From an uncultured Eubacteriales bacterium (GTDB taxonomy: Bacteria > Bacillota > Clostridia > Christensenellales > Aristaeellaceae), in NCBI GenBank assembly GCA_902801765.1, contig CADCJO010000015.1, positions 1-34,890 on the forward strand: DNA of 34,890 bases. The letters run 5' to 3'. A model generated the notes under the pieces. That model made no database searches. It saw only the letters and a list, made by a program, of their open reading frames with translations, and was not told where the DNA came from. Of this stretch, positions 1 through 34,890 are shown piece by piece; the stretch's first letter is position 1, and each line of letters opens with the position of its first letter. The position numbers were made by a program, and so were the translations under genes.

Positions 1-181
1 CGCTTCTGAATGGAAGAGCGACGAAGCTTTCACCATGGAAGCGGGCACCGAATTCAAGGTGCGCCAGGGCCTGAGCTGGGACAACAACTTCCCCGCCGAC
101 AACTTCAAGGTGGAAGAAGCGGGCACCTACTTCGTGCTGTTCAATGAATCCACCGGCGAAGTTTCCCTGTCCGCTGAATAA
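1..181 (+). CDS. C-terminal end of a sugar-binding protein or carbohydrate-binding domain (5' end outside window)
   Basis: An open frame enters from the left edge and stops at TAA 179-181, giving the last 59 residues of a protein. The tail has alternating aromatic and acidic residues (SEWKSDEAF, GLSWDNNFPADNFKVEEAG, TYFVLFNESTGEVSLSAE) and looks like the last beta-strands of a SusE/SusF-like or starch-binding beta-sandwich. It ends about 100 nt before malF in the same direction. The position immediately upstream of malF and malG is where the extracellular maltodextrin-binding lipoprotein (malE) normally lies, so a malE-like protein with an added C-terminal glycan-binding domain is likely. That is inference from the neighbours; the fragment alone does not prove the family. 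Confidence 0.6.
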   Translation, partial: ASEWKSDEAFTMEAGTEFKVRQGLSWDNNFPADNFKVEEAGTYFVLFNESTGEVSLSAE

Positions 182-226
182 TCCAATCCCGTTGACTGAT
201 TCATCTGATCAGCAATCGGTAAACCG

Positions 227-268
227 GACGGCCGGGGCCAATTCCGATTGGCTCTGGCCGTCTTTTTT
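227..268 (+). terminator. Rho-independent terminator between the binding-protein gene and malF
   Basis: A 15-bp stem (227-241 with 248-262, two G-U pairs), a 6-nt loop and a run of six T follow the binding-protein stop. It lies immediately before the malF ribosome binding site (AAGGAG at 271-276), so it probably acts as a partial terminator that keeps permease expression below that of the binding protein. Confidence 0.85.
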
Positions 269-288
269 AGAAGGAGTGTATCGAGGGC

Positions 289-1830
289 ATGAAAACGTAT
301 TCAGACCTTGAATTTCTGAAGCTCTCGAAGGGCGAGAAATTCAAGTATAAATTCCTGAGCTTCTTTGCCGGGATTCCCAGGGCCCTGCTGAACCTGCTGC
401 TGGCTCTGTGGAACCTGATCAAAGGCGCGGGCGTCACCATCGGAAAGGAGATCGCGGACATCTGCTCCACCTTCATCCATGGCGACTGGAAAACCAAGCT
501 GTCCTTTATCTTCATGGGCTTTGGCTGCCTGGCCCGGGGCCAGATCCTGCGCGGCATCCTGTTCCTGCTGTTTGAAGTGGTCTTCATCGGCTACATGGTG
601 CTGGCGGGCGGCTACTGGCTGGGGATGCTGACCAGCCTGGGCATCCAGGGGCCGACCAAGGAATACGACGAAATTTTGGACGTGGAGGTTACTGCTTTCC
701 ACGACAACTCCTTCAAGATCCTGCTCTACGGCGTGCTGACCCTGTTCTTCATCGTGGCCTTCATCTACACCTGGCGGCAGAACGTGAAGCAGAACCAGCT
801 GGCGGAAAAGATTCTGGCCTCCGGCAAGAAGCTGCGCTCCGGCAAGGACGACCTGCGCTCCCTGGTGGACGACCAGTTCCACAAGACCCTGCTGGCCTTG
901 CCGCTGACGGGCATCCTGCTGTTCACGGTCATGCCCATCGTGTTCATGATCCTGGTGGCCTTCACCAACTACGACGGCACCCACAACGGCTACACCAATA
1001 ACCTGTTCACCTGGGTGGGCATGGACAACTTCAACACCATGCTTTCCTGGACGGCGGGCAAGGGCGGCAACACCCAGTCCTATTCCGCCACTTTTGGCGA
1101 GGTGCTGGTGTGGACGCTGATCTGGGCCTTCTTCGCCACCTTCACCAACTACTTCCTGGGTATGTTCGTGGCCATGGCGATCAACAAGAAAGGCATCAAG
1201 CTCAAGAAGGTATGGAGAACCATTCTGGTGCTGACCATCGCCATCCCCCAGTTCATCTCCCTCCTGTACGTTTCCAAGATGTTCGCCAAGAACGGCATTG
1301 TGAACGGCTTCCTCATGAGTATGGGATGGATACAGCAAGCCTTGCCATTTTGGGATGACCCCACCTGGGCGAGGGTGACGGTGGTGCTGATCAATATCTG
1401 GATCGGCATTCCCTATCTGATGCTGATTGCCACCGGTATTCTGATGAACATTCCCGCCGACCTCTATGAATCCGCCCGCATCGACGGCGCAAACCCCTGG
1501 CAGCAGTATACGAAGATCACCCTGCCCTACATGCTGTTCGTGACCGGGCCTTACCTGCTTACCAGCTTTACCGGCAACATGAACAACTTCAACGTCATTT
1601 ACCTGCTCACCGGCGGCGCGCCTACCAATCCGGCGGCATCTTCGGCAGCGGGCAGCGTGGGCTATACCGACCTGCTGATCACCTGGCTGTTCAAGATCAC
1701 CACCGGCGCGGAAAGCCAGTACTACCTGGCGTCCGTGGTCGGCATCCTGGTATTCGTGGTGGTGGCGCTGATTTCGCTGGTGGTCTACAATGTGCTGCCG
1801 TCCATCAAGAATGAGGAGGATTTCCAGTGA
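289..1830 (+). CDS. malF: Maltodextrin-type ABC transporter permease MalF
   Basis: A 513-residue inner-membrane permease of the binding-protein-dependent sugar family, close in length to E. coli MalF (514). The first ~120 residues hold amphipathic and hydrophobic segments before the conserved core. The core has several membrane spans and the EAA loop around residues 391-420 (LYESARIDGANPWQQYTKI followed by TLP), which docks on the ATPase. It would pair with MalG to carry maltose or maltodextrins across the membrane. ATG 289 follows AAGGAG at 271-276, a rather long spacing of 12 nt. The stop overlaps the start of malG, so the two are translationally coupled. The substrate is inferred from family resemblance; other oligosaccharides are possible. 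Confidence 0.9.
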   Translation: MKTYSDLEFLKLSKGEKFKYKFLSFFAGIPRALLNLLLALWNLIKGAGVTIGKEIADICSTFIHGDWKTKLSFIFMGFGCLARGQILRGILFLLFEVVFIGYMVLAGGYWLGMLTSLGIQGPTKEYDEILDVEVTAFHDNSFKILLYGVLTLFFIVAFIYTWRQNVKQNQLAEKILASGKKLRSGKDDLRSLVDDQFHKTLLALPLTGILLFTVMPIVFMILVAFTNYDGTHNGYTNNLFTWVGMDNFNTMLSWTAGKGGNTQSYSATFGEVLVWTLIWAFFATFTNYFLGMFVAMAINKKGIKLKKVWRTILVLTIAIPQFISLLYVSKMFAKNGIVNGFLMSMGWIQQALPFWDDPTWARVTVVLINIWIGIPYLMLIATGILMNIPADLYESARIDGANPWQQYTKITLPYMLFVTGPYLLTSFTGNMNNFNVIYLLTGGAPTNPAASSAAGSVGYTDLLITWLFKITTGAESQYYLASVVGILVFVVVALISLVVYNVLPSIKNEEDFQ

Positions 1831-2720
1831 TGAGCGAACAAAAAGCGATTGCGCCCACTGGCCCGGTGAAGCGCCACATGGGTTTGAAAGCCTCCCGCGC
1901 CTTGGGCAACACGGGCATTTACGTTTTGCTGATCGTGATCAGCGCCATCTGGCTGATTCCCTTTATCTGCATCCTGCTGCAGTCCTTCCGCGTGGAAAGC
2001 ACCTGGCAGGTGGGTTACGTCATTCCCCAGCAGTGGGGCCTGGACAACTACAAAAACCTGTTTGAAACAGACTTTCCTCGCTGGTATCTGAACACCTTCA
2101 TCGCGGCACTGTGCACCGCCGCGCTGCAAACCATCATCGTGCTGTGCATGAGCTATACGCTCTCCCGCTTCCGGTTCAAGATGCGCAACGGCCTGATGCG
2201 GTTCATGCTGATTCTGGGCATGTTCCCCGGAATGCTGACCATGATCATCCTGTACCGCGTCCTCAAGGATCTGGGCATGACCCAGGCCAACGCCCTGCCC
2301 GGCCTGATTCTGGTGTATGTGGCTTCCTCCGGCATGGGCTATTACGTGTCCAAGGGCTTCTTTGACACCATTCCCAAATCCCTGGACGAGGCGGCGAGGG
2401 TGGACGGGGCGACCCGTTTCCAGATCCTGAAAAAGATCATCCTGCCCCTGTCCAAGCCGATTGTGATTTACACCGTACTGACCGCCTTCATGGGGCCCTG
2501 GGGCGACTTCGTGTTCGCCCGCTATATTGCCTTCGGCTCCTCCGCGGGCAGCAACGTGGCCGTGGGCCTGTACAACTGGCTGAGCAAGGACCAGATCAAC
2601 ACCCGCTACACCATGTTCTGCGCGGGCGGCGTGCTCGTGGCCGTGCCGGTCACGATCCTGTTTATGTGCCTGCAAAAGTATTATGTGGAAGGCGTCACCG
2701 GCGGCGCAGTGAAAGGATAA
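1830..2720 (+). CDS. malG: Maltodextrin-type ABC transporter permease MalG
   Basis: A 296-residue second permease subunit (E. coli MalG has 296). It has an N-terminal membrane anchor (LIVISAIWLIPFICILLQSF), about six spans, and the EAA loop near residues 181-210 (IPKSLDEAARVDGATRFQIL followed by KKIILP). ATG 1830 shares its A with the malF TGA at 1828-1830 and is preceded by GAGGAGGA at 1813-1820. A GTG at 1827 is in frame and would add one residue, but the spacing favours the ATG. With MalF it forms the transmembrane channel. The ATPase gene follows after a 184-nt gap that contains a repeat element. Confidence 0.9.
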   Translation: MSEQKAIAPTGPVKRHMGLKASRALGNTGIYVLLIVISAIWLIPFICILLQSFRVESTWQVGYVIPQQWGLDNYKNLFETDFPRWYLNTFIAALCTAALQTIIVLCMSYTLSRFRFKMRNGLMRFMLILGMFPGMLTMIILYRVLKDLGMTQANALPGLILVYVASSGMGYYVSKGFFDTIPKSLDEAARVDGATRFQILKKIILPLSKPIVIYTVLTAFMGPWGDFVFARYIAFGSSAGSNVAVGLYNWLSKDQINTRYTMFCAGGVLVAVPVTILFMCLQKYYVEGVTGGAVKG

Positions 2721-2746
2721 TTTGAAACTGTTCATATTCGATCAAG

Positions 2747-2856
2747 AGTTCAAAGTTCTTCGTTCTAAGTTCTAAGCTGATAGTGAGTCATACACGATGG
2801 ACTTATAGAATAGGAAAACAAGAATCAAGCTTGGAACTTTGAATTTAGAACTGATC
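2747..2856 (+). repeat. Inverted-arm repeat of TTCTAAG-like heptamers (copy 1)
   Basis: The left arm (2747-2780) contains GTTCTAAGTTCTAAGCT. The right arm (2825-2856) contains its approximate reverse complement, AAGCTTGGAACTTTGAATTT. About 44 nt of unrelated sequence separate them. Each arm reads as 7-nt units (GTTCTAA or GTTCAAA). A second copy lies at 29166-29241 and a one-armed copy at 13976-13999. It fills most of the malG-msmX gap and has no T-run of a classical terminator. Confidence 0.7.
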
Positions 2857-2904
2857 AAATGCAATTGATCTACTCCAATATATCTGGAAGGAGAGAATCA
2901 GGCT

Positions 2905-4032
<1,128 letters not shown>

Positions 4033-4049
4033 TTCGTTATCAGCAAAAG

Positions 4050-4084
4050 GCCCTCTCCGTTTTCACGCGGAAAGGGCTTTTTGT
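4050..4084 (+). terminator. Rho-independent terminator after msmX
   Basis: GCCCTCTCCG (4050-4059) pairs with CGGAAAGGGC (4068-4077) with one mismatch, and is followed by TTTTTGTTT. It closes the sugar-importer region. Confidence 0.8.
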
Positions 4085-4104
4085 TTATCATGGTATCGTA
4101 TTCA

Positions 4105-4575
4105 TAACAGCATGTTGTGAAGGATGACGAGGCGAGGGCCTGTGCGGCCCTCGTGCACCTGCACCAGGGGACTTCGTCCCCTGGTCCCATTTAGCGGGTG
4201 TAGCTTGACTGATCGAATCAAGTCGGTCCCCGTTGATGCTGTGTGGGACGCGGAAGTCTGACTTGGTGCCGTTGTGCTTCTGGCCCGGCGACGAAGCCGC
4301 CAACCCGGATGCTTTGCATCCGGGGAAAGCCAGGGAATAATCCGTAGGGGAAAATGAATTTTCCCCTACGGATTATCGCAGGCTTTCTTGGGCCAGAAGC
4401 CCTCATACTTTTCATAACCCCTACGCACCAGGCGGAGCTTGTCTGCTTATCCCAACAACGTAATTTCGCCAGTTGCGGGTCCAGGGGGATCATCCCCCTG
4501 GTGGGGTCTGGGGTGAAACCCCAGCGTTTCTTCCTTATTGAAATAATAATTCATCCTTGAGAACAACACTGTTAA
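4105..4575 (+). mobile_element. Structured ~470-nt non-coding element with terminal inverted repeats, copy 1
   Basis: This gene-free stretch is repeated in inverted orientation at 5814-6289 and in part at 34646-34890. Its ends are imperfect inverted repeats: TAACAG-N2-TGTTGTG-AAGGATGA at the left, and the complement of TTAACAGTGTTGTTCTCAAG followed by GATGA at the right. Inside are several hairpins: GAGGGCC/GGCCCTC near 4132-4151; CCAGGGGAC/GTCCCCTGG near 4166-4186; CCCGGATG/CATCCGGG; CCGTAGGGGAAAA/TTTTCCCCTACGG; CCAGGGGGA/TCCCCCTGG and CTGGGG/CCCCAG near 4482-4523. A long-range pair GCTTCTGGCCC (4276-4286) with GGGCCAGAAGC (4390-4400) encloses the middle hairpins. No transposase or convincing reading frame is inside. 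It looks like a MITE or a structured RNA element and ends 3 nt before the stop codon of the minus-strand chromate transporter. Confidence 0.75.
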
Positions 4576-4578
4576 CAC

Positions 4579-5139
4579 TTAAAACTGAAACACAATTCCG
4601 ACCACAGCGGCAATGGCGATAAAGATGACGGGGCTCCATTTGAGTTTCCGCTGACCGATGAAAATCGCGACACCCAGCATGATGGCTTTCCAGAGGAAGA
4701 ATTCGCCGTAATTGCCCGCGGCCAGGGCGTCCATGTTCACCAGCGCCACCCGCGCCACGTTCAGTCCGGCGACGGTGATCATGGCGATGGAGGCGGGACG
4801 CAGCCCGTAGAACGCGCCTTCCACAAAGCGGTTGTTCCGGAACTTCTCCAGGAATTTGGCGATGATCAGGATAATGATGACGGAGGGCACGGCAAGACCG
4901 ATCGACGCGACCACGCCGCCCAGCACCCCGGCGGTGGTGAAGCCCGCGTAGGTGGACATGTTGATGCCGATGGGCCCGGGGGTGGACTCGGAAACGGCGA
5001 TCATGTCAGCGATGTCAGCGGTGGTGAACCAGCCGGTCTTGGTGCTCATTTCATAGAGGAAGGGCAGCGTCGCCAGCCCGCCGCCGACGGAGAACAGGCC
5101 GGTCTTGAAAAACTCATAAAACAAACGCAGATAAATCAT
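4579..5139 (-). CDS. chrA: Chromate transporter family protein, half-size subunit (downstream gene of pair)
   Basis: A 186-residue membrane protein of the short-chain CHR family. It has the conserved N-terminal region (YEFFKTGLFSVGGGLATLPF), the SESTPGPIGINMSTYAG motif around residues 50-67, and about five to six hydrophobic spans. Half-size CHR proteins occur as adjacent pairs that together correspond to a full-length ChrA. The upstream partner is the next gene on the minus strand, with 3 nt between its stop and this ATG, and GAAGGAGGGG provides the ribosome binding site. Family members export chromate in proteobacteria; the true substrate in anaerobic clostridia is unknown. The stop codon lies 3 nt from the right end of the structured element at 4105-4575. 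Confidence 0.88.
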   Translation of the reverse strand: MIYLRLFYEFFKTGLFSVGGGLATLPFLYEMSTKTGWFTTADIADMIAVSESTPGPIGINMSTYAGFTTAGVLGGVVASIGLAVPSVIIILIIAKFLEKFRNNRFVEGAFYGLRPASIAMITVAGLNVARVALVNMDALAAGNYGEFFLWKAIMLGVAIFIGQRKLKWSPVIFIAIAAVVGIVFQF

Positions 5140-5142
5140 GGC

Positions 5143-5712
5143 TTATTTCCCCTCCTTCGCGGCTTTGCTCCGGTGCAGGGAAATGATCATACCTGTGCAG
5201 CCTGCCAGAATTACCAGCACGGCGGCGGGAATCTTCACCGGCAGGAGAGGCGAAAAAGCGTTCAGCGCGAACACCGCTAGGAAAATTGCCAGCGCCGCGG
5301 CGTCCACCACCGACTTTTTCCACAACCGCAGTACCGCCTGCAAAATCAGCACGCACACGCACACGCGGATGCCCGCGAACGCGTGCTGCACCACGGGATA
5401 CTGGGCGAAGTTCTGCAAAAACGCGGCAATCAGCGTGATGATGACGAGCGGACCGGTCAGAAAGCCCAGCCCCGCCGCGATCGCCCCTTTCACGCCGTCC
5501 TTCTTCTGGCCGATAAACGTGCTCACGTTCATGGCGATCACACCCGGCGTGCACTGGCCGATGGAAAAATAGTCCCGCAGGTCGTCCATCGTCGTCCAGT
5601 GGCGCTTGTCCACCAGCTCGCGTTCCAATATCGGCAGCATCGCGTAGCCTCCGCCAAAGGTGACGCAGCCGATCTGTACGAAGGTGATATACAACTCCCA
5701 AAGCTCTTTCAT
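5143..5712 (-). CDS. chrA: Chromate transporter family protein, half-size subunit (first gene of pair)
   Basis: A 189-residue membrane protein with the CHR domain: LYITFVQIGCVTFGGGYAML at the N terminus and SIGQCTPGVIAMNVSTFIGQ around residues 50-69, matching the SESTPGPIGINMSTYAG region of its partner. ATG 5712 is chosen because AAAGGAG lies 6-7 nt upstream; an upstream in-frame ATG at 5775 would add 21 residues without a good site. The C terminus (HRSKAAKEGK) is basic. With the downstream gene it forms a two-subunit transporter. The operon is bracketed by inverted copies of a 470-nt element, like the cargo of a composite transposon, although no transposase is present. Confidence 0.87.
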   Translation of the reverse strand: MKELWELYITFVQIGCVTFGGGYAMLPILERELVDKRHWTTMDDLRDYFSIGQCTPGVIAMNVSTFIGQKKDGVKGAIAAGLGFLTGPLVIITLIAAFLQNFAQYPVVQHAFAGIRVCVCVLILQAVLRLWKKSVVDAAALAIFLAVFALNAFSPLLPVKIPAAVLVILAGCTGMIISLHRSKAAKEGK

Positions 5713-5813
5713 GCCTGCTCCTTTCTTCTTAACCATGCAAAAATAAATATACCTGTATTTATTCGACACATTCATTCGCTTTTCCTGTTTGTTACGATTC
5801 GCGTTTTATAATC

Positions 5814-6289
5814 TTAACAAGTATGCTTTCAAGGATGAATTCCATATCCAAAGAGTAGGATACGCTGGGGCTGTTCGCCCCAGACCCCAACCAGGGCGGT
5901 GACCGCCCTGGACCCGCACCTGGCGAAATAACATAGCTAGGAAAAGCAGATAAGCTCCGCCTGGTGCGTTGGGGTTACGAAAAGTTAGAGGGCTTCTGGC
6001 CCAAGAAAGCCTGAGAAAATCCGAGGGGGAAAATACATTTTCCCCCTCGGATTATTCCCTGGCTTTCCCCGGATGTTTCGCATCCGGGTTGGCGGCTTCG
6101 CCGCCGGGCCAGAAGCACCATGACGCCAAGCCAAACTTCCGCGTTTCTCTCCGCTTCTGCGGGAACCATGCCGATTTATTCAGTCAAGCAAGATCCGCTA
6201 ATGAGGTCCAGGAGATGAAATCTCCTGGTGCAGGTGCACGAGGGCCGCACAGGCCCTCGCCTCGTCACCCTTCACAATAAGACTGTTAA
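5814..6289 (-). mobile_element. Structured ~470-nt non-coding element with terminal inverted repeats, copy 2
   Basis: Read on the minus strand, this 476-nt stretch follows copy 1 from end to end. It starts TTAACAGTCTTATTGTGAAG followed by GGTGA and ends TTCATCCTTGAAAGCATACT followed by TGTTAA, so both outer ends carry TTAACA-like inverted repeats. The same hairpins are present but with paired changes: CCAGGAGAT/ATCTCCTGG, CCGAGGGGGAAAA/TTTTCCCCCTCGG and CCAGGGCGG/CCGCCCTGG. The GCTTCTGGCCC/GGGCCAGAAGC pair is unchanged. It fills the whole gap between the chromate operon and topB, apart from the topB promoter. Short open frames inside (for example 5969-6280) are products of GC-rich hairpins, not genes. 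Confidence 0.75.
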
Positions 6290-6331
6290 GAATTAAGAAA
6301 AGAAACAATACCTATCCACCTTTTGATCAGC

Positions 6332-6360
6332 TTTCATTTTTTCCGGTTTTGTGGTAAGAT
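6332..6360 (+). promoter_or_regulatory. Probable topB promoter with extended -10
   Basis: TTTCAT (6332-6337), a 17-nt spacer ending TGTGG, then TAAGAT (6355-6360). The -35 is poor and the TG before the -10 probably compensates. The whole 29-nt segment closely resembles the gyrB promoter at 18676-18704. Confidence 0.6.
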
Positions 6361-6393
6361 GGACGGGAAACCAATGATATGCGAGGATTTGAC

Positions 6394-8541
6394 ATGATCG
6401 TAGTTGTCGCGGAAAAGCCCAGCGTAGGGCGGGACATTGCCCGGGTGCTGGGGTGCAGGGAGCGGGGCGAAGGGTTCCTGAAAGGGGAAAACTACCTGGT
6501 CACCTGGGCGGTGGGCCATCTGGTGACGCTCTGCGAGCCCGACGAAATCGACGAAAAATATAAAAAATGGCGGATGGAGGAATTGCCCATCCTGCCGGAA
6601 TATATTCCCACGAAGGTGATTTCCAAAACCAAGTCTCAGTTCAGCGTGGTCAAAAAGCTGATGAACGATAAGGACACGGAAAAGCTCATCTGCGCCACCG
6701 ATGCCGGGCGGGAGGGAGAACTGATCTTCCGGCTGATCTACAACCAGGCCAAGTGCAAAAAGCCCGTGGACAGGCTGTGGATTTCCTCCATGACGGACGA
6801 AGCCATCAGGGAGGGCTTCGCCACGCTCAAGCCCGCCCGGGAATACGACGGCCTGTACCGCAGCGCCACCTGCCGCTCGGAGGCGGACTGGCTGGTGGGC
6901 ATGAACGCCAGCCGGGCGTTTACCCTGCGGTTTGACGCGCTGCTGTCCATCGGCCGGGTGCAGACGCCGACGCTGGCGATTTTAGTCAAGCGCTATCACG
7001 AAATCGCCAACTTCAAGCCCGAGGATTATTTCACCGTTACCGCAGACTTTGGGGACTATTCCGGCCAGTGGTTCGACCCAAAGGTGGAGGACGAAAAAAA
7101 GGCCAGCCGCATCCCCACCAAGGAAAAGGCCGACGAAATCGTCCAGGCGGTGAAAGGAAAGGCCGCACGGGTAAAGAGCGTGACGGCGGAAGCCAAGAAG
7201 GAACTGCCGCCGCAGTTGTACGATTTAACGTCCTTGCAGCGGGAGGCTAATCGTAAGCTGGGCTTCACCGCCGACAAGACACTGAAAATCGCCCAGGAAT
7301 TATATGAAAAATGGAAGGCCATCACTTATCCCCGCACCGACAGCCGGTATCTGCCCATGGACATGATCGGCAGGACGGTGCAGACCCTGCATAAGCTGCC
7401 GGGCCAATATCATGATAACGTGGAAAACATCCCCTGGCGGGAAGGCGGCAAGCTGCCCATTTCCAAACGCATCTTCGATAATGAAAAGATTTCCGACCAC
7501 CACGCCATCATCCCCACGCCCCAGACCGCGCCGATGGACAAGCTGCCCGCCGATGCCCAGAAGCTGTTTGATATGATCGCCCGGCGGCTGATCGCGGTGT
7601 TTTATCCAGCCCACGAGTATGACGCCATCAAAGTCATCACCGAAAGCCAGGGGCACCTGTTCAAGTCCACGGGCAAGGTGGTGCGGGTGAACGGCTGGAA
7701 GGACGTGTACCCCGCCGACAAAGCGGAGGAGGACGCCCTGCCCGCTCTGAACGAGGGCGACGGCCGCACGGTCAGCAAGGCGACGGTCAAGAAGGAAGCC
7801 ACCAAGCCCCCGGCGCCCCATACTGACGCTTCGCTCCTATCCGCCATGGAAAACGCGGGCCGGGAACTGGAGGACGAAAAGCTGCGGGAGCAGATGAAGG
7901 GCAGCGGCTTGGGCACGCCCGCCACCCGCGCCGCCATCATCGAGCGGCTCATTCAGGTGGGGTACGCCGTCCGGCGCGGCCGGGCCATCAGCGCCACGGA
8001 AAAGGGCGTGTGCCTGATCGGGATCGCGCCGCCCGAAATCGCGTCCCCGGAAACCACTGGGAAATGGGAGCTGGCCCTGGATGAAATCGCCCATAACCAA
8101 CGGGACACCCAGCGATTCATGGAGGGCATTCGCCGCCTGTCCACCTTCCTGGTGGAGTACGCCCGGGATACCAAGACCGAAGCCACTTTCCCGGAGGAAA
8201 TGCGCCGGGGCAAGAAAGGCGCGGCCAAGCGGAAAACCTCCGGCGCGAAAGCCATCGAGGGCATTCAATGCCCCCTCTGCGGCAAGCCCGTCCAGGAAAA
8301 CGCGAAGGCCTTCGGCTGCTCCGGCTGGCGGGACGGGTGCCATTTCACCCTGTGGAAGGACGGCCTCAAGCGCGGCGGCGGGCCGATGCTGAATGAAAAG
8401 CTGGTGACGCTGCTGCTCCAGCAGCACGAGGTCAAGGGCTCCACCGGCGTCATCGCTCTGCGGGACGGGCAATTGACCTTCACCCCCAAGGGACAGGATG
8501 CGCCGCAGGTGAGCCTCAGCATCGTATACGAAAAGAAATAG
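6394..8541 (+). CDS. topB: DNA topoisomerase III (type IA)
   Basis: A 715-residue type IA topoisomerase that relaxes and decatenates DNA through a 5'-phosphotyrosine. It opens with the Toprim strand MIVVVAEKPSVGRDIARVLG and has ATDAGREGELIF (Toprim acidic residues). The catalytic Tyr312 lies in ITYPRTDSRYLP, and GLGTPATRAAIIERL is typical of TopB. The C terminus (IQCPLCGKPV, GCSGWRDGCHFTLWK) is a zinc-ribbon-like module. ATG 6394 is preferred over the in-frame ATG at 6379 because GAGGA lies at 6383-6387 and the family starts at MIVVVAEKPS. It is transcribed alone from a promoter that resembles that of gyrB. No terminator is obvious after it. Confidence 0.96.
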   Translation: MIVVVAEKPSVGRDIARVLGCRERGEGFLKGENYLVTWAVGHLVTLCEPDEIDEKYKKWRMEELPILPEYIPTKVISKTKSQFSVVKKLMNDKDTEKLICATDAGREGELIFRLIYNQAKCKKPVDRLWISSMTDEAIREGFATLKPAREYDGLYRSATCRSEADWLVGMNASRAFTLRFDALLSIGRVQTPTLAILVKRYHEIANFKPEDYFTVTADFGDYSGQWFDPKVEDEKKASRIPTKEKADEIVQAVKGKAARVKSVTAEAKKELPPQLYDLTSLQREANRKLGFTADKTLKIAQELYEKWKAITYPRTDSRYLPMDMIGRTVQTLHKLPGQYHDNVENIPWREGGKLPISKRIFDNEKISDHHAIIPTPQTAPMDKLPADAQKLFDMIARRLIAVFYPAHEYDAIKVITESQGHLFKSTGKVVRVNGWKDVYPADKAEEDALPALNEGDGRTVSKATVKKEATKPPAPHTDASLLSAMENAGRELEDEKLREQMKGSGLGTPATRAAIIERLIQVGYAVRRGRAISATEKGVCLIGIAPPEIASPETTGKWELALDEIAHNQRDTQRFMEGIRRLSTFLVEYARDTKTEATFPEEMRRGKKGAAKRKTSGAKAIEGIQCPLCGKPVQENAKAFGCSGWRDGCHFTLWKDGLKRGGGPMLNEKLVTLLLQQHEVKGSTGVIALRDGQLTFTPKGQDAPQVSLSIVYEKK

Positions 8542-8647
8542 CAGCGGCGCTGCATGGCAACGCCATACGCAGAAGCGGGAACAAGGAACACAAAGCTGCG
8601 CCCGGGCTTTTCGTAAGCGGCAGTCTTGGCTTGATGATTTTTCCCGG

Positions 8648-8676
8648 TTGACAGGTCAGGAAAAATCAGGTATGAT
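8648..8676 (+). promoter_or_regulatory. Sigma-A promoter for the NahK-like kinase gene
   Basis: TTGACA (8648-8653), a 17-nt spacer and TATGAT (8671-8676), 64 nt before the ATG at 8741. This is a near-consensus vegetative promoter. Confidence 0.85.
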
Positions 8677-8740
8677 AGAGGGTGGAAATTATCCAAATAC
8701 AACATGCTTAATGGCATCGAAATCAAAGCGAGGAAAGATC

Positions 8741-9868
8741 ATGGATCAGCAATTGGCGCGCAAACTGCAGCAGGTAGGCGAAGGGTTCCATCTTCGGGGG
8801 CCGTTCTTTTCTTATGAAGAAGTCAGCCAGGGCAACGTGAACCGCACTTACAAGGCCAACTATATCCGCGACGACGGCACGGGCATGGCGGTGATCAAAA
8901 GCTACCTGGTGCAGCGGGTGAACACCTACGCGTTCCGCAATCCCGTTCAGCTGATGGAAAACATCGATCAGGTTACGGAATACATCCGGGAAAAGCAGCC
9001 CGGCAAGGTCAGCCTGCACTACCATCACACAGGGGACGAGGACGGCCGGAAAACCTATCTGATGGACGACGACGGCAGTTTCTGGCGCGTGTGCAATTAT
9101 GTAACCTCTGTCACGTTCGATTCCTGCGACGACCTGCGCGTGGTGCGCAACGCGGGAGAGGCGTTCGGCGAATTCCAGATGGTGCTGAGCGATTTTGACG
9201 CCAGCAAGCTTTATTACACGATTCCTGATTTCCACAACACCCGCAAACGTTATGAGACGCTGATTCAGGACGCAAAGGCCGATCCCTGCGGGCGCGTTGC
9301 GGAAGTGAAGGAAGAATTGGACTGGCTCCTGTCCATGCAGGATCAGGCGTGCAAACTGACCGACATGTATAACGCGGGTGAACTGCCCCTTCGCGTGACC
9401 CACAATGATACCAAGATCAACAACGTCCTCTTTGACATAGACACCCACGAAGCCCTGGTGGTGGTCGACCTGGACACGGTCATGCCCGGCCTGGTGGGGC
9501 ACGACTTCGGCGACGCCATCCGCTTTGCCGCCAACTTTGTGGAGGAGGACGCGGAAAACTACGCCAAGGCGGGCATCAACCTGAATGTTTTCTGGGCCTT
9601 TGCCGAAGGTTTCCTGAAATACACCGCCAAGACCCTGACCGAAAATGAGATCAGCACCCTGGGCCTGTCCTGCTTCGTGCTGGCCTGCGAGCTGGCTACC
9701 CGCTTCCTGGACGACTACATCAACGGCGACAAGTATTTCAACGTCAAAAAGGAAAAGCACAATCTGGTGCGCACCCGCTGCCAGATCGCCCTGGCCAAGG
9801 ACATGCTGGAAAAGATGGACGCCATGCAGGCCATCGTGAACGAATGCGCGCGGAAGTACCGGCAATGA
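8741..9868 (+). CDS. APH-fold sugar kinase, N-acetylhexosamine 1-kinase (NahK)-like
   Basis: A 375-residue cytoplasmic kinase of the aminoglycoside-phosphotransferase fold. The catalytic loop is VTHNDTKINNVLFD (H221, D223) and the metal-binding motif is VVVDLDTVMPGLVGHDFGDA (D243, D245). The N-lobe holds the SQGNVNRTYKANY nucleotide-binding stretch. Length and motifs match the NahK/LnpB group, which phosphorylates N-acetylhexosamines at C1 (bifidobacterial NahK is 359 residues) and which is often mislabelled mucin-desulfating sulfatase. ATG 8741 follows AGGAAAG at 8730-8736; the in-frame ATG at 8648 lies inside the promoter and is excluded. It stands as a single gene between its own promoter and terminator. 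Substrate is inferred from the family. Confidence 0.82.
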   Translation: MDQQLARKLQQVGEGFHLRGPFFSYEEVSQGNVNRTYKANYIRDDGTGMAVIKSYLVQRVNTYAFRNPVQLMENIDQVTEYIREKQPGKVSLHYHHTGDEDGRKTYLMDDDGSFWRVCNYVTSVTFDSCDDLRVVRNAGEAFGEFQMVLSDFDASKLYYTIPDFHNTRKRYETLIQDAKADPCGRVAEVKEELDWLLSMQDQACKLTDMYNAGELPLRVTHNDTKINNVLFDIDTHEALVVVDLDTVMPGLVGHDFGDAIRFAANFVEEDAENYAKAGINLNVFWAFAEGFLKYTAKTLTENEISTLGLSCFVLACELATRFLDDYINGDKYFNVKKEKHNLVRTRCQIALAKDMLEKMDAMQAIVNECARKYRQ

Positions 9869-9879
9869 GTTTCCGCTTT

Positions 9880-9905
9880 GCCTTCCCAAACGGGAAGGCT
9901 TTTTT
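9880..9905 (+). terminator. Rho-independent terminator after the kinase gene
   Basis: GCCTTCCC (9880-9887), loop AAAC, GGGAAGGC (9892-9899), then six T. A perfect 8-bp stem placed 11 nt after the stop. Confidence 0.93.
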
Positions 9906-9922
9906 CTTGCCTGAATTTGCGC

Positions 9923-9951
9923 TTGTATCGGCTGTTTTTCCGTGTTATAAT
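9923..9951 (+). promoter_or_regulatory. Sigma-A promoter for the methyltransferase gene
   Basis: TTGTAT (9923-9928), 17-nt spacer, TATAAT (9946-9951) with an upstream TG (extended -10), 37 nt before ATG 9988. Confidence 0.85.
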
Positions 9952-9987
9952 CTAAATTGGGGTTTTCCCCATGAAAAGGAGAATCGT

Positions 9988-10845
9988 ATGTTTCTTGCCA
10001 ACGGATGGAAGGATTTTGAAGTGCTGGACACCGGCGAGGGAGAAAAGCTGGAGCGCTGGGGGGACATCCTGCTGGCCCGGCCCGACCCGCAGGTGATCTG
10101 GCCCCGGGAAAACGACCGGCTCTGGCAGAAGGCCCAGGCGCATTACACCCGCAGCGAACGAGGGGGCGGGGCTTGGGATTTTCGGGAAAAGCTGCCGGAT
10201 AAATGGGTGATTGCCTACCGGGATTTGAAGTTTTACGTGCGGCCCACGGGCTTTAAGCACACCGGACTGTTTCCCGAGCAGGCGGCCAACTGGGACGCCA
10301 TGGCCGGGATGCTGGCCAAGCGGCCCGGCGCGAAGGTGCTGAACCTGTTTGCCTACACCGGCGGCGCGTCCCTGGCCTGCGCGGCGGCGGGCGCCCACGT
10401 GACCCACGTGGACGCGGCGAAGGGCATGGTGCTGTGGGCCAAGGAAAACCGGGAATTGTCCGGCCTGCCCGAAACCAGCTTCCGCTTCATCGTGGAGGAC
10501 GCGCTGGCTTTTGTGAAGCGGGAGATCCGCCGGGGCAGCAAATACGACGGCGTGGTGATGGACCCGCCCAGCTATGGCCGCGGGCCCACGGGCGAAGTGT
10601 GGAAGCTGGAAAACGAGCTGTTCAATCTGGTGGATACCTGCGCCGGGGTGCTTTCTGACGACCCGCTGTTCTTCTTCATCAACAGCTACACCACCGGCTT
10701 CCAGCCCGCCGTACTGCAAAACATCCTGCAAAAAACCGTCGCCCGGAAATACGGCGGCGAAATCGACTCCCAGGAGCTTTGCCTCCCCGTCCGTTCCGGC
10801 GGCGTGCTGCCCTGCGGCGCAACGGGACGATGGATCGCCAGGTAA
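9988..10845 (+). CDS. Class I SAM-dependent rRNA methyltransferase (RlmI/YccW-like catalytic domain)
   Basis: A 285-residue cytoplasmic methyltransferase. Motif I is VLNLFAYTGGASLACAAAGA (about 117-136, SAM binding), the acidic motif is HVDAAKGMVLWAKENRELSG, and motif IV is VVMDPPSYGRGP (D192). These match the RlmI/RlmK-like 23S rRNA cytosine methyltransferase domain, but the N-terminal PUA domain of full-length RlmI is missing. ATG 9988 has AAAAGGAG at 9974-9981 and its own promoter; the frame extends upstream to 9844 only because it overlaps the previous gene's end. The next gene downstream is an RluA-type pseudouridine synthase, so the two may form an RNA-modification pair separated by a hairpin element. 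Exact target base is unknown. Confidence 0.85.
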   Translation: MFLANGWKDFEVLDTGEGEKLERWGDILLARPDPQVIWPRENDRLWQKAQAHYTRSERGGGAWDFREKLPDKWVIAYRDLKFYVRPTGFKHTGLFPEQAANWDAMAGMLAKRPGAKVLNLFAYTGGASLACAAAGAHVTHVDAAKGMVLWAKENRELSGLPETSFRFIVEDALAFVKREIRRGSKYDGVVMDPPSYGRGPTGEVWKLENELFNLVDTCAGVLSDDPLFFFINSYTTGFQPAVLQNILQKTVARKYGGEIDSQELCLPVRSGGVLPCGATGRWIAR

Positions 10846-10859
10846 GAACGGAGGAAATG

Positions 10860-10927
10860 CTGGGGGAAACCGCTCTTTGGAGGCCAAAGAGCGGTTTCCC
10901 CCAGACCCCCTTCCGAGAAAGCCATAA
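10860..10927 (+). repeat. 21-bp perfect hairpin with AGG loop and conserved tail (copy 1)
   Basis: Arm 10860-10880 (starts CTGGGGGAAACC) is fully complementary to 10884-10904, leaving only the 3-nt loop AGG. The tail CCTTCCGAGAAAGCCATA follows at about 10910-10927. The same design recurs at 20749-20815 and, with a changed stem, at 25664-25726. There is no T-run after the stem, so it is not a standard terminator. Confidence 0.8.
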
Positions 10928-11010
10928 AGGGTATGGCGTTATTTATGAATCCGGGATTGTTGCTCCTAAACAGATTTCTTTTAATACCATCTCGATGAAA
11001 GAGGGATAGC

Positions 11011-11739
11011 ATGAATACTCCGACTATTTTGTACGAGGATAATCACGTGATCGTGGCGGTGAAGCCCCAGAACCTGCTGACCCAGGGCGATGAAACGGGG
11101 AATGAAAACCTGCTGGATCAGATCAAGGAATACGTGAAGGAAACCTACAACAAGCCCGGCGAAGCCTACATCGGCCTGGTGCACCGGATGGACCGGCCCG
11201 TGGGCGGGCTGCTGGTGTTTGCCCGCACCAGCAAAGCGGCGGCGCGGCTTTCCGAGCAGGTAAAGGTGCATGAGCTGAACCGTCAGTACGTGGCCATCGT
11301 GGAGGGCGAAACCCCTGACCGCTTCACGTACGTGGACTATCTGGCCAAGGACCCGGAAAAAAACATGGTCACCGTGCTGCCATCCTACCTCAAATTGCAG
11401 GGCAAGGAAGCCATCCTTCATGGCCGCACCGTGGCCCACCGGGACGGGCTGAGCCTGGTGGCGATCCAGCTGGAAACGGGCCGGGCCCATCAGATTCGCG
11501 TGCAGATGCAGCACGCCGGCTTCCCCCTTTGGGGCGACCACCGCTACGGCAACGGCAAGGGCAAGGAGCAGATCGCCCTGTGGGGGATGCGGCTCAGCTT
11601 CGCCCACCCCATCACCAAGGATCAAATGCTCTTCATCGCGCCGACGCCCGAAGAAAAGCCCTGGCTGTTCTTTGAGCGCGAGCTCAAGGGCCTGGAAACC
11701 ATCTGGCCCCAGATCAAACCGGCGATGCAGGGAGAATAA
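11011..11739 (+). CDS. RluA-family RNA pseudouridine synthase
   Basis: A 242-residue cytoplasmic enzyme that isomerises uridine to pseudouridine in rRNA or tRNA. The catalytic motif is GLVHRMDRPVGGLLVFARTS (Asp61), with Met in place of the usual Leu before the Asp. The downstream RluA strands LVAIQLETGRAHQIRVQMQH and FPLWGDHRYG are present. No N-terminal S4 domain is seen, so it resembles the compact RluA/TruC-like members. GAGGG lies about 9 nt before ATG 11011. It follows the RlmI-like methyltransferase across a hairpin repeat, and the stop codon forms the edge of the heptamer repeat at 11737-11837. The RNA site modified cannot be told from sequence. Confidence 0.9.
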   Translation: MNTPTILYEDNHVIVAVKPQNLLTQGDETGNENLLDQIKEYVKETYNKPGEAYIGLVHRMDRPVGGLLVFARTSKAAARLSEQVKVHELNRQYVAIVEGETPDRFTYVDYLAKDPEKNMVTVLPSYLKLQGKEAILHGRTVAHRDGLSLVAIQLETGRAHQIRVQMQHAGFPLWGDHRYGNGKGKEQIALWGMRLSFAHPITKDQMLFIAPTPEEKPWLFFERELKGLETIWPQIKPAMQGE

Positions 11740-11837
11740 GGCATTAGGCAATAGGCAGTAGGCAGTAGTTTATACTGTCCATTCACTTGCTTTCGTCCCT
11801 ATCCTCCTACTGCCTATTGCCTACTGCCTATTGCCTT
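11737..11837 (+). repeat. Inverted arms of tandem TAGGCAR heptamers (copy 1)
   Basis: The left arm (11738-11768) is a run of units such as TAGGCAA and TAGGCAG. The right arm (11807-11837) reads CTACTGCCTATTGCC and onward, its complement over 31 nt with only a few mismatches. The centre is 38 nt of unrelated sequence. It begins in the stop codon of the pseudouridine synthase and ends 39 nt before tgt. A second copy is at 29660-29771. Confidence 0.8.
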
Positions 11838-11869
11838 TTCCAACCACCAATCATAACAACGGAGTATAA

Positions 11870-13003
<1,134 letters not shown>

Positions 13004-13037
13004 GCCTGCAAACGGATGTGTGACAAAGGAGTCACTT

Positions 13038-13940
13038 ATGCTGTATCTGATAAACCTTGTGCTGCTGTTTTTCTTTTATTCGTTCCTGGGCTGGTGTATG
13101 GAGGTGACGCTGAAATACATCCAGTATCACCGCTTCATCAACCGCGGCTTTTTCACCGGCCCCATCTGCCCGATTTACGGCTCCGGCGCGGCGCTGATCA
13201 CGCTGGCGATCGAGGGCTTGCGCACAGTGGAAAAGGGCTATGGCACCACGTTCCTGGTCTCGTTCCTGCTGTGCGGAGCGGTGGAATACTTCACCAGCTA
13301 TTTTATGGAAAAGCGCTTCCACGCCCGATGGTGGGATTACAGCCAGAAGCCCATGAACCTGCACGGGCGTATTTGGATCGGCAACCTGATTCTGTTCGGC
13401 CTGGGCGGCGTGGCGATCATTCATATCATCAATCCGCCGCTGTACCGGCTTTTTGAACGGCTTCCCCTCCAAACCCGCGGGATCATCGCCGCCGCGCTCC
13501 TGTGCGTTTTCGCCGCCGACTATGTGGTGACCCACTTCGTGCTGAAGCTGGTAAAGTCGGGCATCGAGCACAGCGAGGCCGACAACACCGAGGAAATCAA
13601 CCGCGAGATCCGCGTGCTGCTCAGCGACCGGAACATCTTCTACCGCCGTTTCGCGGACGCATACCCGGAGGTTGTGTACCGCACGGAGCGCATTAACGCC
13701 CGTCTGGCAGCGATCAAGGCCGAAACGGAAAGAATCCGCCGGGAGGCGGAGGAACGCATCACCGCGCGCATGGAGCCCACAGCCATGATCAAGAATACCA
13801 TCATCGAAAAGCAGGACGCGCTGATCGGTATGCTGTACGACGAAACGATGGCGACCGAGGAAATGAAGCGGGTCAAGCGTGAAATTGAAGGAGAACAGAA
13901 ACGCCTGCAGAGCAGGCCGCTGGCCAGACTGCGGAAATAA
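13038..13940 (+). CDS. CmpB/type IV putative ABC-transporter permease family membrane protein
   Basis: A 300-residue protein. The first ~165 residues hold about five hydrophobic spans with the family signature FYSFLGWCMEV, NRGFFTGPICPIYG and WWDYSQKPMNLHGRI, seen in the ABC_trans_CmpB family of Firmicutes. The last ~130 residues (from about 175) are soluble, charged and largely helical (RLAAIKAETERIRREAEER), probably a coiled coil. ATG 13038 follows AAAGGAG at 13025-13031; a GTG at 13020 is in frame but overlaps the ribosome binding site. It lies 34 nt after tgt with no terminator between, so it may be co-transcribed. Its transport role is a family name, not established; no ATPase is nearby. 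Confidence 0.8.
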   Translation: MLYLINLVLLFFFYSFLGWCMEVTLKYIQYHRFINRGFFTGPICPIYGSGAALITLAIEGLRTVEKGYGTTFLVSFLLCGAVEYFTSYFMEKRFHARWWDYSQKPMNLHGRIWIGNLILFGLGGVAIIHIINPPLYRLFERLPLQTRGIIAAALLCVFAADYVVTHFVLKLVKSGIEHSEADNTEEINREIRVLLSDRNIFYRRFADAYPEVVYRTERINARLAAIKAETERIRREAEERITARMEPTAMIKNTIIEKQDALIGMLYDETMATEEMKRVKREIEGEQKRLQSRPLARLRK

Positions 13941-13975
13941 TTTTTTGCCGGCGAATGAACATGGCGCATAACGGG

Positions 13976-13999
13976 TTTTAAGTTCCAAGCTCTAAGGCT
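13976..13999 (+). repeat. Single arm of the TTCTAAG-like heptamer repeat
   Basis: TTTTAAGTTCCAAGCTCTAA and following bases resemble one arm of the elements at 2747-2856 and 29166-29241. No matching opposite arm is visible before the next gene, so this looks like a solo or decayed copy. Confidence 0.5.
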
Positions 14000-14056
14000 G
14001 AGCTTGTCCGCCATCAGTATGATTCAGTCTGAATATCTTCTCAGGAGGAGAAACGT

Positions 14057-15016
14057 ATGGAATACCGTTCCATTCCGCAGGTTCGGCTGCCGGTGTCCAG
14101 GATCATTCTGGGCTGTGCGTCGGACGGGTTCAACGGCGGCAAGGACATGAGCGCCGTGCTGGACGCGGCGCTGGCCGCGGGCATCAACACGCTGGATACG
14201 GCCCGGGTATACGCCCAGTCCGAGCATGTGATCGGGCAATGGCTGGGCTGGCATCGGGACGAAGTCGTGATTATTTCCAAGTGTGCCCATCCATCTCTTT
14301 TGCATCCCATGCGGCTGACGGAAAAGGATATTCGCAAGGATTTGGAAACCTCCCTGCGGGAGCTGGGCACGGACAGGATCGACATTTATCTGTTCCACCG
14401 CGACCATCCGTCGGTGGAGCCGGGGGCCATGATCGAAATTATGAACGCGCTGAAATCCGAGGGCAAGATCGACGCCTTCGGCGCGTCCAACTGGACGTAC
14501 GAGCGGTTCCGCCAGGCGCAGGAATATGCGGAGAAGCACGGCCTTGTGCCCTTCTCTGTTTCCAGCCCGCATTTCAGCCTGGCCCGCCAGCAGGCCGATC
14601 CTTACGGCGGGGGCTGCGTTTCCCTGACCGGGGAAGAAAACGCCGCCGCGCGGCGCTGGTATACGGAGACGCAGACGCCGGTATTCGCTTATTCCAGCCT
14701 GGGACGGGGACTGCTGTCCGGTAAGCTGAAAAGCAGCGACGCAAAACATGCCGCCAAGGTGCTGGACGTGTTTGCCATGAAGGGCTACGGCTGCGAGGAC
14801 AACTATCAGCGCCTGGCCCGGTGCGAGGAATTGGCGGAACGGAAGAATTGCACTGTGGCGCAGATTGCCATGGCGTGGGTGTACAGCCAGCCGATGAATA
14901 CCTTCGCCATCGTCAGCATGTCCTCCCCCGCCCGGATTCCGGAGAATATCGCCGCCCTGTCCCTGAAGCTCACCGACGACGAATGCCGGTATTTGAACCT
15001 GGAAACAGAAGGCTGA
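14057..15016 (+). CDS. Aldo/keto reductase
   Basis: A 319-residue NADPH-dependent oxidoreductase of the AKR barrel fold. The catalytic tetrad is visible: D47 and Y52 in NTLDTARVY, K75 in IISKCAH and H114 in YLFHRDHP. The C-terminal coenzyme region (FAIVSMSSPARIPENI) matches the family consensus of a phosphate-binding loop. GGAGGAG at 14043-14049 sits 7 nt before ATG 14057. It appears to be a single gene with no terminator or clear promoter seen. Substrate is unknown; its sequence is unlike the ferredoxin-tailed aldo/keto reductase at 31433-32581 in lacking cysteine clusters. Confidence 0.88.
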   Translation: MEYRSIPQVRLPVSRIILGCASDGFNGGKDMSAVLDAALAAGINTLDTARVYAQSEHVIGQWLGWHRDEVVIISKCAHPSLLHPMRLTEKDIRKDLETSLRELGTDRIDIYLFHRDHPSVEPGAMIEIMNALKSEGKIDAFGASNWTYERFRQAQEYAEKHGLVPFSVSSPHFSLARQQADPYGGGCVSLTGEENAAARRWYTETQTPVFAYSSLGRGLLSGKLKSSDAKHAAKVLDVFAMKGYGCEDNYQRLARCEELAERKNCTVAQIAMAWVYSQPMNTFAIVSMSSPARIPENIAALSLKLTDDECRYLNLETEG

Positions 15017-15062
15017 GCGCTGGAGCGAATTGTAAAATTATTCAAAGAACGGAGGACGGGAT

Positions 15063-15091
15063 TTGCAATCCGTGGACGGTTATGGTATGAT
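15063..15091 (+). promoter_or_regulatory. Sigma-A promoter for the L,D-transpeptidase gene
   Basis: TTGCAA (15063-15068), 17-nt spacer, TATGAT (15086-15091), 33 nt before ATG 15125. Confidence 0.85.
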
Positions 15092-15124
15092 AGGGCCGTG
15101 TTTATAGCACCCAAGGAGGAATGT

Positions 15125-16261
15125 ATGCGGAAAATCCTGTTTTCGCTTTTGACTGTGTTTTTGATCTTTTTTGTTTCCGCCACGTCGGCGGAGGAAGTCA
15201 TCACCCCCGCTTACCGTAGCACGTACCGGCCCGGGCATGAAGCCTGCTACTGGTGCACGCCGATGGACATTCACGACGAGGAAGCGGTGTGGGCCATGCT
15301 GACGGCTCCAATCACCGTGGTGGACGCGGGCCAGAGGGAACAGGTGATTCTGTACGCCGAACCCAACAAGAACAGCGAACAGCTGGGCGTCATCACCGGG
15401 GCCAGCCAGGCGGTGCACGTGCTGGAAAGAAACAATGATGGCTGGGCGTTGGTGGAGACCTATTCCAGCTCTTTCCACGACAGCAAGGTAAAAAACTGGA
15501 ACCAATTTGTAACCGGTTATGTGCAGTCCAGCAAACTGAAAGAAAAAAAGGTCAACCAGGATTACGGCATCGTGATCGACAAGCTGACTCAAACGCTGTA
15601 TCTTTTCCATGACGGCCATCTGATGAGCACCCTGGCCGTCTCCACCGGCCTGTATAACGACAAGCAGCCCTACAACGAAACCCGCTCCGGCGAATTCATC
15701 ATCGTGTCCCGGGTGGGCGATTTCAAAAGCGACAGCCTGATCTGCGCCATGGGCCTGCGCTTCAACAGCGGCGATCTGCTGCATGAAGTGCCACATACCA
15801 AAAACGGCGACGGCTCCAAGAATTATAAGTATAACGAGCCCAAGCTGGGCACCCGCGCCAGCCACGGCTGCATCCGGGTGCAGCGGCTGAAAAACCAGGA
15901 CGGCATCAACATGAAGTGGATCTGGGACAACATCAAAAACGGCACCAAGCTGGTGGTTTGGGAAGATTACCAGGGCCGCCAGGTCGAGATCCCGTCGGAC
16001 GACACCCTGCTGTACTACAATCCCAACGGCGGCAGCAATTACCACACCGAGCACGACTGCCGGGGCATCAAGGAAAAGTATTGGCCGCAGATGGAATCCT
16101 TTACCTACGGTCAATTGGAGGAGGGCACGTTTGCTTCTCTTACGCCCTGCCCCTACTGCCAGCCGCCGCGCCGTCTGGCGGACCTGGAGGAAATCAACCG
16201 GATTCATCTGGAAATGTCTCCGGGTGAGGTCATGTCTTATTGGGAAAAGGAAAACAAATAA
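15125..16261 (+). CDS. Secreted L,D-transpeptidase (YkuD) with C-terminal cysteine motif
   Basis: A 378-residue exported enzyme expected to form 3-3 peptidoglycan crosslinks or attach proteins to the wall. Residues 1-22 are a signal peptide (MRKILFSLLTVFLIFFVSAT, probable cleavage after TSA). An SH3-like stretch follows (VILYAEPNKNSEQLGVI). The YkuD domain runs from YGIVIDKLTQTLYLF to NGTKLVVWE with the active-site signature SHGCIRVQ. The tail contains YYNPNGGSNYHTEHDC and LTPCPYC, a CxnCxxC pattern that may bind a metal. AAGGAGG at 15113-15119 selects ATG 15125; the ATG at 15121 is out of frame. It has its own promoter and a shared terminator. The role of the tail is unknown. Confidence 0.9.
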   Translation: MRKILFSLLTVFLIFFVSATSAEEVITPAYRSTYRPGHEACYWCTPMDIHDEEAVWAMLTAPITVVDAGQREQVILYAEPNKNSEQLGVITGASQAVHVLERNNDGWALVETYSSSFHDSKVKNWNQFVTGYVQSSKLKEKKVNQDYGIVIDKLTQTLYLFHDGHLMSTLAVSTGLYNDKQPYNETRSGEFIIVSRVGDFKSDSLICAMGLRFNSGDLLHEVPHTKNGDGSKNYKYNEPKLGTRASHGCIRVQRLKNQDGINMKWIWDNIKNGTKLVVWEDYQGRQVEIPSDDTLLYYNPNGGSNYHTEHDCRGIKEKYWPQMESFTYGQLEEGTFASLTPCPYCQPPRRLADLEEINRIHLEMSPGEVMSYWEKENK

Positions 16262-16263
16262 AA

Positions 16264-16288
16264 AGAGGGCAGAGCAGTTCTGCCCTCT
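16264..16288. terminator. Bidirectional terminator between convergent genes
   Basis: AGAGGGCAGA (16264-16273) pairs fully with TCTGCCCTCT (16279-16288). Reading minus, the stem is followed by TTTTTATTT; reading plus, by TACTTTT. It serves both the L,D-transpeptidase and the minus-strand peptidase, whose stop codon overlaps its right edge. Confidence 0.88.
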
Positions 16289-17283
16289 TACTTTTCCCGG
16301 CTTCTGTCCGCCAGAAATTCCCGCAGGGAGGGAATGGCTGTTCCATCCAGCGCGTGATCCGGGGAAGCGTGCCAGAGGGATTGCAGAATGGCTTCCTCGG
16401 CGCATTCCCCGATGGCGCGGAAAGGCAGGTTCATCAGGTCTTCCCGCAGGATGGTCTGTGTCTGGAAACTGCCATGGGTTTCCATTTGGGCGGTGGTAAA
16501 GCCCACGGCGATTTCCCCGCTGCCGTGGCCGATGTACGACCCCAACCGCGCCATGCCCACGGAGGCGCGGCGAAGAACCCGCTTTAATTGGCGGCTGGAC
16601 AGCGGCAGGTCGGTGGCGGCGATGAGAATGATACTGCCCTGATCGCATTCCGCCAGTTCATCCGGCAGGCAGGCCGCGCGGAAGTCCGCCGACGCGCCGT
16701 AATTGCTCTGCACCAGCACGCCCAGGGTATACATTTTTCCGTCGATCTCCATCAGTCGGGAGGACGAGCCGACGCCGCCCTTCATCCCGTAGCAGACGGT
16801 GCCGCGTCCCGCGCCGACCGCGCCTTGGGCAAAAACGTCAGACGCCGATGCGATCGCGGCGAACACCTCTTGTTCCCCGATGGGCCGCTGAACAATGTCG
16901 CTGATGCGGCTGTCGTTGCATTCGCAGACGACGGGATTCACGGAAGTCAGATGGATTCCATCCCGCTGGCAGAGGCCGATCATATAGCTCACCAGCGCGT
17001 CGTGGACCTTGCCCACGTTCAGGGTATTGGTCAGGGCAATGGGCGTTTCCAGCTGGCCCAGCTCCTCCACCTGCACCAGGCCCAGGGTTTTCCCGAAGCC
17101 GTTGAACACGCAGCAGGCCGCCGTCAATTTATCCGTAAACGGGTTTTCGCGGGGCGGCAGGACCACGGTGACCCCTGTGTGGCAGTTTCCTTCGTCTATT
17201 GTCGCGTGGCCCACGCGCACGCCCGGCACGTCGGTAATCAGGTTGCGGTTGCCGTGGGGCAGCCTGCCGATAGAGAGGTTCAT
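16288..17283 (-). CDS. P1-family (DmpA/BapA-type) aminopeptidase
   Basis: A 331-residue Ntn-type hydrolase of the DmpA group (L-aminopeptidase/D-esterase), which cleaves itself into two chains. It starts with ITDVPGVRVGHATIDEGNCH followed by TGVTVV, typical of the family. GRGTVCYGMKGGVGSSSR and TLGVLVQSNYG follow. The probable self-cleavage site is Gly216-Ser217 in DQGSIILIAATDLPLSSRQL, which would free Ser217 as N-terminal nucleophile; this placement is by analogy with DmpA. No signal peptide is seen, so it is cytoplasmic. ATG 17283 is preceded by AAAGGAGG. It is transcribed away from the HAD phosphatase gene. Substrates are unknown, perhaps D- or beta-amino-acid peptides. Confidence 0.87.
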   Translation of the reverse strand: MNLSIGRLPHGNRNLITDVPGVRVGHATIDEGNCHTGVTVVLPPRENPFTDKLTAACCVFNGFGKTLGLVQVEELGQLETPIALTNTLNVGKVHDALVSYMIGLCQRDGIHLTSVNPVVCECNDSRISDIVQRPIGEQEVFAAIASASDVFAQGAVGAGRGTVCYGMKGGVGSSSRLMEIDGKMYTLGVLVQSNYGASADFRAACLPDELAECDQGSIILIAATDLPLSSRQLKRVLRRASVGMARLGSYIGHGSGEIAVGFTTAQMETHGSFQTQTILREDLMNLPFRAIGECAEEAILQSLWHASPDHALDGTAIPSLREFLADRSREK

Positions 17284-17306
17284 GTCTTTCGCCTCCTTTG
17301 CTTTCT

Positions 17307-17315
17307 ATTCTATCA
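17307..17315 (-). promoter_or_regulatory. Probable extended -10 for the P1 peptidase gene
   Basis: On the minus strand TGATAGAAT sits about 24 nt upstream of the ATG. No good -35 is found at the right distance, so this is a weak call based on the TGnTAnAAT pattern. Confidence 0.4.
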
Positions 17316-17367
17316 CAAAGCCGGACAGATTTCTACAAAGGCTTCTTGCACGAAAGGATGTTTGATC

Positions 17368-17997
17368 GTGAAATACCGCCATTTCTTCTGGGACTTTGAC
17401 GGCACGCTGTACGACACTTACGGCCGCATCACCCGCGCGGCCGCGAATGCCCTGGGGGATATGGGGGTGAAGCTGACGGCGGAGGAAGTGTTTCCCGTGG
17501 CAAAGCGCAGCCTGTTCGCGGTATGCGCGAAATGGGCGGAGCCGCTGGGATACACTTATGACCAATTTCTGGAGATTTACCACCGCCACAGCGAACAGGA
17601 AGGCGCGGAGTCCATCCGGCCTTTCCCCGGCGCGCTGGAAACACTGCGGGAAGTGGTGGAACGCGGCGGGAAAAACTATCTCTACACCCACCGCAGCGGC
17701 AGCGTGTTCCGCTGGCTGGAGCATGACGGCATTACCGACCTTTTCGCCGACAAAATCACCACTTTGGACGGGTTTCCCTCCAAGCCCGCGCCGGACGCGC
17801 TGAACTATCTGGTCTGCAAGCACGGGCTGAATCTTTCTGACTGCGTGATGGTCGGCGATCGGGACATTGACCTGGACGCGGCGAAGAATGCGCACATGTC
17901 CTGCGCGCTGTTTGACCCTGACAATTTCTATCCTGATTACGATACGCCCTGGCGGTTCCGCACGATGGACGAGCTGAGAAAGACCCTCCTGGAATAA
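17368..17997 (+). CDS. HAD-superfamily phosphatase (phosphoglycolate phosphatase-like)
   Basis: A 209-residue cytoplasmic hydrolase. Motif I is FFWDFDGTLYDT (nucleophile D9, D11), motif II is LYTHRSGS, motif III includes the Lys in PSKPAPDAL, and motif IV is VMVGDRDIDLDAAKNAH. A helical cap lies between motifs I and II, as in class I HAD enzymes acting on small phosphates. The start is GTG 17368 with AAAGGA at 17353-17358; the long open frame upstream runs antisense through the peptidase gene and is not coding. A TTG at 17362 is a weaker alternative. Divergent from the peptidase gene with 84 nt between. Substrate cannot be assigned. Confidence 0.86.
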   Translation: MKYRHFFWDFDGTLYDTYGRITRAAANALGDMGVKLTAEEVFPVAKRSLFAVCAKWAEPLGYTYDQFLEIYHRHSEQEGAESIRPFPGALETLREVVERGGKNYLYTHRSGSVFRWLEHDGITDLFADKITTLDGFPSKPAPDALNYLVCKHGLNLSDCVMVGDRDIDLDAAKNAHMSCALFDPDNFYPDYDTPWRFRTMDELRKTLLE

Positions 17998-18051
17998 AGA
18001 TCAATCCGCGCATTTTCCCTGACTTTTTTGCTGTTTTTTCGGGCGCCTTGC

Positions 18052-18080
18052 TTGATTTGCTGCGCTGCGCGTGCTATAAT
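18052..18080 (+). promoter_or_regulatory. Sigma-A promoter for mscL
   Basis: TTGATT (18052-18057), 17-nt spacer ending TGC, consensus TATAAT (18075-18080), 38 nt before ATG 18119. Confidence 0.88.
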
Positions 18081-18118
18081 AAAAGCAAGAAATCAATCGC
18101 AAAAGGGAGGAGATATGC

Positions 18119-18535
18119 ATGTTTAAGAAGCTGCTCAAGGAGTTCAAGGAGTTTGCCCTCAGAGGAAACGTGATCGACATGGCTGTCGGTGTTATCATCG
18201 GTGCCGCGTTCGGCAAGGTGGTCACCGCCGTGATCGACATTTTCCTCAATCCCATCATCGAAAACATCACTGCGGCTGCTGCGGTCAACGGCAATCAGCC
18301 CGGCTTTGCCGGCAGCATCATGAGCTTCCTGGGCGTGGTGATTGAATTCCTGCTCACAGCGCTGGTGCTGTTCGCCATTATCAAAGCCATGAACGCCGCC
18401 AAGAACCTGACCAAGAAGCCCGAACCGCCCAAGGAAGAGCCCCGGAAGTGCCCCTTCTGCTGCTCCGAAATCGCCAAGGAAGCCACCCGCTGCCCCCACT
18501 GCACCAGCGAGCTGCCCAAGTACAAAGCCGCGTAA
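18119..18535 (+). CDS. mscL: Large-conductance mechanosensitive channel MscL with C-terminal zinc ribbon
   Basis: A 138-residue membrane channel that opens under hypo-osmotic shock. The first span, in ALRGNVIDMAVGVIIGAAFG and the following VVTAVIDIFLNP, is the MscL pore helix. A second span is SIMSFLGVVIEFLLTALVLF. In place of the usual plain cytoplasmic helix alone, the tail carries KCPFCCSEIAKEATRCPHC, two CxxC pairs that fit a rubredoxin-like zinc ribbon. GGGAGGAG at 18105-18112 sets ATG 18119; the ATG at 18115 is out of frame and stops at once. Single gene with its own promoter and terminator, just upstream of gyrB. The effect of the ribbon on gating is unknown. Confidence 0.95.
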   Translation: MFKKLLKEFKEFALRGNVIDMAVGVIIGAAFGKVVTAVIDIFLNPIIENITAAAAVNGNQPGFAGSIMSFLGVVIEFLLTALVLFAIIKAMNAAKNLTKKPEPPKEEPRKCPFCCSEIAKEATRCPHCTSELPKYKAA

Positions 18536-18562
18536 TCGGCTGTTTACCGACTCGTACCACAT

Positions 18563-18594
18563 AGCGACGGATGAAAAAATCCGCCGCTTTTTCA
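18563..18594 (+). terminator. Rho-independent terminator after mscL
   Basis: AGCGACGGAT (18563-18572) pairs with ATCCGCCGCT with one mismatch, followed by TTTTTC. Separates mscL from gyrB. Confidence 0.78.
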
Positions 18595-18675
18595 TTTTCT
18601 TATATTTTATGGCATAACCGGTCAAAAAAAATCATTTTTATCCATTTCAGAAAGACATTATATAAGAAGAAACTC

Positions 18676-18704
18676 TTCCATTTTTCCCGATTTTGTGGTA
18701 TACT
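18676..18704 (+). promoter_or_regulatory. Probable gyrB promoter with extended -10
   Basis: TTCCAT (18676-18681), 17-nt spacer TTTTCCCGATTTTGTGG, TATACT (18699-18704). The -35 is weak. The spacer matches that of the topB promoter at 15 of 17 positions. Confidence 0.65.
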
Positions 18705-18729
18705 TAATCAGTAAAATATTATTGTTTGA

Positions 18730-20739
<2,010 letters not shown>

Positions 20740-20748
20740 GGGACGGAA

Positions 20749-20815
20749 CTGGGGGAAACCATTCTTTGGAGGCCAAAGAATGGTTTCCCCCAGACTCCCT
20801 TCCAAGAAAGCCGTA
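20749..20815 (+). repeat. 21-bp perfect hairpin with AGG loop and conserved tail (copy 2)
   Basis: Arm 20749-20769 is fully complementary to 20773-20793 around the loop AGG. It differs from copy 1 at two stem positions (GC in copy 1, AT here), both compensated in the other arm. The tail CCCTTCCAAGAAAGCCGTA follows. It begins 9 nt after the gyrB stop. Confidence 0.8.
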
Positions 20816-20830
20816 TAGGAGGAGTATCTT

Positions 20831-21451
20831 TTGAAAAAGCTTCTGTGTTTCTTTGTTTGTTTTCTTCTGATTGTCCCCTCCGCCCTGGCGGACACCCCGC
20901 CGGTCAGGCTGTCGGAGGACGACCCGCTTTATACCTCCCTGCTCGAGCGGAGCATGGAACTGGCTGGGCTGTTCAACGAAGGGCTGCACAGCGAAAGCTA
21001 TCTTTCCCGGCTGCAAATTCCCGATGACCTGAAAGAGGAATTGGCCCTGGTGCAGATGCAGGACTTCACCCAGCCTCTGGATGTGACCATCGTCCGCGCC
21101 GAGGACGCGTTCGCCATGTATCAGGGGAACGATCCCTGGATCATGCTGTTTTCGGCGGACGTTTCCCCCGCGCTGAAAGCGATCACCTGGCAAAAGCTGT
21201 ACAACGGCGTCGGCGCGACCCTGGCAAGTCAAAACGGCGTTTCCACCCTGGCGCTGTCCTCCCTGCTGTCTTTTTCCGACGCTTACATGCTGCCCGAAGG
21301 GATGGGCATGCCCTGCTTCGTCGTGATGCAGTACGGCGGGCTGTACGCATACCTGGTTACTTTCTATCCCACAGCGAACGGAACCGTGATCGCCAACGCC
21401 CAGTTCATTCTTTCCCGCGCGGCGGATGAACTGAACCTGCCCACCGAATAA
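20831..21451 (+). CDS. Small secreted protein of unknown function between gyrB and gyrA
   Basis: A 206-residue protein with a clear Sec signal peptide (MKKLLCFFVCFLLIVPSALA, cleavage expected before DTPP) and no lipobox. The mature part is acidic, contains few cysteines, and shows alternating strands and helices (LKEELALVQMQDFTQPLDVT, LYAYLVTFYPTANGTVI). I do not recognise a family. The start is TTG 20831, supported by AGGAGG about 7 nt upstream and by the signal peptide beginning there. It lies 91 nt after gyrB and 31 nt before gyrA with no terminator, so it is probably co-transcribed with gyrA. Function is unknown. Confidence 0.8.
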   Translation: MKKLLCFFVCFLLIVPSALADTPPVRLSEDDPLYTSLLERSMELAGLFNEGLHSESYLSRLQIPDDLKEELALVQMQDFTQPLDVTIVRAEDAFAMYQGNDPWIMLFSADVSPALKAITWQKLYNGVGATLASQNGVSTLALSSLLSFSDAYMLPEGMGMPCFVVMQYGGLYAYLVTFYPTANGTVIANAQFILSRAADELNLPTE

Positions 21452-21482
21452 AACAATTCACGCCTGAAAGGAAGTACCTTCC

Positions 21483-24011
<2,529 letters not shown>

Positions 24012-24028
24012 TCCGCAGCAGCATAATA

Positions 24029-24050
24029 GCCTTCCCCGTTTGGGGAAGGC
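24029..24050 (+). terminator. Terminator-like hairpin after gyrA
   Basis: GCCTTCCCC (24029-24037), loop GTTT, GGGGAAGGC (24042-24050). A perfect 9-bp stem but no T-run follows (ACATTTGG), so termination may be weak. The core resembles the terminator at 9880-9905. Confidence 0.6.
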
Positions 24051-24202
24051 ACATTTGGTTACAATGAGGATTTGGGCTGTGGTGGAGGATACCACGCTAT
24101 ATGCTATGAGGGAATAGGAGAACGAGAGTACAGAGAGCAGGGTAGAGAAAACATACTTTGCGTTTGAAATCGGCAAAAGGCTTTTTATCAATCAACCAAC
24201 AT

Positions 24203-24339
24203 TGTCATCCCGAGCGAAGCCGAACCAGAGGTGAGGCGCAGTCGAGGGACCTGAGAGCTGGATATTATGCTGCTTGGACTGTTTATGCTTCTCTCAGGTC
24301 CCTCCACTCCGTTATCACTCCACTTCGGTCGGGATGACA
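24203..24339 (+). repeat. TGTCATCCCGA inverted-repeat element (~137 nt)
   Basis: The left end TGTCATCCCGAGCGAAGCCG and inner part GTCGAGGGACCTGAGAG mirror the right half, CTCTCAGGTCCCTCCACT through CACTTCGGTCGGGATGACA. The two halves form a long imperfect hairpin around a ~30-nt centre. Similar TGTCATCCCGAGCGAAG repeats are known in many unrelated bacteria. It occupies the middle of the 427-nt gap between gyrA and the M48 protease gene; the rest of that gap (24051-24202 and 24383-24438) shows nothing I can name. Confidence 0.75.
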
Positions 24340-24352
24340 GTCGGAGCTTCCT

Positions 24353-24382
24353 GATCCCTAATTCCTTTTCCCTAATCCCTGG
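24353..24382 (+). repeat. Short tract of TCCCTAA-like heptamers
   Basis: The tract reads TCCCTAA, TTCCTTT, TCCCTAA, TCCCTGG in succession. A possible degraded opposite arm (GAGGGAATAGGAGAAC, 24109-24124) lies on the other side of the 137-nt inverted repeat. It may be a third heptamer-arm element, but the evidence is thin. Confidence 0.35.
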
Positions 24383-24438
24383 TAATTTAAAGCGCCCAAT
24401 ACATCATTGTATTCATAAACTCATAGAGGAAAGGACAT

Positions 24439-25656
24439 ATGAATTTCAAAGCGCTTGCCCTGGTCATTTTGTTTGCGGTGTATCTGTGGAATCTGTTTCT
24501 GAATCTGCTGAAAGCGCGCAGCGCGAAGAACCCCCTCCCAGCGAACGTAGCCGACGTGTACGACGGGGAAACCTACCAAAAGTGGAAGGCGTACAACGGG
24601 GAAAAGAGCCGCTTGTCCATCGCGGAAAGCACGGTGTCCTTCCTGGCGGACGTGCTGCTGGTGGCATTCAACGTGTACCCGGCCTTCGCCCGGCTGTTCC
24701 CGGATGGGCTGTGGATGCAGATGTTTTCCGTGCTGCTGCTGAGCCAGATCGTGTCCCTGTGCACGATTCCCTTTTCCTATTACAACACCATGGGCATCGA
24801 GGAAAAGTACGGCTTCAACCGCTCCACGAAAAAAACCTTCTGGATCGATCAGCTCAAGGAATGTATCATTTCCCTGGTGGTTATGCTGATTGTGGGTTCG
24901 CTGCTGCTGTGGCTGCATCAGTGGCTGGGCGACGGGCTGATCCTGGCTTTTGCCGTCGTGATGACTCTGCTGGGCTTGGGCATTTCTTTCCTGTATCCCT
25001 TTTTCAGCCGCATTTTTAACAAGTTCACGCCCCTGGAGGACGGCGAGCTGAAGGACCGCATCACCGCGCTGCTGGAAAAGAACGGCTACAAGGTGCGGGC
25101 CATTCAGGTGATGGACGCCTCCAGACGCTCCACCAAATCCAATGCCTACTTCACCGGCTTTGGCAAGATGAAAACCATCGTGCTGTATGACACGCTGGTG
25201 CAGTCCATGACGCCAGACGAAATCTGCGCCGTGTTTGCCCATGAAATGGGCCACGGGCTGCATAAGGATACGCTGAAAAACCAGGTGCTTTCCTTTGTGC
25301 AGATGCTGATTCTGGGCGTGCTGGCCTGGCTGACCCTGCGGTCGCCCGAAATCTTCCGGTCCTTCGGTTTTGATACCGTGAACTACGGCTTTGCCATTTT
25401 CCTCATCATGGGCGTGGAATTCGCCCTGATCGCGCCGCTGTTCGGGCTGCTGGCAAGCTGGCATTCCCGCCGGGCGGAATACCGGGCCGATGCCCAGGCG
25501 GTGAAGGAGGGCTACGGGGACGCGCTGATCAGCGGGCTGAAAAAGCTGGCGAAGGAAAACTTTTCCGACCTTTCTCCTCATCCCCTGCTGGTGAAGCTGG
25601 AGTATTCCCATCCCACCCTCAGCCAGCGGATTGACGCCATAGAAAGAGGACGATAA
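24439..25656 (+). CDS. M48-family membrane metalloprotease (Ste24/CAAX prenyl protease 1-like)
   Basis: A 405-residue integral-membrane zinc protease. It has about six to seven spans, the zinc motif HEMGH (H268, E269, H272) and the third ligand E347 in SRRAEYRADAQAV. The long multi-span N-terminal half and the FSYYNTMGIEEKYGFNRST segment fit the Ste24p-like branch, which is longer than HtpX (~290 residues). It probably acts in membrane-protein quality control; prenylated substrates are not expected in bacteria. AGGAAAGGA ends 4 nt before ATG 24439. It is followed by the hairpin-tail element at 25664-25726 and then the flippase gene in the same direction. Confidence 0.9.
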   Translation: MNFKALALVILFAVYLWNLFLNLLKARSAKNPLPANVADVYDGETYQKWKAYNGEKSRLSIAESTVSFLADVLLVAFNVYPAFARLFPDGLWMQMFSVLLLSQIVSLCTIPFSYYNTMGIEEKYGFNRSTKKTFWIDQLKECIISLVVMLIVGSLLLWLHQWLGDGLILAFAVVMTLLGLGISFLYPFFSRIFNKFTPLEDGELKDRITALLEKNGYKVRAIQVMDASRRSTKSNAYFTGFGKMKTIVLYDTLVQSMTPDEICAVFAHEMGHGLHKDTLKNQVLSFVQMLILGVLAWLTLRSPEIFRSFGFDTVNYGFAIFLIMGVEFALIAPLFGLLASWHSRRAEYRADAQAVKEGYGDALISGLKKLAKENFSDLSPHPLLVKLEYSHPTLSQRIDAIERGR

Positions 25657-25663
25657 GGAGTTT

Positions 25664-25726
25664 ACCGTCGATTCGATTTCTGCCACAGGCAGGAATCGAC
25701 GGTTCGTCCCCTCCGAGAAAGCCATA
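25664..25726 (+). repeat. Divergent hairpin with the conserved CCGAGAAAGCC tail (copy 3)
   Basis: ACCGTCGATTC (25664-25674) pairs with GAATCGACGGT (25693-25703), and CTGCC pairs with GGCAG inside it, with a 5-nt bulge. The stem sequence is unrelated to copies 1 and 2, but the tail CCCCTCCGAGAAAGCCATA (to 25726) is nearly the same as theirs. Confidence 0.65.
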
Positions 25727-25754
25727 TAATAAATCGTATTCTCAAGGAGCTTCT

Positions 25755-27356
25755 ATGACAGCAAAGCAAAAAACGTTAGTGGGCGGGGTGTCCATCCTGG
25801 GCATCGCGGGCATCATCTGCAAGGTGGTGGGCGTGCTGTACCGCATTCCGCTGGCCCATCTGATCGGGCCGGAGGGCATGGGCGTGTACCACAAGGTGTA
25901 CCCCGCCTATAACCTGCTGCTCACCATTTCCTCGGCCGGGCTGCCGGTGGCGATTTCGCGCATGGTGGCCCATTACGTCACCCGGGAAGACCCGCGCAAC
26001 GCCCGGCGTATTTTTACCATGGCCATGCGGATGCTGCTGGTGCTTGGCCTGCTGACCACGCTGCTGATGCTGCTGTTCTCCGGCCAGCTGGCGGCCTGGC
26101 AGGGCACCCAGGAAAGCAAAGCAGGCTATTTGGCGATTGCCCCCAGCCTGTTCTTCGTGTGCGTGATGAGCGCATACCGCGGCTTTTTGCAGGGCCAGAG
26201 GAACATGGTGCCTACTGCGGTCAGCCAATTGATCGAGCAGATCGGCCGTGTATTCATCGCCCTGCCCTTTGCCTATTGGGGCATGCAGCGGGGCGGCATG
26301 GCGCTGGGCGCGGCGGGCGCGTTGCTGGGCGGCACCATCGCCGAAGGCGCGGCGCTGCTCTATATGCTGCTCCAGCATAAAAAGGCTGATCAGGCGCTGG
26401 ATTTTGTTCCCCAGCGGGACGGGGAATCGCCGATTGCCAGCAGCATCATCGCGCAGCGTCTGATCCGGGTTTCCATCCCCATCACGCTGGGAGCCTGCAT
26501 TGTGCCCCTGGCCGGGTTCATCGACAGCATCATGCTGACGCAATTGATGGAAAGGGCGGGCATGACGGCGGAGGACGCCCTGGTGCGCTATGGCTCCTAC
26601 GCCGGGCCGGTGCTGACGCTGATCAACGTGCCCACCGCCATTGCCATGGCCATGAGCACCAACCTGGTGCCGGACATTGCCGCGGGCCTGGCCCGGGGCG
26701 AAAAGGAATACGTCGCCAAGGAAGCGGGCGTGGGCCTGCGGATGGCGGCGGTGATCGGCTTTCCCTGCTCCATCGGCATGAGTTTGCTGGCCCAGCCCAT
26801 CCTGTACCTGTGCTACCGGGGCAGCTACACCGCGGCGCAATTGGACGTAGCGGCGGAGCTGCTGCGCATTTCCAGTCTCACCATCGTTCTCTTTACGATG
26901 GTGCAGGCCACCAGCGGCATTTTGCAGGGCGCGGGCAAGCAGCGCATCCCCATGTACACGCTCGTCCTGGGCGTGGCGCTGAAAATTGCGCTGAACTATA
27001 CGCTGGTCCGGATTCCCGGCGTGGATATTCACGGCGCGCCTTGGGCGTCGCTGCTGTGCTATACCGCCAGCATGATCCCCAATCTGTACTATGTATCCAA
27101 ATACACCGGGTATCGCTTCAATGTGCTGGATGTGGTGGTCAAGCCCTTTGGCTGCGCGGCAGTGATGGGCGGCGCGGTGTACGCCATTTGGACGTTTGGC
27201 TTTGGCTATCCCGGCCATTTGAACGGGTTCAGGCTCACGGCAGGAATCATCCTGTGCCTGATCGTGGGCGTGGCGGTGTACGGCTTCCTGGCGCTGAAAA
27301 CGAAGGCGGTGGACAAAGAGGATCTGCCCGCGAAGATCAGGAGGTTCATCAAATGA
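25755..27356 (+). CDS. SpoVB/YabM-like lipid-linked saccharide flippase (MOP superfamily)
   Basis: A 533-residue membrane protein with about fourteen spans. The N-terminal GGVSILGIAGIICKVVGVLY and PEGMGVYHKVYPAYNLLLTI are typical of the SpoVB/YabM polysaccharide-biosynthesis family of the MOP superfamily, which flips undecaprenyl-linked precursors. AAGGAG lies 6 nt before ATG 25755. The stop overlaps the MazG start (ATGA). In Bacillus, yabM is followed by mazG (yabN) and rqcP (yabO), as here, so this is most likely the YabM counterpart and not the sporulation-specific SpoVB. A MurJ-like role in lipid II export is possible. Confidence 0.87.
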   Translation: MTAKQKTLVGGVSILGIAGIICKVVGVLYRIPLAHLIGPEGMGVYHKVYPAYNLLLTISSAGLPVAISRMVAHYVTREDPRNARRIFTMAMRMLLVLGLLTTLLMLLFSGQLAAWQGTQESKAGYLAIAPSLFFVCVMSAYRGFLQGQRNMVPTAVSQLIEQIGRVFIALPFAYWGMQRGGMALGAAGALLGGTIAEGAALLYMLLQHKKADQALDFVPQRDGESPIASSIIAQRLIRVSIPITLGACIVPLAGFIDSIMLTQLMERAGMTAEDALVRYGSYAGPVLTLINVPTAIAMAMSTNLVPDIAAGLARGEKEYVAKEAGVGLRMAAVIGFPCSIGMSLLAQPILYLCYRGSYTAAQLDVAAELLRISSLTIVLFTMVQATSGILQGAGKQRIPMYTLVLGVALKIALNYTLVRIPGVDIHGAPWASLLCYTASMIPNLYYVSKYTGYRFNVLDVVVKPFGCAAVMGGAVYAIWTFGFGYPGHLNGFRLTAGIILCLIVGVAVYGFLALKTKAVDKEDLPAKIRRFIK

Positions 27357-28795
27357 CGCACAAAAGTCAAATCACGGTCGTATCGCTGGGTCCCGGCCCC
27401 CGGGAATACCTGACGCTGGGCGTCCTCGACGCGCTGAAAAAGGCGGAGCAGGTGATTCTGAGAACGTCTCTCCGCTGCGACGCAGCGGATTACCTGCGGG
27501 AAATCGGAATACAATTTGAAACACTGGATTTCCTCCATGAGGAATGCGAGGACTTTGACGAGCTGATCGAGCGGGCGGTGCAATCCCTGCTGGAAAAAGC
27601 CGAAGAAAAGCCGCTTTGCTATGCGGTGTTCGACGCGGCGGCGGACGAAACCGTGGCCGCGCTGCGGGCAAAAGCGCCGGATACGGTGTTGGTGCCGGGC
27701 GTGCCACTGTCCGCGCCGTTCCTGGCCGCCGCGCCTGCGCAAAGCAAAATCGAGATCCAGACGGCCAGCAGCCTGGAAACCACTTCCACCCAAAATCCGC
27801 TGCTCATTCTGGAAGTCGATTCCCGGATGCTGGCGGGAGAATGCAAGCTGCAGCTGCTTTCCTGGTATGATCCCGATCAGCCCGTCCTGTTCTTTCCGCC
27901 CAGCGACAACGCGGTGAGAACATATAAGAAAATGCCGCTTTCCGACATCGACCGTCAGTCCAAGTATGACCACACCTGCGCCGTGTTGTTGCCATCCGTT
28001 GGATTAACGGAACGCAAGCGCTTTGATTTCTATGATCTGGTGCGGGTGATGGATATTCTGCGGGGCGAGGACGGCTGTCCCTGGGACAAGGAGCAGACCC
28101 ATGAATCCCTGAAAAAATACCTGGTGGAGGAAGCCTACGAAACCGCCGCCGCTGTTTCCGAGGAGGACTGGGATCATGTGGCGGACGAGCTGGGGGACGT
28201 GCTCTTGCAGGTGGTGTTCCAAGCGAACATCGGCAGGCAGTACGGCACCTTTGAGCTTGCCGATATTACGAGCCACATCTGCCGCAAGATGATCGACCGG
28301 CATCGCCACATTTTCGGCTCCGACCACTGTGAAACCGCCGACGATGTGCTGGCCAACTGGGAAAAGATCAAGAAGGAAGAACGGGGCTACAAAACCCAGA
28401 CCGATGTGCTGAAAGGCGTTTCCCCCGGCCTGCCCCCGCTGATGCGCGCCGCGAAGGTGCAGAAGAAAGCCCGGGACGTGGGCTTTGACTGGAATGACCC
28501 CCGGGACGCACTGAAAAAGGTGCATGAGGAAGCGGAGGAAGTGCTTTCGGAACTGGACAAAAACGGCGGGAACCTGGAAATGGAGCTGGGAGATTTGTTC
28601 TTTGCCTGCGTGAATTTGGCTCGCCTTGCCGGGGTGGACCCGGAAAGCTCCCTCCAAAAAGCGACCGAAAAGTTCATTTCCCGGTTTTCTTCCATGGAAA
28701 ATGAGATTTTACGCGATGGAAAACGCTTTCAGGACTTGACATTATCAGAAATGGATGTATACTGGGAGAGTAGCAAAAAGCACCCGCAAACATAA
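27353..28795 (+). CDS. mazG: MazG nucleoside triphosphate pyrophosphohydrolase with N-terminal methylase-like domain (YabN)
   Basis: A 480-residue two-domain protein. The first ~220 residues start with ITVVSLGPGPREYLTLGVLD, the SAM-dependent tetrapyrrole-methylase fold as in Bacillus YabN; its later part looks diverged and may be inactive. The C-terminal MazG region (from FYDLVRVMDILRGEDGCPWD) has EEAYE (E259, E260, E263) and DELGD (D278, E279, D282), the metal ligands, followed by a second MazG repeat (EEAEEVLSELD, ELGDLFFACVN). It hydrolyses non-canonical NTPs to monophosphates. ATG 27353 overlaps the flippase stop by 4 nt. The HU promoter lies inside its 3' end. Confidence 0.93.
   Translation: MTHKSQITVVSLGPGPREYLTLGVLDALKKAEQVILRTSLRCDAADYLREIGIQFETLDFLHEECEDFDELIERAVQSLLEKAEEKPLCYAVFDAAADETVAALRAKAPDTVLVPGVPLSAPFLAAAPAQSKIEIQTASSLETTSTQNPLLILEVDSRMLAGECKLQLLSWYDPDQPVLFFPPSDNAVRTYKKMPLSDIDRQSKYDHTCAVLLPSVGLTERKRFDFYDLVRVMDILRGEDGCPWDKEQTHESLKKYLVEEAYETAAAVSEEDWDHVADELGDVLLQVVFQANIGRQYGTFELADITSHICRKMIDRHRHIFGSDHCETADDVLANWEKIKKEERGYKTQTDVLKGVSPGLPPLMRAAKVQKKARDVGFDWNDPRDALKKVHEEAEEVLSELDKNGGNLEMELGDLFFACVNLARLAGVDPESSLQKATEKFISRFSSMENEILRDGKRFQDLTLSEMDVYWESSKKHPQT
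28736..28763 (+). promoter_or_regulatory. Sigma-A promoter for the HU gene, inside mazG
   Basis: TTGACA (28736-28741), 16-nt spacer, TATACT (28758-28763), 81 nt before ATG 28845. It lies within the last 60 nt of mazG and would allow HU to be expressed independently at high level. Confidence 0.8.
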
Positions 28796-28844
28796 GGCAT
28801 TATCGGGTGTTCAGCACATTTTAAGTTGAGTGGAGGTTTTACTC

Positions 28845-29117
28845 ATGAACAAGTCTGAATTGGTTGCCGCTCTGGCTCAGAAGGCTGAACTGTCCAAGAA
28901 GGACGCTGAAAAGGCCCTGTCCGCTTTTGTGGACGTGGTTACCGAAACCCTGAAGGCTGGCGACAAAGTGCAGCTGGTCGGCTTTGGCACCTTTGAAGCC
29001 AAGGAACGCCCCGCCCGCAGCGCCCGCAATCCCCGCACCGGCGAAGCGATCGAAATCGCGGCCAGCAAGACCGCTGCTTTCAAGGTCGGCAAAGCCCTGA
29101 AGGACAGCCTCAACTAA
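28845..29117 (+). CDS. hup: HU family DNA-binding protein
   Basis: A 90-residue nucleoid protein, the standard HU length. It starts MNKSELVAALAQKAELSKKD, has the GDKVQLVGFGTFEAKERPAR strand region and the DNA-contacting arm RNPRTGEAIEIAASKTAAFK. It bends DNA and compacts the nucleoid. ATG 28845 is preferred to the in-frame GTG at 28830 because GGAGG at 28832-28836 would otherwise be inside the gene. It sits between mazG and rqcP, a place HU also takes in several clostridia. Own promoter and own terminator. Confidence 0.97.
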   Translation: MNKSELVAALAQKAELSKKDAEKALSAFVDVVTETLKAGDKVQLVGFGTFEAKERPARSARNPRTGEAIEIAASKTAAFKVGKALKDSLN

Positions 29118-29132
29118 GTCGGTTTTCCTTTC

Positions 29133-29160
29133 AGCCGTGCCTTCGGGCACGGCTTTCGTT
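29133..29160 (+). terminator. Rho-independent terminator after HU
   Basis: AGCCGTGCC (29133-29141), tetraloop TTCG, GGCACGGCT (29146-29154), then TTCGTTATTTC. A 9-bp perfect stem with a stable loop. Confidence 0.85.
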
Positions 29161-29165
29161 ATTTC

Positions 29166-29241
29166 AGTTCTAAGTTCCAAGTTCTAAGCTGAAATGATAT
29201 AGCCAAGAGAAGGGAACACGATAAGCTTGGAACTTAAAACT
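29166..29241 (+). repeat. Inverted-arm repeat of TTCTAAG-like heptamers (copy 2)
   Basis: The left arm (29166-29190) is GTTCTAA, GTTCCAA, GTTCTAA, GCT in heptamers. The right arm (29223-29241) AAGCTTGGAACTTAAAACT is its complement. The centre is 32 nt. It lies right after the HU terminator. Confidence 0.75.
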
Positions 29242-29283
29242 AATACGAAACTCAAGCTAAAAATGTATCGGATTTGGGATGGA

Positions 29284-29364
29284 TTTTACGCCGTGGCTAA
29301 GCTGAATGGAGGGAGGCGTAGCAGCGCTACGTTGACCGGAATGAAGCAACGCCATGGCGTAAAA
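29284..29364 (+). other. Nested inverted repeat upstream of rqcP
   Basis: TTTTACGCCGTGGC (29284-29297) pairs with GCCATGGCGTAAAA (29351-29364) with one G-U-type change, enclosing CGTAGC-AGC-GCTACG (29317-29331). It ends 6 nt before the rqcP ribosome binding site. It may be a leader RNA structure or a small mobile repeat; no second copy is in the window. Confidence 0.5.
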
Positions 29365-29385
29365 GACACTAAGGAGATTCACACC

Positions 29386-29658
29386 ATGCGATTAGATAAA
29401 TACCTGAAGGTTTCCCGCATCATCAAGCGCCGCACCGTGGCGAAGGAAGCCTGCGACGGCGGCCGCGTGACCATCAACGGCAAAGTCTCCAAGGCCGGGG
29501 CGGAGGTCAAGGAAGGGGACATCATGGAAATCCGCTTCGGCAACCGCGTGGGCCGCTATGAAATCACCGATGTGAAAGAGATCGTGCGCAAGGAAAACGC
29601 CGCGGAAATGTACCGCGTGCTGGAGGAAAGCCCGGAAATCGCGGCGGAGAGGGGATAG
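29386..29658 (+). CDS. rqcP: RqcP/YabO S4-domain ribosome quality-control factor
   Basis: A 90-residue S4 RNA-binding protein: MRLDKYLKVSRIIKRRTVAK, then DGGRVTINGKVSKAGAEVKE and GDIMEIRFG. Length and sequence match YabO of Bacillus, now RqcP, which holds P-site tRNA on the 50S subunit while RqcH adds alanine tails to stalled nascent chains. ATG 29386 follows AAGGAG at 29371-29376; the longer upstream frame crosses a repeat and an inverted repeat and is rejected. The gene order mazG-HU-rqcP supports the call. In sporulating relatives yabP, yabQ and divIC come next; here the strand switches instead. Confidence 0.92.
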   Translation: MRLDKYLKVSRIIKRRTVAKEACDGGRVTINGKVSKAGAEVKEGDIMEIRFGNRVGRYEITDVKEIVRKENAAEMYRVLEESPEIAAERG

Positions 29659-29659
29659 G

Positions 29660-29771
29660 AGGCAATAGGCAATAGGCAGTAGGCAGTAGGCAATAAAAAA
29701 GGCATCAGACGATAGAAGCTGTATGGGTTCCATACTTCATCTATTGCCTAATGCCTACTGCCTAATGCCTA
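29660..29771 (+). repeat. Inverted arms of tandem TAGGCAR heptamers (copy 2)
   Basis: The left arm (29660-29696) is built from TAGGCAA and TAGGCAG units. The right arm (29741-29771) is made of CTATTGC, CTAATGC and CTACTGC units in reverse. The centre is about 44 nt and unlike that of copy 1. It starts 2 nt after the rqcP stop and ends 6 nt before the thiT stop, filling the space between convergent genes. Confidence 0.8.
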
Positions 29772-29776
29772 AACCC

Positions 29777-30496
29777 TTACTTCGCTTTCAGCACCTTCAT
29801 CACCGGCTTGGCGATCAACACGGCCAGGATGATGCAGATCAGGGTGTCGGGAATCAGATATGTGCCGTTATAGACCAGGCTGGCCCAGGGCGCGGTATCC
29901 CAGAACATGATGCCGGCCAGGGTAGCGGACAGGGCGCGGCACAGGGCGGCGATCACCATGGCGCAGTACAGGCCCCATTTTTCGGGCAGGTGCTTGGCAA
30001 GACCCGCCAGACCCAGCGCGGCGAAGGCCAGCAGATAGTCCAGTGAGAACTGCCACACGTTAGCAAACCAGCCGCCCTGCAAATATTGCAGCACGCCGTA
30101 GGCCAGGCCCGCCAGCAAGCCGGGGCCAACGCCAAACGCCGCGGAGAACAGCATCAGGGGCAGCATGGAACCGGGGGTCACGCTGCCGCCCTGAGGCATA
30201 CGGTACAGCCGGATGCAGGAAAGCACAAAGGACAGGGCAATCGCCAGCGCGCCGAACGCGACGGTTTTGGCCGTCCATTTTTTTGAGGTCTTGGCAATCG
30301 CCAGCAGGATGATCCCGATCACGACCAGCACGCCCAAGGCGATCCACACGGTGCCGGGGGTTTCAGTGAATTTTTCCACCGCTTCCTGAGCCCAGTTGGG
30401 GTCGGCCTTCGCCGCTGTTTCTTCTACAACTTCCGTTACTTCTTCCGTCACCGTGGCCGCTTCCTCAGCCAGGGCGGACGCCCAAAGAGTTACCAT
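29777..30496 (-). CDS. thiT: Thiamine transporter substrate-binding protein ThiT (ECF family)
   Basis: A 239-residue membrane S-component that binds thiamine for ECF-type import. The family signature RMPQGGSVTPGSMLPL (99-114) follows the span ALAIALSFVLSCI; four more spans follow. It is longer than the ~182-residue lactococcal ThiT because of an acidic N terminus (residues 10-45, many Glu) and an extra span (WIALGVLVVIGIILLAIA). ATG 30496 has GGAGG 8 nt upstream; the longer frame upstream is the riboswitch. A TPP riboswitch with terminator controls it, which confirms the thiamine role. The shared EcfA/EcfT energising module is not in the window. Confidence 0.93.
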   Translation of the reverse strand: MVTLWASALAEEAATVTEEVTEVVEETAAKADPNWAQEAVEKFTETPGTVWIALGVLVVIGIILLAIAKTSKKWTAKTVAFGALAIALSFVLSCIRLYRMPQGGSVTPGSMLPLMLFSAAFGVGPGLLAGLAYGVLQYLQGGWFANVWQFSLDYLLAFAALGLAGLAKHLPEKWGLYCAMVIAALCRALSATLAGIMFWDTAPWASLVYNGTYLIPDTLICIILAVLIAKPVMKVLKAK

Positions 30497-30535
30497 ACAA
30501 TCAGCCTCCAATCTTTTGTTGCACCCTCTGCAAAT

Positions 30536-30565
30536 GAAAAACCCACATGCCATATCGCATGTGGG
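30536..30565 (-). terminator. Regulatory terminator of the TPP riboswitch
   Basis: On the minus strand CCCACATGC, loop GATATG, GCATGTGGG, then TTTTTC. It lies between the TPP aptamer and the thiT start, as expected for ligand-induced premature termination. Confidence 0.88.
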
Positions 30566-30597
30566 AAACGGATGAAACGCAGACCTTTTCAGGCCGC

Positions 30598-30685
30598 GCG
30601 CCGCTTCCCTACGGTAGGATGATCTACACAGGTTCCAAGGGTTCTGTCTCAGCCGTCTTTCGAACGGCGCCCCCAGCGGATGCAC
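30598..30685 (-). ncRNA. TPP riboswitch (THI element)
   Basis: On the minus strand the aptamer shows all the conserved blocks: GGGGGCGCC, then GGCTGAGACAGAACCC (CTGAGA at 30647-30652), AACCTG and CCGTAGGGAAGCGG. It precedes a terminator hairpin and thiT. Binding of thiamine pyrophosphate should shut off the gene. Confidence 0.95.
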
Positions 30686-30692
30686 GGCTCAT

Positions 30693-30720
30693 ATTATATC
30701 ACGTTTGAATCATCTGTCAA
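30693..30720 (-). promoter_or_regulatory. Sigma-A promoter of the riboswitch-thiT transcript
   Basis: On the minus strand TTGACA (30720-30715), 16-nt spacer, TATAAT (30698-30693). The -35 directly abuts GGAG of the divergent nucleotidase gene. Confidence 0.88.
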
Positions 30721-30732
30721 GGAGATACCGCC

Positions 30733-31317
30733 ATGGAACATCATTTTTTTGCTTACATCAACCGCATGAAATTCATCCAGCGCTGGGGCCTGATGCGCAA
30801 CACCATGCCGGAAAACGACATGGAGCACGCCCTCCAGACCGCCATGATCGCCCATGCCATCGCCGTGATGGGCAATGTGCGCTACAACCGGGGCTATGAC
30901 GCCGAATACATCATGGCCCTGGCCATGTACCACGATGCCAGCGAGGTCATCACCGGCGACCTGCCCACCCCCATCAAGCACCACAATCCCGCCATCAAAA
31001 CGGAATACAACAAGCTGGAAGACATCGCCGCCCAAAAGCTGATTTCCATGCTGCCCGCCGACCTGCGGGAGTATTACACGCCCCTCATCGCTCACGACGA
31101 AAGCACCGAGGCTTGGAAGATCGTCAAGGCCGCCGACCGCATCTGCGCCTATATCAAATGCCTGGAGGAACGCAAGAGCGGCAATCAGGAGTTTGAATCC
31201 GCCCGCAAGAGCGTGAAAAAAACCCTGGACCAGATCGACCTGGACGAGGTGCAGGACTTCATGATGGAATGCGTGCCCGGCTTCGCCATGACGTTGGATG
31301 AGATTTCCGAAGATTGA
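30733..31317 (+). CDS. HD-domain 5'-deoxynucleotidase, YfbR-like
   Basis: A 194-residue cytoplasmic HD-domain phosphohydrolase. Conserved residues line up with E. coli YfbR (199 residues): H32 in DMEHALQTAMIAH, H67-D68 in YHDASEVITGDLPTP, with E71 and D76, and a late Asp in VKAADRICAYIKCL. The enzyme removes phosphate from deoxynucleoside monophosphates. ATG 30733 follows AAGGAG at 30719-30724, whose first bases are also the -35 of the divergent thiT promoter. The plus-strand promoter must therefore lie inside riboswitch DNA; none is clear. Confidence 0.9.
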   Translation: MEHHFFAYINRMKFIQRWGLMRNTMPENDMEHALQTAMIAHAIAVMGNVRYNRGYDAEYIMALAMYHDASEVITGDLPTPIKHHNPAIKTEYNKLEDIAAQKLISMLPADLREYYTPLIAHDESTEAWKIVKAADRICAYIKCLEERKSGNQEFESARKSVKKTLDQIDLDEVQDFMMECVPGFAMTLDEISED

Positions 31318-31343
31318 GATTTCCATTATGTACCAAATCGCTG

Positions 31344-31372
31344 TGGACAAATTTCTTTGAAACTGATATAAT
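31344..31372 (+). promoter_or_regulatory. Sigma-A promoter for the ferredoxin-tailed aldo/keto reductase
   Basis: TGGACA (31344-31349), 17-nt spacer ending TGA, consensus TATAAT (31367-31372), 61 nt before ATG 31433. Confidence 0.85.
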
Positions 31373-31432
31373 ACGATTGAACACAAGCAAAGAATCATTT
31401 ACGACGGATCAAAGATGGGAGGAAAAAACGAT

Positions 31433-32581
31433 ATGCAGTATGTACCTTTTGGCAAGCATGGCTTTGACGTGTCCCGCCTGGGCTTTGGCTGTATGCGCCT
31501 GCCCACCGTGAAGGACGGCGACCGGGACGTGATCGACCGGGAAAAGGCGATCGGCATGATCCGCCACGGCATCGATGAAGGCATCACCTATGTGGACACC
31601 GCGTATCCTTATCACGGCGGCGAAAGCGAAATCGTGGTGGGCCTGGCACTCAAGGAAGGCTACCGGGATAAGGTGACCCTGACTACCAAGCTGCCAGTTT
31701 GGGCGGTGAACGAAGAAAAGGACATGAACCGCCTGCTGGACGAGCAGCTGAAAAAGCTGGATGTGCCCTATGTGGACTTTTATCTGCTCCACGCCATGGA
31801 CAAGAGCCGCATGGACAAGATGCAGGCCTTCCACTACAAGGACTTTTTCAAGCAGGCCGTGAAGGACGGGCGCGTGAAGCACCCCGGCTTCTCCTTCCAT
31901 GACGACTGCGACACCTTCCTGCGCATCCTGCACGACTACGACGATTGGGGCATGGCCCAGATTCAGTTCAACTACCTGGACGACGAGGAGCAGGCGGGCG
32001 TGAAGGGCCTGCGGGAAGCGGGCAAGTGCGGCGTGCCTCTGGTGATCATGGAGCCGCTGCGCGGCGGCGCGCTGGCGAATCCGCCCCAGAACGTGAAGGA
32101 TCTGATGGAAGCCAATCCCCACAAGCGCAGCGCGGTGGAATGGGCGTTCGCCTACATCGCGGATTATCCCGAGGTGGCCACCATCCTGAGCGGCATGAGC
32201 ACCCCGGAGCAGCTGGACGACAACCTGCGCATCTTCGACAAGCTGACCGTAGGTGGCATGACGGAGGAGGACCGCGCCTTCGCCAAGGAGCTGAAAAAGG
32301 CGTATCTGTCCCGGATGCCCGTCAAGTGCACCGGCTGCCAGTACTGCCAGCCCTGTCCCCAGAATGTGCATATCCCCGACATTTTCCACGGCTACAACCA
32401 GAGCAAGATGTTCGAGCAGCAGGGCCGCTTCATCAACAACTACCGTGGCCAGATCGAGCGCGGCTTCGATGCTTCTCAGTGCGTCCAGTGCGGCGCGTGC
32501 GAAGCGGCCTGCCCCCAGCATTTGTCCATCATCGACTGGCTCCAGACCATTGACCGGGAATACCATGAGATCGTGAAATAA
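31433..32581 (+). CDS. Aldo/keto reductase with C-terminal 4Fe-4S ferredoxin domain
   Basis: A 382-residue oxidoreductase. Residues 1 to about 290 form the AKR barrel (SRLGFGCMRLPTV, YVDTAYPYHGGESE with the catalytic Asp and Tyr, TLTTKLPVW with Lys, FYLLHAMDKS with His). The C terminus has a CTGCQYCQPCPQNVHIP cluster and CVQCGACEAACPQHLSI, giving two ferredoxin-type cysteine sets. The family (annotated aldo/keto reductase with 4Fe-4S binding domain) is common in anaerobes; the partner and substrate are unknown. GGGAGGA at 31415-31421 sets ATG 31433. It is a single transcription unit with promoter and terminator. Confidence 0.92.
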   Translation: MQYVPFGKHGFDVSRLGFGCMRLPTVKDGDRDVIDREKAIGMIRHGIDEGITYVDTAYPYHGGESEIVVGLALKEGYRDKVTLTTKLPVWAVNEEKDMNRLLDEQLKKLDVPYVDFYLLHAMDKSRMDKMQAFHYKDFFKQAVKDGRVKHPGFSFHDDCDTFLRILHDYDDWGMAQIQFNYLDDEEQAGVKGLREAGKCGVPLVIMEPLRGGALANPPQNVKDLMEANPHKRSAVEWAFAYIADYPEVATILSGMSTPEQLDDNLRIFDKLTVGGMTEEDRAFAKELKKAYLSRMPVKCTGCQYCQPCPQNVHIPDIFHGYNQSKMFEQQGRFINNYRGQIERGFDASQCVQCGACEAACPQHLSIIDWLQTIDREYHEIVK

Positions 32582-32601
32582 TCTCCGCTGAAAACAAAAA
32601 A

Positions 32602-32626
32602 CCCATGCCGTGCGGCATGGGTTTTT
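32602..32626. terminator. Bidirectional terminator
   Basis: CCCATGCC (32602-32609), loop GTGC, GGCATGGG (32614-32621), then TTTTT on the plus strand and TTTTTTG on the minus strand. It ends the aldo/keto reductase transcript and can end the ABM-Nudix transcript, which arrives from the right. Confidence 0.9.
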
Positions 32627-32727
32627 GCATAGTCACTTCTGGCAACACGGAACGCCTCTTCGGCAGGAATGCCATGAAAGGATGCCTGCCGGTTCAGTGT
32701 GTCCATGCTATGAAAAACAGATCCTTT

Positions 32728-33048
32728 TTATTTTCGGATGAATGCTTCGTCCGTACCGAGCTCGTCGCTGACGAAGCGTTCGGCGGTCATGTGCAGGTCG
32801 TATTTTTCCCGGAGGGCAGCCAGTCGGCCCATCATAGGGCTGGCGTGGTGGGCATCGATGGCAGCCTGGTCCCGCCAGGAATCGATGAGCAGCACGGTTT
32901 CCGGGTCATCCAGAGGCTGGAAATACTGATAGCGCAGGTTCCCTTCCTCTGCGCGGATGGCGGCTGCGATGCCGGATTCCTCCATTTCCCGGGCAAAGGC
33001 CTGAGCGCTGCCGTTCGCGCCTTTGTAGTACAGGTTCACGGTAATCAT
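32728..33048 (-). CDS. Antibiotic biosynthesis monooxygenase (ABM)-fold protein, YgiN-like
   Basis: A 106-residue protein of the dimeric alpha-beta-barrel ABM fold. It opens MITVNLYYKGANGSAQAF, with NLRYQYFQPLDDPETVLLID and SWRDQAAIDAHHASPMM, the typical pattern of YgiN/LsrG-like proteins. Members include quinol monooxygenases and isomerases acting on small oxidised metabolites; the actual role is not known. ATG 33048 overlaps the Nudix gene's stop (ATGA), with GGGAGGA about 7 nt upstream inside that gene, so the two are translationally coupled. Confidence 0.87.
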   Translation of the reverse strand: MITVNLYYKGANGSAQAFAREMEESGIAAAIRAEEGNLRYQYFQPLDDPETVLLIDSWRDQAAIDAHHASPMMGRLAALREKYDLHMTAERFVSDELGTDEAFIRK

Positions 33049-33794
33049 GCGTCGTTCCTCCCGTCTGTATCTTCTTTTTGAAAACGCCGCACGCCGGTTC
33101 CGTCCGACAGCGTGACCGTTTCATTCCACATAGCGGCCGGGCGCGTCCAGATTTCTCCGTGACCGTACAGCGCACGGTAAATCACCATGGGCTCCAGCGT
33201 TTCGGAATGCAGGCCCAGGCCCAGCACCTCATAGCGGTTGCCCTTATAGTGACGGTAGTATCCCTGAGGGATGCGGATGCGCATACTTTCCAGCAGCAGA
33301 TAGGGGTAGGCTTCTTGCCAGAAATACAGCTCGTTCAGCTGCTTCCACAGTTCAGGGTCGGCGGCGATGTTTTCCGGCAGAATCCACATGCCGTCCTGCA
33401 CTTCCTCCGGCTGCCAGCGCATGGCCTCGATCGGCGTGTTCTGACGGAACAGCCACACGTCGCGGAAGAAGCCGCAGGGCTTTCTTTCCCGCCGCTCGGA
33501 CATCAGGATGCGTCCCTGTGAAAAGTCAGGCGCAAACCCCATTTCTTCCTGAACCTCCCGAGCGATGGCGGCGGCGCTGTCCTCGCCCGACAGCGCGGAC
33601 CCGCCGACCACCGACCAGATATCCGGCATCACGTCTTTGTCCTTGGCCCGGCGCTGCAGCAGCGTTTCCCCTTTGCTGTTCAGAAACAGCGCGTCCACGA
33701 TCAAGTGGTACCGTCCTTCCGGCCCCGGCTTGCCGCGTTCAAGCGTTTCCCCGGTCAGTGTCCGGTTTTCATCGTATAAATCCCACATTTCCAT
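33045..33794 (-). CDS. Nudix hydrolase fused to a DUF1653 domain
   Basis: A 249-residue protein. The N-terminal ~170 residues are a Nudix hydrolase; the Nudix box is GSALSGEDSAAAIAREVQEE followed by MGF (Gx5Ex7RExxEExG). They open with MWDLYDENRTLTGETLERGK, as in isopentenyl-diphosphate-isomerase-like Nudix proteins. The C-terminal ~70 residues (YYRHYKGNRYEVLGLGLHSE followed by TLEPMVIYRALYG) are DUF1653, usually a separate small protein. ATG 33794 has AGGAGGAA 6-7 nt upstream and a promoter at 33823-33851; the much longer open frame to 34418 runs antisense through ylmH and is rejected. Substrate is unknown. Confidence 0.9.
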   Translation of the reverse strand: MEMWDLYDENRTLTGETLERGKPGPEGRYHLIVDALFLNSKGETLLQRRAKDKDVMPDIWSVVGGSALSGEDSAAAIAREVQEEMGFAPDFSQGRILMSERRERKPCGFFRDVWLFRQNTPIEAMRWQPEEVQDGMWILPENIAADPELWKQLNELYFWQEAYPYLLLESMRIRIPQGYYRHYKGNRYEVLGLGLHSETLEPMVIYRALYGHGEIWTRPAAMWNETVTLSDGTGVRRFQKEDTDGRNDA

Positions 33795-33822
33795 GTTGCT
33801 TTCCTCCTGCTTCCCTGGTATT

Positions 33823-33851
33823 ATTGTAGCAGGAAAGCATCCGGATTGCAA
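33823..33851 (-). promoter_or_regulatory. Sigma-A promoter of the Nudix-ABM operon
   Basis: On the minus strand TTGCAA (33851-33846), 17-nt spacer ending TGC, TACAAT (33828-33823), 28 nt before the ATG at 33794. Confidence 0.82.
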
Positions 33852-33875
33852 GATACCGGCAGCAGGAGGCGCGGC

Positions 33876-34625
33876 ATGGACGAAACGCTGAAAAAGCGGT
33901 TCACCGAACTGGCGAACCGCAGTTATCACCAGGGGATTTATTGCTTTACGCATTTTCTGGATCTGGCCGGACGGTCGGATTTCATGTCGCTGCTGCCGTC
34001 GCTGCCGCCTGTTCCCTGGAAGCTGTTCGGCGGAGCGGAGGGCTGCGAGCGGCAGATGCTGCGCTTTGGAAGCGAGGAGCTGTGCGGTTATGACCAGGCG
34101 TTTCCCATTGCCATCCTGCGCATCGCGCCGCTGAGCGCAAAGTTTGCCGAGCCTTTGACACATCGGGATTATTTGGGTTCTTTGATGGCGCTGGGGATGG
34201 AGCGGGAGTTGCTGGGGGACATTGTGGTGCGGAAGGAGGCCGCTTATCTTTTTTGTGAAGACCGCATTGCGCCGTACATCGTGGAGCATTTCGTGCAGGC
34301 GCGGCATACCTCTCTGTCCTGCGAAATCATCCCGGAGCTGCCGGATGGCGCGCTGTTTGAAACGAAGCGGGTGCTGGTGCAGGTGGCGTCCCAGCGGGTG
34401 GACGCGCTGGTGGCGCACGTGTTCAAGATGAGCCGCGGGGATGCCCAGGCGCTATTCCCCGCCGGGAAGATTTTTGTGTCTGGCCGCCTGTGCGAAAGCC
34501 CCGGCCATCCCCCCAGGCCCGGCGACGTGATCTCCGTTCGCGGCTTCGGCCGCTTCCGCTACGCGGGCGTGGAAAGCCTGTCCAAGAAGGGAAAGGAAAA
34601 TACGGTGGTGGAGCTGTTTGTGTGA
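33876..34625 (+). CDS. ylmH: YlmH-like S4-domain RNA-binding protein
   Basis: A 249-residue cytoplasmic protein matching YlmH of Bacillus in length and order. The N-terminal two thirds contain FTHFLDLAGRSDF, AFPIAILRIAPLSAKFAEPL followed by THRDYLGSLMALGMERELLG, and DIVVRKEAAYLFCEDRIAPYI. The C-terminal S4 domain is SQRVDALVAHVFKMSRGDAQ, then GKIFVSGRLCESPGHPPRPG and DVISVRGFGRF. YlmH binds the 50S subunit and is linked to ribosome quality control and cell division. GGAGGCG precedes ATG 33876. In most Firmicutes it lies in the sepF-ylmG-ylmH-divIVA cluster; here it is alone and divergent from the Nudix gene. Confidence 0.93.
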   Translation: MDETLKKRFTELANRSYHQGIYCFTHFLDLAGRSDFMSLLPSLPPVPWKLFGGAEGCERQMLRFGSEELCGYDQAFPIAILRIAPLSAKFAEPLTHRDYLGSLMALGMERELLGDIVVRKEAAYLFCEDRIAPYIVEHFVQARHTSLSCEIIPELPDGALFETKRVLVQVASQRVDALVAHVFKMSRGDAQALFPAGKIFVSGRLCESPGHPPRPGDVISVRGFGRFRYAGVESLSKKGKENTVVELFV

Positions 34626-34645
34626 TCGCTGATGGGTCACTTTAA

Positions 34646-34890
34646 TTCACAACGGAGCGAGGGCCTGTGCGGCCCCCGTACCCCCGCACCAGGGGACTTC
34701 GCCCCCTGGACCCATCTAGTGGATACTGCTTGACAGAGGGAATCAAATTGGTTCCCACTGTAGCGGAAAGGAACGCGGAAGATGAATTTGGTGCCGTTGT
34801 GCTTCTGGCCCGGCGGATGAATCGCCGATGACCGCCTGTGGCGGGAATATCATCGGCGATGAAATCAGGCGAAACGAGCAATGTCCGCAT
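34646..34890 (+). mobile_element. Third copy of the ~470-nt structured element (5' part, cut by the window end)
   Basis: From GGAGCGAGGGCCTGTGCGGC onward it follows copy 1 in the same orientation: the GAGGGCC hairpin, CCAGGGGAC-TTC-GCCCCCTGG, TGCTTGAC, the GGAACGCGGAAG stretch and GTGCTTCTGGCCCGGCGG. After about 34815 it diverges into a different hairpin (ATCGCCGATGA with TCATCGGCGAT). The terminal repeat seen in copies 1 and 2 is not recognisable at its left end. It begins about 20 nt after the ylmH stop. The open frame on the minus strand here is not a gene. Confidence 0.65.

Follow-up and report, generated by a model that had tools for sequence, protein, structure and literature searches.

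A dispersed palindromic DNA element in a genus of Clostridia whose hairpin pairing is probably maintained by template switching

A sequence of about 470 bases is present three times, twice whole and once broken, in the window, which is the whole stretch of DNA analysed here (34,890 nucleotides). It is probably, with a confidence of roughly 0.62, a palindromic DNA element of MITE-like, non-autonomous type that belongs to one rumen genus within Clostridia; events at the DNA level would homogenise its arms and invert or exchange its body. The hairpins most likely stay well paired because DNA copying rewrites one arm from the other, rather than through preservation of an RNA product. Compensatory substitutions are a standard argument for a new structured RNA, but the strong formal covariation of this element is better explained by DNA template switching. 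During DNA replication, the polymerase would briefly take the other arm of a hairpin as its template, a process known as quasipalindrome correction. Such arm-on-arm templating would leave the stems paired without selection on an RNA. The inverted ends may also permit template switching or recombination within or between copies, by which the body would be inverted or replaced. Four tests separate an RNA from template switching: the counts of G.U versus A.C cells, two-way copying between arms, missing single-step intermediates, and comparison with an authentic RNA of the same genomes as a yardstick.

Copies in the window and distribution of the element

Copy 1 is located at 4104-4575 on the forward strand (472 bases) and was delimited from the sequence, its inverted pairing with copy 2, and matches across the whole genome. 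The original prediction placed the 470-nucleotide element at 4120-4530; its limits are wider and run from terminal repeat to terminal repeat. According to Pfam, copy 1 lies between a MalK-type ABC ATPase gene (2905-4032, forward) and a chromate transporter gene (4579-5139, reverse). Copy 2 (5814-6289, reverse strand, 476 bases) is inverted relative to copy 1 and lies between divergent genes, a chromate transporter (5143-5775, reverse) and a DNA topoisomerase (6379-8541, forward), also identified by Pfam. Copy 3 (34635-34816, forward) is broken; what remains is its 5' part, which includes a type B terminal repeat at 34635-34655. A further palindromic repeat of the GGCGATGA type interrupts copy 3 at 34817-34890, and the contig of the window ends inside that repeat. 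Related sequence also interrupts three other copies (L014, L019, and L023). A conserved small protein was considered and rejected: the antisense reading frames at 4218-4493 (reverse) and 5969-6280 (forward), the sole frames of at least 80 codons in the two whole window copies, have no Pfam match.

The own genome (2.40 Mb in 93 contigs, 81% complete) contains 62 matches to a 26-base core pattern with up to three mismatches, 33 forward and 29 reverse, and the reversed control pattern gave none. A second pattern, taken from the 3' core, was found at 86 places in the same genome. Among 29 genomes of the genus, this 3'-core pattern gave at least 20 matches in 11, a single match in five, and none in 13. 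DNA similarity was found in 28 of 60 genomes, comprising the own genome, 26 of the 28 others of the genus (some over short stretches alone), none of seven from other genera of the family, and one of 24 others of the order, weakly. A scan of contigs with the core pattern returned 71 stretches under eight MAG names, titled Clostridia or Clostridiales. Rumen or reticulum is named in two of the MAG titles, and the RUG series is presumably made up of rumen genomes. No match to the element was found in the plasmid and phage collections. One element copy (L216, 1850-2250) lies on a 4.3-kb IMG/VR contig that may be misfiled host DNA. Neighbouring genes could be called, with a crude ORF caller, for 42 copies of the own genome; 17 lie between tandem genes, 16 between convergent genes, and nine between divergent genes.

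Anatomy of the element

Taken as a whole, the element forms one long, imperfect inverted repeat. At each end, a terminal repeat is followed by a hairpin A and then a hairpin B, and the arm stretches between the end hairpins and the centre are, by eye, alike as mutual reverse complements. In copy 1, the left terminal repeat is of type A (ATAACAGCATGTTGTGAAGGATG, 4104-4126, forward), as determined by repeat matches across the own genome and comparison of the ends, and the right one (4553-4575, reverse) is of the same type and inverted with respect to it, as seen in the sequence and the same end comparison. Perfect stems were counted from profile columns, and the expected counts assume independent arms. 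The outer hairpin A (GAGGGCC-TGTGC-GGCCCTC, 4134-4152) is perfect in 58 of 75 readable copies against 26.9 expected. Hairpin B, which has a variable stem (CCAGGGGAC-TTC-GTCCCCTGG, 4164-4184), is perfect in 71 of 91 against 21.2 expected. At the other end, the variable hairpin B' (CCAGGGGGA-TCA-TCCCCCTGG, 4481-4501) is perfect in 75 of 92 (16.9 expected), and the outer hairpin A' (CTGGGGTGAAACCCCAG, 4508-4524) in 83 of 90 (48.5 expected); the latter is followed by CGTTTCTTCC and gives a weak terminator-like match.

The centre is built on a stem that encloses three hairpins: C1, C2, and the long central hairpin (ATCC...GGAT, 4340-4373). The 5' arm of this stem (GCTTCTGGCCC) lies at 4276-4286 and the near-invariant 3' arm (GGGCCAGAAGC) at 4390-4400, which is the long-range pair that had been proposed. 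The stem is perfect in 81 of 95 readable copies (77.7 expected) and is so conserved that it has no two-sided change and gives no covariation evidence either way. C1 (4287-4301) is perfect in 86 of 97 copies against 73.9 expected, and C2 (CCCGGATGC-TTT-GCATCCGGG, 4304-4324) in 72 of 87 against 67.2. Between species, the core stem and the hairpins C1 and C2 hardly vary. Template switching alone would not produce such constancy, so this core is constrained by something; an RNA role or a protein-binding role is possible. In two copies from two other genomes (L139 and L150), C1 is swapped for another hairpin of the GGCGTCCTTTGGACGCC type.

At least three hairpins had been said to keep their pairing through double substitutions between copies 1 and 2, and the three changes given are all present exactly. 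The stem of hairpin B is replaced by CCAGGAGAT/ATCTCCTGG in copy 2, the pair CCGTAGGGG/CCCCTACGG inside the central hairpin by CCGAGGGGG/CCCCCTCGG, and the stem of hairpin B' by CCAGGGCGG/CCGCCCTGG.

The kinds of pairs were counted in eight stems over 97 oriented copies, which were kept out of 98 that were long enough among 213 collected elements. There were 5741 Watson-Crick, 32 G.U, 62 A.C, and 56 other cells. A.C is favoured over G.U in hairpins A (17:2) and B (19:1), and G.U over A.C in B' (12:3). Therefore, wobble pairs are not generally preferred on the strand of copy 1.

Two-way arm copying in the central hairpin

Full pairing of the central hairpin is the exception across the family. 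With a looser pattern, 135 copies could be read, of which 30 had perfectly matching arms; independent arms would give 8.0. The states of the two arms could be read in 107 of the 213 elements. The commonest state is mismatched, with GCA in the 5' arm and GAG in the 3' arm in 20 copies and GTA with GAG in 16 (36 in total). The 3' arm is like the 5' arm in 20 copies (GCA/GCA in 13 and GTA/GTA in seven), and the 5' arm is like the 3' arm in ten (GAG/GAG). GCA faced GTA in none of the 107, and the reverse hybrids, with GAG in the 5' arm and GCA or GTA in the 3' arm, were also absent from them. Seven further hairpins fall outside the matched and mismatched classes (x/GAG in five and GCA/x in two), and by a strict definition there is one copy with a single-site intermediate. 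The remaining 34 carry other letters, 23 of them from two other species, whose copies have the same kind of arm offset (for example, L096 and L040).

From these arm sequences, the matched versions look as though either arm had served as template for the other, with two bases copied together. Two-way copying of several bases with few intermediates is how quasipalindrome correction through DNA template switching is recognised, and the central hairpin displays this pattern. Since the mismatched state is the commonest and matching runs both ways, CCGTAGGGG/CCCCTACGG in copy 1 and CCGAGGGGG/CCCCCTCGG in copy 2 are most simply read as a mismatched hairpin of one kind repaired in opposite directions. 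PMC7202029, PMC8604942, and PMC8794818 describe template switching where inverted repeats are imperfect. According to PMC8794818, it both makes hairpins and repairs their pairing, and according to PMC8604942, switching of the template between inverted repeats homogenises the arms and inverts the spacer.

Inversion and exchange at orthologous sites

Flanks were compared across genomes with the elements masked. Nineteen pairs of elements occupy the same gap in two genomes, with both flanks anchored in eight and with L132 and L071 each in two pairs; these numbers are silent on the frequency of empty sites because the loci of the relatives were mostly fetched for holding the element. Three of the 19 pairs are 96.9-99.3% identical, all in the same orientation. 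Comparison was possible for 14 of the remaining 16. In 13, the copy at the orthologous site is outmatched by a different copy from the second genome, L018/L089 being the sole exception. Nine of the 16 are inverted and seven are in the same orientation, with no departure from half (p 0.80). Since either orientation is found at orthologous sites, no strand is kept relative to the neighbouring genes. These comparisons suggest that palindromic repeats can lose both orientation and sequence identity at fixed sites, although some joins could be assembly errors because all the named genomes, and probably the others too, are MAGs, and repeats are the places at which assemblies go wrong.

The differing elements could instead have been inserted independently into the same intergenic hot spots, with no inversion or exchange in place, a reading that has some chance of being right but is not the probable one. 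In its favour, the types of terminal repeat differ between species within the same gap at L122/L067 and L181/L032. At L109/L098, an unrelated palindromic repeat whose ends are GGAACG/CGTTCC (L098, 3655-4079) sits in the sister genome RUG563 where the own genome carries the element. These three cases indicate that turnover through new insertion also occurs. What speaks against independent insertion as the whole account is the pair L018/L089, in which the body is inverted and yet both terminal-repeat tips are common to the two copies, including an uncommon base. L001/L093 (L001 being window copy 1) and L004/L038 each have one common tip followed by an inverted body. Of the nine inverted pairs, eight of them examined for tips, these three showed a shared tip; in the other six, separate insertions are possible. 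The whole body is inverted in nine of the 16 non-identical pairs, but inversion of a spacer within hairpin B is rare, with GAA in place of the loop TTC in one of 90 copies.

A bolder extension of inversion and exchange in place is that, throughout the genus, palindromic cassettes between genes, numbering from tens to about a hundred in each genome, are actively inverted and swapped where they stand. The sites would keep the element while its content and orientation were re-drawn between species, either by a dedicated hairpin-recognising enzyme or by a genome-wide, replication-driven mechanism. This is speculative and unlikely to hold as a whole.

Terminal repeats and mobility

The terminal repeats are of two unrelated types, A and B. 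Type A was found, with up to three mismatches, at 42 places in the own genome, and the reversed control gave none. Both ends are of type A in 28 of 88 full copies and of type B in 18; a further 19 combine types or have a recognised type at one end, and 23 have neither. The element thus has the terminal inverted repeats by which MITEs are known. Inspection by eye of the sequence beyond the terminal repeats revealed no clear target-site duplication, and no clean empty site with a duplication was found. Within a copy, the likeness of its left and right terminal repeats exceeds expectation weakly at most; locus-specific matching of the two was rejected, as it appeared in the tip alone (p 0.03) and in no other segment. 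In the search for an autonomous partner with the same ends, 20 stretches were found at terminal repeats away from known cores, 15 with core pieces and five without. Eight of these stretches were viewed in part, and some have little or no core. Places of this kind look like decayed remnants.

It is rather unlikely that a transposase or recombinase recognises the end hairpins as DNA and that their pairing is selected for transposition. The two hairpins at each end in mirror order, the strict pairing without a wobble preference for the strand of copy 1, and the nearly fixed orientation of the hairpin loops relative to the element end are consistent with such recognition. However, copies with a mismatched central hairpin are common. 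The search for a mobilising enzyme covered one family, the Y1 transposase (PF01797), which was found in ten of the 29 genomes of the genus. Among the 11 copy-rich genomes, it matched in two (G003 and G020) and was absent from nine; no match was obtained in the own genome (G000) or in G019, G013, and G007. The genomes searched are incomplete. A Y1/RAYT partner, as a REPIN/RAYT or IS200/IS605-derived repeat would have, was rejected, Y1 being missing from most copy-rich genomes.

Covariation compared with an authentic riboswitch

Homogenisation of arms by DNA copying also accounts best for the covariation that had pointed to an RNA. The predicted folding is borne out on paper: the RNA fold of 4126-4526 (401 bases) has an energy of -214.9 kcal/mol, against -153.8 (sd 6.7) for 100 shuffles, a z of -9.2. 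Copies were collected and aligned for a covariation check, and 28 of 41 picked copies, under nine genome labels, were scored on the structure of a single fully paired copy, which has 79 pairs. Pairing was found in 96.3% of the cells. Two-sided changes occurred at 30 of the 79 pairs, against a shuffled mean of 13.5, and none of 500 shuffles reached as high a value. The signal was lost when partner columns were slid by one to three positions.

A TPP riboswitch lies at 30589-30684 of the window on the reverse strand, over the Rfam gathering score, and its relatives served as the yardstick. These were 24 TPP riboswitches of the genus over the family cut-off, out of 25 matches, scored at 21 pairs. 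The element had 147 two-sided and ten one-sided cells, whereas the riboswitches had 16 and 14 (Fisher p 2.5e-7). The ratio of G.U to A.C was 10:37 in the 28 element copies and 14:0 in the riboswitches (Fisher p 9e-8). The comparison is not perfectly even because the TPP structure came from RNAalifold and that of the element from one fully paired copy. The tolerance of G.U over A.C that marks an RNA strand was also not found in the eight stems of the 97 copies. In contrast to this eight-stem pattern, the structure that RNAalifold itself gives for the element has 107 G.U and 30 A.C cells. The excess sits in 25 arm pairs with 99 G.U and 11 A.C cells; 74 of the 99 come from four columns, and the same pairs have six two-sided and 56 one-sided cells. 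The covariation is strong yet unlike that of a selected RNA, and the compensating changes do not show an RNA role.

In the Rfam search of the window, the TPP riboswitch alone reached its gathering score, and the element had no match at that level. At E values up to 5, the region 4030-6400 gave 24 matches, the lowest E being 0.013, all under the gathering score. The earlier remark that the element was not recognised as one of the known large bacterial RNAs agrees with the Rfam check. Terminator-like matches in the element region numbered six against 3.4 by chance, and promoter-like matches numbered three against 1.4. The promoter count weighs against transcription of the copy 1 strand as an RNA; an outward promoter in the terminal repeats, where there is a weak A+T-rich pattern beyond the repeat, is not claimed either.

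A large structured non-coding RNA family, with the copy 1 strand transcribed and its stems preserved through selection, is thus distinctly improbable, for its very stable fold, its two-sided changes, the near-invariant core, and the G.U-rich arm pairs of RNAalifold are set against the A.C excess in the eight stems, the four-column origin of most arm G.U cells, the one-sided changes in those arms, the missing Rfam family, and an orientation without clear preference, either at orthologous sites or beside tandem genes (the same sense in five of 17 and the opposite in 12). What stands of the original prediction is a genus-wide family whose pairing is kept through two-sided changes; selection for an RNA does not follow. 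It had offered RNA or single-stranded DNA as the functional form. RNA is disfavoured by the almost pure Watson-Crick pairing, the arm copying, and the occurrence in either orientation, and single-stranded DNA comes nearer to the evidence.

Relation to known systems

The closest parallel in mechanism is quasipalindrome template-switch mutation, in which, according to PMC7202029, PMC8604942, and PMC8794818, the arms of imperfect repeats are matched by copying one arm, several bases together and in either direction, and the spacer can invert. The present case differs in that the evidence comes from existing copies of a repeat that is dispersed, that whole 470-base bodies at orthologous sites appear inverted or exchanged, and that loop inversion in a short hairpin is rare. 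MITEs and the bcr1 repeats of Bacillus cereus, which are small and non-autonomous, are likewise short, non-coding, and foldable, with inverted ends and many intergenic copies. Unlike them, the element has two unrelated types of terminal repeat around one body and four end hairpins with interchangeable stems, and target duplication was not found. REP/REPIN elements are linked to RAYT transposases. As described in PMC3116915 and PMC3733652, they are dispersed intergenic hairpins in inverted pairs, as is the element. The element is much larger, however, and Y1 matches were lacking in the own genome and in G019, G013, and G007. GOLLD, ROOL, OLE, and HEARO are large structured bacterial RNAs. They resemble the element in size and in a branched predicted fold, whereas the element has tens of copies in a genome, is almost strictly Watson-Crick paired, does not keep its strand, and has no match at an Rfam gathering score.

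A second palindromic repeat in the window

A second, unrelated palindromic repeat (CTGGGGGAAACC...GGTTTCCCCCAG) is present in two copies in the window, at 10860-10930 and 20749-20819, which are 89% identical. Both of its arms are altered together, with CGCTC/GAGCG in one version and CATTC/GAATG in the other.
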